Positions 1-64,000 of a DNA stretch of 64,000 bases are shown piece by piece. The notes below the pieces were generated by a model. The model saw only the letters and a list, made by a program, of their open reading frames with translations. It had not been told where the DNA came from and searched no databases. The stretch spans positions 1 to 64,000 of the forward strand of contig NW_005178449.1 of assembly GCF_000341285.1 (NCBI RefSeq), written 5' to 3'. The translations under genes were made by a program, and so were the position numbers. Source of the DNA: Galdieria sulphuraria (taxonomy: Eukaryota; Rhodophyta; Bangiophyceae; Galdieriales; Galdieriaceae). The number at the start of each line of letters is the position of its first letter. The first letter of the stretch is position 1.

Positions 1-3000
1 TTTACTCAGCTTGGAAGATATCGAAGAACGAGCCAACTAATTTTATTGCTTTTTTCTGAGCATGTTGTCCGATCATGCTAGGCCATCATGCGCCAATGCT
101 TATCTCCATAAGCTTAGAATTTGTGATATGCATTTTGCAACTGTCTGCCATTAGTTGGACAAAGACAAAACGTGCAGGTTCCAAGATACTTCGAGCTATT
201 GATTCTTTCAGAATGTGATGAGGAACAGTTGTTTCGTAGAAAAAATGTCGAATTTATTGAGATATGCGTATTAGGCTTCAAAAATCAGAGTTAAAAATGT
301 TGAGATCCCAATACTTCAAGGAACACACTATATAATTGAAGTTAAGGCAATTCTTATCCATTGCTAAGAATATCCTGCTTCTGTCACATCTTTCGAGTTT
401 CTATTTTTTGGATGGAGTGTCTTTTTCAAATTGAAACAGATGCACTTTCATGCATCAAGCATCGCAGCAATTTTTCCCTTTCCTTTTCTAACACTGTACA
501 GGAGACCAGCAAAATGAAAAATAGTGCGGTCATCAATCTTTCGACAAAATGAATTTTAAAATAGATCATAGTTTTAACTCCATCAGTCTCGAATGTTTGA
601 AAAAACAATGCTATAAAGGTAACCATAGAAAAAATGGTTTAACTATGCTGATATATATATATATATGTATGATGTATGTATCTTCGGCATCAAAACATTA
701 ATCAAGAAACGATAAACTTCAAACTCTTTAAGACGAAAACTAGCTTACCATAGGGCAGCCTCTCATTCATGTGGAATGGAATATGATAAAGTCCCATACA
801 GTAAGATGAGTGTATGTCCTTGATCTCTCCCTCAAGTAACACGTAAACAAAGACAATAACGAATGCACTCTGAAACATATAAAATATGATGATAACTACA
901 CATTCTTGTTCGCTAGTTAATATCATCTATATTTCTTTGTGTACTCTGAGAAGTTAATGGCATTCGTCAACCTCTAATATTGCATTCCAATTCCTTTGGA
1001 AGAAACGAATCAATAGACAAGACATCAAAACAGAAAATAACATTATCGTCTCTTAGATCCCTTGTTCAAGCTCCTACTCTTTATCACGCAACTTAAGTGG
1101 AGCTGAAGAAAGCATGAGCAACTCAATCTTCTCTGACAACTTTCAATTCTATGAAATAAAAGGGCTTTTTTTCCGCGATATCAACAAATATGTTCTCACA
1201 AAAATTTCGAATGATATCAAAATATCCTTGACAACGATACAACTACGATCTTCGTACTTCTCTGATATACCACCTGTTCATAACAAGTTCAAGTTGATCA
1301 AAATCCAGTACTGTGAATCAATCAACTGACAACTTCAGGATAGTCCTCAAGTACTGGACAACTTGCCAGATTCTAAGGGATTTGTTCTTCGCACCGAGAA
1401 AATTTTATCACGTAACGACTGTGCCAATTCGGAAGCTCTCTCAAGCGTGCGATCATAAACTTGTGTTTCTTTCACTTCATCATAACAATAATAGTATGTC
1501 CGTTCACGGTTTTAAACAAGCGTTTGTTAAATGAAGAGGACTGTTCTCAAGACGTTACCAAAGCTTCTTGCTTTCAAGTAGTCCACAAGTGCAGAAAAAT
1601 GATACAAAAATTTGTCGTCACACTTAGACGCAATAAAAGAACTTCTTGCAGCAAGCATAACTTGTACTCTTGTTCTCCATGAAACTTGCACAAGTTGGTG
1701 CAAAGCACAGAATGGTTCCTTCATCAAGTCTACATAACTTCCGACTTTAAAGGCGATAATGTTCAACAGTGGCTATTCTCGAAGTTAGACTGAACAAAGT
1801 TTATTGCGTGTAACAAACGGTGTTTGGAAGACACCATTGCGACTTACACTAGCTAACCGTATACACTAGTTTTGAGAGTGTTGATAGATTCTTTAGGAGC
1901 CATTGCTGACAAACTGCTCAATAACAAAGATGTTTTATTCGAAGGGCTTGAGAAATTCACGTTGTTTACCCTCACTCCACCTCTATCGATTCTACATTCC
2001 CGGAAGAAACTTGTTTTCTGTTCAAGCTCTCTCGAATCTTCCAATGAACCCAAAAGTACACCTTGTGCCCAACCTTACTCACTTAGGAACAAAATCAATA
2101 AGGTAGGAGATAGGTTTGAGATTTCATAATGTTGCATCTTTTACCGTATGAGTTTCACGTAAAAATGTTCAAACTTAATGGATTGTTTCAGAAGTATCCA
2201 AAGGGAATCTTCGTTTTTTTCTTATAAAGTAGTCTGACTATACTTTCATTTTAAAACTCAAAAACTTCCTACTCTTTAGAAGGAATGCCTTGAAATTCTC
2301 TAAAAATGAATTCATATCAAAATTGTCACTTGACATATTTTTTCTACCATTTAGCATGAGAACAGAAGCACACGCTTTTGACCGAAATGAAGTAAAAGAT
2401 TACGCTTCGACAAAAGAGTTTCAACTAAGATCGGAATCTAATAAAAGACTTATAATATTCGTGAAGCCAGTTTACAGAGAATACAAGTTCCAATCAAGAC
2501 CTTGAAAACTTTCATTCTTGAATATGGTCCATTGACAGTCAACTAGTTAAATTGTTATGTCATTTCAAAAGTTTTCCTTGGTCTAGAAATGGTTGATATA
2601 TACCCTGAATAAGCTAATGCTTCCAGTTTTCTTTTTGCCAGTTGAAATAAGTCAAGTTCTTAATTCTCAAGAGAGGTTCTCAGAGAAACTAGTAAGAAAA
2701 TACGTTGAGATGCTGATCAACATTTTGGCAAAGATCAAACAAATCCGATTTTGAGAAACAGTGTTTGTAGAATACATATATTTAATAGAAAAAAGGGGTC
2801 TAAGCAGAATTGATTTGAAGCCATAACGCAGTATTGTATCGAAGAGGATTTTAGTTAAGCTTGAAGAAAAGCTACAAAGTGCTATTTGGACTATTTGGTG
2901 TCTAGAAAAGGGTTGTGGGTGAATGAAAACTTTCGAATTTTCGTACAAATGACCTGTACCAGTTGAAGTGACTTTGAGTCATTTCATGCACTGTTTCCTT

Positions 3001-3459
3001 ATCTCGCAACCCATCCACTTTATTTGTTGAAGGTTGGATGTATTTATTAGTTGAAAGTTTACTATGAAAAATGTATGTGTATATATTTATTACACTCATC
3101 AATGAGAGAAAGCAGCCGTGCACAGTAAAACGATTTAAAAAACCCAAAATATGACCAATGTTTCAACAATAAACCACATTTCCAAAAATAACATCCTACG
3201 TCCTCGGAGTGGAAATTATCCAAAAATCCCTCGTCGACCACCTTCCCTTGCCCTTGGACTTTCGGGGGGAACAGGCGTATTCAAATGTATAGGGCACCCT
3301 GTGGAAGCAAGGCAATTGGAGTTGTCTTCAAGACGGGGCAAATAGGATAGCGACTGTTGGTTTTTTTGCAACTCGTCGTGTAGGCAAATGGAGTGAACTT
3401 GGGACTTTTATAAAAAGGACAACAAGAGTAAGCTTTGATTTTGTATTCTTGATTTGGTC
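1..3459. other. Gene-poor AT-rich stretch with no supported gene
   Basis: No open frame here shows a recognisable domain, and I could not chain short frames with GT...AG ends into a convincing protein. The longest frames (about 60-90 codons) lie in overlapping positions on both strands near 1850-2130 and look like chance. A short TA microsatellite sits at about 651-667. The last few hundred bases presumably contain the promoter of the transporter that starts at 3460. Low gene density here contrasts with the rest of the window. Confidence 0.5.
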
Positions 3460-5133
3460 ATGGAAAGTATCACGGAAGCTCAACAAATGACAAATGACTC
3501 AAAGATTGAAGAGTTTGACAACGCAGAGCTTAGCAAGGAAGGGGTGACCGATTTAGATGATGAATATCTCACAGAAGAGGAAAAGCTACATCCTTGGCGT
3601 CAAACTCGCTCCTTCTATTGGTCTGTGGTGGTTGCTTCTGTGGCTGTATTGTTTTACGGCATTGATATAACAGCAATTAGTGGTGCCCAAGTTGGATATA
3701 TTCCTCATTTTGGGATAGGGGGCCGAACTTACCTTCAAGGAGTTCTTGTTTCTTGTATTTACTTTGGTTGCTTTGTTGGGGTTTTCATTGCTCTTTTCAC
3801 GAATACATACTTTGGAAGGAGGTTTACCATTTCTCTGGCAGCCGTCTTCTCAACTGGTGCATGTATCTGGGAAGCTGTATCTCCTTCATGGCAAGTATTT
3901 ATTCCTGGTAGGATTATTCTTGGCTTTTCATACGGGATGATTGGGGAAACAGCACCTGTTTACTTGGCAGAAATGTCACCTGCTAGTATCCGTGGGGCAA
4001 TTGTTTCTTTATACCAGCAGGTTATCACGATTGGAATCTTTCTTGCGTATCTGTGCAATCTCATCTTTGTTTGGGTGAACTATAAGAATGTTGGCTGGCG
4101 TATTATGATTGGTTTTCCTATGGTACCATCTGTTGTGGAAGTTTTCCTCATTTGGACGGTTCCTGAATCCCCAAGATGGTTGATAAAGAAGGGCAGATAT
4201 GAAGAGGCGAAGAGAAACTTGTACAAGTTGCGTCTTACCTCAGAAACTGCTGAGAGAGACTTTGTTCGAATTAAAAAGGGTGTTGAGGAGGATGAACTTT
4301 TGCAGAAAGGAAAGAATTTACTTGTTGAAGTAATTCGTGTACCTTATATTCGTCGAGCTGTCCTTATTGGATGTATGGAAATGCTTTTCCAACAGATGAG
4401 TGGCATGAACGTATTTATGAACTATATTGATGAAGTGTTCAAAGAGAATATTCATATGGGTTCAAGAGTGTCGGTTGCTGTCAGTTTATTTCCAGGGTTC
4501 GTAAACATGGTTGCTACAGTGATTGTGTACTTCACTATTGATCGCTATGGAAGAAGAACACTGCAATTGGTCACTTTCCCTATCATGTTTCTTATGTTAT
4601 TAATGGTTTTATTTTCTTTCTATGGAGATAAGAAAGTGAATTTGGCATTCTTTATTATTGGAGTTATCTTCTTCATTATTGCCTACAGCCCGGGAGCTGG
4701 TCCGGTTCCTTGGACTTTTTGTGCTGAAGTATTTCCTACTTATGTACGTGCAGCAGGCACCACTATAACCACGTTTGCTGTAAATGCATTTGACTTTGCA
4801 CTTGCTTTTTCATGGCCTTCTATGAAAAAGGCATGGGGACCTCAGGGAGGTTTCGGATTCTATGCTGGATTCAACTTTCTTGGTATTGTGATGCAATTCT
4901 TATTTTTGCCAGAAACCAAGGGCTTTACCTTGGAACAAATGAGAGTGGTATTTGAAGAAGGTTTATTTACTATTGCAGGTTATCACTGTCGTGCCGGATG
5001 GAGATCTTTACGCAAGTTGTTGGGACTTCCGGTTCCGGATACACCTCTTGTCTCTCCTTATGACAAAGCATTTGCTTTGGATCGGGCAAGAAGAGAAGAG
5101 GAGTTGTTGCACTCTGGTGAAGCCACCAAATAA
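3460..5133 (+). CDS. MFS sugar (hexose/polyol) transporter
   Basis: A single-exon 557-residue major facilitator of the sugar porter family, expected to carry a monosaccharide or polyol across the plasma membrane with protons. Family marks are visible in order: an acidic cytosolic N-tail (about 45 residues), GRRF after TM2, PESPRWLIKKGR before the central loop, DRYGRRTL in the second half and PETKGFTLEQM after TM12. Twelve hydrophobic segments can be counted. The frame is also open at TTG 3454, but the first ATG is 3460, which I prefer. The exact substrate cannot be read from sequence. Galdieria grows on many sugars and is known for a large set of such transporters, so this gene is probably one member of a large paralogous family. 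Confidence 0.9.
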   Translation: MESITEAQQMTNDSKIEEFDNAELSKEGVTDLDDEYLTEEEKLHPWRQTRSFYWSVVVASVAVLFYGIDITAISGAQVGYIPHFGIGGRTYLQGVLVSCIYFGCFVGVFIALFTNTYFGRRFTISLAAVFSTGACIWEAVSPSWQVFIPGRIILGFSYGMIGETAPVYLAEMSPASIRGAIVSLYQQVITIGIFLAYLCNLIFVWVNYKNVGWRIMIGFPMVPSVVEVFLIWTVPESPRWLIKKGRYEEAKRNLYKLRLTSETAERDFVRIKKGVEEDELLQKGKNLLVEVIRVPYIRRAVLIGCMEMLFQQMSGMNVFMNYIDEVFKENIHMGSRVSVAVSLFPGFVNMVATVIVYFTIDRYGRRTLQLVTFPIMFLMLLMVLFSFYGDKKVNLAFFIIGVIFFIIAYSPGAGPVPWTFCAEVFPTYVRAAGTTITTFAVNAFDFALAFSWPSMKKAWGPQGGFGFYAGFNFLGIVMQFLFLPETKGFTLEQMRVVFEEGLFTIAGYHCRAGWRSLRKLLGLPVPDTPLVSPYDKAFALDRARREEELLHSGEATK

Positions 5134-6405
5134 GGCTGCTTTGTCTTGTTTGAAAGATGAATGTGTGTGTGCCTACTTGCTTGAGTACTTTTTATCGTGC
5201 GAATAAACTTAAAGTTGCAATTGAAAAGTTTGACTTATTGATATTTGGTACCAAAGTCCCTTTTTTTTATTCTATCACTCATGTTATCTGGATAATTGCT
5301 ATAACGCGCGCTATATTGAAGGGAGTATTTTGAAGCTATTAGTGTTCTGCCGAAAAGTGACTGACTGTTGAATTGATAAAGTGGCTGACTCTGCTATGGA
5401 AGCTATTCCAGAGATAAAAATGTGAGGCAGCTAGAGAGGATTGAAAGTAAGCAGCTACCAATCGAAAAGAAGTATTCGTCTATTGCTCTCAATCCCGTTG
5501 GTAATAGAGCAACAAAACAAAGACGGTCTGTTGATTTCTTGGAGAGGTTTTACTTTGATGGGTTTGTAGTTGTTTCGTAGATGTGCCGAAATACTTGTAT
5601 CTTTCCAGACTCGAAGAGTTGTGATAAATATGAAGCATAAAGATAGTGCAAAAAGCTAAAACAATTTGTGTCTTCCAAATATGAAACTTTAAATATTCTC
5701 GACAAAGGGCAGCTTTGTGTAATTTCCGACACATTTACAAGAGGCCAACTTGGTTCTTTTGGTACTTGTATAGTTTAATTATCTCAACTTAAAGCTTAAA
5801 ATAGAGTCTCTCTGTCTTTTTCTGTCACTGTTGCAAGGCAGAGAAAACTTGCCATGACATGAATAGTCCTCCTACAGTCGAAGTAAAATGAAACTCCCAT
5901 TCACTCAAGAAATTATTTATCAGCATTAACGTAACAGACTCAACACTCTTAAAAACTTGGCGAAAAAACGACGAAGCAAAGAATATAACTTTAGCGAATA
6001 TTTTGTGAATCAAAGAAGACTCGAACTAGTAGAACACAAAACACAAACGTGCATTCTCAGTTATCCAGAAACTAGCAAAATAATTTTCGAAAAAATAATT
6101 GGAAAAGCACCAATTTTCTCAATCTTCCAAAGATACGCTCTAAACAAGGAAATAAAAACATTGCGAATGAGGGCAAAACTATTGTCTAACATGACGATCT
6201 CATTCTATTTATACTATATATATATATATGGAATGCTTTGACTTCCGACTCGTTTAAAAAACTGTGATGGCGTATCAACATAAGTTGCGCTTGAGAGAGA
6301 AATGCAACGGAAAAATTGCAGTGCATTTCTCGCAAAATTGTGTAGACGTTAATTGGAACAACTCTGTTGATTAGCTCTTCACTTAGTTATCAGAAACACT
6401 GACAT
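5134..6405. other. Intergenic region, no supported gene
   Basis: About 1.3 kb between two plus-strand genes. Only short frames on either strand are present (none above about 95 codons) and none has a recognisable motif. A short TA run occurs near 6217-6231. The 3' UTR of the transporter and the promoter of the WD40 gene must lie here. Confidence 0.5.
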
Positions 6406-8598
6406 ATGACTAGTGAGGAAAAGTCGTCTACAAATCTTGCCAGACGAAAGGTTGCATATTTATTAAGACCACCAGAAAAGAGGCATCGCTTTGGCATCAA
6501 CTCTCTTGTCGTTCCATATGCTGGTGAACCAGACACAGAGAGCTCCCAAGTAGTTTCACTTTTTTCAGGAGGACGTGATGGCACGATAAGAGGCTGGTCA
6601 AAGAAAGGGGAGAATATCTTGAACCTAGAAGAACACGTTGACTGGGTAAACGACTTGTTGTTCTTGCCTTCAGGGGTTTTGGTTTCCTGTTCGTCAGATA
6701 CTACTGTTAAGGTATGGGACGTAAAAGAAACCGTATCCGTGTCTGAAGAATTTCTCGTTCCACGTGGCTCTTCAAACACCCTTGCAGAACATACAGACTA
6801 TGTAAAAGCTCTCACCGCGGTGGATAGACATAGAGGTATTGTGGCAAGTGGCTCTTTAGATGGCAAGATTGTGATATGGGATCTGGAAAAAGGCGAATAT
6901 CAGTCAGTTTTGGGAAAGGGTTTACAGGAGAATACTTCAGTATATTGCCTAGCTTCTGGTGGGAAGAGTTTTGGGTTGGAAGAAAGCTCAGAGCAATTCT
7001 TGCAGTCTCCTGAAGGTTCTATCATTGCAGCGGGTTCGAGTGACCGAGTCATTTCCCTTTGGGACACTAGAACTCGAACCAGGGCAGTAAAACTTCGAGG
7101 TCATAGAGATATAATTCGCTGTTTAGCCATGAATGAACAAGGAACTCTCCTTTTGTCAGGCAGTAGTGATGGAAGTACTCGAGTCTGGGACCTTCGCAAC
7201 TTACGATGTATGCTATCGTTTGATGTACATATCGACTCTGTTTGGGCATTGGCTGCGAGTAAGAACTTTGACTGGTTCCTCTCGGGTGGACGAGATGGTG
7301 CAGTTTGGAAAACGGAACTTCACACTGGTGATTCTGTGCTTATGATAGCTGCAGTCGAAGATAATTCCAAATATAATCATGTACTAAGAGTTTGTATGAC
7401 ACCTGATGAGAAAAGTTTGTGGACCAGTTCACTTAGCTCAAATATCAAGTATTGGGAATCGAATAAGTGTTTTAATGATATCCATAATCAGAATTCCAAG
7501 GATATGAATATAAAGTCTCGTACTTCGCCGATATCGTTGAGAAGTGTTTTGAGTACTTCAGCTACGGATGATCCCATATTCAAGGAACCTTATCTAGCCA
7601 TTCGAGGAGAACCAGGAATTGTAGCCAAGACCGTTTTGAATAATCGACGACATGTTTTAACTTGCGATTCAGAAGGTAAAGTTCAGCTTTGGGATGTCTC
7701 TCGGGGCAGATTGCTGCAAGACTTTGGTAACAGTCGAACAATGGAAGACATTCAGCAAGAAATTGACGAAATGGTTGTTGTACCTACTTGGTTTCATTTA
7801 GTAACTCGACTTGGCAGTCTTATGGTTGTATTAGATCCTAATGTATGCTTTGCAGCAGAAGTTTATGCGTCTGATGCTGGTTTAGATGTAGATTCGGATG
7901 AAGTCAAAGTCAATATTGGAGAACACGTTTTAAGAGGTTTATTTAGGAATTGGCATGAACGTTACAGTAAACTTTTAGAAGGTAGTCCGAAGACTTTTTA
8001 TGATGAAATTAATTCTTTATCTCATTCGGATCCTGCAGAAAGCAACCAGAAGCAAACTGCCGTCCTGAATAATTCCAATAATTTACCACCTTATGAGTTC
8101 CCGGAAGATATCCCTGTTATTATTATAGAAGAAGGTACCACGAGGCCATTATTGCGAAAGCTTTTGAAAGACTTTGATGGAACTGAAGCATCTTATCTTC
8201 CAGATTGGGTTTTGAAGTGTGTTCGAGATGAGCATTCGATGAGTCGTGAAATACCGAAACTTTCCTTTTATTTGAAACCTGCGGAAGGTTCAGGTTTCCC
8301 TGCTCTTGTTCAAAGCAAACTGACAGCCCCTCGTATTTTAAGAGCAAAGAAATTGGCTACCTATGTTGCCAATAACATTAGAACGGAAATTGAACGGCTA
8401 AGATGCTCGAGTAAAGGTGGCAAGTTGCCGTTTGAATTTTCACCCACTGCGGAATTGGAAATCGTTTGTCGTGATCAAGTTGTTCCTCCTAAGATGAGTC
8501 TCATTGCCATTCGAAGATTTATTTGGAAGTCTCCAGAGGATCTCGAGTTGTTTTACAGACGAAGGAATGAGGCTGGAAAGAGAACAGAAAGAAAGTAA
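6406..8598 (+). CDS. WD40-repeat protein, WDR48/UAF1-like
   Basis: An intron-less 730-residue protein. The N-terminal half is a run of WD40 repeats: typical units end in TVKVWDVK, KIVIWDLEKG, VISLWDTR, STRVWDLR and VQLWDVSRG. The first repeat starts with RDGTIRGW, as in WDR48 proteins. The C-terminal third (about residue 480 onward) matches the WDR48-type tail, ending with a compact domain containing MSLIAIRRFIWKSPEDLELFYR. In animals and fungi WDR48 binds and activates ubiquitin-specific proteases (USP1, USP12, USP46). A cofactor role for deubiquitinases in cytosol or nucleus is therefore inferred. Length is close to the usual 650-900 residues. The gene is convergent with the glycosidase-like gene downstream, about 200 bp away. 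Confidence 0.85.
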   Translation: MTSEEKSSTNLARRKVAYLLRPPEKRHRFGINSLVVPYAGEPDTESSQVVSLFSGGRDGTIRGWSKKGENILNLEEHVDWVNDLLFLPSGVLVSCSSDTTVKVWDVKETVSVSEEFLVPRGSSNTLAEHTDYVKALTAVDRHRGIVASGSLDGKIVIWDLEKGEYQSVLGKGLQENTSVYCLASGGKSFGLEESSEQFLQSPEGSIIAAGSSDRVISLWDTRTRTRAVKLRGHRDIIRCLAMNEQGTLLLSGSSDGSTRVWDLRNLRCMLSFDVHIDSVWALAASKNFDWFLSGGRDGAVWKTELHTGDSVLMIAAVEDNSKYNHVLRVCMTPDEKSLWTSSLSSNIKYWESNKCFNDIHNQNSKDMNIKSRTSPISLRSVLSTSATDDPIFKEPYLAIRGEPGIVAKTVLNNRRHVLTCDSEGKVQLWDVSRGRLLQDFGNSRTMEDIQQEIDEMVVVPTWFHLVTRLGSLMVVLDPNVCFAAEVYASDAGLDVDSDEVKVNIGEHVLRGLFRNWHERYSKLLEGSPKTFYDEINSLSHSDPAESNQKQTAVLNNSNNLPPYEFPEDIPVIIIEEGTTRPLLRKLLKDFDGTEASYLPDWVLKCVRDEHSMSREIPKLSFYLKPAEGSGFPALVQSKLTAPRILRAKKLATYVANNIRTEIERLRCSSKGGKLPFEFSPTAELEIVCRDQVVPPKMSLIAIRRFIWKSPEDLELFYRRRNEAGKRTERK

Positions 8599-8662
8599 TC
8601 AAACTTTCATAGTAGGTTCAAAGTCTTATCTTTCATAGATATTTACCATACTTTATATATAT

Positions 8663-8664
<2 letters not shown>

Positions 8665-8699
<35 letters not shown>
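8665..8699. repeat. (GA)n microsatellite
   Basis: A perfect dinucleotide GA tract of about 35 bases, followed directly by an A-rich stretch. It lies in the short convergent spacer between the WDR48-like gene and the minus-strand glycosidase-like gene, so it falls in both 3' regions. Purine-only tracts like this are prone to length change. Confidence 0.95.
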
Positions 8700-8703
<4 letters not shown>

Positions 8704-8797
8704 AAAGAAAGAATCTTACGCTGACAAAGATACAACAGATTTTCAAGTAGATATAAAGATACATGTCGAAATTCTTATTTATAGGAAGAAACAATAT

Positions 8798-10228
8798 TTA
8801 TTGAATGTCTTTATACTTTCGAAATCGAGTATAATCCGTTCCTTCACTACAGGCCAAACCGAAACCTGTTCTACGAAACGGCCCTCCATGTTCCTTTCTT
8901 TCAAATCCCACATAATACAACCAAATGCTGTTGTCTTGTTGAACAACTGCATGAGGACAACCAATAGCTCCACTATCCCAACTATCCTGTACTTGATCAT
9001 CTCCTGGAATAAGAATAGGATAGTCTACGAGTCTTGACCATGTCAAACCATCTTGAGAAGTTGCGATACCTATAGAATGAATGCCCTTTCTGGAGACTGC
9101 TTCAAAGAACATCAACCATTTACTAGGATCAGAAGGATTCCTTATCACGTGCCTGGTTCCCCAGCCTCTTTCATCGAAAGCTCCTGGACGAGAAAAGTTG
9201 TCATTCTCCCATCCTAAACCTCTAAGAGGACCTAATTTTCTCCAACGACTAAAACCATCAGGAGAAACAGCCATTCCCACCACAAACATTCCACGAGTAG
9301 GATCTAATCCGTGATAATACATCATATAATGGGATTCATCCAAAGTCACTACTCGAGGCCATCCACAATATAAACTATCAAAGTCTTTATGTGGAGCAAC
9401 CGAAAGTAGAGCACCATCTTTACAATCTCCTCTTATACGAGTAAACTGGAAGCCATCGGTGCTTATAGCTAAACCTGGCAACATTTTTAAGCCGACAATA
9501 TCCAATCTTTTTCTTTTGTCGTTCGAAGAAGCTATTTGAACGGTGGATATTGCATTGTTTCCACCAAAATAATAGACATGATAGACATTGTAATTGGCAA
9601 GATCGCTTTCTATCTTTCGCAACTAAATACAATTAGTTTCCCAAGCAATGAAAACTACCAAAAAAGAAATTACCACAACGTCTGAAACACCGACATGAGC
9701 TGAGTCGAAATCATCTTCGTTACTTCGACTGGGTGCCAAAACAGAACCTTGTTCTTCCAATCCAGACATTCGGTTCCAATGAATACCATCTTTTGACGTA
9801 GCGTAACCAATGCATCCCGTAGGTAGATCAACCAGATTGCTTTTTGAAGGAAATCCAATGCTACGACCATAATACCACATTTTCCATATTGTTTCCTCGT
9901 GTTCTTCGCGTTCCTTCAAGACCACTGGCCCTCCGATTTGTTTCGAATCGAAAGCATATTTATCCTCTGAATGACAAAAAATAAGACCAGGGCCTTGAAA
10001 AGGAGAATTCCAAGTGGTTTCTCTTGATTGACATATGAGTGCAACTTTGCGCACAGCTGCTGTTGAAGAACGAGGTAACGAGTATCTTCTATATTTCCTA
10101 GTTGTTTCTATAAAATGGCTGCAAAAGAGACAACTAAACCTTCCTCCAATTCGGCAATTGAATAATAGAAAGCTCAACTTGTACAAGGTTGACTTGTCTC
10201 GCGAGCAATCATCTAAACAACAATCCAT
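8798..10228 (-). CDS. Five-bladed beta-propeller glycosidase-like protein (GH43/GH32-type fold)
   Basis: Two exons (10228-9674 and 9622-8798) joined across a 51-nt intron in phase 0 give 459 residues. The protein repeats short blades of the type IGYATSKDGIHWNR, GMAVSPDGFSRWRKLG and SIGIATSQDGLTWSR, with MWYYGRS and IWLYYVGFER strands. This is the arabinanase/levansucrase/invertase propeller pattern seen in plant and algal proteins of unknown substrate. The first about 80 residues are Ser/Arg/Cys-rich without acid residues clustering and could be a plastid transit peptide. The start is the first ATG; the frame runs upstream only to a GTG. Catalytic acids cannot be assigned with confidence, so enzyme activity is not certain. 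Its start is only 42 bp from the divergent EMC1 gene. Confidence 0.75.
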
Positions 10229-10270
10229 GATTGGAGTGTGGCCAACATACACTAAGTAAGGAAGGAGGAG
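10229..10270. promoter_or_regulatory. 42-bp divergent promoter region
   Basis: Only 42 bases separate the ATG of the minus-strand propeller gene (10228) from the ATG of EMC1 (10271). Both transcripts must therefore start within this space or inside the neighbouring coding sequence. No TATA-like box is obvious; the segment contains GGAAGGAGGAG next to EMC1. The bidirectional arrangement is seen directly; the regulatory role is inferred. Confidence 0.5.
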
Positions 10271-13200
10271 ATGTTGAACATTTGTGATAGTCGGATAGTT
10301 TTATTATTTTGTTTGGTTTCTTTCTTCTGGGTTGCTCTCTCGTATAGCTGGATTTCGAATAACATAGGAGAACCTAAGAATATTGTAGCTGTGGATAACC
10401 ACAGTCTGCTAGTTGTCTCGACGGATGGCGTTATTTCCCAGATTTCAAAATCTTCCGGTGACATACGTATGTTTTGAGACTTTTTTGAAAACCAGTATCT
10501 AAGTTTATGTAGTTTGGAGGTTTTTTCATACGGAATCAAAGGAAGTGTTTGTAGAGCAGCTTATACCTCTTGATCCAGTTGTACTCGTTTTTGTCCGCAT
10601 AGATACTTTATCTTATGCAGAAATACTCAACTTGAAAACAGGAACTCTCCAATGGAGTTATCTCACTTGTGTACCTGGTCTTTTCAGTAAGTAGTACTTC
10701 TTCAACTTGCTAGAGTTTCTGCCTTTCTTCTCGATTCAGACAATCAATTCAGCGAAGAAACTCATAGGGGAGATTTTCAATACCAGAGATGGCAATTAGT
10801 ACAAGATAATTTGGCAATTCTTGGCTGCTATAATAGAATCTATCTTTACAACCTTTATTCAGAGGGATATTCTATTTTGTCTTATGATGAGCCTCAGTTG
10901 GAAGCTTTTCAACTGAGACTTCGATATTCTCCGTAAGTCGTGCTTTGGTGCATTCTATCAGGCTAACTCTTTAAAAGTGAATCAGAAAGACCTGATTTAT
11001 GTCTTATCTTTTATGACAAACATGATTCGTTGTTGAGTTTTGGCTGTATTCCGTTCGATGATTTACATGATAGACACGGACTCTCTATAATGAAAACTGC
11101 TTGTGAAAGTGAATTACATTTGTTACCTTCTGGTCAGTGTATTTGCAAGAAGCTAGACAGTCTCATTGTAACAACGGAACAAGATACACTAAGCATAGAA
11201 AGGACAGTTTCTTTGAACCAAGGTAAAGCCTATCGTCAGACAAACTGATATGCCGCTTTCATTTCTGGAAACAATAGATTTTGAAATTCTTACGACGTCT
11301 TTTCCTTCTCTCTTTACAATTATAAGACTAAAGGAGAATAATTCAATTGCTTCGTTGAAAGTAACTCCCGAAGAAATCCAAGTAGAAGAATTGTTTCGTT
11401 CTCAACTTTTGAAATGTCACAATTGGCCTCGAAGCAAAGGTACTTTATCAATTTTTAAATGAATCTTTCGCTATTATTTTCATTAGGATGTTTCATGACG
11501 GAAGATTTATCAAACCATCGAACGAGGATCCAATATTTCGCTGTCTTGGAGGAGTTTGAGTCCTTGAAATTAACAAACTATTCTTGGATTGTCGATAGCA
11601 GTTACTTTGGTGACAATATCCATACATTTATTATTCCTTGGAACGAGTTGTTGTGTTATTACTCTACAGTAGAAGAGTTAATATGTCTTGAATTGACAAA
11701 CGTTGAAAACCAAACCAAAACAAAGGTAACATGAATGAAGAAATATTTGTTCACCATAGTCAAATATTTTTCTAGTTGCTTTGGAAAATTGATTTTTCTA
11801 TGACTCATATAGTTACTCATCAATGGTTAACTCCATCCTCCAATCATTGTACAACTGCGCTAGAAAGGAGTCTCATTTCTTTTTATGAGAGAAACATCCA
11901 GTTGTTCCCGAGAACTTTTCGTTTAGTTTTTTCACCAATTGTTTTTTGGATATCATCAAGAATATCCAAATATCAACGCGTTGTCATCATCCATATGCTA
12001 TTCACAAGGAATACTTGTAACGGTTTCTCGCTGTGGAGCTGTTCAAGCGCATTTACTCGATTCCATCGGAAAACCAACTTTACTATGGAAGTCTTATCTT
12101 TTTGATGAACAACCTCGTTGTTTAGATCGAAACGACTCTATTGTAATATTCTCTTTGGATAATGAATTGATTCTTGGAATTTGGCATCATCGAGTGGTTT
12201 ATTCTACGAACATTTCATCCAATCTATATCATGATTGTATATTTTATCTACAAGTGGATAATGGAAAGTTGTTGAAGCGTCATTGTTATTATTCGGATAT
12301 CCCTTTCAAGGTTCTTTCATGGGATGTTCGTCATCTTTTGATGATTTATAAGAATGGAACCATCCAGTGGGATTCTTACTTACAAACACCCCTTACCTTG
12401 AAAGATAACTTTCAATTAGTTGAAATAGATGCCAATCAATTGACTGGATACGAGATGGACATGCAACTCCATTGCACCAAGGTAAGGAGTCCACATTCAT
12501 GTTGTTTTATTTTCAAATAGATATATATACATACACTTGACAATCATTTAGTATTTGTATAGTCTGATATTGAGTAGAGATGAATCTATTTGTTTCATAC
12601 GAACGGTCCATTCAAGAGATATAGAGTTGAAAGAGCGTAATGTTCATTTTCTAAATGGAAGTGTTGCCACGAAATATCTCAACCCTCACTTAATACTCAT
12701 CGTGACTAAAAGAACTTTATCCAAAACTGGAATTTCTGTCTATGTATTGGATGGAGCAACTGGAAACATTTTATATGATTCACATCATGCCAATGCTTCT
12801 TTGCCAGTTTCTGGAGTATGGATAGAGAATTGGTTTTTGTATAGGTAAGTGTATATTCTTTTATACTTGTCGATGTCATGCTATAGAACTTGAAGCTTAA
12901 GAAACTTGGCAACTTCACGTCAAGAGATATATGTTGGGGAAATGTTACATTCTGTGAGTTCATCATCTTATGATGATGGATTGAAATATGAATTCCTTGA
13001 AACTTTCAAGGAAGCAACCAGTCAATGTGATTCTATTCCACAAGAACAATTTCCAGTAGTATATCTACAAGGATATGAAGGTGAATATTGTCAACCTTTA
13101 TCATTTCATTCAATGTATTTCTGTGATATAGTGGATATATGGATACGTGATATGGTTGTTACTCAAACCCGGAATGGAATAACTCCTCAGTTTTTACTTT

Positions 13201-13729
13201 TACACTCTCTCGATGGTTACCTGTTTGTAATACCTAAACTTTGGTTTCATCCAAGAAGGCCTTTGGTACAAGATAGCAACGAATCTTCATCAAAGGTAAG
13301 ACTACTTATTACTCCATCAGTTATTTTGGATATCCAACACCAAGAGAATAGGATGTTCTTCAAAATATGCCCTATTACCCAAATATTCCGTTGAAACCTC
13401 TACACAAACAAAGCGAACCTTTGTTTTTATCTTTAGGAGTGGAACAAGTAGTATCTTATCCCGACAGATTCCGAGAAAGTTGTACCCTTATTATGGGAGT
13501 AGGTTTTCCTATGTTTCCTACTTCACTTGCTAAATCTCTTGTAAAGTTTGGTTTCGAGTGGGTTGTAGAACGAATAGCTCCCATAGGCCAATTTGACTCC
13601 CTTCCTGACCATTTTCCAAGAGGTCAGTTGACTTTCCTATTGTTATTTTCTTTTATCTGTTTGTACATTGTTCAAAAGTGGTCCTCTTCTATCCATCTTA
13701 AGGCTCGTTGGATATCGTATTTTCAATAA
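10271..13729 (+). CDS. EMC1: ER membrane protein complex subunit 1
   Basis: About eleven short exons: 10271-10466, 10513-10686, 10740-10932, 10978-11222, 11278-11439, 11487-11725, 11776-about 11920, about 11961-12481, 12552-12844, 12902-13295 and 13352-13729. EMC1 is the large lumenal subunit of the complex that inserts tail-anchored and multipass proteins into the ER membrane. Visible marks are a signal peptide (about residues 1-25), an N-terminal propeller with SGDILWRFF, the block KYLNPHLILIVTKRT, YVLDGATGNILYDS, then FVIPKLWFHPRRP, the C-terminal VERIAPIGQFDSLPDHF and a final membrane helix followed by a short basic tail. The junction near 11920-11961 is the least certain: a 40-nt intron with a GTTTAG donor fits the frame, but others are possible. 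The acceptor near 12901 has an alternative at 12895. Confidence 0.9.
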
Positions 13730-13915
13730 ATGAGGATCTCAAACCATTTATTTTGAGAAAATCATTTTGGGTAACTGTTGTTCATTTTCGACGCATGTCC
13801 AGTAGACATTGGGGATTCCACACAGTTTCTCGTGCAGAGGAGAAAATGCGACAAGGTCTTTATTAAGGATGCGACATCTGCTCTTTCTCTTTCATTATTG
13901 ACGCTTGTAGCTGCA

Positions 13916-15025
13916 ATGTCCAACGTTGCTCATCATGGTGTCATTGAAATGGAAGACGGTAAACACAGAATTAGTAGGGAGAGAAGTATATTTCTTCTGG
14001 TTCCACCTGCACAACACCAAGTTATTCGTAGAGAGATAAGACAATTGATACCAGAGCTCATAGGTGAATTTCTTGGAATGTGGTATATTATGGCAACTGC
14101 TACAGCTATCACTTGTATGATGTTATTTTACAGTCCAAGTCCGTTTCTTCCAGGATTTTTGGGCCTGGCTCTTCCCTGGGGTTTTGCTTTTACCTTTATG
14201 GTATTTTCTGTTGGTGCGATTAGTGGTGGACACTTCAACTTTTCTGTAACGCTGGCCTTTGCTTGCTTTAGAGGTTTTCCCAAATGGAAAGCATTGCCGT
14301 ACTTTGTTGCACAAGTTCTGGGAGGAACATGTGGAACATTGAATATGTGGTTCACTTATTATCCAGTAGGTTATCAGATTGCAGCAGGGAAGCCCCTAAG
14401 TGAAGCAACAACTGTAACAGCGGCATTCTTCAACAATGCCGATTTGAGTGAATATACAACTATCCACTCCTTTGGAATACAAGCTTTTTATACTGCGTTC
14501 CTACTGTTTGTTATTTTTGCAATAACAGATCCCTACAATCCACTTGCTCCTGGTGCAAATATGTTTCCGGTTATTGTTGGTTTCTTGGTTATGCAACTTG
14601 GCTGTTCGCTAGGAATGATTAACCAATTTACTATCAATCCCTCTCGTGACTTGAGTGCCCGTATTGCTGGAGCCATGTTAGGAATGGGTAAAACTGCTTT
14701 ACCTGGTCCTGGTGGTATGTTGTGGGCTAATCAGATAGGCTCCATGTTGGGTGGTATTTCAGGAGGTTTTGTTTATGAGGCTTTAGTACGTCCCTTTATG
14801 CCAAGAGTAGAAGAGTTGGGTCCAACTCCTTTTATGATACAATGGGAAAAGTTTTACAATTGGATTCGTGGAAGAAAAGGAGAAAGCATATATCGTACAA
14901 ATCAGAATGGAATAGCCAGTGCATCTCAAGACGATCAAATTCAAGTTTCTGAAACATTTGAACAAAAGAGATATATTCACGAAGAAGATAAATTTGCTTC
15001 CAACGTGCAACATGTTCCTGATTAA
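13916..15025 (+). CDS. Aquaporin/aquaglyceroporin (MIP family) with atypical NPA boxes
   Basis: A 369-residue membrane protein with six hydrophobic segments and the two MIP half-helices. The first box reads SGGHFNFSVTLA, with NFS in place of NPA. The second reads INPSRDLSAR, with NPS in place of NPA. The Asp after the conserved Arg of the second box is typical of glycerol-conducting members, so water, glycerol or another small solute is likely. Tails of about 45 and 70 residues are hydrophilic. I start at the first in-frame ATG, 13916. An alternative is an upstream exon from ATG 13794 spliced by a 55-nt intron with a GTCTTT donor, adding about 20 residues. The gene begins less than 200 bp after EMC1 on the same strand. 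Confidence 0.88.
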   Translation: MSNVAHHGVIEMEDGKHRISRERSIFLLVPPAQHQVIRREIRQLIPELIGEFLGMWYIMATATAITCMMLFYSPSPFLPGFLGLALPWGFAFTFMVFSVGAISGGHFNFSVTLAFACFRGFPKWKALPYFVAQVLGGTCGTLNMWFTYYPVGYQIAAGKPLSEATTVTAAFFNNADLSEYTTIHSFGIQAFYTAFLLFVIFAITDPYNPLAPGANMFPVIVGFLVMQLGCSLGMINQFTINPSRDLSARIAGAMLGMGKTALPGPGGMLWANQIGSMLGGISGGFVYEALVRPFMPRVEELGPTPFMIQWEKFYNWIRGRKGESIYRTNQNGIASASQDDQIQVSETFEQKRYIHEEDKFASNVQHVPD

Positions 15026-15167
15026 ACATATATACCTATACGAATCTTAGTTTCTACTTTGAGAATATGCCTTTTACTACGTTGGCAAATAAAAACTTTT
15101 GTGTTTGTCTCATATATATTGGATAATAGCAATTGAAGAAGATATAAATATATATATATATAAATGC

Positions 15168-15880
15168 TTAGGAATCTTCACTTTCTGAAGAAACGGGCTC
15201 AGACTCTATGGCTGCCTTGCAAGGATAAGGCACACTATCCTCTTCACTATCTATCCGTTCTTCTTCTTCTTCTTCTTCTCCATGGCTATGGACTTGGTCA
15301 ACACAAAGCTCTCCTCTTTCCCTAAAATACTTGGAAATTCTAAACTCATCATAATGAAACTTGCGCTTTCTTTCAAACTCCTCTCGACTAGAACGACTAC
15401 GTGGAGTAGATTGACTAGAATTGCTGCTATAACCAATATCTTCTGAAAGATTGCCGGCGTTTGATATAGCTGCTTCCAAACGCAAGTCTCGTGTTTCTTG
15501 ACCCTGCCAATTCGCACAACGATCTGTCGAAGCCTCTGAATCCGAGTCAGAACGATCACTCAAGTGATATGGCGTCTTCGGTTCGGCAATGGTCATCCGT
15601 GGTTCTCTAAATGTTCTTCACTTAGCTATCACAAAAAACGACAAGAATTACCTTCCACTTTACCTTTCAGTTTCATTCCTTTGGAGGTTTTCCTCATCCC
15701 ATTGCAGTCTTACTCTATTCCAAGTTTTGAATAACCCTAGTCAACGAGCGAAATACCAAACTACCTCTTTTTCTTATCAGTATTGGATTTGTCTGCACAA
15801 GTTGTGTTGTTGGAGCTTTTCAATATTCCACCAGCACTGGAACTTTTACTTGTTTTATTAGGTTCTGAATGTTGGGACAT
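15168..15880 (-). CDS. Protein phosphatase 1 inhibitor-2
   Basis: Three exons (15880-15765, 15714-15664, 15606-15168) with introns of 50 and 57 nt give 201 residues. The two small 5' exons carry motifs expected of the family: GGILK near residue 20, then RVRLQWDEENL. The last exon has AEPKTPYH and the helix KFHYDEF, followed by acidic tracts including a run of six Glu. These match the SILK-like, WDE, TPYH and HYNE/HYDEF elements by which inhibitor-2 docks on and blocks the catalytic subunit of PP1. It is intrinsically disordered, Ser-rich and acts in cytosol and nucleus. Its ATG lies 42 bp downstream of the phytoene synthase stop on the same strand. Confidence 0.87.
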
Positions 15881-15922
15881 GTCCCAATCCAATCCCACAA
15901 CACACCAACACTTGGTTCTCTT

Positions 15923-17284
15923 TCATGAAGAGCGGAACAATGCTTTGCAACTATTCCAAAATATTCCTTCTTGACAAAGTATCCAAGACATAGGAAGCAT
16001 ACTTAGTTTCTTCCATTTTCCTACATATGCACGACGATGAAAATTATCATAACCATTCTCTTCAATAACATCCAATATTCTTCTATACATATCCAAAGAA
16101 GCTCGAACTGGAAGTCTTACATCAGGACTTAACAAAGAAATCCCATTTTCTGCTTTAGAAAAGTATTGTCTCGCCCTTTCCATTTCAAAACGCATCAAAT
16201 TCTTATAACGTTCATCCACTATCCCAGCCATCATATCGTGTTCCGAATAGTCAAATCTTATCAAGTCCTCTCGAGGAATATAAATTCTACCCCGAAGACA
16301 ATCTTCTCCAACATCTCTGAGTATATTAGTCAACTGAAATGCAATACCGAGACAAACAGCAGCTTCCTCAGCAGCATAATAAGTTTCTGGATTGGGATCA
16401 GCAACTCCCATCACTGCCAACGTCATGATTCCAACGGTTCCAGCCACTCGATAACAATACAAATACAACTCTTCAAAAGTATCATATCTATCACGTTCAA
16501 CATCCATTTGCATACCGTTGATCATTTCATAAAAAGGTTCCATACGCAATCGGGGGAACCTCAACTTGCTTTCATAGAGTGCCAAATCTAATACATCATA
16601 AGGCCTTCCAGAGAAAACAGTTTCCAATCGATTCTTCCACTCTCCAAGAATACTTTCCAGTTGATTCTTTCTCTGAGAGGCTCGAGGACCATCCACCAAG
16701 TCATCTGTTCTTCGGCACCAGACATAGATAGCCCATACTGCTTCTTGTTTTTGCGGTTGCATAAAAAGTGTACCGATATAAAAAGTTTTGGCAAAGTGGG
16801 AAGTAATTCTACCGCATTCTGCAAAAGAGTCCCTCAAGAGCTTTCTCTTTCTGCGTTGAAATACTCTTTGTCGTTCATAAAAGGATATATCTTGAGCACT
16901 GACACTCGTAGGATCGTTCACACTAGTCCATTCCCTTATGTCTTGCTGAATGGAGGTTTTCCTTGGAGAAGAGTCTGCATTTGGCTTATCAACGAATAAA
17001 GAAACACTTGCTTGTTCTCTTTTCTCATCTTGAGTTGAAGCACAACTACATGATCTTCTGTAAGTTCCATTCCTTTTCACATACAAGTACCAACAAGTAG
17101 TTTGCAAAAGGTAAAGCCATTTGTTGTGTTTGATGGTGGGATTTCCACCGTACCACATAGTTGTACAACACTTACAAGTATATAAGCTTCGTACTTTACA
17201 AGTTATTGTAGCTAAACACTTTATAGTGGTTGTATTACAACTCATGAAGCAATAAGCCGACCGGTCATATTCAGGTTGGCTCAT
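15923..17284 (-). CDS. PSY: Phytoene synthase, plastid precursor
   Basis: A single-exon 453-residue enzyme that condenses two geranylgeranyl diphosphates into phytoene, the first committed carotenoid step in the plastid. The two substrate-binding aspartate motifs are visible: CRRTDDLVDGP and NILRDVGEDCLRGRIYIP, with YCYRVAGTVG and FQLTNILRD between and around them. The first about 130 residues lack homology and are rich in Thr, Cys and basic residues, consistent with a plastid transit peptide. The frame extends upstream only to a TTG, so the first ATG at 17284 is chosen. Carotenoids (zeaxanthin, beta-carotene) are red algal products, which fits. Confidence 0.96.
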   Translation of the reverse strand: MSQPEYDRSAYCFMSCNTTTIKCLATITCKVRSLYTCKCCTTMWYGGNPTIKHNKWLYLLQTTCWYLYVKRNGTYRRSCSCASTQDEKREQASVSLFVDKPNADSSPRKTSIQQDIREWTSVNDPTSVSAQDISFYERQRVFQRRKRKLLRDSFAECGRITSHFAKTFYIGTLFMQPQKQEAVWAIYVWCRRTDDLVDGPRASQRKNQLESILGEWKNRLETVFSGRPYDVLDLALYESKLRFPRLRMEPFYEMINGMQMDVERDRYDTFEELYLYCYRVAGTVGIMTLAVMGVADPNPETYYAAEEAAVCLGIAFQLTNILRDVGEDCLRGRIYIPREDLIRFDYSEHDMMAGIVDERYKNLMRFEMERARQYFSKAENGISLLSPDVRLPVRASLDMYRRILDVIEENGYDNFHRRAYVGKWKKLSMLPMSWILCQEGIFWNSCKALFRSS

Positions 17285-17440
17285 AACTACTATATAGTAT
17301 GAGAACCAATGCAATCTCCTTTTCTATCCGATTGGGAATATTCTAATTATACTCTTGCGTGTTGTGAATATTAATAATCGATAGAAACGAATCAAACCAA
17401 AATATTCTATCCAAAAATAAAAGAGTCATCCTAGATTATC

Positions 17441-19035
17441 TCATTCTTGACGAGCCAAACTTGTAACGATGGGACGCAAAGCTCCTGCTAAATGTAAAGA
17501 ACCAATAACCAACAAAACACTATCTTCACAAGCATTCTCTTTTTCAATCAATTCGATAGCCATATGCAACGTATCCACACAGTGCGGGTGAATGCGGATA
17601 CTTTGAAACGACTTTTGTTTGGCATATTCACCCAACTAGAGAAACATCCATCATCGATAGAAACTAGAAAAAGTTTCGGCACTCTTACCTGTTCTGCTCC
17701 AAGATAAGGTCCTTCATGACCAACACATGTACAGTAAAGATGAGATACAAATGGTACCAACTCATCTAATATTTCTTCTACATGTTTATCGCGACCCATT
17801 CCAAGTATCACATCTATTCTTTTGTGTTTCCAAATAGGATGATGAGTAATCTCTTTCATCACCAATCCAACACTACTGGGAACATGTGCACCATCTATGA
17901 TAACCTCAAGGGAATTCGAAAGCTTAAAGCATTCCATGCGAGCTGGTAATCTCTTCTTGGCGCCTTTCCAAACATCTTTTCTATCTAACAGCTTCTCATC
18001 TATAACTTTGGAATCTATTTTGCTCCTATAACCTATAAGGCCAATCTGTTTCAAAACCTCCTTGGCAATACATCGATTCTGCACTTCTATGATGGAGAAT
18101 AAAGGTAAGCTATCGTTCTCCAACTGCAACAGTTCTTCAAAAGGACGAATAACTCGAAAGCCAACTTGTTGAGCTATTTCATCGATAACTTGACCAGCTT
18201 CATCTTTGCTATTCGTACCCGTAATCAGTACAGAGCCTTGATAGGCAATGCCCGCCTTCTCTCTTGCTATATCTTTTCTCGTAGGTCCAATTATTTCTGC
18301 ATGTTCCAACTCTACGTTGGTCAGCACAGTTATCTTTGACTTGAGTACATTGGTAGAATCTAACTTTCCTCCCAAGCCACACTCCACTACAGCCCATTCA
18401 ACTTTTGCTCTAGCGAAAGCCAAAAAAGCAGCTGCAGTGACCAAATCAAACCAAGTGGAATCCTTTCCGAAAGACTGTGCCGTAACTGACTCCTCACGAA
18501 CGGACAATACTTGGTTGAGACAAAAGGCCAACTCATCGTCTTCAATATAACTATCATTGATGCCTATTCTCTCATTGATTCTTTCTACATGAGGTGAGGA
18601 ATACCATCCAGTAGAAAATCCAGCACCATAAAAGAGTGCGGCTGACACATAACTGGTGACGGAGCCTTTTCCCTTTGAACCTGTTATATGAACTGTTTGA
18701 AAACGAGTATGTGGGTTTCCCAATCGTTCTAAAAGGTCCATAATAGGACCCGTATTCACTCTCATTTGTCTTTGTGTTCCAACTATGCGGTCTCTTCTTT
18801 CCCAGTCGATCCACTGATCCAAACGACGCAAAGCATCCAACAACTTGGGACTATAAGTACCTTTAGAAGGACCCTTGCTAAACACAGGAGGCAATTTGGC
18901 GTTTGCTGCTGCTTCCTTTTTAAGTTGTTCGGTTGACATATTTTTAACAAGAGTCACACCAATACGTGAAAACTCCAAAGGACACTTCCACCAATGTCTT
19001 GCCAATAAGAATAGATGCTGACAGAAACTAATCAT
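17441..19035 (-). CDS. Folylpolyglutamate synthase / dihydrofolate synthase
   Basis: Two exons (19035-17689, 17635-17441) separated by a 53-nt intron encode 513 residues. The Mur-ligase-type ATP-binding loop is ITGSKGKGSV, followed by SSPHVERINERIGIN, VECGLGGKLDSTN and the C-terminal IDGAHVPSSV and ILGMGRDK. The enzyme adds glutamate to folates (and possibly to dihydropteroate). Similarity to the bacterial FolC type suggests it could do both, which I cannot settle. The N-terminal about 35 residues are hydrophobic and basic, which suggests a mitochondrial form, and a second Met at about residue 33 could give a cytosolic form. The gene is divergent from the acidic protein gene, with 52 bp between start codons. 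Confidence 0.93.
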
Positions 19036-19087
19036 GAATGCATATGTTTCATGGCGATCCTAAAAGAAACCAAAAAAGAAACATAAA

Positions 19088-19736
19088 ATGATGATGTTGG
19101 AGAAGATCTTGTTTGCTGAAGAGTATGTGGTCCACTTGCATGACCCATGCCAAGCAACCCTTGTCTTCAACGTTGATACAAAAAGATTATTTCTTCAAGC
19201 TATTCTCCTCAAGTAACCAAGTAGTAGATAAATATCTCTTCCACTACAAACACAGCTGTGGTGAGTTGCAAAGGGTTGTGTTGGATGCTTGGACTGTTGG
19301 TTGCTCTTCAAGAGAGTTTTCGTTGAAGAATATCAGAAGTGGAAGTTGTTATCCTTTGAAACCTTTGTTACTTGTAGAGGGTGGATTGTCGCCTGAAACA
19401 GCAACTTTCGTTGTGCGTGATAGCTTGCCATATAAACAGGTGCTGAGGAATACTAGTCAGCTTTTTTGTCAGGAAGCAAACATTTCTGTCGCTTTAAGTG
19501 AACTTTCCAGTTCTTCATTGTCTGATGACGAGAGTGAGAGTGGAGATGATTCTTCTTATTCCGATAGCGATACAGATAGTTCCAACTCTACTTCAGACGA
19601 TGATGCTTCAGACTCGGAGGATGACTATTATAGTTATGATGAAGGTATATCTGATTATGACTCCGAAGAAGACTATTTGTATTCAGATGATGATGAGGAA
19701 GAAATATTGAGTGAGTCGGATGATGATGATGAGTAG
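19088..19736 (+). CDS. Uncharacterised acidic-tailed protein
   Basis: I do not recognise this protein. My preferred model has two exons: ATG 19088-19212, a 43-nt intron, and 19256-19736, giving 201 residues. The first exon then starts with three Met and reads EEYVVHLHDPCQATLVFNVD, which looks like a beta-rich domain. A simpler model starts at ATG 19125 with no intron and gives 203 residues with a different, less protein-like N-terminus. From about residue 50 both models share a compact domain. The last about 80 residues are almost only Asp, Glu and Ser, like histone- or ribosome-binding acidic tails. A nuclear or nucleolar role is a guess. Confidence 0.55.
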
Positions 19737-20038
19737 AAGTTGTTGGTTCATGGTAGAGAAGATGTATATCAAGTGCACAAGTTGAAAGAATGTGTAAGAT
19801 ATGAATATAGGCTAACCATTTAACGAGTTGTTAGAAAATAACGAACGAGAACATAAAACGAGTATTGTTGGACAAAGTGTTATTCTTGGCAATGTTCTCT
19901 ATACTTTATAGTGCATTCTGGATAAACACAAGATATAACCCATCTAAGCAAACTTGAACAAGTAGACACTATGATAACTTTCCTCAAACCACCAAGGTCT
20001 TTGGAAATCGTTCCGTGTTTGCAGGAATCGCAAAAACT
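19737..20038. other. Convergent spacer, no gene seen
   Basis: About 300 bases between the stop of the acidic protein gene (+) and the stop of SmD3 (-). It should contain both 3' UTRs and polyadenylation signals. I see no open frame or structured repeat of note. Confidence 0.5.
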
Positions 20039-20468
20039 TTACGTAGTTCGCTGCCTTTTGATCCTTGCCCGTATAGTTGCTATCCATAGGTTAGTGCACT
20101 AAACAATCCATAAAGTGCACAACTCTCTTACCCTTTACAGGACCTCCAATAAAGCCTCGACCTCTACCTAATCCTAAACCTCTTCCAGTCTTTCCTTCTT
20201 TAATAGCTTCCACTCTTTTGAACATGGGCGCATTCGCTAATATATCTGGAACAATAAAAAAACGTATTTTACTACCTCTTAGGAAGACATGTTCAAAGGG
20301 AGTGATTTTCCCGTCCCTTCCAGTACAAGTCACCTTTTTGAGTTGACAATTCATATTATCCTCTGCATCATACAAAGTTCCACGGTACAAATCACCGCTC
20401 TTTGTTTCTACAGTAACTGTTTGTGATATTGCCTCGTGTAAAAGCTTGATAGGAATTCCAACTGACAT
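20039..20468 (-). CDS. SNRPD3: Small nuclear ribonucleoprotein SmD3
   Basis: A core Sm protein of the spliceosomal snRNP ring. The N-terminal Sm fold reads VGIPIKLLHEA, GDLYRGTLYDAEDNMNCQL, then FLRGSKIRFFIVPDIL, matching Sm1 and Sm2. An RG-rich stretch GRGLGLGRGRG follows, as in SmD1/D3. I join 20468-20132 to 20079-20039 across a 52-nt intron, giving a basic C-terminus RARIKRQRTT and 125 residues. Reading through that intron also ends after 125 residues, with a hydrophobic tail, and cannot be excluded. The start is the ATG 20468; the frame continues upstream through a valine-rich repeat from a GTG, which is probably leader. The dense introns in this window make a full Sm set expected. Confidence 0.93.
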
Positions 20469-20505
20469 CTTCTTCACTACTACTACTACTACCACCGCCA
20501 CCAAT

Positions 20506-21371
20506 TCAACAAGAACCACTTAAAAATGCAAAGTGATGTAAACCTTCAACAATACCTCCAGCAAAATGTCTTGAAGCAAGATAGAAATGATTGTCCACTT
20601 TGGAAAGTTGTAAAAATTTTTTTCTAACGTTCTCTTCACAGTTTCCAACTGCAACTCGTAATACTTGTGGACTGGAAGAAAAGAACATATCATAATCATT
20701 CATGGATTCACCACATACCTAAAGATATTTGATGAATATATAGATTGGCATATACTCATTCCAAACTTTCTTACCATAGTAAGTTGAGGTGGAAAACCAA
20801 GATATTCACGTAGCCACATAGCCGCAGTTCCCTTATTTGCTTTGACTGGAAGAATATCCAAATGTCCTACTCCATGTTGTACAGAAACAATGATATTCAC
20901 TGAAACAAGTGAGGCTTTCAAGTTTGGAACTATCTTAGTTTCAATGTACTCCACTTGTTGGGGATCAAAATAAAAACTTAGTTTCACTTCACTGTTTTCC
21001 GACTCACTTTGTAGACGAAGAAGACCACTGGAAATCCACTGTTGGGTGACAAGTTTGACATGTTCCAACCTAAAGTCTTCTAAAACTATGTCAGTCCACT
21101 GCTGCAGTTTCTCCAATTTTGAGTCTGGTGTAAAGCTATAAACTTCAGTGCCAACTCCACATATGAGATAATCAGGAAGAAGCAGCTGTTTCTTGTTAAA
21201 TAGCTCATAAAATAGAGCGACAGAACGTCCTGTATTGTAAACTAATCGAGAGTTTTGCGGTAATAGTTGATTTTTCCATATGGTGTTAAAGTTATCCAAA
21301 TCTTTATCTGCAACCAGAGACTCTGTCTGAGATACCAGAGTATCATCCAAATCTGAAATAAGCAACAACAT
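20506..21371 (-). CDS. Sucrose-phosphate phosphatase-like HAD hydrolase
   Basis: Two exons (21371-20775, 20718-20506) across a 56-nt intron give 269 residues. The HAD nucleophile motif is at the very start, LISDLDDTLV (Asp nucleophile and acid/base two residues later). VYNTGRS corresponds to motif II, the Lys of VKANKGTAAMWL to motif III, and CGESMNDYDMF to motif IV, where GE replaces the usual GD. The HLDILPVKANKG block is characteristic of the S6PP family, which hydrolyses sucrose-6-phosphate after sucrose-phosphate synthase. Related phosphatases act on mannosylglycerate- or glucosylglycerol-type phosphates, so floridoside-related or other substrates remain possible in a red alga. The stop lies 37 bp upstream of the SmD3 ATG. 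Confidence 0.82.
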
Positions 21372-21419
21372 ATTTCGAACAGTATTATGATTCGATGTTT
21401 ATTTCAAACGAAACAGATG

Positions 21420-21776
21420 TTATATGTCCCAAGTAACTATTCCATTTATGAAAAGAGAATGAACAAATGCTATCTCATAACTCGTAAAAAGTCTGTCTGT
21501 TCTAAGCTCCAATTTATTTCCAATGATACAAGGTAATATGAACAAAGTTGCTGAACATTTCCAAGTTACTATTGGAACACGATGGATATACATCAATACT
21601 TGTACTACAAACAAGAATTTCTTTCTTCCAAGTTCCTGCATCGCCATTTCAATTTTCGATACAATCGTGTCTAAGAATATTTCCATCCTTTCTAGAAACC
21701 AATTTGACAGTATGACCTGTCTAGCTAACAAGAATATCCCTGTGATGCCAATTAGCCCATCATAAATGCTTCCCAT
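21420..21776 (-). CDS. Small hypothetical protein with hydrophobic segments
   Basis: An open frame of 118 codons beginning with ATG and placed 49 bp upstream of the phosphatase gene on the same strand. It starts with a hydrophobic segment (GLIGITGIFLLARQVIL) and has another around residue 50-85. I recognise no domain. It could be a small membrane protein, an unrecognised first exon of another gene, or chance. The plus strand is also open here for about 80 codons. Confidence 0.35.
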   Translation of the reverse strand: MGSIYDGLIGITGIFLLARQVILSNWFLERMEIFLDTIVSKIEMAMQELGRKKFLFVVQVLMYIHRVPIVTWKCSATLFILPCIIGNKLELRTDRLFTSYEIAFVHSLFINGIVTWDI

Positions 21777-21887
21777 TTCTCCTTCCCAAGTGACGTGTCT
21801 TACATGTCTTCTTCGTTATCGCTTAAAAATTCAAACCATCAAATCATCTTCTATGCAACTTGAAACTTTTCACGTTGTTTGCTGAAA

Positions 21888-23202
21888 ATGACAAAACTCA
21901 AGTTCTTTCAATACCTATTGGCTTTAGTTGTATGTGCTTTTATCTTATGTCTACAAGCTTCTGCAGAACAGCAAAATGAACTTCGACTGAACAATCTGCG
22001 TCGTCAGCCTGGAGGTCCTGATATATTTGGGTTTGGTCCAGGTTTAACGGGTGGTCCTGCCAATACTCCTGAAGCTCCTTCTCCTCCACCAGTTCCTTCT
22101 CCTCCTGAAGCTCCTTCTCCTCCAATTCCATTAGGAATGCCGAATCCTCACCACGCACACGGCAAAGATAAAGGAATGGATAAAAAGGACAAGCAAGACA
22201 AAGTGCAACCCCCTTTTGCAGGATTTCCAACTTTTCCAGCAGTTCCCAGCCAGCTTGGACCTTCAAACCTTCCCCTTCCTCCTGATTTTCCTGGATTTCC
22301 AACCTTCCCTGGTTTTCCAAGCTTTCCTCCAGTTCCATCTCCTCGGGAGAAACCGACTTGCATTCCGATTCCTGAGCTGCCGTTCCCTTTTCCTAGTCAA
22401 ATGTTTCCTTTGCCTTCTGAATTTTGCTTCCCGGTTCCGCAAGGTTGTTCACAGGCCACACCTACTCCAACACCTACTCCAACACCAACACCTGCTCCAA
22501 CTAAGCCATATACTTGGGGCCTTCGAACTGAAACCAAGTCGGTAAGCACGCTTTCAAAAAGTATTTGTAGAAACACTTAACGTTTCCAGATATCTTATGG
22601 CAGTGTAGCCGATGACTTTAGTATAATGTATGGTGAAGACTTTTACCATTCCTTGTACGTTGCCTTTCTTGGAAAATCGTATGTTACGACAGTGGACGTT
22701 TGTGGTGTCGACGTGAGTTCTGCAGTTGTTGATCCTCCGAATGGAAACGAGACTCGAATGATATTCCGTCTCTTCGCACAATTTCCTAATGAAACTGGAT
22801 TCTACCAGAAAATTACGCTTTGTCCCAATTCTTCCTGTGGCAGTGGCAATACTTGCAAGGTAAGCACCTCGTTACATTCATCCAATGAAAGCTTCATTCA
22901 TATATTTTATAGCAACTTTTGACTGTCAATCTTACTGAGTCGGAAGCCCTATCCAATGTCAGCCAATCCGTCATATTAAAACTATTAGATGGTGCAATAT
23001 CCCTAGCTAGTCCCATAGCGGTAAGTAATGATTTGGCTTTTCAAAACTAAAAGTAATATTAATGTTGTAGAATTATTGGACAAATATTCAATCTGACTGG
23101 AACGTAACCTTCTTTTCTAATGGTTCTTTGGTGGAAAGATACAATACTTCCTATTCTAATGGAAGCGTGCTTGCGATAGATAGTTTTGCCATGGTAGCCT
23201 AG
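21888..23202 (+). CDS. Secreted proline-rich, N-glycosylated surface protein
   Basis: Four exons (21888-22541, 22590-22859, 22913-23020, 23071-23202), all introns in phase 0 and 48-53 nt, encode about 387 residues. A signal peptide covers about residues 1-27. Residues 40-210 are rich in Pro, with repeated PSPP, FPTFPGFPSFPP and a PTPTPTP run, typical of extracellular hydroxyproline-rich proteins. A short Lys/Asp/His-rich insert interrupts it. The C-terminal about 165 residues form a separate domain with paired Cys (VCGVD, LCPNSSCGSGNTC) and several Asn-X-Ser/Thr sites. I find no named family for this domain. The first ATG is 21888; the frame is open upstream only to a TTG. A cell-wall or surface role is inferred. 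Confidence 0.75.
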
Positions 23203-23386
23203 TTTTATATATTGAATTCTGTTTGTTGAAATATAAACATTTTTGTTTGCTCCTTTTCTTTTATATAAGTTTATCTTCTGATCCATCCTTAGGAAAGAGT
23301 TTGGACAACACACACAAAAATGTGCTGTCTAACAATGACATTCGCTGTTTATTTGTGGTGAGAATTCATTTTGCATTTCATCTTCC

Positions 23387-24028
23387 ATGGCGTACTACTA
23401 CAAGACTTGTCTACTGCTTATCTTGACTGTGTTCATTTATTCTACAACTTTGATTACAGCCGAGTCTGAAATATGGGTTAGCTACAAAAATGATATCTTC
23501 GAGGCAAAAATCAATACAGCATTATTCAAAGACTTTGGATATTATACACATATGATTGAAAAACAACGTTTATCATCATTAAAGCATAAGCTAGGACTGT
23601 TGGAAAGGTAATCTTGATGGTTTCTCATTTGCAAATACTCAACACTTCCATCTAGTCGACCTTTTTGGAAAGCAAGAAACAAAGCAGAACCCATCTTCAC
23701 AGAAGAATTTTCATCGCTACCCAAAGTAGCGTTCGTTACAGTACAACTCAACTCCGCGGAACGATACGTATTCAATTCATCGTACTGTACTTGTTCTGTA
23801 ACATCCAGTACAACCTGTCTCAAGCTGGTGGATGCTGACCTGTTTCCAACTTCTCAAACTTGTGAAACTTATAGTCCGTGTACCAAATATCATTGTACAA
23901 CAACAGGTTCTGGTCTTTGTCAAAGAGTACAACGCTCTGTTCCAGTGGCTGGAACAACAAATTTGGGTGGTACCAACTTTGTCGATTGTTCTTATGCAAC
24001 TAAAGAATTGGCCATACCTGTCGACTGA
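23387..24028 (+). CDS. Secreted cysteine-rich protein
   Basis: Two exons (23387-23607, 23656-24028) across a 48-nt intron in phase 2 give 197 residues. The N-terminus is a clear signal peptide (LLLILTVFIYSTTLITA) with cleavage expected near residue 25. The mature protein has a Lys-rich first third and a Cys-rich second half (CTCSV, TCLK, CETYSPCTKYHC, LCQR, DCS) with Thr/Ser-rich linkers, suggesting a disulfide-bonded extracellular module. I do not recognise the family. It follows the proline-rich secreted gene on the same strand by 185 bp, and both may serve the cell surface, though no sequence similarity between them is evident. Confidence 0.68.
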
Positions 24029-24213
24029 AATATCTCGACCCAAGCAATAAGAACATCTCAATCAGGTAACAAATGTGAATTCGTAGACAAAATAATATCC
24101 TCAACCTTCATGATCAAATATTCCACTATAATCTGTCGAACAAGAAAATAAACAAGACTACTGACATTGCATGAGAAAGGAGGAATATGCAAGTTAGATC
24201 TCGAGAATAATCA

Positions 24214-25530
24214 TCAACTAGTACAATTGTCATGATAATGACTTGGTTGTATCAACACCAGTATAAAACCCAAACCCCATAAGCAGACAGTAACGAGGCA
24301 TAATGGAAAATACCATTCCAAACCAAGTTCCTTCATACTCTCTCCCAACAAAAAAGGAATGAGTATTTCACCTAAACTTGCTCCTACCATTAAACAGGAA
24401 GTGGAAACTTGATCTACACTCGTTTTACTCTGTATCAGAGTGACGGAAGATGGAAACGAGGATGACAAGGCAAATCCAACTAAAGAAGAACAAAACCATA
24501 GATTGAAACCTAGTATACCAAAAATAGTTGAAACGATGGCTTGTGACAAGTCTAGGAAGAGAATGGAGCGACAAGATAAATAAAGTGATAAAGGAATCGA
24601 AACAAGTCTTCCTATGGTGAACGATGCCCAGAAGACAGAAGCCATAAGAGCAGCTGAAGCTTTTGTACTTACACTATGTGAGTTGAGAGAATATGTTGCT
24701 ATCCAACCTCCAAAACCTATTTCACATCCAACATAAAAGAATGCAGCAAAAGCAACCAAAACAAGAAGAAGCTTTCTGTTGCTTTGCGGTGGTGGTGTCG
24801 AAGGAGTGGCTTGAACAGTAGTATTATTCTCCACAGATGCATCCATCCAACGTTCTTCTTCACTGATCAAAGTCAATTCTTTGGTTGTAGGTTTGTTACA
24901 AATCTCACTTGTTGTCAATCCCAAGAAACTGAGTCCAATGCAGAGGCAAAGCAAACCAACGAGAAAGAAGGCCAAGGCAATGCTTCCTGAAAATTTCAAA
25001 AGAAGAGCTGTAAGTAGAGGAGCGCTAAAAGCTCCCAAACCAAAAGAAAAGTGAAGTGCTTGCATAAAAGTGTCTGCCAAAGGATCTTCTGCTAACAGAC
25101 TACCTACTGCAGCATTTCCTCCTGTATCGACAAAGCCTGAAAAAAAGCCCACAAGAAAGCAAAATAAGCCAAGCTGCATTGTAGAAGTTGAAACTGCAAT
25201 CAAAACTTGAGTTAGTGCCAAAATCAAACACCCACCAGCAATCAAAGACCTATAACTCAGCTTCTTCCCAATAAAGCCAAAGAGTAGTGATCCTAAAAAG
25301 TATCCGACTCCCCTTACAGTGAAGAGAAAGCCTAGACTTTCAGCCTGCTTGAGACTTAAGGCTTCTGCCAAGGGTGGCAAAGCAGGACCCAGTAAACCGA
25401 TAACTAGACCCAGACCAAAAAACGACATAAAACAACAACCTGAGAGCCTATAAATACCGTCCCTTGACCAACGTTCTGGCTGCTTAAAGTGTGTCCATAA
25501 GGAACCAGAACCGACATTCGATATACTCAT
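24214..25530 (-). CDS. MFS transporter of the FucP/MFSD4 type
   Basis: A single-exon 438-residue permease with twelve hydrophobic segments. The N-half contains FFGLGLVIGLLGPALPPLAE and GFVDTGGNAAVGSLL; the DTGGNA box is typical of sugar-type MFS proteins related to fucose permease and the animal MFSD4/NaGLT1 group. A hydrophilic central loop of about 60 residues carries Thr/Pro. The C-half has CEIGFGGWIATYS and MVGASLGEILIPFL. The substrate is unknown; a monosaccharide is plausible. The frame continues upstream to a TTG, but ATG 25530 is preferred. The gene is convergent with the secreted Cys-rich gene. Confidence 0.8.
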   Translation of the reverse strand: MSISNVGSGSLWTHFKQPERWSRDGIYRLSGCCFMSFFGLGLVIGLLGPALPPLAEALSLKQAESLGFLFTVRGVGYFLGSLLFGFIGKKLSYRSLIAGGCLILALTQVLIAVSTSTMQLGLFCFLVGFFSGFVDTGGNAAVGSLLAEDPLADTFMQALHFSFGLGAFSAPLLTALLLKFSGSIALAFFLVGLLCLCIGLSFLGLTTSEICNKPTTKELTLISEEERWMDASVENNTTVQATPSTPPPQSNRKLLLVLVAFAAFFYVGCEIGFGGWIATYSLNSHSVSTKASAALMASVFWASFTIGRLVSIPLSLYLSCRSILFLDLSQAIVSTIFGILGFNLWFCSSLVGFALSSSFPSSVTLIQSKTSVDQVSTSCLMVGASLGEILIPFLLGESMKELGLEWYFPLCLVTVCLWGLGFILVLIQPSHYHDNCTS

Positions 25531-25730
25531 TTCGGCATTCAAAAATACATTTTTCTATTTGTTGCAAGTAATGATAAGAAATAGGATGACGTGGTAGCAT
25601 GTTGTGTTTTTTTTCTCTAGTTGTGCAGATGAGAAGGTTGAGAATCAGACTAGAGATTTCATATATGTTCTTGAAACCTACAATCTCCTTCTGATACTTG
25701 AGTGTGTTGAAACATGTCCAGCCATAGCAT

Positions 25731-25788
<58 letters not shown>

Positions 25789-26498
25789 AACCCAACTCTT
25801 ATGTTACTCTTGGCAAATAGAGTGATACAGAGATATACTCTTAAGCACGCAAATCTATCAAGAAAACCTTCAACTAGAAAACTTTTACACTTATGGCGAG
25901 TAACTCTTTGATCACTCTGTGTTGTCGTTGTTTCCAGCAAAAAGCTCACAATGGAGAACTTTATTTCAGACTGGTAAATAGGCTCTTCTTCTTCTTGCAT
26001 AACGTTCCTGAAACATGCCAACTCCATAACTAACAATAGAAAGGATACTAGTGATTAAGAAAATAAACGAAGCCCAAAAACAACTTGAAGCTGCAGCATT
26101 CTACACACTTTACATAGTGGATATAAAAAGGGTCTTTATAACCGTACCTCATCACCTTCGAAACCCAAAAAAGGATAGTGACTTCGCAACAGCAATCCAA
26201 AAACCAGAAGAGTCAAGGAACCCTAAGTCCATCCAAGTAAGTACGTGTGTCCTGTGATAGTGTTATTACCATAATAGATGTGAGAAAACAACAAGAACCT
26301 GCTGTTTTTGGCGAAACCATTAGAATAGGCAGATGGAGTCTCGTTCTATTCTCTCCTTCCAACTATCGATGACATGAATCGAAAGACTCCAAAGAATGAA
26401 TTATCTCATCAAGTCATATGAAACAATATATAGAAATGGAACCACAACAACAAAAATATCGAATAGCACTGTTCACAATGAAATATTTATTCTCAGTA
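25531..26498. other. Intergenic region with microsatellite
   Basis: About 970 bases upstream of the MFS transporter and downstream of plastid EF-G. It contains the compound CA/TA repeat listed separately. Open frames crossing the repeat on both strands owe their length to the repeat and are not supported as genes. Short AT-rich runs are frequent; nothing else stands out. Confidence 0.5.
25731..25785. repeat. Compound (AC)n(AT)n microsatellite
   Basis: About 26 bases of alternating A and C pass directly into about 29 bases of alternating A and T. Alternating purine-pyrimidine DNA of this kind can adopt Z-form or cruciform structure. The repeat lies about 200 bp upstream of the ATG of the minus-strand MFS transporter. 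Confidence 0.95.
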
Positions 26499-28865
26499 TC
26501 AAGACCCTCCACCTTTACTCAACAATTCCTTTTCAATATGCTGAGGAACGATCTCATATCCGTCTAGAAACATACTGTACGAAGCTCTACCTTTAGACAT
26601 CGAACGTAAAGTAGAAACATATTGAAACATATTCGCTAAAGGTACTCGTGCTTGGATAACTTTGAGATTACTTCGGTCATTCACATTCAAAACGTTTCCT
26701 CTACGGGAATTAATATCGCCTAATACATCACCAAGAAACTCTTCTGGAGTTACAACTTCCAATCGCATAATGGGTTCCAACAAACGAGGTCCAGCTTTCC
26801 TTACTCCATCTCGAAAGGCGTGTCTCGAAGCAATTTCAAAAGCCAAAACAGATGAATCAACCTCATGATAAGAACCATCAAATAAACAGACACGTATATT
26901 CTGAATGGGATAACCAGCAAGTACGCCATTCGGAATCTCACCTTCAACTCCTTTCATAACACCAGGAATATATTCTCTAGGAACGGAACCTCCTTTGATC
27001 TCCGAAATAAATTCCCAAGTCTTCTCGGGACGGCCTCGTTCATCCATGATAGGCTCAAAGGGCTCAAAACGCATACAAACTCTGGCAAATTGTCCAGCAC
27101 CTCCAGATTGTTTCTTATGTGTATAGTCAACTTGAGAACTCTTCGTAATGGTCTCCCGGTATGCTACTTGAGGTGCACCAACATTACATTCGACTTTATA
27201 TTCTCTCTTCATACGGTCAATAATGATTTCCAGGTGCAATTCTCCCATCCCTTCAATTACGGTCTGATTAGATTCTTCATCTCTCGAAAAGCGAAAACTG
27301 GGATCTTCCTGTCCCAGACGAACAAGAGCCTGCATCAATTTATCCTGATCGGCTTTCGTTTTGGGCTCAACGGCAACTTTGATGACTGGATCTGGAAATT
27401 CCATCTTTTCTAGTATAACAGGTGATGAAGGATCACATAAAGTTTCACCAGTAATAGTATCTTTCAGTCCAACAACAGCAACAATGTCTCCAGCTCGAGC
27501 TTCCTTTATCTCTTCTCTTTCATTCGCATGCATTAAAAGTAATCTGCTAATCCTTTCCTTCTTGTTCTTCACTGAATTAAGAACTACACTTCCACTATGC
27601 AAAACTCCTGAATAAATTCTGACAAATGTCAATGTCCCTACAAAAGGATCCGAGGCTATTTTAAAAGCCAACGAGGCAAAAGCTTCGGTATCAGATGATT
27701 TACGAGTGACTCGAGTTCCATCAGGCAACTCTCCACGAATAGCTTTCACATCTAAAGGTGATGGTAAATAATCAACCACTGCATCTAACAATGGCTGAAC
27801 TCCTTTGTTCTTGAAAGCTGAACCACAAAGAACAGGAATAAAAGCACCATCTACAGTTCCCTTTCTAATGCATCTTTTAAGAGTTTCTACACTTGGTTCT
27901 TCTCCATCCAAATATTTGATTAATATTTCTTCATCTTGTTCTACTGCCAATTCAACTAATTGTTTATGAAGGTTCTGAGCTGTTTCTAAAAGGTCCTTTG
28001 GTATTTCTTCATAATGAAAAGAGGCACCCAGTGTTTCATCCTCCCAGATAATGGCTTTCATTTCCACCAAATCCACTACACCTCTGAACTGGTCTTCCCT
28101 TCCAACGGGAATATTCAATACGAGAGGCTTTGCAGCCAGTCTCTCCTTAATCGTCTTTAAAGAATAGAAAAAGTCTGCTCCTAATCTGTCCATTTTATTT
28201 ACGAAGCATATTCTTGGCACTTCATATTTGTCTGCTTGTCTCCAAACCGTTTCTGATTGAGGTTCCACTCCGTGGACCCCATCAAACACAGCTACTGCGC
28301 CATCCAACACACGAAGCGACCTTTCCACTTCCAATGTAAAATCTACGTGTCCAGGAGTATCGATAATATTGATTCTGTGGTCTCTCCAGAATGTCGTGGT
28401 AGCTGCAGAGGTTATCGTTATTCCTCTTTCTTGTTCTTGTTCCATCCAGTCCATAACAGCAGCCCCTTCATGCACTTCTCCTATTTTATACGTTCTTCCA
28501 GTGTAATAAAGTATACGTTCCGTCGTGGTTGTTTTTCCAGCGTCAATGTGCGCCATAATGCCAATATTTCGATATTTGTCCAGTCCGACCGACCTTGAGG
28601 TATCTGACACTGTTGCTGCTCTTGAAGAAGTACTTGTAGTTGTTGTAGACGCTTTTATATTATTTAATATTCCATACTGAGTCCTTTCTTTGGGTCTCGA
28701 ACTATTGGTTAGACCGACGCGTTTTCCCATTAAGGAAGAAGAAGAGGAAGTAAAACGTCTCCTATTGCCAAAAGTGTTCTTACATTGACAGCCTTTGGAT
28801 AGATGAGTCTTACTATTTTCGTTTACTTTTCTAGGAGTAACTACATAAATGAAACCTGTCAACAT
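26499..28865 (-). CDS. Elongation factor G, plastid precursor
   Basis: An intron-less 788-residue translational GTPase that moves tRNA and mRNA through the ribosome after peptide bond formation. The G-domain motifs are all present: [15 protein letters not shown] (G1), RGITITSAA (G2), DTPGHVDF (G3), NKMD (G4) and GSAFKNKGV (G5), followed by domains II-V with GMGELHLEI and [12 protein letters not shown]. The switch region [22 protein letters not shown] is the form seen in chloroplast and bacterial EF-G. The first about 95 residues are Ser/Thr/Arg-rich without acidic clustering and are read as a transit peptide. Plastid rather than mitochondrial location is inferred from this similarity. The start at 28865 is an ATG. 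Confidence 0.94.
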
Positions 28866-29351
28866 AGCTAAAAAAAATCCAAAAAAGAAATTCCCGAATC
28901 ACACAAGACTCCACCACCCTTTAGAAGATGTGGGCACCTCATGAGAGCCATTCATTCTTTCTCATCACTTGTAGACCCAACAGGAAGTTGGAGTAAAAAG
29001 TATTTTCATAATAGTTTTCAACATATTCCATAATTATAGGAAACAAATATTATTGAAGTTTTGTTATTGTTAGCAACTTTACAAAGAAAGTTTGTTAGCT
29101 ACAATAACGCATGCCTCTGTATATCTATATATATCTTTTCCTCTCTAAACCCCTTTAAGTTCTTTATTCATGAAATGGCTTGTTTTGTATTTGTCATCAT
29201 CAAAAAGACAAATTTTTCTAGAGAATATCGTTCCTTCTCTTATTCCCCCTCAAATGGAATTGGGCTAAGTGGAGGACTTGAGTCTCTTATGTTAGCCATT
29301 CTTTCTTCCACGTACTGAAGAAAACTTATATAACGAGTCACTCGGAATACA
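28866..29351. other. Divergent intergenic region
   Basis: About 490 bases between the start of plastid EF-G (-) and the start of the OCRL-like gene (+). Both promoters should lie here. I see no repeat and no supported coding frame. Confidence 0.5.
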
Positions 29352-31883
29352 ATGGACTCGTTTCCAAACTATAAGCCGCTAAATAGCCCGTTTAAGAGTT
29401 ATGGACCTGGATACCAAAGCTCTCATTTTTCAAATTCAGACAACGACTCCCCTTCCTCTTCCTCCAATAACTCACAGAGTCCATTTTTGTACAGTGGGAC
29501 TCGAAGAAGAGCATCTTCCACCGATGCAAGTGTTGGTTCTCAATTTTTGTTGGCAAAGGACTTGGAAGACATTGAAAACGAACAAGAAAATATTTTAAAC
29601 TCTTCCAAAGCAAGAAGAGCATGGATTCGTAGAGAAGTAGCAAGAAGGGCACCTGAATACACAGAATCTTTCACAGTTACTTTATTTGTTACTACTTGGA
29701 ACGTAAACGGAAGAAAGCCAATCATAGAGATAAGAGATTGGCTCCTTCCCTCCAAACTGGAAATGATGGATGAAGATAACCAACCTTTTATTGGTTCCAT
29801 CGGCTTGGGAGATGTCGATATTTATGTCATAGGTTTACAAGAAGTGCAAGAGTTGTCAGGAACGAATGCAGTATTGACCGACACGAATAGAGGTCGTTTG
29901 TGGCAACATAGAATTGAAATGACTTTATTTGCTCCAGAAAGATATGTGTGTGTTCAGTCTAGGCAACTTGTTGGGATTCTGCTGTTAGTATTTGTACGAA
30001 AGGATCATGAAATGTTTACTCGAGATGTGATGGTAACAGAAGTGGGAACTGGTATTATGAACCGTGGTGGAAATAAGGGAGGTGTAGTCACAAGAATGAG
30101 AATCTATGATACTACACTCTGTATCGCTTCATGTCATCTAACTGCGCACGATCACAATGTCGAGCGAAGAAATCAAGACTTCCATGAGTTGATGAGAAAA
30201 GCTATTTTTATGGACCCAGATGTAAGAAGTAGTCCCTATTCTCCTTACGCACCGGATCCCAACATTGCACATGAAAGTAACTTTACTACGGTAGCTGATC
30301 ATGATTTCGTATTTTTCCTTGGAGATCTTAACTATAGAATCAATTTACCGCCTGAAGAGGTCTGTTAGTAATTCAAGTTGAGGGTCCTTTGGAAAGTCAT
30401 CGTTGTGTTTTAGGTCATGAATAGTATTCATCAAGCAGATTGGAAGCACTTACGAGAATATGATCAACTAAACTTGGCGAGAAAGGCAAAGGCAGTCTTT
30501 CAAGGTTTTGAAGAAGGAATTTTAAACTTTGCTCCAACTTATAAACACGAACCTTTTGGAGATGGATATGAAGAGAGGGAAGAAGGTGGTTTGAAGCGAA
30601 CCCCTGCCTGGTGTGATAGAGTGCTATGGAAAGCAAAACAAAGTTCGAACATTCGTCAACTGGCTTATCAACGTCATGAACTGTATTCTTCCGATCATCG
30701 TCCGGTCATGGCTCTTTTTGAAGCAAAGTTCAGGCGAACCAACAAGAATAAGAAGAATGAAGTGATAGCTGAAGTCCAACGCATGTTGGAACAACGTGAA
30801 AATGAATTACGACCACAAATAGCACTTTCTTGTCAAGATATTTCTCTAGGACTTGTGGAATTCAATATTCCTGCAACTTCAACCTTAACAGTGAGCAATG
30901 TGGGTCGTGTAAAAGCTAAGATTTCATTTCCTCCTCGTCGTTTTCCCTCTTGGCTTAGAGTAGCGCCACCTGCTTGTGAATTGGAGCCTCAAACAAGCAT
31001 AGAACTTCATTTCCGCATTCTTGTGGATGTAGACTGTGGTTCTTCATCCAGTTTATCATTTGGTGATGAAGAATTGAGTTGCACATTAGTATTACATGTG
31101 GAATTTGGTAATGATTATTTTATTTCCATATATGGGCAATACAAAAAAACTTGCTTTGGTTCCAATCTGGAAAGACTTGCCCATCCTCATCTTCCTTTTC
31201 GTGCGTCTTCGGATTCTTCAAGCATTAAAGCGGCATTTCGACCTCGAATTCCAACGACAAAAGGCTTGCCTTGTGAAATCTGGCGTTTGGGACATGTTTT
31301 GTGGCAAAGACGATTTTTTGCAGGTTCATGGGAATCTTTTGAAGGTAGTCCAACCTTTTTAAAAGATCTTGAGAGAAGTGGGCGTTATTACGGAGAAGGA
31401 TTTCTTTTCATCGAATCAGGTGATCCTGAACAGGCCTTGGAAGTGCGTGATTGTCTTGATACAGGACAACCTATTCCTAACCATATTACTGGGAAAAGTA
31501 TTGCCTTTTGTCTTTGTCAATTTTTAAGATATTTAGAGGATCCAGTAATTCCACGAGAATTTTGCGGTGCTTGCGTTACTGCTGCAAAATCGGCATCTTT
31601 GGATACAGTGAAGCAAGTAGTATCGTTATTACCACCTGTTCATCAGAATGTGTTGATATATCTTATGGAGCTTTTAAAGGAATTTCTTCGTTGTTATTCT
31701 AGTCATCGAGATTACTTGTTTACTTGTATTCCAGAAATATTTAGTGATTTATTGTTATGTAATCCAATTTCCCATCAAGACTCTGCAGCATTAGGAGCCA
31801 AAGAGAGAGCCAATTTCATTCGAATGTTGTTGGTTGATTCCGAGCCTGCACAAGTTATTTTTGATATTCATGTTTTATCTTGA
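29352..31883 (+). CDS. OCRL/INPP5B-like inositol polyphosphate 5-phosphatase with RhoGAP domain
   Basis: Two exons (29352-30359, 30414-31883) across a 54-nt intron with a GTCTGT donor give 825 residues. After a Ser-rich disordered N-terminus, the 5-phosphatase domain spans about residues 103-435, with FVTTWNVNGR, IGLQEVQEL, NRGGNKGGV, FFLGDLNYRIN, the catalytic PAWCDRVLW and SDHRPV. An ASH (immunoglobulin-like) segment follows at about 465-565. A RhoGAP-like domain lies at about 600-800 with LPCEIW and CLCQFLRYLEDPVIP; an Arg finger is not obvious, as in OCRL, whose GAP is weak or inactive. The enzyme removes the 5-phosphate from PI(4,5)P2 on Golgi and endosome membranes. The intron falls inside the conserved RINLPPEEVMNSI motif. 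Confidence 0.93.
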
Positions 31884-31978
31884 AATGGTAAAAACGTGGA
31901 AATATTCATCGGACAGACGAGAAACATAAGTATTTTGAATGTTCTTGGAGAGTGCTTTATGTGGATGGATGATTACCC

Positions 31979-33114
31979 ATGGCCAAGTTATCTATTGGTT
32001 TGGAAGGAAGTGCTAATAAAGTAGGCGTTGGTATTGTTACTGAACAAGGTATTCTTTAACCAAGTTTACTTTACGTTTGATAAAATAGATTGTTATTCAG
32101 GAGATATTCTTGCCAATGTCCGTCGTACTTACATTTCTCCACCGGGTCACGGGTTTTTGCCAAGAGAAACTGCAAAACATCATCAAAAGCACATCGTTCC
32201 TCTCATAGCCGAAGCACTGAAACAAGCGCATATACATCCCGAACAATTAGATTGTGTTTGTTTTACTCAAGGTAAATTGTTCCGGTTATCCTTTTTGAGC
32301 AAGCTTGAAGTGGTGGTTTTCAGGTCCAGGGATGGGTGGTCCACTTTGTTCTGTTGCTGTAGCAGCTCGTACGGTTTCCCAATTGTGGAGAAAGCCTTTA
32401 ATTCCAGTGAATCACTGTGTAGCTCATATTGAAATGGGTCGATTGGTTACTGGAGCAAGCGATCCTGTAGTGTTGTACGTGAGTGGAGGTAATACGCAAG
32501 TTATTTCGTTTACACAAGGACGATATCGAATATTTGGAGAAACGATTGATATTGCAGTTGGCAATTGTTTGGATCGATTTGCTCGTCTCATCAACCTTTC
32601 CAATGACCCTAGTCCAGGTTATCAAATCGAACAGATGGCCAAACAAGGAAGGCACTTCATAGAACTTCCTTATATTGTGAAAGGAATGGATGTTTCTTTT
32701 TCTGGTTTATTGTCATTGATGGAGGAACAGTTGGATAACTGGTTAACTCGACAAGGATATACTGTTGCAGACCTTTGTTTTTCGTTACAAGAAACCGTGT
32801 TTTCCATGTTGGTTGAAGTTACGGAGAGAGCAATGGCACATTGTGGTCAAAAGGATGTACTCGTAGTTGGAGGTGTTGGTTGTAATGAACGTTTACAATC
32901 GATGGTACAAAGTATGGCACAAGAACGAGGAGGTCAAGCATTTTGTACAGATGAACGATTTTGTATCGATAATGGTGCAATGATTGCTTGGACTGGTTTA
33001 TTACAATATCTTCATGGAGATAGAAAAGATATTCTTCAAACAGGATGTACTCAAAGATATCGTACTGATGATGTTCCTATTCCGTGGAGATATAAGTCTA
33101 CAACTAACCTTTGA
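31979..33114 (+). CDS. KAE1: KEOPS complex tRNA threonylcarbamoyltransferase, Kae1/OSGEP
   Basis: Three exons (31979-32048, 32101-32271, 32324-33114) with two 52-nt phase-1 introns encode 343 residues. Kae1 transfers the threonylcarbamoyl group to A37 of ANN-decoding tRNAs in the cytosol as part of KEOPS. The start [16 protein letters not shown] is typical of the archaeal/eukaryotic cytosolic form rather than the mitochondrial Qri7 form. The metal-binding histidines are in [12 protein letters not shown]-fold signatures are [20 protein letters not shown] and [12 protein letters not shown] with the C-terminal [13 protein letters not shown]. Its final 11 bases overlap, antisense, the last codons of the PPK1-Nudix gene. 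Confidence 0.96.
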
Positions 33115-36100
33115 ACATTGCCTTGGCTTGTTGAACTGCTTCTCTGAAATGGGCTTTGGTCAACAGTCTTTCAGCTTCGGTAAAGGTAAACCATTGCCTT
33201 CTTCGTCTAACTGCATCATCCCATGTGGAAGCTTGTGAATCGACTCGAAGCAAATGCCAACTGGTTTCTATAGTTTTCCTTCCTTTGCGTTGTTGTGTGG
33301 TACATATCAAAGGTCCTGAAACCCTAAGAAGAGATAGAAAAGATGCAACTTTGACTTACCAATTTCTCCTCCAACTCCTGCTTCTTCCAGAGTTTCTCGA
33401 ATGGCTGCTTCTGCTGGTGTTTCACTGGGTAATACTGTCCCTCGAGGTAATACCCAGGCATCTGCTTCTCCTCCTTCCAACATACTTTCTCGATTTCGTG
33501 CCGTAATAAGTAATATCTGATTGACTCCTTTGGAATTGACGCGAACTGCAATACAACCAGCTTTGTAAACCTGTAATGGTTCACGATTGTCTTTATGCTT
33601 TTTCATTTTCCATTCTTCTTCTCGTGAAGTGCCTCCAGAAGACTGAGTTTCATGTTCACTATCATCTTCCGTGTCATCTAACCATAGTCTATCAAAAAGG
33701 GACTTGGAAATAAAATTGGATTCTTCCTCCATATTTATATTTTGACTGGTATCACCACCAACACCATCTTTTGGAGTATGAGACTTATCTTGACGCAAAG
33801 CTTTTCTATAACGTCCATCACTCAACATTTCCCATCCTTCATACTCATTGGTTCTAAGACGACGTAAATATTTCCAAAGCTTCTTTTGAAGAAGACTATC
33901 CTATTAAATGAATGATATATAAAGTATCAAAATGGGAAATGTCTCCATAAAAAGGAATTTCCAGTACCTCGATAGGAGTAACCACTTCTACTCTGGAAAT
34001 CAAATTCCTTGAACGCCAATCGGCACTACCAATAAAGAATTTGGGTTTGCTTCCATGATTCATAAAGAAAAATACGCGTGCATGCTACATTATCAAGTTT
34101 CAAAGATTGAGTTAACCAGTGGCTAAGTGCACATATTTATCTCATTACCTGTAAAAACCGACCAAGAATAGAAATAACGCGAATAGACTCGCTCTTTCCC
34201 TTTACTCCAGGTCGGACTCTGCACATACCGCGAACGATCAAATCAATTTGAACGCCCGCTTGAGAAGCTTCGTATAACTTTTCGGTAATTCGACTTTCAG
34301 TCAAACCATTCATTTGTGCTACTATCTGCGCTGGTTTTCCATTTCGAGCATTTTCTATTTCCACCTATGCAGAATCATAATATCGCTTAATCGAATATAT
34401 GTACTTCTGAATGTACCTGTATGAGGTCCAAAAACTGATCCAACATAAACATTGGACTGACTAACAACTTACGATAAGATTTCTTTCTGGATATTCCCGT
34501 AAACACGTTGAACAAATCTTGAACATCGGCACAAATATCCGCTTTGCAGGTAAAAAACGACAAGTCTGTATACAATCGAGCAGTGCTTGCATTGTAATTG
34601 CCGGTGGAAATATTCACATAACTCTGAAATTTCTTATTTCCTATAAACAAATAATAACCATCTCGTTTTCAACAAAAATACAAAAAATGTTACCATTTTC
34701 TAAATTTTCTTCTCTAATAACGAGAATAACTTTTGCGTGTGTCTTCAATCCTTTGACACCGTATGCAACATTACATCCCGCATTCTGCAATATTCTAGCA
34801 TACAATACATTCTAATTCATCAAGTTGATATAAAATTTGCATTATGCAACTCGTTGCAGTACCTGATCTTCATCAAAACTTGCTTTAAGTTCAATAATAA
34901 CGCTGACATCCACTCCACGTTGAGCTGCCTCAACTAATGCAGCAACTATAGGAGAATTGTCTCCACAACGATATAAAACAATCTTGATACAAAAAACGGA
35001 AGAATCCTTAGCAGCTGTTTGAAGAAAAGTTAAAGTCGATTCATCAAAAGAATGAAATGGAAAACGAAACAAAAGATCTGAGCGTCTCATAGCATCAAAA
35101 AATGAAATATTTCGTTCCTTCATCATCTTTAAAGTTGGATGAGAATGAAACTCCCATTTTGGATATCTCAACTCGGGAAATACTTTCAGTTGAGAAAGTG
35201 GAAAAGCGTCCTTTAAGCCTAAAATAGGAGAACGGACAAAATAAACAGATTCATCATCTAAATCTAACTGCTCCTTCAAGACAGTTAATAGAGCATCCGG
35301 CACATCACTAGAAACTTCTAACCGAACCGCTGCTCTTCTCTGTCTCTTAAGTATATTCTCCTCTACCACACGAAGAAAATCTTCATCTTCATCCAAATAG
35401 ATACTGTCCAAATCTAAGCTGGTATTTCTAGTTACTCGAAATGGATGAGTAGAAATAATGTACATCCCTATATCAAGAATGCCTTACAAACCTTAATAAC
35501 GGAGACAATAAGACAAATACCTTCAAATACAGTATCCAAGTTGTGCAAGATCAATCTTTCAATGGGAAGAAATTTGCAAGGATCGTCATTTGGAGATATA
35601 AACCTTGGAACTCTATTAGGAACTCTAAGCCAAGCGAAATGTGGTTGTCCAAATCTCCCTAATTTCTTTTCTTCTTCTGACTGTAATAGTACAGCTAAAT
35701 ATAAACTGTGACTTCTTAATAAAGGAAACGGATGCGTTGTATCCAATGAAAGCGGAGTCTAAAAAAACAAGTATATTTGGGTATGAAGGAAACAGTTAGC
35801 GTAAAAGACATCTAAACGAACGTCGTGCTCACCAATAATGGGAAAACCTTTTCCCTATAATATAAACACATAGATTCCTGTTGTGTGCGAGTCAAGTCTC
35901 GAAATCTTGTCAAATGCATATGACACTCTTCTAAAGCTGGAAGAATATCTTCTAAAAGACATTCTTCCTGAATTCTGCAGAGTTGATGAATCTTCTCACT
36001 TAGAGTGGCATATAATGCAGGGTCTCCAGTTTTTATGTCAAACATTCTCTTCGCAAAATATTCATCTAAGTTGGACGAAACTATACATAGGAACTTTAAT

Positions 36101-36783
36101 CTTTCTAACAAGGGAGTGTCAGTGGTCGGATGCACGGCCAATTCTAACACTCGCCAGTTAAAATGAAGTTCTTCTCCTTCTTGTTTAAAGACGTCCGTAT
36201 TAAATGAAGCCTCTTGATTAGATAGTTTACCAATATCATGTGGACACTGCCAAACTGGTTCAGGAGGTACCACAATATATTCCTTGCCGTCCAATAGTCT
36301 AAGGCAGGCATCTTTGCCAATAGTTGCCGCAGTAACTGCCGCAGAACTTGCACTAGAAACACTTGAAACCTCTGCAGGCTCCGCGTTTGAAGAATCCATT
36401 GACACGTTAAGAGGTACAGCTATTTGAACATTTACAACAGAAACCGTTCGAGAAGCTTCTGGAACTCCTGCTTCCCTCGCTAGTGCAATATCTTCTTGTG
36501 AATCGATTGTTGGGCTTTTCACAGTTCTTCCAATGAGATTTTGTGGTTGAATGTTCTGAATAGTGCTAAAATCTTTGGTATTGACTTCCGCAACATCACA
36601 ACCAACTGGACTCTCTGATTCTTTCGGAGTGGATAAATTCACTTTTCCTACTTTTTCCACGGATTTGTGGTCCTTCAAGTAGTGTTCTTCTTGTTCTTCT
36701 TGTCCTATATGTGGACTTCTTCTAGGAAGGTCACCCAACGACGATTGTTTCTCTTCTGTTGTCTTTTCCGTTTCCGTATCCAT
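33104..36783 (-). CDS. Polyphosphate kinase 1 fused to a C-terminal Nudix hydrolase
   Basis: Nine exons: 36783-35833, 35758-35521, 35467-34863, 34811-34694, 34640-34417, 34364-34149, 34084-33968, 33900-33360 and 33315-33104 (introns 44-74 nt, all frames consistent) give 1073 residues. Residues 1-205 are low-complexity, acidic and Ser-rich. Residues about 207-862 are full-length PPK1: [45 protein letters not shown] (H623, the phospho-histidine position), [34 protein letters not shown] (H785) and [16 protein letters not shown]. Exon 8 ends PPK1 ([10 protein letters not shown]) and runs unspliced through an acidic linker into a Nudix domain (about 932-1073). Its Nudix box, residues 977-999, fits GX5EX7REUXEEXGU except Thr at the first U. 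PPK1 makes polyphosphate from ATP. The Nudix part resembles diphosphoinositol-polyphosphate hydrolases (LPRG, late W-F-EA-L pattern), some of which cleave polyphosphate. The fusion is seen directly; its substrate is not. Confidence 0.93.
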
Positions 36784-37357
36784 TTTCTAAAAAACTGACT
36801 TCTGTCATAAGTTGCAGAAAACAGAAACGGTTATTCTGTTTTCTCGCAACAACGAAAATGCAGTTACAAATAGATAATTATGCAACCCGAAGCATTGAAA
36901 ATTAGTCAAAGGGGTTGCTTTTCAATCACCATTTCAAAGATTCCATAAAGATTCGATAGTTGCTATCTGATTGGCTACTCTAGTCGTTTCATATACGAAT
37001 CGACTCTTGTAAAAAGAGACCATTGTTGGCCAAATTGTTTCATGCATTAGTGTGTCGTGAATGGCTTCTTATTCAACTGATTCTTCTATTCAAGGCTTGG
37101 AAGCGTAGCCTCAACTGGAGTCAGTGGTTATCGTGTTCCGGACTAGAATTCAAAAAAATGCATTGAATGAAAACACCAATATGGCAACGCAACTCTGGTA
37201 GAGAAACAAAGATGGTGGAAAGAGTAGTCCTTTTAACTAGTTCAAATACAACTGGAGCAATGCGTACTTCGAGTATCAACTACGACGTAACTTATCATCA
37301 TGAAGAGAAGCAGATGCCAAGTTACAGTAGACCACTTTCTTGAAGCGTCTAAATAAG
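36784..37357. other. Intergenic region upstream of PPK1-Nudix
   Basis: About 570 bases between the ATG of PPK1-Nudix and the stop of the MFS transporter gene, both on the minus strand. The promoter of PPK1-Nudix must lie here. There is no supported frame. I looked for a recurring short motif shared with the transporter's upstream region and could not establish one by eye. Confidence 0.5.
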
Positions 37358-38797
37358 CTAAGACTCCTTTTCAGAACAAGTCAGCTCGTCTTCCATCGCA
37401 TTGCTTTTGTTCTTGCTGGTTCCAATGCGTTCCATAGGAAAGCCTCGTTGTCTCAGAAGTGCACGGAACCTTTCATCTTCATTATCCAACGAGATGCGTT
37501 TGAATTCTGGAATGAAGAACCACGTAATGATGGCACCTAATAGCGACAAACCTCCACTGATAATGAATACAGCACGAGGACCATTGATAGAGTCTTCACC
37601 ACCAAAGCTATCCATGATGGGTCGAAATACTTGAGTTCCTATAGCACCTCCTGCTTTGCCAACAGCAGCAGAAATTCCATAACATGTTGCTCTTACTGCA
37701 GTAGGATAGATTTCCGCTGGTATTAGACCCAGAGCACAGCCTGCACCGAAATTTCCAAAAAAGTTAAATATGCCATATAACGTGATGAAAGCACCGACAG
37801 AAGACTTCACTTGTGGATAAGCTGCCCCTATGATGATTGCAAAAATGGCGCTTCCTACAAACCCGATGATTTGTTGCATTTTTCTTCCCAAATGATCGAT
37901 AGTGAGAGTCCCAACAAGTGCACCAGGAATGCCAAACAAAGCCAGTATTATTGTGTAATAAGTTGCTTGGAAGAGTACTGAATATATCGTATCGGCATGA
38001 ATGAGCTGTTTGACAAGTGTCCCCCCGAAGATTCCATTTGAAAAAGCAACAAAATCGTATACAAACCACGAACCACACGTTCCAACTAGGCGAAATGCAT
38101 ATTCTTTCAAGACCAATAAATATGGAGGATCTTTGAGAATGGCTTCTTCTGAGTACTTTTTGGAGTTGAACATCTTTAAACGAAAGTAAAAGACAGTAAG
38201 CATTGGAATGACTCCCAGTCCAAAGGATATTCTCCAGATTGGTTCCATATTTTCGATACCGAATATTTTGAATAAAACCAGCTGAGCAAGCATACAAGTG
38301 ATTCCTCCAAATACGAAAGAAACATTGGATACTAGGCAGACATAAAGACCTCTCTTGTTGTAATTTCTTTCTTCCGTAGCTTCGCTTGCATTAGTAGTTG
38401 CACAGGGATACTCTCCACCAATTCCAACCCCAACAATTCCTCTGTATACAACTAGAGCCCAGAACATACCATTGGTGGAATTATGATATCCATAGGCACC
38501 AGCACAGAGTAAAGTTCCAACAATGGTTAAAATTGTGGTGATAACAAGACCGATTTCTCTTCCGACTCTATCACTTACTATCCCAAGAACAAGTTGTCCT
38601 ACGATAGCTCCTACTAAAAGTGCATCGCTCACTCGAGAACTCATCTGACTAGTATATGTTTCAGGATATTCGACAGGAAAATAGATATTTAAGATGGTCA
38701 GCACATATTCTGCATATCCAACAGCTGAAAAGGCCACACCTGCAAAGATGATGTTGTTCAAAGCAGAACTTTTCAAAGAATGCGTGATACAAGACAT
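37358..38797 (-). CDS. MFS transporter of the phosphate / glycerophosphodiester (Pht1/Git1) type
   Basis: A single-exon 479-residue permease with twelve hydrophobic segments. The signature GIVGVGIGGEYPCATTNASE after TM4 corresponds to the GGDYP/GGEYP box of phosphate:H+ symporters (Pht1, Pho84) and of glycerophosphoinositol permeases (Git1). The E rather than D and the following A-S-E are closer to the Git1 side. DRVGRE and DHLGRKM are the two loop signatures; IPAEIYPTAVRATCYG precedes TM10. Import of phosphate or a phosphodiester at the plasma membrane is expected. It lies on the same strand as, and 574 bp upstream of, PPK1-Nudix, so the two could share phosphate-related function, although in a eukaryote adjacency alone is weak evidence. 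Confidence 0.82.
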   Translation of the reverse strand: MSCITHSLKSSALNNIIFAGVAFSAVGYAEYVLTILNIYFPVEYPETYTSQMSSRVSDALLVGAIVGQLVLGIVSDRVGREIGLVITTILTIVGTLLCAGAYGYHNSTNGMFWALVVYRGIVGVGIGGEYPCATTNASEATEERNYNKRGLYVCLVSNVSFVFGGITCMLAQLVLFKIFGIENMEPIWRISFGLGVIPMLTVFYFRLKMFNSKKYSEEAILKDPPYLLVLKEYAFRLVGTCGSWFVYDFVAFSNGIFGGTLVKQLIHADTIYSVLFQATYYTIILALFGIPGALVGTLTIDHLGRKMQQIIGFVGSAIFAIIIGAAYPQVKSSVGAFITLYGIFNFFGNFGAGCALGLIPAEIYPTAVRATCYGISAAVGKAGGAIGTQVFRPIMDSFGGEDSINGPRAVFIISGGLSLLGAIITWFFIPEFKRISLDNEDERFRALLRQRGFPMERIGTSKNKSNAMEDELTCSEKES

Positions 38798-39468
38798 CCT
38801 GTGGACTGTTGCTCAGTAATCCAACAACACCATTCTTACAAAGAATTTAAAGAGCTCGAGGAATTTCCGAATCCAAAGGAATCTCTCAGGGGATATTCAA
38901 TTCCGTGTAAGTTAACCCAGAATGCAGCATGGGAGAGAAGACCAACTCAGCAGAAGCAATTCCGACGACGGTAAAGTAGCACAAAGAAAGTTTTGCATCC
39001 CTATATCTATAAATAGGCAGAGAATAGCCACAATTGGAACACAGAAATATTGGAGATTATTCTTTGAACAGCATCTTTTTCTTTACATTTCACTGCTTCA
39101 TAAGATATATAGCTTTTCAGCTCCCAACAGTTTCCATATTCAGGTGTTCTAATGGATATAAATATAGTTGTGCCGTATTCATTACAAGCAAAAGCTCTCT
39201 GACCAAAACAATTTGTATTTTTTAATACGAACAAATGAGATGTCAATTCTATGCCAAGAAAATACCGATAACTTTGAAATATCAAGTTGGTGGTGAAAAA
39301 CTTGGATATTAAAAAAGTAATGGAGTAGCCAGTAGAGGAACCATGCTAAACTAAGCATTGACATGCTATATACAAAAGAGAATCCCGAGAAACCACAGTA
39401 GATGTTTTTAACACATTTCTTAAAGTTGAATAAATGAACAATTTGCAAATTAAAGTCACCGGAGCGGA
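38798..39468. other. Divergent intergenic region
   Basis: About 670 bases between the starts of the Pht1/Git1-type transporter (-) and the nucleotide-sugar transporter (+). Short frames on both strands overlap each other and show no domain. Both promoters are expected here. Confidence 0.5.
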
Positions 39469-40500
39469 ATGCTTCGTTTCTCACAGACGACTAATTTCGT
39501 TTGGCGCCAACTTTTTCAATTGGATACGAAGCGTCATCGTCTTTGTGTGATGAAGCCACAAAAGGAATGGTTCTTGCAGCTGACAGTTTCTTTTGCCTAT
39601 ATACTCATATCTCTATCTGCTGTCTTTGTCAATAAGGCAGTATCTTACTCATTTCTCTTTCGTTCATCAAGTATCCTTCTTATCTTTCAAATGGCCATGA
39701 GCTGTCTCATATTTCGAATAGCCAAGGAGAACTTTCGCTTGATTGACTTTCCGACCCTTTCTTGGGATTTGTTTAAACGAATATTCCCTATATCTTTCCT
39801 TTATTGTGCCAATGCTGTTGTTGCTCTAAACTCACTTCGCGACCTTTCGATACCTTCATATGGTGTCGTGAAACGGTTAGCACCGCTGGCCACTGTGACG
39901 ATGGAGTACCTTGTTTTAGGAAAAATATATACACTTCAGACATATGGAACGTTAATTATGATGATATTTGGAGCCATTTTGGCAAGTAAGAGTGACTTAC
40001 ATAGTCTTGCTGATGGTTGGCTGTATGGCCTATTGAGCTGCCTATTACAAGCCTGTTGTTTAGTACTTGTGAAGAAATCAGGAGTTGAGAGTGATATGGG
40101 CATCTTTGGACTTGTTTATTATCATAGCTTCTTTTCATTCATCCTGTTGATCTTTTTGGTATTCTTCTCTGGTGAATATCGATACGCACAATACGATGCA
40201 TTTACTTCTTGGACATTTGTAGTATTGGTGATTGTTTCTTCTGTTGCTGGTATCGCGTTGAATTTCGTACAATTTTTATGTTCTCAAAGAACAACACCGA
40301 CGAATACGATGGTTTGTGGACATATCAAATCCCTTTTTCAAACTTTGTTCGGGCTTTTCACTTTCGGAGGTGCAACTTTGAATCATTCATATATAATAGG
40401 GCTCCTTATGAGCACAATGGGTGGGTTTTTATATGGATGGACCAGATATCAATTTTTCAAGCAGTTGGAAAAATCGAAGTCAAATGATGAAAACGGTTAA
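39469..40500 (+). CDS. Nucleotide-sugar transporter, SLC35 family
   Basis: A single-exon 343-residue protein with about ten membrane segments of the drug/metabolite transporter fold. The central region ALNSLRDLSIPSYGVVKRLAP followed by MEYLVLGK is the EamA/TPT-type pattern of SLC35D-like carriers. The C-half has the FVQFLCSQRTTPTNTMVCGHIK segment and ends with a Lys/Asp-rich cytosolic tail. Such proteins exchange GDP- or UDP-sugars for the nucleoside monophosphate across the Golgi or ER membrane, here probably for glycan or wall synthesis. The donor sugar cannot be assigned. An internal Met at about residue 27 (MKPQKEW) could be the real start. The gene is convergent with the F-box gene, 25 bp apart. 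Confidence 0.85.
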   Translation: MLRFSQTTNFVWRQLFQLDTKRHRLCVMKPQKEWFLQLTVSFAYILISLSAVFVNKAVSYSFLFRSSSILLIFQMAMSCLIFRIAKENFRLIDFPTLSWDLFKRIFPISFLYCANAVVALNSLRDLSIPSYGVVKRLAPLATVTMEYLVLGKIYTLQTYGTLIMMIFGAILASKSDLHSLADGWLYGLLSCLLQACCLVLVKKSGVESDMGIFGLVYYHSFFSFILLIFLVFFSGEYRYAQYDAFTSWTFVVLVIVSSVAGIALNFVQFLCSQRTTPTNTMVCGHIKSLFQTLFGLFTFGGATLNHSYIIGLLMSTMGGFLYGWTRYQFFKQLEKSKSNDENG

Positions 40501-40525
40501 AACGGTATTTCCATGTTCCTACATA

Positions 40526-41442
40526 TTAAGAATAAATTATTTTACACCACGGCAAAATCGTAGCAACTTCAGAGGCACCATTCAAAGTCCAGTTACCACA
40601 AGGCCAAAGATTATGTGTTTTCGACCCCAACAAAAGTTTATCCAATTGTCGAAAGAGGCGTGCTATGACCATCAATCCGGCATCTCCAATCATACAAAAT
40701 CGAATATCCAAATATTGGAGACATGGTACAGTTTCAGAATGGGCTATGGCACGGAAGCAATCATCTGATACACTTTCACATCCTCTCAGACTCAAACACT
40801 TCAATCCACGAAACTTTATCAGATATGACATCACTGGATAGCTCAAATTGGGGCACCATTCAATGTTCAGGGTTGTAAGATTTTCAGGATAATACAACTC
40901 CGAACACAGTTGAAAAGCCTTGCTGGTAATATTGGGACAGCTGCGAATGGTAAGAACTTGCAAACTTGATAGAGTTAGCACCGATGAAATGCCTTTGTCA
41001 GTTATGTGATAACAATAACTAAGATCCAGCACTTTGAGTTGGCTACAAGAGTTTGCAATTTGCCCTAGTAAGGTATCGTCTACGGCATAAAAAACTCTAG
41101 TTAGTTCTAGTTTGATAATATGGACACATTTTTGCAAAAAAGATTTGAGTGAGTGAACTTTCTCGACACTATATACACAAGACTTTGAACTATCGAGTAA
41201 AATCAGCGTTGAAAGGTTGCATAGAGCTGAGAAATATTTACGTACCGATCACGAAAACTGCGGGCGTCCAACTCTTCCAACTTGGACAACAAAAAGCGGT
41301 CAATAATGTTTCGAAATTGCCTATTACAATTTCTTAATAAACAAAGACTAGCTAAATTGCACTCTGCTGCTTGTTCAATCACTTTTGCAATCAGTTCTTC
41401 AGGAAGGAGTTGTACCCAGCTCAATAGCGCTTCTTGCTCCAT
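40526..41442 (-). CDS. F-box / leucine-rich-repeat protein
   Basis: Two exons (41442-41246, 41189-40526) across a 56-nt phase-2 intron give 286 residues. The N-terminal about 45 residues look like a divergent F-box (LPEELIAKVIEQAAECNLASL then CNRQFRNIID). The rest is a set of cysteine-containing LRRs of the FBXL/AMN1 type: LKVLDLSYCYHITDKGI, LQVLTIRSCPNIT, LTTLNIEWCPNLS, LKCLSLRGCESVSDDC, LQYLDIRFCMIGDAGL. Such proteins select substrates for SCF ubiquitin ligases through the LRR. The frame continues upstream of ATG 41442 to a TTG, so a further 5' exon is possible. Confidence 0.82.
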
Positions 41443-42111
41443 ACAATCTCGTCGCAATAAGAATCTAAAATGCGGCAATTCAGTTGTGTGTTTTCATCGT
41501 TCAGATTGATGAATATATATTCATATTTCTATCAAGAAAACACAAGGAACCCTAGAGATAATTTTTCGAAATGAGCTACTATTGCTAAAACTATCGTTCT
41601 CTCTTGAACCTTATCAGTAGGTTCTTTATAATGTAATGTTATTCAAACAAAACAATACCAGACATTCCTTGAGAAGCTTTGCGTTGTTCTCCTAAGAACA
41701 ACAAGCTGAACAAGAATAGTCAAAGTTTATCGACATTCAATTCGTTACAGTTTCTGAGTCACTTTGCAATGAAATCACAAGTAAGCTCGAAAGTTGTTAT
41801 TGACTAGAGCGATTGTCCCTTTAAGGAAGTTGTGTAGTTATTCTCACAGACATTTCCGGGACAAATATGCAACTCAACAGCAATATATCATGGGCTCTTC
41901 ACCAACTTGATCGGTGGTGTTGAATTGTTTTTGAAAGTTTACAGTTTTCTGATAGGGAAGAAGCAACAAGACCCAAATTCCATTTTGCAGTGTTAGAGAA
42001 TGTGGTTTGGTTGATGCCCATTTGGGTTTGACGAATCCAACTGGTTAGGCTTTGTGATATCCAACACAACTGCTGGTGAAAATAAGAACTCTTATATTAT
42101 CCTAGTAGGAA
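41443..42111. other. Divergent intergenic region
   Basis: About 670 bases between the F-box gene (-) and the EH-domain gene (+). No supported frame or repeat. It should contain both promoters and possibly a 5' exon of the F-box gene that I could not identify. Confidence 0.5.
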
Positions 42112-44022
42112 ATGAATCCTTATTATTACCAAGGTGGTCCTGGAGTTGGCGTTCCTCCTCAACCATATGGCGCACCTCCAAGTTACCCTCCTTCCCAATA
42201 TGGAAGAGGAACAAGTACTACGTATGGTGCAGGACCTTATGGAATGTACCAACCTCCTCCTGTTCCTTCAACCAATTATGCTATGAATTCTCCTTATGGT
42301 ATGTATCCCTTACCGCAACAACAACAACAACTATATCCTATGTTCCCTGGTTCTGGCGCTATGAGACAACAACAAGCACCTCCTCCCAACGCACTTCCAG
42401 CCTTGACTTTTGAACAAAGCGGAAATGAAACAAAGCACGGCAAAGAACAAGGTAAAACTATATAACATCTCTAGAATTGTCTGCTTCTTAGAAACTCACA
42501 TAATATACCAGGAATTCGAAAATATTTACAACTGAGCCAACAAGAACAACAACAGTATGCAATGCTCTTTCGTGAAGCTTCCAAAGGTTCGGGTACCGTT
42601 TTAGGTAGAGACGCTGTGCAATTTTTTGGACGAGCAGTGAACGTGGATCGTGCCACTTTGAGAAAAATTTGGGATATTGCTGACTATCGTAGTGCTGGTG
42701 AGTTGCGTAGAGACGAATTCTACATAGCTCTTCGACTGTTGGCAATTGCACAGTTGGGTTATGAAGTATCCAAGAAGACGTTGAAGCAGTTGATAGGGAA
42801 GGATTTGATTCCCGAACTCAAAGGTTACAGCAATGAACCGTCACATCCCCCAATACCGATGAATATGTATCCAGCTAGTAACTTGACACATCCTCCTCCA
42901 CAAGGTGGTCCTGCAAGTTATCCTAACCAAACAATGCAACAAGACTTTTGGGAACTAAAACCTGCAGATTGCAAGAAAATAGATCACCAGTTTGCAGAAA
43001 TGGACAAACCCAAAAAAGGCTTTCTGGCAGGTTCCAAAGTTGCTGGAAAATTGGCAGAGTCAGGGTTACCTCGTCCTGTGTTGAAAAGGATATGGGAATT
43101 AGCGGATGTCACTGTGGATGGGAAACTTGACTATATCGAGTTTCGTATAGCGATGGCGTTGGTAAATGGTTCGAAGCAAGGATACCCATTGCCTCCATCT
43201 TTGCCAGCGAGTTTACATCCAGAAAGACTAAAAAAGATTCCATTTGCAAGAAAAACTGGAAAGACTTCCCAGTCCTCGATGATGCCTGATATGACAAGTC
43301 GAACATATAACCCATCTTCCTCAGTTATCTATGCATCTTATGGACCTGGAGCTGCAGCCTGGCAAGAGAACCCATCTGATCTTGTACGAAAGACACGTGA
43401 AGCAGATGAAGAACTAGAAAGGACCCGGCTTGAATGGTCACAAGTGGAAAAAGAATATCAAGATTTGGAAGAAGAAATACATCACTTGCGCAATCAGTTG
43501 GATTCCAAAAAATGGGAAATGGACTATTTAAGAAATACTCTTCAAGAACGTCAAAAGGGAAACAAATCCAAGTCTTCGCCATCTTATGTTCCTCCTTCTA
43601 CATCTCCCAATGTATCTCATCCTTCCAGACAACTTTCTGGGATGGCCAATCATCATGGAAACTCTTGGTCTAGTGATATTTTTACTGCACCTACTTCCAG
43701 TGCTCCCTTAACTTCCACAAAGACTCCTGATAGTTCTACTACCCATTGGAACGATTTCTCTGCTTTACCACCTCCTTCTAATACTACTGTTTTGGACAAT
43801 GCATATTCCTCTGCATTGAATGATACGGATGACTTTTTAGATCGTCCTTATGTTCCGGAAGGAACTTGGAATCAGAATAGTGGTGGTGTTTATAATGTAT
43901 CAAGAGATAACCAATCGATCAGTAATAATATGAATGACTGGGCTCAGTATTACCCCAATAGTGGTGGTGATATAGCTTCAAGTCGTTCTCGTGGTTTATC
44001 AGCCTCCAAAAAGCATGAATAA
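42112..44022 (+). CDS. Double EH-domain endocytic adaptor (Eps15/Pan1-like)
   Basis: Two exons (42112-42451, 42512-44022) across a 60-nt phase-1 intron give 616 residues. Residues 1-110 are Pro/Gln/Tyr-rich with a short poly-Gln. EH domain 1 (about 120-210) has VDRATLRKIWDIAD and FYIALRLLAIAQ; EH domain 2 (about 260-350) has LPRPVLKRIWELADVTVDGKL and FRIAMALVNGSKQG. A coiled coil of about 60 residues follows (WSQVEKEYQDLEEEIHHLRN), then a Ser/Thr/Asn-rich tail. EH domains bind NPF peptides; proteins of this layout scaffold clathrin-coated pits at the plasma membrane. The tail lacks obvious NPF or DPF repeats, so it may act mainly as a receptor of such motifs. Confidence 0.92.
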
Positions 44023-44056
44023 TGACTGCTTCATAAAGAATGCATTTCACGTTGGT

Positions 44057-44896
44057 TTATTTTTTGTCACGATGAGCTTTCAATTTATGTGCCATCCACA
44101 ACCCAAAGGTTAATGATATCCATTGTGATAACAGAATATTGGTATTGGCTTGTACGATGAAAATATCTAATGGTTGTATAGCAGTTTGGTTATTCACTAC
44201 CAAAGGAGAAGGTTGAAGTCCTGCCGATAAAATTTTAGCCAGCAAACGTCCAACAATAGCTTGTGCTGCTATAACCGTAAAAAACATTCCCACTACGGTC
44301 AATAGGATGCCACTTTGTATGGAAGATGCCAGTTTATTCATCGCAGTGGTGGTTTCTTCACCTTGTTGTAACTTGACACTCCATCGTGTATATCCCCAAG
44401 TCCATAACACAGATAAAAAACAAAAAGTCAATGCTATACAAGCCGATAACAAACCAATCAAAGACGACCGCACCAAAGTAGTAGAAGAACGAATGGGCGT
44501 TACCGACATTGCGAATAACAGAATAACTCCAGCAATCACAGATAATACCAACTGTGCCCACCAGGAAATCCAACTATTCTTCCACAATAAAAAGGCCAAG
44601 TACCGAGTGTCTGAAAAAGTTGAAGAAGACAGGGGAGGAGACGTAGGATTCATTTCCGTTTTACTAGTATTATTCTGAGAGCACATGTTGACCGAGAAGA
44701 TACTTTTCGTTAGCTTTATACCCTTGTTAAGCTTATTCTTGAATGGAATATGTGAGTATACTACAGAACAACCAACAAGATTTCCTTTTAAAGTCGAGTG
44801 GCTACCACATAATATCTTGTTCCCATATGGGAGGAGGGATATAAAAGCAAGAGTGTTACTTGTATAACCAACATCATAGGAAAGCATGGAATACAT
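44057..44896 (-). CDS. DUF3611 plastid membrane protein
   Basis: A single-exon 279-residue protein. Residues 1-95 are a Ser/Asn/Lys-rich leader with no acidic cluster, consistent with plastid targeting. Four membrane segments follow: SWWAQLVLSVIAGVILLFAM, an SLIGLLSACIALTFCFLSVL stretch, GILLTVVGMFFTVIAAQAIV and the C-terminal LLSQWISLTFGLWMA. PLDIFIVQANTN just before the last helix is a hallmark of the cyanobacterial/plastid DUF3611 family, related to the inner-envelope protein Tic21. A role in plastid envelope transport is inferred from that relation only. The stop lies 35 bp from the convergent EH-domain gene. Confidence 0.75.
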   Translation of the reverse strand: MYSMLSYDVGYTSNTLAFISLLPYGNKILCGSHSTLKGNLVGCSVVYSHIPFKNKLNKGIKLTKSIFSVNMCSQNNTSKTEMNPTSPPLSSSTFSDTRYLAFLLWKNSWISWWAQLVLSVIAGVILLFAMSVTPIRSSTTLVRSSLIGLLSACIALTFCFLSVLWTWGYTRWSVKLQQGEETTTAMNKLASSIQSGILLTVVGMFFTVIAAQAIVGRLLAKILSAGLQPSPLVVNNQTAIQPLDIFIVQANTNILLSQWISLTFGLWMAHKLKAHRDKK

Positions 44897-45067
44897 TCTC
44901 TTTGTTCAATACTTTCTCAATCCCATATTCTCATGGAAAGCAACGATCTATTTACCAAAAAGAAAGAAATTGCAATGTTATTGTTCTTCAACGACAAAAA
45001 TAGAAATAAAATGCTTGCGCAAAACAAAAAACCAAGTCATAAAGAGACCTACTATCCAATTCTGTTT

Positions 45068-46324
45068 CTATAGACTTTTTGCATTGGAAATATTCTTTTT
45101 GGGAAATGAAACATAGGTCAGCTCATCATCATAAATATGGCATCTTCGGATAATGGCTGATAACAACGTCCAACCAAACTGCGCCTCATTCATATATGGT
45201 GACCATTTCTGTTTAAGAGCATCATGTGCCTTCCACAGATTGTACATAGGAATCTGTGTTGAAATATGATGCGGAATATGCACATTAATGTTATGACATA
45301 ACAAAACAATCCAGAAAGGGTAATCACAATGAACAGTCAATCCCAATGATGCACGAGCATTAGACCATTGTTCTTTAGTTAGAAATGGAATATGCGGTGC
45401 AGTATGATGAATCTAGTACACAGGTAAGCAACAGATATATCTGTCGGGAATCATACAAACCATTGTAAAAGTGCTCATCCAAAAATGATAAAAAATCCAT
45501 GGAACTAACCAATACTTCACAAAACCCAACCAGCCTGTTAGATGGACTAAGAATGTTGTCATTATCAAAAAGAACACAACAACTAGTGCACAAGAAAACA
45601 AAACTCGTTTTTTTTGGCTATCCTTAAAGTATCCCATATTGAAATGATATTTTAACCAATGCCCAACACTAGCAAACCACCACATAGGTCCTTTGACGAT
45701 GCGAAACACCAACTTTTGAAAACTAGTTGCTTGTTCCCAGTGAGTGGTCTGAAATGGCTGCCAAGCATTGTCGATATCCAAAAGATTGGTATTTTGATGA
45801 TGAATATTGTGTTGAATTCTCCAAGCTTCAAATGGATATATGAGAGGTAATAAAGATAACGTCCCAACAATGTCATTGACGAGCCTACTCTTCGCGAACG
45901 CACGATGACCACAGTCATGAGCAATAACAAAAAGACCAGTCCACGCTGTACCGGTATAAAACCAAGCTAAAGGTAAAAAGAACCATGAAGACTTGTGTAT
46001 CCAAAAAATTCCTAAAGAGGAGGCAATTACTGTGAGCAATACACAGAAACTGGCTTTCCAAGGATCTTTGTTGAAAACCTAGCACATATAGATAATTGGA
46101 GAAACCAAGCACATGTAAAATCTACCCACTTCTTTAGGAATAGTCTGCATTACATCAGACAGCTTAAGATCTTTGGGAGGAACCTGTACTTTCTTATACT
46201 TGAAGGCAGATATACAGTCGCTTGGGGGAACAAGATACTCCTTGAAACCCTGTGCACTCTCCATATGGGTACTATGGTTATGAGGTAAGTCATTTGTTTC
46301 GGAACGACACTGTGCAGCTGTCAT
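45068..46324 (-). CDS. Omega-6 (delta-12) fatty acid desaturase, DesA-like
   Basis: Three exons (46324-46130, 46078-45461, 45412-45068) with phase-0 introns of 51 and 48 nt give 385 residues. The three histidine boxes that hold the di-iron centre are visible: HDCGHRAF, HNIHHQ and, near the C-terminus, HIPHHI. TIPKEVFNKDPWKA, spanning the first intron, and WRIQHNIHHQNTN with DNAWQPF match the cyanobacterial/plastid DesA group that puts a second double bond into oleoyl lipids. The first intron uses a GTGGGT donor. The first 45 residues are hydrophilic, and whether the enzyme sits in ER or plastid envelope is unclear. Polyunsaturated lipids suit a membrane-adaptation role. Confidence 0.93.
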
Positions 46325-46519
46325 TTCGGTTTTCCAATCTTTCAACTAAACGTCGAGAACACTGCAAACCAAAAAATCGAATGGACGGTGGAAAGGGAGG
46401 TTAATCAAAAGTCCTCCCAAAATATCCCCAAAGGCACGTGTCTGCCATTTCTTCCATGACTCAACTGACATGTAACAAAAGTGTAATAACAACTTGGAAA
46501 ACCAATCCATAGATAAACT

Positions 46520-47847
46520 TTATGCTTTTTTGGAAAATGCTCGATATTCTGGAAGCCATTTTCTAGCGATCATCATAAAATAAGTTATTACTCCCATGTC
46601 TACTATTCGAGATATAAGTTTCGTGATCACAGCATATCCTCCGGTATCTCTCAAAATAACTCTTCCAGCGGAATGAATCAATACTTCTGCAACTTCTTCT
46701 GGTGTGGCAGCAAAACGATCCAAAAAGTTGAGAATAAGTAACTAGCATCGATAATAAGAACAATGAACACTAAAATGTAAAATTGAAAATACCTTGGGAG
46801 TATTTGCATAAAGATGGGTTCTGGTATAACTAGGATGAAGAGCTACAATATCAATATGATTATCTCTTGCTTCAACAGCAAGTGATGCGGCAAAATGAGA
46901 AAGAAGGGCTTTACTAGCTCCTTAGATAGTTTTGGCCTGGTCATGGATCTATTCCAAAGTATATCAATTTTGTCAAACTTACCATACATACTGGCAAAAG
47001 GAGAAGGTAGAAAACTGACTGCTGAGGCAGTAAAACAAATACAACCGGGACAACCGTGCTCAATCATTCGTTTCATAAAATGATGTGTGATACGAATAGC
47101 AGACAACGCATTGCATTCCTAAAAAAATCAAATGTAACTGAGAACTCAAGTTTCTCATTCTCAACTACATACATACCAAATTGCCTATCAACTTTTCAAC
47201 ATCTTGATGTCTGAAAAACCCCATAGATAAATATCCGGCATTATTAAAAACCACTTGTACAACAATATCTTCAGTGGCTTGCATAATTTTGTTCATATAA
47301 ACGTGAGGTTCTACCGAAAGATCCACCTGAAGATTTGTCACAATAAGGTTGCTTCCAAAAAAACTTCCAAAAAAACTTACTCCAACAGAACGAAACTCCT
47401 GACGAGGAAACTCTGCTTTCAGTTGTCTCTTTGCAGTCTCCAACTGGTCATCGTCGATAGCAACCAAAACCACGTTGAGTCCTTGAGACGAAAGCTTTGA
47501 AGCGATTGCTCTACCAATACCTTGGCTAGCACCCTATAGTATGTCAAGCAACTATTCTTGGAAATCCGAACGATCCTTACGGTTACCAAGGCCCAAGTGG
47601 CACCATATTTTCGCTTCAAGTCTTGTGGCTTACAGAAACAAGTTAACCAAATAAGAGGTAATAGATACGTTCCAATCAATAAAAAAACAATCCAAGTACA
47701 TATCTTTCCCTAATAATACAGGGAGCCCTATAACAAGCCCTATGTTTTCCAATAGAAATTTCTTACCAGCAATATCCACATATCAGCAAAAAAGAGGGTC
47801 ACGGAATGAATGGGGAGGGGAGAAACAATCTGTGAATTCATAAGCAT
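46520..47847 (-). CDS. Membrane-anchored short-chain dehydrogenase/reductase
   Basis: Seven exons (47847-47767, 47709-47581, 47533-47381, 47326-47177, 47118-46983, 46920-46793, 46741-46520; introns 47-62 nt) give 332 residues. A hydrophobic anchor with IVFLLIGTYLLPLIWL precedes the Rossmann fold, whose cofactor loop TGASQGIGRAIA, NNAG and catalytic YGASK are assembled across introns; a Ser upstream (FTASAVSF) completes the triad. A C-terminal hydrophobic part (MGVITYFMMIARKWL) is present. The layout resembles ER 3-ketoacyl-CoA reductases (HSD17B12/KCR) and 3-ketodihydrosphingosine reductases; I cannot choose between them. The second start at 47841 is also in frame. No single open frame shows the full motif set, so this gene is easy to miss. 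Confidence 0.85.
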
Positions 47848-48389
47848 CTCCCTCACAATATTATTTCAGAAAAACTTGAAAGCTTGCGATGTTTAAGTAC
47901 TCTCAAACCTCATCTGAATTTTGTTCTCAAATGATAGGAGAGCTTTGTGACTTATTATGGAAGTCCTGAATTGAAAAATGACTTCAATACAGCTGAGAGC
48001 ACAACAACAGTGATTATATGAAAGTCTTCAAGTTATTCTTAAGTATTCTGTCCAAAGATACCTTCAAGAAATGAACTCTGACAAACTCTGTCGTCTTACA
48101 AAATCAGGAAAATTCCAGATGAACCAAAGATTTGAAAAAAAAATGCTATGGCCGCATCAATGGCGCCAATTTTGCATGTCTGATCATAATTTTCTTTCCA
48201 GTTCGTTTGGATTCAAAGAAAAAGGAATTCTCAAGTAAAATAGTATCAAAATATCGTATGAAAATTTTCAACACAGACTTGTCATTTCATATCAACTTCC
48301 ATTACAAAAACAAATATAAGGCCATTTCATTAAACTTGGCGCTTTTATCAATCATTTATTTGTCATCTACACGTTCGTCCTTCCATTTA
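47848..48389. other. Intergenic region
   Basis: About 540 bases between the start of the short-chain dehydrogenase and the stop of the AIF gene, both on the minus strand. A plus-strand frame of 130 codons (48132-48524) partly overlaps the last AIF exon and has no domain; I read it as chance. Confidence 0.5.
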
Positions 48390-50711
48390 TCAAGGACTCG
48401 CAGTTTGGTGACTACCCAAAACACTGCTATCGATTACAAAAGGAGCTTGTTTGCCACTTTCATCTTGAACGGGAATCAAATTGGTCAAATCCTGCACGGA
48501 GGAAATTTGGAATTTAGTACCTAATATTGCTAGTTTAGAAAAAGAATGACAAGACTCAAGAGAATACTCCCAACCAATGACTTGTCTAGCAACATCTAAA
48601 CCCTTCCCTTCTCTATTCCATAATAATGCTCCGACAACTTGATTCCCTCTTAAATACCACTGGAGAAGAGTCAGAAAAAGGCTATTCAGAACCTTATTTT
48701 AAAATGTGAAACAAATTTAGTGACTTACAACCACTCCTTCATTCAAGTCTTGATCTGAAAACTCGCCTCGACGGAAAGTGTTCTTCAAATTCCAAACCCC
48801 AATAGTTCTCAGCGACGCATCAATCATTCCAGTTGCTTCAAAGCTGATATTCAAACCAACCAAATCGCACCAGAACATAGATTCCCATTCGTAGGTTGCA
48901 TGACCTCCTGACATGTTCTCACCTGCTATTCGTCCAGTGACCACTGCATGGTCCCAGTGTTCGACACGACGTCTACCCAATGCACGATCCCAAAAGCTTG
49001 CAACATCTCCAGCAGCATAAATATTGCCTTCAACTTGCATAGCGGCATTGACACGAATACCTCCGGCAACAGGGTCCATTTCTAATCCAGCTTCTTCAGC
49101 CAACTCTTGGCGAGGTGTTATACCCACTGCTATAACAACTTGATCTGTGATATGTTCTTTATCCTTCCAACCAAAAAGCTGCAACTGGATACGGGTTTCG
49201 TCGCTTGAATCCTAAAGAAACTTGCTAAATGAATAGTAGCCATACAAAACAAAACATTCACATACAGTACTCGTAGTAGGAACGATATCGAAGACTGAAA
49301 CTCCAGGACGAACATCTACATTATGCTGTCGCATCTGTTTCGTGATATAATCACTTAAATATCGGGGTAGAAACTTTCCTAAGACACCCGCTTCCGGGCA
49401 TAGTAAGGTAACTTGCTTATTTCTCTCATGCTCCTGATTTAACCTAGTTTGTAAAGAACATGCAAGTTCGGATCCCAAAAAGCCACCACCTAGAATAGTG
49501 ATATTGCGATACTTTGGGTTTCTTTGAGAACAAGAATCGACGTAAGCAACATAAAGAGAAAAAACACTCACAACTTACATGAAAGAATTGTGCAAACGTT
49601 CAAAGTCAGAAATGCTCCGGAACGTAATGATACTATCATGAATAGATGGATCGATGGAGGAATTATTGATCAGTTCCGATACACTAGTTATGCAATTACG
49701 TCATATATGCGCAACTCAACATTACAGTTGCTTACTTTGGCTTTCCTCCTGTCGCTAACAACAATTTCTGATAGAATACTTCCATTCCATTTGAAAGTTT
49801 GATCTTATTCTCTTTGGGATATAGTTGAGTTACTGAAACATTCATGAGAATGGAGGCTCTATAAGTTTCCGGTTGACCAGGAAGATGATACTTGTATCTA
49901 TTCCATTTCAGAGTCATATCATTTCCATAGAAAGACCACTTACTCCAACTCTGCTCTTGCATTTGGCCATTGATTAGGTACCTATATCATAATTACCGTA
50001 TTATGACAGAAAGCTATCACGATGCTTACTGATACTGTGGGAATCGACCACATTTCTTTCGACAGAGGCGTTCTATTGTATGGAGCATAAGGCTCTTCTG
50101 TTACTACCAGAACCTACACAGGTATCCATGAGCAAGTTTCAATCAACAAAGCTTACTCTTGAAAAAGTACATACTTGTGCCGATGGATTTTTCTCGTAAA
50201 TAACCTCTAGAGCACTCCAAGCTGCAGTTCCCCCACCCACTATAACAAAAGGTACACAAAGTGGAACGGAAGTGTTGGACAATTCTCTAAAAAATGCTGA
50301 CGCTGGGATGCCTTGTTGTTCATCAGTGCCACTCGACAAAGGTTCCGCTACGACTGTTTCCAAAGTATCAGACTTGGAACGTCCTGTCACGATAACGGTT
50401 CAACTCAATATTCACGGAAAACCGATACCATATACCTTGTCGTTGATAATATTTTTCGATGATCTGTGCAGCTTTTTGTTTATACAACGCTTCTAAAGAC
50501 AGAGATTCCCTGGCCTTAGATAGGACTATCGCAGCCCGTTGCTTTAACACAGTTGTGTCCTACTTCCAACTTCAGGATATTCTTACAAAAGAATATTACA
50601 ACACACCTGTTGTTCTTCTGCCCTTACTTGGTAGTGAACCCAAGTCATTGAGGTTCCTAACAAGGCTGCCAAAGTACATCGACTGAAAACTTTTGTCCAA
50701 CCAACAGCCAT
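48390..50711 (-). CDS. Apoptosis-inducing factor-like flavoprotein oxidoreductase
   Basis: Nine exons (50711-50607, 50559-50436, 50383-50175, 50113-50030, 49950-49736, 49683-49579, 49521-49266, 49211-48729, 48659-48390; introns 47-79 nt) give 616 residues, almost the length of human AIFM1. FAD-binding FVIVGGGTAAWSAL, EPYAPYNRTPLSKEMW, LLATGGKP, the NADH-site ITILGGGFLGSELAC, IYAAGDVASFWD and the AIF-type C-terminal domain (FWCDLVG, TIGVWN, VVWYLRGNQVVGALLWN) are all present. The first 35 residues contain a membrane-like segment as in the inner-membrane-anchored form. AIF supports respiratory complex biogenesis in mitochondria. The exon boundary at 49950/50030 has an alternative (GTCGAT donor inside the SKEMW codons) that would keep a few different residues. 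Confidence 0.92.
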
Positions 50712-50836
50712 CGCACACTCCAATTGTATGGATTGAAAAAGATAACATAACCGTGCTATGGAAATAAGCAAATAGACTAAACAGCTTTATCCAAATATTC
50801 ATCAAAACAATGTTATCCTATTCGTGATTCATTATG

Positions 50837-52431
50837 CTAGAAAAGACTTGCTACATGATCGACTTCATGAACAGCTTTCAAAAGACCTTGAGTTGCTTCC
50901 GCATCCCATGAACTTGTCAATCCTTCAGCTGCTAACTCTTTCATAGAAAACACTCTCTACTTACCATTCAACAGGACGCTTTCTTTTCAAAAATATTCGC
51001 AACGAAAACCAAGAGGGACGACCAAATGCTTGTATTCGTAAGACATCTGATTCCAAATCCATTATCGGATATGCTACACGTTGAAACAAATATGATTCCA
51101 TTTCTCGACACTCTCTCTCACACAATAATACTTACGTTCTACAAAATGAGTGTCTTCCATGCCATTTGTGCTTTTGAGTTTTTCATGTTCATCTAAAACG
51201 TAATGGCTATTGGAAAATGCTTCACTCGATTCGGAAGAATGGTATGTCATATCCGTTAATTTGTGATCTAACGACATCAAAAGACGACGAAAGTGGAAAA
51301 ATTCTTCTCTATTCATAGTAATAAGATAATCTTTGGAACCAACCTGAAGTATTCCATCTTAGGTTGACACGAGTTGCAACTAAATTACTCACCGTTGCAC
51401 ATTGTTCTCCTATGGAAAATGGTTCATAACCTATTCTCCAACCTAAACCTTCCTTCACATACACTTTGTTTTCCTCTTGGACGGCCAATCAACAAACTAC
51501 TCTCCAACTTTAAAAATTTTTACTTACGAGCAAAATCAGGAACCAATGAAGTGCTCGCGAAATCTGTATCTTCACCATTTTCTCCTTCTTCTTCCAACGA
51601 AGAGGTTTCATCAACTCGGGAACGAGTATCTCCAACCACACCACTTCGGCGAGCTTGAATGTCTTCAATCATCTCGGGAAGTGGACTCGCTCCAAGCTCC
51701 TTTAGACCAACCTTTCAAAGAAAATCATTCGTATTCCAACTTTAGCAGTAAACGATTGACAGCTCCCTTACCCATCCCAGGTTTTCCAACTCCAAGTTTT
51801 CTGGAATGTCAGGAACGTCTATATAAGGATAATCACCCAAATCAATATCATCCGGTGGACATCCCCTTTCAATAGAAGCTTCAATAGGATCCTTCGTCAT
51901 TTCTTCTGCAGGCGTAAATATCGCATCAGCCTCTTGAAAAGCTTCCTTCGGATCCACTCCCTTGGGTTGTTTTAACAACATAATACTTTACCAAGGAACC
52001 AAAAACGAAGCCCTTACTTGTTCCCGTAACGCATCTTCTACTTGTTTTTTCAAACTATTGAACTGTTCAGCTAACTGTTCCAAGTTACGGTCGGCTTCTT
52101 CTTCTCGTTGTGTTCGTTCATAAGTATACTTCCATAAAGACTCTCGTATATGCTCGCTACCCAAATAAGCTTCCGTATGAATTGGATAATCAATCACTCG
52201 ATATAGCTTTTTCGAAGCCTGGGCATCGCGACCTGATGTTGTGCTTTGTGAATCCGTCGTGGTTGACTGACTAGTGTCACCTGACGAACAACAGCGGATG
52301 GACAACGTTCTCTTAACGTTACAATTGAAAGTTTTGGTTGTTGGAGGCAACGAATAAAACCTATGTCTGTTGATCGGTCGCTGGTTTGAAGTTTTGATGA
52401 GATGAACGGAAACAAAACTGGAGGATCCCAT
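50837..52431 (-). CDS. Plastid protein with C-terminal DUF1818 domain
   Basis: Seven exons (52431-52018, 51960-51772, 51711-51528, 51475-51393, 51343-51136, 51073-50965, 50912-50837; introns 49-62 nt) give 420 residues. The last about 150 match the cyanobacterial DUF1818 pattern: EGLGWRIGYEP, then MNREEFFHFRRLLMSL, then IQAFGRPSWFSLRIFLKRKRPVE and SWDAEATQGLLKAV, the last two joined only by splicing a 52-nt intron. Residues 1-60 are Ser/Thr/Arg-rich, a probable transit peptide. Residues 75-260, with a short coiled coil (about 105-135) and an acidic DDIDLGDYPYIDVPDIPENL stretch, are not known to me. Function is unknown; restriction to cyanobacteria and plastids suggests a photosynthesis-related role. 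Two separate genes are possible, but the frames chain without a stop. Confidence 0.7.
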
Positions 52432-52761
52432 CGGTTCTGAAACAAATTCCCCAATTGTGATGAAGGAAATTCTTCATCCTATGATTTTCACAACATGATA
52501 CAATTGTATCCATTCTCAAAATAAAGATGAACGATGATTATTTATAAAATAATGTGCACAATGACTAATAACTATCCGTGCATTGATTCGAGAACAATGG
52601 AGGTCCAACACATTATACAGGCAGTCATACCAACAACACATAAGAGAAAAGGCATTCCTGTTGGCGATGTATCGTACCAGCTTGCAATAATAATGAAAGA
52701 TGAGCGCCGTCCACAATCTTCATTTCGAACATGAATCAATATTCAAAAAAATTTGAAGTTT
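52432..52761. other. Intergenic spacer
   Basis: About 330 bases between the ATG of the DUF1818 gene and the stop of TAPT1, both on the minus strand. A 66-codon plus-strand frame (52534-52734) overlaps it but has no recognisable motif and no support. Confidence 0.5.
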
Positions 52762-55192
52762 CTAATGAATTGTTCCTTTTCCTTGAATAAATTCGTAGCG
52801 ACGCACATGTTGCAGTGTTTCGGCAAGAGTATGATTCTTGTCTGCCAAGTCCCCTGGAGTATCCTGTATATTATTCTTCAAAGTATCCACTGCAAAACTT
52901 GTCAAACATATATCAATCAGCAACTAAAATTGTCCGTTCATATACAACAAAACAAAGACTTTGATTCGACTCACTTTCCATATCAACAATAAGAATAAAA
53001 CGCAAATACGTCCAACCCATGATAACGTTATGAATGTTTTCCACGTCATACGTATCGTCAAACATCCTAAAGGAAGACTGACAAAGCCAATCTGTCACAC
53101 GATTAGAAAACATGTAATAAACTACTTTGCATATTCAACTTACCTTTTTCGATAAACAACCAACACCCAGCGCCTTTTTAGACTTTTCCAATTTTGACTA
53201 AAAAATCTTGTCAAACACGATAATACAGCAACTCGTGCAACATACCTGCACAATTTCCATACATATAGCTAAAGAGAACTGTTGATAGATTTTGTAGGAT
53301 ATTCCGTTGAACTTGGTCACAAACGCATGTTTGATCCAATCTATCAAGGTTTCTGCAAACCACATTAACAACCTAAAACATATCAATAAGGACAATAACA
53401 ACGCATCAATCATAAACAACCATATGAATAACATGATGCTCTTTCCTTGACTCTGAAAACATGTTACAGAGAGAAATACACATAGCTGAAACCTTTCCAC
53501 TGAATCTGCACATGATATCTGAAATAAGTTTTCTAGTCGTATTGCTTTGAATACCTAAATTCGAATTGAGCATTTTTGATACGAAAAATCTCACGATGCA
53601 AACATACAGAACCCTTTACTTCCACAAACTGGTTGGAAACTAAGAGGGTTAAAAGGGCATTATTGTGACTGTTAATAGCAACATTAAGAGTAACCACCTT
53701 ATATGCCAAGTTTCATTCCTCTTCCTATTCAACGAGACTGTCCTTACCCAATATATCAGCATAATGCTATGAAGGCCCACATATAAAAAAGAAAGCATAG
53801 AATCACATATAACATGTAACAAAGAAGACAAGCGTTGCCCATTGGCACTAAGATAAGGAAAGTCTTCAAAAAAATAGATAGTACAGAAATTTCTGCGTAC
53901 TTATCCGTATGCTGTAACTGACACAACTCATTCACTGAGCAAGCCAAGCTATCGAATGTATCTTGTCCAAAACTACAAAGAAGCCTGGAGGACGTTTGAG
54001 ATTCATACATTTTTCAAACCACGGTATTACTTACTTGTCGAAAATTTCCATAACATTGAATAATACATACAATTTGATTGCTGTCTGACCTCGAATGTTG
54101 TGATAAGCTCTTTACAATATTTACTAGATGAAAATGCGCAAGCAAGGAGAAACTTACCTCGACACGTCCACAGCACAAAATAAGAGGCTTGAAACGCATA
54201 TCATTATAGTCAGATGTATGAGAGTGAGCGACTCGTGAGCCGACAACGTACATCTGCTCTTCAAATTATGATGAATGGCCCTCTGATAAAGTACATACAA
54301 GGGTCGACAGAGAGCGATCAAACTACGTATTGGCAAAAACGTGAATAAAAATAAGAAAGTGTCGGCACAGACAGAAGCACCTAGCAACAACAGTGCCTCC
54401 AGATGCCAAGGTATCTAAAAACCAGATGAATATCAGCAATGCAACGGACAGAAATTTAAAAAACCTGTAAAAAGTTATAGACTGACTTCCTTTTTGACGC
54501 AAGATATGTGGGTGATTCAAACTCTACCGACTGCAGCTCTTCGGCAGATGAAAGAAACGTTTGGTCTTCAAAGAAACGGAAGAAACTCCATTTTGGTGCT
54601 GAACAACATTCTCAGCCGACAAAAAAGAGACAATAAGGACGACTTACACTCAGGAATACTGGTATGTTTTGTCCCATTTACACTTGAGGCACTTAGAGAG
54701 TCTTTGCTATGGCCTCCAGCTTCCATAGAGTTACTTGAAAAGCTTCCATCTGTCAGATGACTGTGTTTCAGAGAAGAACAGACCGAAATGCTATTGCATC
54801 TTCGACGAAAAGCCTTTCCCTCGGTTTTCTTATCGAATCCTCTTGGCAGTTTTCCTTCGTTCGTGTTCTCATGTCCACTTTCACTCGATATATCGTCTCC
54901 ATTGTCGAAACTTTGACCAGAAACCGAGCGACTATTTAAATCTTCCTTGGACATCATACAAGTTCCTTGAACTGAAACACAAGAAGTATTCCTAGAGTGG
55001 TTGCCCAGAGCTTCATTTGCTAAAGTGTCTGTTTCACCTGAAAAGGCTTTCGTTTGGGTACATGTCCCTTCATAGTTCACAATATTTACCTTTAAAAGTG
55101 GACAAGCTGCTAAAAGAAGAGAATGTGGAACTCAATTTCAAAGTTTGCCTATTCGTACAAACGACCTTCTTCTTACTTCTCTTTCTAGTCAT
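52762..55192 (-). CDS. TAPT1 / Emp65 / POD1 family ER membrane protein
   Basis: Twelve exons: 55192-55090, 55037-54648, 54598-54465, 54414-54158, 54109-54035, 53984-53901, 53847-53748, 53697-53583, 53532-53246, 53197-53144, 53091-52975 and 52923-52762 (introns 48-53 nt) give up to 625 residues. After a Ser-rich, basic N-terminal about 175 residues come family blocks: FLQIPWHLEALLLLGAS, FLFTFLPIRSLIAL, RAYHNIRGQTAIKLYVLFN, CSFGQDTFDSL, LNVAINSHNNALLTLLVSNQ, NLFQISCADSVERF, ETLIDWIKHAFVTKFN and IGFVSLPLGCLTIR, most assembled across introns. Members sit in the ER membrane: yeast Emp65 with Slp1 protects folding soluble proteins, and plant POD1 affects protein processing. About 48 nt within exon 9 (near 53360-53407) are bounded by GT and AG, contain no stop and could be a twelfth intron. 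Confidence 0.88.
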
Positions 55193-56247
55193 AGACCAGG
55201 CCAATCATATTCTATAAGCTTCTTTCACTTCCACTTTTGCATGAATGAAAATCGCGCCATTTGATACATTTTTTCTCCCATTTTGGTTTGCTTTATCGTT
55301 TGAAAGACCTTAAAACACAAATGGACGATAGCCTGTGACAAAAGTAGGAGCTTCAAATGTTTGAAGTATATGACTACTGCTAGCAAAGGCGTTTCTTCAA
55401 CGAATCGCTAAACTAGGCTGTCGGAAAGTGGACCTGGTTTATCTATTTGGAAGTTAACCTAAGACAGAAACACTTTGTAACTTTTCAAACCCCCTTTTTG
55501 TCTGTTGCCTGTTCAAGTTTGGAAATACTCATCGTTTATTTTTTGCCAGAACTATTTCTGAAGAATAAAACTCTCAAGGTCGTAGCCTCAAGAAGAAATA
55601 TTGTCTTTGGATACATGCAACCGAAGACATTAGAGACTCTTCGGGTGAAATTCGTCTTTTATACTATCTTGACTTACTTTGTACATTACGATTGAGTAAC
55701 CAAGCTTTTTTGAGTAACACGAACTTGAGCAGCCACCCATACCTTATTTTAGTTTAAACCCGTACTCATTTCTCAAAGGATGGGTATTCTTCTGTATAAA
55801 TAGTGATGGCCTAGACGACATTAACTTCTCAAACGTGCTATTATAGTCTGTCGCCTTTGGAAGATTTAGAGAAAGGAGCCCTACAAAAGCATATTTCTGC
55901 TAAGAAGGTCCTCCTGAGAATCTTTACCGTTCTGTTGGTTCACGACAGTGGTGTATTCTAACAAATTTGGAAGGAAGTAAGCCCGTGTAGCGATCGCTAG
56001 AAGGTAGTAGATAGATACTTAACAGGGGAGCATTATCTGCGACACTTCATTCTCTGTATATCAATATATTTTCAAATTCTCTGGATATCTCTCCAGTAGT
56101 ATTATAACACATATAAATGCTCATTTACTACCTCCTCTTGTTTCTAGACAAAGTCGCTCAACTCTTCTGAATGAAGACCAAAATCAAAGTTTCCAAAAGA
56201 TTCTTTTGAACACCGTAACCCAATTCAACTTATTCGTAACAATTCAA
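55193..56247. other. Long divergent intergenic region
   Basis: About 1.05 kb between TAPT1 (-) and ascorbate peroxidase (+), the longest divergent spacer in the gene-dense part. One frame of about 80 codons (55447-55695, +) has a hydrophobic stretch but no known motif. Promoters of both genes are expected; no repeats or structured elements were noticed. Confidence 0.45.
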
Positions 56248-57267
56248 ATGAATTATCGATTATTGTCCACAGCCCTTTTGAGTCAGGCGTGGAAACCTGT
56301 CCGCCAAAAGTTTCTATTTTCTTCAGTAAATACAGGACTTTCTCAACTTTCCAGTTTAAAGTCAAACCTTGCAACTATGGTTGTCAATACTAAAGAACTA
56401 GAAACTCAGGTCAGGGACCGACTCGTACAGCTTTACAAACAGACTCCTTGTATGCCTATCATGGTAAGAATTGCTTGGCATGATGCCGGAACATATGATG
56501 TGAATACCAACACTGGTGGAGTTAACGGATCTGTTCGCTTTGACGTTGAACAAAAGCATAAAGCAAACGCTGGCCTCAAAGTCGCCTTGGACTTACTTGC
56601 TCCCATAAAGAAAGTCTGTGGAATACTCCTTCTTGATTATGTAACTGCTAACTTATAATAGGATTTTCCCGATATTGGCTATGCGGATTTGTTCCAACTA
56701 GCAAGTGTTGTCGCCATTGAGTATGCAGGAGGTCCAAAGATACCTTTCCGAATGGGTAGAAGGGACGCAGAGGGTCCAGAAAAGTGTCCTGAGGAAGGAA
56801 GACTTCCAGACGCTGAACACAAACTACCTCAGCTTCGAAAGGTGTTCTATCGTATGGGTTTGAACGACAAAGAATTGACTGTCCTTAGCGGAGGGCACAC
56901 CCTTGGTCGAGCTCATAAGGTTAGCTTGAATAGGTCTGTTGTTTTCATAACACTTAATATATCATAGGACCGTTCAGGTTTCGAGGGTCCTTGGACGAAA
57001 ACCCCCTTAGTGTTCGACAACTCTTATTTTGTGGAGATTTTGAAAGAGGTTTGTTCACTTCTGATTGTGTTTCTTTTGTGGAAGCTTAAAAGTTCGTAGA
57101 AACCCGATCCCCAGTTGTTGAGGCTTGCTTCTGACTTGGCGTTGTTGGATGACCCCCAAACTAGGAAGCTTGTGGAAGAATATGCTTCTAACAAAGACCT
57201 GTTCTTTGAAGATTATGCACAGGCACACAAGAAACTTAGTGAATTAGGAGCAGTATGGGTCCAATAA
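56248..57267 (+). CDS. APX: Ascorbate peroxidase
   Basis: Four exons (56248-56613, 56662-56919, 56968-57048, 57100-57267; introns 48-51 nt, all phase 0) give 290 residues. APX reduces hydrogen peroxide with ascorbate using haem. The distal site is [12 protein letters not shown] (Arg, Trp, His), the proximal His is in [11 protein letters not shown], and [13 protein letters not shown] and the C-terminal [16 protein letters not shown] are typical class I peroxidase segments. A 43-residue N-terminal extension rich in Ser, Leu and Lys precedes a second in-frame Met (56377), where cytosolic APX proteins normally begin. The long form may enter plastid or mitochondrion. The first intron uses GTCTGT and the second GTTAGC as donors. 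Confidence 0.95.
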
Positions 57268-57426
57268 GAGTTGTTTGTTGTCGTTGTTAAAATAAAAAAA
57301 GTCGTTTTCCTTTTCGAAAGAATGTTTGACAAGAAAGAGAGATGGAGAGAAATTACATGACCATTTTCTCGTAGTTATTGTTTTTCTCTTGAGTGAAGAA
57401 AACAACTTTTTCGTCAATTCCGAAGA

Positions 57427-59464
57427 ATGTCGAGTACTAACGGTTACCAGTCTACTATTCCTCTGATGCAAAACTTTGTAAATGGAAAGTTCGAGACTAG
57501 GTAAGCGAGTATCGACGCCACTATCTGAATGATTCATAAGAAAGAACGTAGCAAGGGACCTATTATTGGAGATGTGACCAATCCAGCAACTGGAGAAGTT
57601 CTGAAACAAGTTCCTGGTTCTCTTAAAGAAGAGGTCTACTCACGAATGGAAACATTGTTCTAATTCTCATGGTTCTATTCGTATAGGTTGATGCTGCCAT
57701 TGCAAGCGCTCAGAAAGCCTTTGTGTCTTGGTCTACCCTTCCAATATCTAAACGAGTATCATACATGTTTCGATTTCGAGAGGTATATGATATTCTGTTT
57801 TGGAAAATAAGCAAATTTCAACTTGTATGCCTCAAAATTAGATAATACATCGAAGACTTGCTGATTTCACCGCAATGATAAGACTTGAAGGAGGAAAGAC
57901 AGTAAAGGATGCAGAAGGCGACATAATCCGAGGTCTCGAAGTGGCAGAATATGCTTGTGGCTTTGTATGTTATTAACTTGCTTGAGTAAATTCTTTGGAA
58001 ATAACTGACATTACTGAGACTGGCAAAGTGGAGGGTATGTATGAGAAGAATTTGGCCACCGATATCGATATGATGCAAGTAAGTTGTATGATTGCAAACG
58101 GAAACATGGCTCTTATTATTCTCTAGATACGAGAGCCATTAGGAGTTTGCGTAGGAATTTGTCCCTTTAAGTGAGTTGTTTGTAATATCTGGTTGGCAAT
58201 ATTCCCATAGCAATTTGTAGCTTTCCCGCAATGATACCTCTTTGGATGATACCGATAGCGATCGTGACCGGAAACAGCTTTGTCTTGAAACCTTCAGAAC
58301 TCGTCCCCGGCTCAGCTCATTTGTTGGCAGAAATAAGTTTGGAAGCTGGATTTCCACCCGGAGTTTTTAACATTGTTCAAGTAATAATATAAGCGATGTT
58401 ATCGTGTGAACAATTGAACCAATTTGCAATAGGGTGGAAAAGATACTGTCGATGCGCTACTGGATAATCCTCATGTTAAAGCTGTGAGCTTTGTGGGAAG
58501 CACACCAATCGGGAGGATTGTATACCAAAAGGCCAGTATGAGAGGTATTCGTGCCCAATGCAATATGGTATCAAGAGAAAAAGATAGACAACTTTAATCA
58601 CTAAATGTTCTAAAAAGGGTGCAAAAAATCATGCAGTCGTGATGTCGGATTGTAACAAAGAATTGACATTAAATGCTCTCACTGCAGCTGCATTTGGAGC
58701 CACTGGACAAAGATGTATGGCCATATCAGTTGCGGTGTTTGTAAGCAATTATTCCTATTTTTTTGCAACTTGATACTAAACATAGATGATCCAGGTTGGT
58801 GAAAGTATCCAAATGTTACCTGCTTTAGTACAAAAAGCTGCGAATGTGAAACTGGGAACTGACGAAAATAGTGATATGGGACCTCTTATTTCATCAAAAG
58901 CGAAGGCAAGAGTCGAAACACTAGTGAACTCCGCAAAGATACAAGGCGCAAAAATAGATTATCAAGGACAAGCTCCTAGTTCCAAGGGTAACTGGGTGGG
59001 ACCTGTCGTTATTTCCAATGTTACTCCAGAAATGGATGTTTACAAGGAAGGTGAGTTTGTCTTCTTCTCTTCGTTTGGAACATTTCATCATTTCTATATT
59101 CAGAGATATTTGGTCCTGTGCTAGTATGCCTTCACGTGCAATCGCTGGATGAGGCAATTCAACTCATCAACTCGAATCGCTTTGGAAATGGAACTGCTAT
59201 TTTCACTGAATCGGGAGTAGCAGCACGAAAATTTCAGGTAAGAACATGTGAATATAAGATAAGAAAGAGAAAATAAGTAGTTTGGAATAGAGCCAAATCG
59301 AAGTAGGACAAGTGGGAATCAACATACCAGTACCAGTACCGGCTCCTCCCTTTGGGTTCACTGGTTCAAAGGATTCTATGTGGGGTGATCTCCCGTTCTA
59401 TGGACCCACTGGTTTTGCGTTCTTTACGAGACCAAAAACTGTCGTCAGTCGATTTGCATGGTGA
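57427..59464 (+). CDS. Methylmalonate-semialdehyde dehydrogenase (acylating), ALDH6 family
   Basis: Twelve small exons: 57427-57500, 57552-57633, 57687-57782, 57842-57964, 58019-58078, 58127-58170, 58221-58380, 58433-58567, 58618-58740, 58795-59050, 59104-59237 and 59291-59464 (introns 48-59 nt) give 486 residues. The enzyme converts methylmalonate and malonate semialdehydes to propionyl- and acetyl-CoA in valine and pyrimidine breakdown. ALDH6 marks are [54 protein letters not shown], the catalytic Cys in [17 protein letters not shown] and [19 protein letters not shown]. The N-terminus is short, without a clear mitochondrial presequence, although the family is usually mitochondrial. The gene follows APX on the same strand after 159 bp. 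Confidence 0.95.
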
Positions 59465-60324
59465 TAAAGATAAAAAGCTATCACTATTCAATACCCACAG
59501 AATGTTGATGTCTTAACATTTGTAGGCTTGTTTAATGATCTTTATGTGAGGGCTGAAAATTAAATTTGTTTTTTGTTCAAATTCAACATTTTGGGCAGTT
59601 TTCTGTTTAATATTTCCACGAATATGGTAACGATATTTAAAAAATTTGTCAAAAATTAATCACTAGCAATAATGATCTTCTCAAAGAGAAACCAAAGAAA
59701 TTAATGGCTTTGCGCGGTAAACAGAAATGCATGATCTTAAGATAGAAATTCTATTTAAATAATTGAATTTTAACCTATTATGAATAGCTTGTTGGTAAAT
59801 GGTAGGTTTTTTTGCTGCAGAAAGTGTTCTTATTTACAGCCTAAATGAACTACTTTTACTCGTTTGAGGGATTTTAATTCATAATTTCTGTTGTCAATTT
59901 TTTAAATAATTCAATTCTTTTTTATTTTTAAGGTTAGGTCAGCTAAATTTTTTGATTCGTCACATCTGAATGCGAAATAAATTAGAATCGGAACTTCCAA
60001 AATTAATTTGTATTTTGCCTTTAGAGTATTGGTTTCTTTTGTTTTCTTTCAGTTCTATTTCTGGTTTTGTCAAGTTTTTTTAAAATTAACTTTAATGGTC
60101 CTGACTTTAATCAAATAATTGTTTCAGTGTATGTAGAAAGAGATGACGTAGTTTCGGAAACTGCAGTCTCCAATGTTGTTCTAAAATATGCCATTACTCT
60201 GAAAATAGAATCATTCGGGAAGAACAACTTTACTGTTTGTCTGAAGTTTATTTTCATTTAAATTTCTTACTCTCAGACAAATTGGTTCGACAAAACTTTT
60301 GGCCATCCACAAATGCTGCAAGTC
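59465..60324. other. AT-rich convergent spacer of unusual length
   Basis: About 860 bases between two convergent stops (MMSDH and homogentisate prenyltransferase), where other convergent pairs in this window are 0-300 bp apart. It is visibly richer in A, T and T-runs than its surroundings, especially 59570-60130. No frame has a known motif. Terminal repeats, target duplications or a transposase frame were not found, so I do not call it a mobile element. Confidence 0.5.
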
Positions 60325-61800
60325 CTATCCAGCTAGAGGCAGTAGTATGTAAACGCCATAGAACACTTTCCACAAAAACATGTAAAACTCATACACTTGC
60401 TTGGAGTTTTCTGCGTCCACATGGAATGATTTCATCCATAGTGCCAATCCAAATACCAAATGGCACCCAACTAGAAGCCATTTACAGAACAACTAAAAAA
60501 AGTCATGAATGTAAGACTTTCTATGGGAATTGGCCACTTACGATGGGCACAATGAGCCACAGTACGTAGGAAGATACGAAAAAAACGCCCGTGAGGAATA
60601 GGACTGTCCAGCGGAAAACGACTTGAGGTCCCAAAATGACGGAGAAGGAACGCAAGTGAAACATGCGATCTCCCTATAAGTATTATTATGCTTATCAATG
60701 ACGACTCCATTGGATCTATCTTTCCACTTACTTTTACATCTGGAATATCTTTCATCAAAGCGATACAAATACCAAAAAGTGCGAAAAAGATGCTGTAAAA
60801 CCAACAACATGGCGACAAAGAAGCTCCATAACCCGCAACTATTCTAGCATGTTGAGAGAAACCAATGTTGACCAACACACCTCTCACAACGAGGATACAA
60901 AAGGATGAAAATAAGGGATATCTCTTTAAACGAATAGGAGGAATACTATACATACTACCCAACAGCGTGCTCCCAAACAACGTTCCAATGAGTGGGACTG
61001 ATGTCTTTGGCAAAACCAAACCGAGTATCAAACCTAAAGAGCCACAAAGCGTCACAATGACCCACGCCCAACGAACGGAAAGTTCTTTTGAGGCTAAAGG
61101 TAAATAAGGCTGCGTTTCCATTGAGTCCAGTAGATTCTTTGACCAAGTTATATAACCTTACTTTGTTGATTTGATCGATTTCGATATCAAATAGTTGATT
61201 CAAACCCACTATATACACATTGATGAGCAACGCAGGAACAAGAGCAGTGAGAAATCCAAGGATGGCAGTCCAACCCTGGGACTGTGAAATAGTTGTAACC
61301 AAGCTATCCGACAGTTTCCGCGAGCCAATACCAACACTAGAACTTGTAGTGTTACAAGGAAGAAACCAACGATATACATATTTCCATAGCAGAAAAGTGT
61401 CTTTGTACGATACTGTATTTTCACACCAATTGTTGCCAACCCGCTGAAGAAACTGACTAACATATTCGTTGGCTAAGATGGTGAGGGATGAGATGGCTGT
61501 CAAAGTTCCAATAAAGGTATGCGGCCTGCAAAACTTCCATAAAACATAAAGTTTGTAAGTCAATGATTTCCTCTCGTTAGTACTCGACTGTTGCTGTTCC
61601 AAGCCGTCTACCAGGTGTAGTAACCTCGACCGTTGTTGTCTGGAGCATCGACTAGCCAGTTTTTTTGACCAAACATCATAGGAATCTATCCACCTTTTCT
61701 TCCATAAACCATTTTGTCTTTTGTTTTCAACAGAAAGTGTTGTCCACAATAAGAAACAGGGCATGGGAGATTGTCTTATTTGGCATGTCATGGAAACCAT
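60325..61800 (-). CDS. Homogentisate phytyl/prenyltransferase (UbiA family), plastid precursor
   Basis: Four exons (61800-61162, 61109-60732, 60673-60542, 60492-60325; introns 49-58 nt, all phase 0) give 438 residues. UbiA enzymes are polytopic; the first Asp-rich motif NQLFDIEIDQINKPYLPLAS is split by the first intron and the second, DIPDVKGDRMF, by the second intron. RPHTFIGT precedes the first helix. The N-terminal about 75 residues are Arg/Ser/Lys-rich, a probable plastid transit peptide. Together with the late YMFLWKVFYGVYILLPL, this matches plant VTE2-type homogentisate prenyltransferases, which join homogentisate to phytyl or solanesyl diphosphate for tocopherol or plastoquinone. Which prenyl donor is used cannot be decided here. 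The gene is divergent from SCO1 by 117 bp. Confidence 0.92.
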
Positions 61801-61917
61801 GTATTCACTTATCAAAGATACGCATATATAGTATTCAACATTTCATTCCAACAACACTTCTTTTCTTCTATCCCAATGAAATGTGAAAAGTTGGTTTACA
61901 CTTTTTTCATTTGGCGA

Positions 61918-62800
61918 ATGATATCGATGTCGTTCATCAGACTCGTATCCAGACGTGTTTTATTGGGTATCCATAGTCGTCAGACGAGTAGCAAAGGAAT
62001 AGTTCGTTATTCAAGTTCTCAGCGAATGTTCCATTCTTCATCTTATTTATCCGTACAAAAGGAAGAAACTGAAAGCCAGTCGGACTCCAAAGGTGTAAGT
62101 GGTTGAAAGGTTTTGAAACTAGTTAACTCTTTTTTAGCCAATAGGTTGGAAAACAGTAGGAGCAACGTTTGCACTAGGTTCAGGTCTCCTTTTCTTATAT
62201 GCACAAATGAAAGATAAGAAGGTGGAAAGTAAGTAATAATCCCATTGAGGATATTTATGGTGTTCAAGTGTTTTAGAGCTTCGATATCAGCAAAAGGATT
62301 TAGGACAACCAGCCATTGGTGGTCCTTTTGAGTTGTTAGATATGAATGGAAAAGTAGTCACTGACAAGGACTTTAGAGGAAAGTTTATGTTGATATATTT
62401 CGGATTTACGTTTTGTCCCGATGTGTGTCCAGAAGAGTTGAATAAAATGACAGAAGCTATGAATATTTTGGAGAAAAGAATGGGTTCGAGTGCAGACAAG
62501 ATTGTTCCTGTTTTTATTTCGGTGGATCCACAGAGAGACACGAGCCATCAAATCAAGTCCTATTTGAAGGACTTTCATCCTCGTTTTGTTGGTTTAACAG
62601 GAACTCCAGAGCAAGTTGAAAAGGTTGCCAAATCGTATAGAGTATTCTTCTCTAAAGATAGGGACGATGGCTCGGATGATTATCTTGTTGATCATTCCAT
62701 CATTACCTATTTAGTTGCACCTGATGGTAACTTTGTAACCTTTTTTGGAAAATCTACTTCAGCAGATGATATGGCTAAGAAGATTGCAGAATATCTGTAA
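61918..62800 (+). CDS. SCO1: Mitochondrial copper chaperone SCO1
   Basis: Three exons (61918-62094, 62138-62228, 62277-62800) with introns of 43 and 48 nt give 263 residues. SCO1 delivers copper to the CuA site of cytochrome c oxidase subunit II. The N-terminus is Arg/Ser-rich (mitochondrial presequence), a single membrane helix follows (ATFALGSGLLFLYAQM), then the thioredoxin-like domain with the copper-binding CPDVCP, FISVDPQRDT and the metal-binding His in VDHSIITYLV. Another in-frame ATG at 61876 would add 14 residues; 61918 is preferred because a basic presequence starts there. The gene is convergent with SBDS, 58 bp away. Confidence 0.96.
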
Positions 62801-62858
62801 AGGAACGTTGTGTGTATTTTGTATAAGAATTATGTTTTAGGTTTCATCAAAATGAAAG

Positions 62859-63722
62859 TTACTTGTTTCCTTTTTTATTCTTCATCATTGAAATGTTGCC
62901 TTTGCCTTTCTTCTGTGTTGATTGACTACTTCCAGTTGTTACTCCTTCTTGACTATAAACATTGAACTCGAAATTTCCTTTAGTCACTCTATTGATTTCA
63001 GACATAAACAAATCATATTCTCCAGGTATGATTCCAATATCATAAGTACATCCATGTGAAGAATAGGATTCTCTTTCAACAGTTACATATTTGGCAATCA
63101 CACTGGAAGCTGCACCTATCGAGCTATGAGGAACTTTCAACTGACCCTCTAAAGTTGTCTTTTTTAGTGGAATAACGTTCACCAGTTTGGAAACTATGTC
63201 AGGTATTTGTCTCTCTACAGGAATATCGGCATCGACTCGGATTTTGCACTCTTCCAAAGCGTTTTCAATGCGAGACATCGGATGGGGAAGTTTTTTGGCA
63301 GGGTCGATATAATATTTGTGTATAAAGTTGACAATTTCTTTCTTTCTCTTTTCTAACTTCTCTTTCCGTTCGGCACTGGATATTTGTACTTCTCCCTTTT
63401 GCAAAATGGTTTCCACACAACTCTATTATGGCAGTGAGGTATATAATAAAAACGAAACAAATAACTCACTTGCAAAGAGTCTGTTTGAAAGGCAGCTTTG
63501 AGTTCGTTGGTTCCCGCTTTCTCCCTTTTCGCATAACTTGTAAAGATAGTGTCGGATAGAAGAACCTAATTCCATAACAAGTGATATGTAGACTATCCCC
63601 TTTCTTAAGAAAGATCATACATCTTCCAATGACTTTATTTCTCCTTTCCTATATTTCTGAACAGTTCCCTCTTTGGTAACCAACTCAAAAGTAGTCTTTC
63701 CTACTCGATATCGTACCAACAT
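62859..63722 (-). CDS. SBDS: Ribosome maturation protein SBDS/Sdo1
   Basis: Three exons (63722-63621, 63565-63470, 63422-62859) with introns of 55 and 47 nt give 253 residues. SBDS, with the GTPase EFL1, releases eIF6 from new 60S subunits. The N-terminal FYSH domain contains VRYRVGKTTFELV, GEIKSLEDVLLSDTIF and the KGEVQISSAER motif that starts domain II, followed by IVNFIHKYYIDP and MSRIENALEE. Domain III ends in a Ser/Gln/Lys-rich basic tail. Length equals the human protein (250 residues). The ATG lies only 9 bp beyond the stop of the upstream pseudouridine synthase gene. Confidence 0.95.
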
Positions 63723-63731
63723 ATCTTCAGT

Positions 63732-64000
63732 TTATAGAAAATGAGCAAATCGTTGCATTGTGCATTGAATGTGGGACATTTGCTTCAAGTCTTGCAAAGA
63801 TACGGCATCGGATAAAAGAAATGGACCTTGTTGGGTTCTCTCCAAAGCAACTAAATGACCCACTGTTTGCTATAAAGATATTCCATAGATATTGGTCTGT
63901 TATAAGGAGTTGTTACATACCCACTCTTGTTGAACAATATCCGATAACAAACGACGAATATAAGTACCTCCACTACATTCGATAGAAAATTCTGCTATCG
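63732..64000 (-). CDS. TruB/Pus4-type tRNA pseudouridine synthase, 3' part only
   Basis: The window edge cuts this gene. Visible are an exon from 64000 (entering mid-codon) to 63921, a 51-nt intron, and the last exon 63869-63732. The translated part, about 71 residues, contains FSIECSGGTYIRRLLSDI, then VALERTQQGPFLLSDAV. This is the C-terminal half of the TruB catalytic domain (the CSxGTYIRsL motif and the RTxxGPF motif). The family makes pseudouridine 55 in the T-loop of tRNA. Organellar (bacterial TruB) and nuclear/mitochondrial (Pus4/TRUB1) versions cannot be told apart from this piece, and the catalytic Asp lies outside the window. Confidence 0.8.

Follow-up and report, generated by a model that had tools for sequence, protein, structure and literature searches.

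A Galdieria sulphuraria gene joining polyphosphate kinase 1 to a Nudix domain, and the catalytic glutamates of its relatives

Structure of the fused gene and its PPK1 half

The stretch of DNA analyzed here (the window, 64,000 nucleotides), from the hot-spring red alga Galdieria sulphuraria, carries on its minus strand a gene of nine exons that runs from 36783 to 33104 and encodes 1073 amino acids. A preliminary description drawn from the letters had chained these exons in frame into a fusion of PPK1 with a Nudix domain, with the junction inside one open frame of exon 8 (33900-33360) and both the PPK1 histidines and the Nudix glutamates intact. Re-splicing the exons by script, Pfam searches and motif checks reproduce each of these points. 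The gene and its exons are as follows.

33104..36783, minus strand: PPK1-Nudix gene, nine exons, 1073 aa (splicing, domains, orthologues)
35833..36783, minus strand: exon 1 (residues 1-317), a tail of some 160 N-terminal residues, the whole PP_kinase_N domain and the start of the middle domain (splicing, Pfam)
35521..35758, minus strand: exon 2, PP_kinase middle domain (splicing, Pfam)
34863..35467, minus strand: exon 3, end of the middle domain and start of PP_kinase_C_1 (splicing, Pfam)
34694..34811, minus strand: exon 4, H623 within GLKTHAK (splicing, motif check)
34417..34640, minus strand: exon 5, end of PP_kinase_C_1 and start of PP_kinase_C (splicing, Pfam)
34149..34364, minus strand: exon 6, PP_kinase_C (splicing, Pfam)
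33968..34084, minus strand: exon 7, H785 within FLQHARV, the histidine being the exon's first residue (splicing, motif check)
33360..33900, minus strand: exon 8 (residues 824-1003), end of PPK1, linker and Nudix box 977-999 (splicing, motif check)
33104..33315, minus strand: exon 9, Nudix domain (second half) with the basic stretch RRRRQW (splicing, Pfam, alignment)

All eight introns follow the GT..AG rule and span 44-74 bases. Alternative acceptors for introns 3 and 8 were rejected; the adopted acceptors give a PPK1 motif and a full Nudix domain. In the predicted structure of the G. partita orthologue, the N-terminal tail of exon 1 has pLDDT <50, and the linker between the two halves in exon 8 is predicted to be disordered. 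The window protein is the G. sulphuraria PPK1 already present in GenBank: over residues 820-1073 it has 100% identity to the entry P0001, which bears the name Galdieria sulphuraria. In the P0001 model, however, part of exon 1 is spliced out, and the PPK N domain thereby loses its beginning. The window model leaves exon 1 uninterrupted, as do the models P0002 and P0003.

The four Pfam domains of the PPK1 set all score above their cut-offs and in order (E 2e-16 to 9e-60), namely PP_kinase_N 200-291, PP_kinase 301-485, PP_kinase_C_1 519-689 and PP_kinase_C 696-863. With P0001 as query, the NCBIfam PPK1 equivalog TIGR03705 scores 623 bits against a cut-off of 466. The closest solved PPK1 structure matches at E 4e-88. 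Both catalytic positions, H623 and H785, are histidine in the window protein, and both histidine motifs are present in 30/30 fusion rows of the alignment described below. Judged by its sequence, the PPK1 half is complete and of bacterial type and keeps its catalytic histidines. The G. sulphuraria assembly holds one PPK1 locus.

Affinity of the Nudix half

Pfam places a NUDIX domain at residues 940-1057 (E 2.4e-11; 44.2 bits versus a cut-off of 21.1), within which the strict Nudix box GX5EX7REX2EEXG is intact at 977-999; the NCBIfam search returned no Nudix model above cut-off. Among solved chains, the Nudix half is closest in sequence to human DIPP1-3 (E 1e-12 to 1e-11), which rank first by about five orders of magnitude over the first Ap4A hydrolase and support, at the level of sequence, the DIPP-like character proposed in the preliminary description. 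Human DIPP1 (NUDT3), the nearest solved relative by sequence, shares with the Galdieria domain the Nudix box and the R115 equivalent, but has PGGG where the Galdieria Nudix half has PRGT. Yeast DDP1, also of DIPP type, matches far more weakly than the human DIPPs (2.5e-6 to 0.006), and both DIPP1 and DDP1 are stand-alone enzymes, whereas the Galdieria domain is fused to PPK1. Foldseek with the G. partita Nudix model ranks MutT1 and AvrM14 slightly above DIPPs by fold, and MutT1 together with Ap4A hydrolases level with or above them. For the P0126 model, Foldseek gave DDP1 chains (best E 2.5e-7) and MutT1 (5.4e-7) in rows without a query range, presumably matching the Nudix part, and VIA-align gave PPK1 and PLD-type structures in 50 rows and no Nudix row, regions outside 492-838 having been barely probed. 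The fused Nudix domain is DIPP-like in sequence, and sequence and fold differ on its nearest Nudix family.

Distribution of the fusion and loss of the catalytic glutamates

The preliminary description had held that separate genes for the two parts in close relatives would speak against the fusion. Instead, the fusion was found in five labelled cyanidiophyte species: G. sulphuraria, G. partita, G. phlegrea, Cyanidium caldarium and Cyanidiococcus yangmingshanensis, the latter four with the domain order and intact Nudix box of G. sulphuraria. The gene models of G. partita (P0002) and G. phlegrea (P0003, species taken from the label 'Galph1/Gphleg') have identical architecture, with 89% and 74% identity over residues 820-1073; the PPK1s of Cyanidium and Cyanidiococcus share just 55-56% with that of G. 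partita. Porphyridium purpureum (P0009) and its relatives in a sister clade also carry a DIPP-like Nudix domain at the C-terminal end of PPK1, and one of these relatives, P0096, is a transcriptome entry. Among the best 120 of 7993 matches, PF00293 was assigned to eight, namely P0001-P0003 and P0005-P0008 of the cyanidiophyte clade and P0096; among the best 120 of 4761 in a second search it was assigned to 17, all of which the tree places among the algae. Neither set of 120 includes a bacterial PPK1-Nudix fusion, and one may still exist, since these are 120 of 7993 and 120 of 4761 matches. A fusion confined to Galdieria, as suggested by a query with the Nudix end (3 matches), was overturned by the wider set of relatives; that query misled because it has too little power against so large a database.

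In a quick tree search without bootstrap, which included 25 bacterial rows that we picked from the two match lists, 32 algal rows fall on one side of a branch with SH-aLRT 100, and Cyanidiococcus P0007 groups with the window protein. Green-algal, moss and amoebal PPK1s lie outside this tree, so a single red-algal fusion event is not set against them. P0009 alone of the 22 sister-clade rows carries a species name, and the others are taken to be red algal from their position in the tree.

Alignment of 30 fusion rows separates the two clades at the active site: all three Nudix catalytic glutamates are kept in 8/8 cyanidiophyte rows (7 genes, the window row and P0001 being the same gene) and in 0/22 rows of the sister clade, Porphyridium included. 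Two proteins in the tree were left out of this count, namely P0004 (Galdieria-like, 781 aa), whose available sequence stops before the Nudix part, and the sister-clade P0080 (1029 aa), in whose available sequence a Nudix domain is neither listed by Pfam nor visible by eye. The equivalent of DIPP1 R115 is kept in 8/8 cyanidiophyte and 21/22 sister-clade rows, the position of R41 is a gap in 21/22 sister-clade rows, and the Nudix fold persists in that clade despite the incomplete glutamates, although Pfam lists no NUDIX for 6 of its 22 rows. Because the sister clade lost the full triad while fold and arginine were kept, these comparisons suggest that the fused Nudix domain may bind a ligand and thereby control the polymerase, and that it is probably still hydrolytic in Galdieria.

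The architecture itself is already known. Contrary to the preliminary description, which knew of no PPK1-Nudix protein, a fusion from Cyanidioschyzon merolae is in print, and the title of that paper (Yagisawa et al., Plant Mol Biol 115, doi 10.1007/s11103-024-01539-5, cited in PMC12526157 and PMC12345225) links it to polyphosphate accumulation. By this title, it too is a cyanidiophyte PPK1 joined to a Nudix hydrolase, although from a different genus than Galdieria; the C. merolae sequence lies outside our comparison, and no match bearing that species name is among the matches listed. Our literature search found nothing on a Galdieria polyphosphate kinase with a Nudix domain, and no report of a catalytically inactive Nudix domain fused to polyphosphate kinase, the primary C. 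merolae paper entering by its title. The point added here is that the catalytic glutamates of the Nudix half are incomplete throughout the sister-clade rows.

Phosphate metabolism and the proposed role of the Nudix half

An exon-by-exon Pfam search of the 102 contigs of the Galdieria genome, with prokaryote controls only, found no match to the VTC domain PF09359 (a search that matched in 3/14 controls) and no Ppx/GppA. Genes of the IPK family and PPIP5K are present. VTC is reported missing from the red-algal lineage with the fusion in a passage of PMC12526157; against its absence, a passage of PMC3680246 states a VTC1p homologue for C. merolae. The genome also holds elsewhere a stand-alone DIPP-like exon, whose product could perform PP-InsP hydrolysis by itself, which counts against the interpretation that we favor.

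That interpretation, which we consider probable with some reservation, makes Galdieria a member of a red-algal group of PPK1-Nudix fusions in which the main polymerase is under the control of a binding Nudix half, hydrolytic in cyanidiophytes and binding-only in the sister clade. The PPK1 half would polymerize polyphosphate from ATP and, no VTC domain having been found in the assembly, would be the alga's main polymerase. The Nudix half would bind inositol pyrophosphates, the polyphosphate chain or both, and so tie polymerase output to phosphate status; its cyanidiophyte form could cleave the bound ligand too, and its sister-clade form may now be a binding-only module.

The SPX domain may sense PP-InsP on VTC. 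A polyphosphate polymerase is there likewise joined to a possible PP-InsP sensor, although the polymerase and sensor families differ from those of PPK1-Nudix. We tentatively extend the parallel: the red-algal Nudix half may be primarily a PP-InsP/polyphosphate sensor controlling the polymerase, a counterpart of SPX on VTC, with a pseudo-Nudix outside the cyanidiophytes that binds without cutting and a self-resetting form in Galdieria and its relatives that hydrolyzes its ligand.

It is rather unlikely that the Nudix half is instead an endopolyphosphatase that shortens the chain made by its own PPK1 half and sets chain length. The Nudix box is intact in every cyanidiophyte row, the genome search found no Ppx/GppA, and yeast DDP1 cleaves polyphosphate according to a passage of PMC8064635; yet the domain is kept with an incomplete triad in 22/22 sister-clade rows, so hydrolysis is unlikely as the general reason for the fusion's persistence. 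The simple turnover within one polypeptide proposed in the preliminary description is thus weakened as a general explanation; that description's fusion, histidines, glutamates and DIPP-likeness stand, and its claim of no precedent falls.

Cleavage of dinucleotides (Ap5A/Ap6A) or another nucleotide, in a cleaning role unrelated to polyphosphate control, is improbable. The Foldseek ranking of MutT1 and Ap4A hydrolases is consistent with such a role, as is a passage of PMC8064635 in which DDP1 also hydrolyzes Ap5A and Ap6A, but the sequence search sets human DIPPs far ahead of Ap4A hydrolases, and a polyphosphate polymerase as fusion partner favors a phosphate-chain or PP-InsP ligand. That two adjacent genes were falsely joined can practically be dismissed: the window's gene model was read from genome sequence alone, but the junction lies inside a single exon, the sister-clade transcriptome entry carries the fusion, and gene models of two other Galdieria species, Cyanidium and Cyanidiococcus have it in common, which excludes an assembly or splice artefact unless all of them share one error.

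These results confirm that a DIPP-like domain is built into a red-algal polyphosphate polymerase, in a lineage that a passage of PMC12526157 reports to be without VTC. The contrast between cyanidiophytes, with their glutamates intact, and the sister clade, with an incomplete set, yields a testable prediction, namely that binding and control are what the domain is retained for. If true, the fusion would constitute a second route, beside SPX on VTC, that links polyphosphate synthesis to phosphate signalling.

Gene model of the PPK1-Nudix fusion

The fusion gene and its two neighbours occupy the following positions in the window:

32299-33114 (+), TsaD/Kae1 threonylcarbamoyltransferase reading frame, pointing towards the PPK1-Nudix gene
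33104-36783 (-), PPK1-Nudix fusion gene, nine exons, 1073 residues
37361-38812 (-), gene for a major-facilitator transporter (Sugar_tr at E 9e-43, MFS_1), immediately upstream in the same orientation

The coding ends of the TsaD/Kae1 frame and the fusion share 11 bases (33104-33114). The transporter gene may encode a phosphate transporter.

Rebuilding the gene returned the same nine-exon protein as the preliminary description. One reading frame runs across the splice model, and the motifs of both halves are intact: H623 and H785 of PPK1 and a strict Nudix box (residues 977-999) are present, and exon 8 (residues 824-1003) passes from the end of PPK1 to just beyond the Nudix box in a single open frame. 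Pfam scores exceed the cut-off for each of the four PPK1 domains and for a single NUDIX domain. The GenBank protein P0001 ('Polyphosphate kinase [Galdieria sulphuraria]', 1037 aa) is a 100% match over residues 820-1073. Its model splices out part of exon 1 (window 36783-35833), and with it the beginning of the PPK N domain, putting an out-of-frame stretch there instead. Exon 1 read without interruption is consistent with its counterparts in G. partita and G. phlegrea, and these relatives indicate that the P0001 exon 1 model is wrong.

Genome-wide searches covered the 12.0 Mb assembly (102 contigs; the window lies on contig C27). They gave a single PPK1 locus, the gene described here (two exon matches), and 11 Nudix places. 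The only other match to the fused Nudix domain is a stand-alone DIPP-like exon at G000:C1:247706-247864 (L010, L023; E 0.005, 42% across roughly 60 residues of the query), which matches Ap4A hydrolase and DIPPs in the PDB; the fused domain is therefore not the sole DIPP-like protein.

Distribution and structural resemblance

The C-terminal 254 residues, used as a query, returned three Galdieria fusions. The PPK1 part gave 7993 matches, and PF00293 occurs in 8 of the best 120: three Galdieria proteins, Cyanidium caldarium, Cyanidiococcus, P0005 and P0006 (which group with Cyanidiococcus in the PPK1-core tree) and one MMETSP transcript. When the query was a Porphyridium-like protein (its residues 640-945), 17/120 among the matches listed carry PF00293. 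Aligned C-terminal ends revealed a Nudix-like domain in six more proteins lacking PF00293, including that of Porphyridium purpureum, giving a set of 29 fusion proteins plus the window's own. The fusion is conserved across relatives. In a quick PPK1-core tree of 57 rows, with hand-chosen bacterial rows and algae as the only eukaryotes, a branch with SH-aLRT 100 sets apart 32 algal rows, which split into a cyanidiophyte group (n=9, SH-aLRT 100) and a sister group (n=23, 99).

By sequence, human DIPP1 to DIPP3 come nearest to the window's Nudix half among solved structures (E 1e-12 to 1e-11), with yeast DDP1 ranking far below. A fold search with the G. partita Nudix model placed MutT1 (2.4e-8) and AvrM14 (2.8e-8) slightly before Ap4A hydrolase (1.1e-7) and DIPP2 (1.4e-7). 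Degenerate Nudix domains still find DIPPs in the PDB: a DIPP is the top match for Porphyridium (2.3e-5), and P0126, a sister-group fusion, matches an oomycete Nudix protein (7e-7) ahead of Ap4A hydrolase (4.5e-5) and DIPP1 (6e-5). Foldseek with the P0126 model ranked yeast DDP1 best among Nudix matches (2.5e-7), MutT1 close behind. In AlphaFold2 models a low-confidence stretch precedes the Nudix part, where pLDDT is mostly 85-95 in intact and degenerate kinds alike, dipping to 76-80 (P0126) and 58-76 (G. partita).

Catalytic residues in the two algal groups

Residues were compared in DIPP1 numbering across 8 cyanidiophyte and 22 sister-group rows. E66, E69 and E70 occur together in 8/8 cyanidiophyte rows and 0/22 others. 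The glutamate triad is incomplete in the sister group, where E69 persists in 19/22 rows, E66 and E70 in 1/22 each, and the Nudix box reads R-[IV]-[AT]-R-E-K in 18 of the 22. The sister-group domain is probably catalytically dead. In DDP1, E80Q (equivalent to E66 of DIPP1) is inactive, and substrate binding is unaffected by E80Q and E83A (PMC8064635). A Nudix part that lost its glutamates could therefore persist as a binding domain. W119 is present in 30/30 rows, the R115 equivalent in 8/8 and 21/22, and K90 in 8/8 and 20/22. R89, described as essential for binding in PMC7619153, counts against a binding domain, being kept in 7/8 cyanidiophyte rows but only 1/22 others. At the corresponding motif P0005-P0008 (Cyanidium and Cyanidiococcus types) have PKGS or AKGS, whereas Galdieria has PRGT and DIPP1 PGGG.

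Polyphosphate context and a possible role

Exon-by-exon searches of the G. sulphuraria genome found neither a VTC domain nor Ppx/GppA. The genome carries SPX domains, an IPK-family kinase and a PPIP5K. Three SPX places lie <2 kb from contig ends (G000:C30:1033, C62:794, C72:1278) and may be subtelomeric or repeated copies. According to a review (PMC12526157), red algae mostly lack VTC; for C. merolae, PMC3680246 refers to a homologue of VTC1p.

The Nudix half might simply shorten the chain made by PPK1, but such trimming leaves unexplained the probably dead domain of the sister group. The preliminary description stands for the fusion gene and only in part for its interpretation. Because that domain is kept across the whole sister group, we favour a sensor, in which PPK1 would make the polymer, the Nudix part would bind PP-InsP or polyphosphate and tune PPK1, and the cyanidiophyte Nudix part could also cleave the bound ligand.

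The preliminary description knew of no published PPK1-Nudix protein, and this does not survive: the title of Yagisawa et al., as cited in PMC12526157 and PMC12345225, names a fusion of this type in C. merolae that takes part in accumulating polyphosphate. The review PMC12526157 describes most eukaryotic PPK homologues as fused to DIPP-family Nudix hydrolases. On these two sources, architecture and role in polyphosphate accumulation were already known, and the window fusion is of this known kind. A bacterial origin of red-algal PPK1 was reported in 2013 (PMC3680246); the accessible passages lack the word 'Nudix', and those of PMC11314164, PMC5389931 and PMC6973038 leave the fusion unmentioned. 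The literature searched, as far as accessible, yielded no report of a cyanidiophyte versus sister-group contrast in catalytic residues, and it is this evolutionary contrast that forms the main point of interest.
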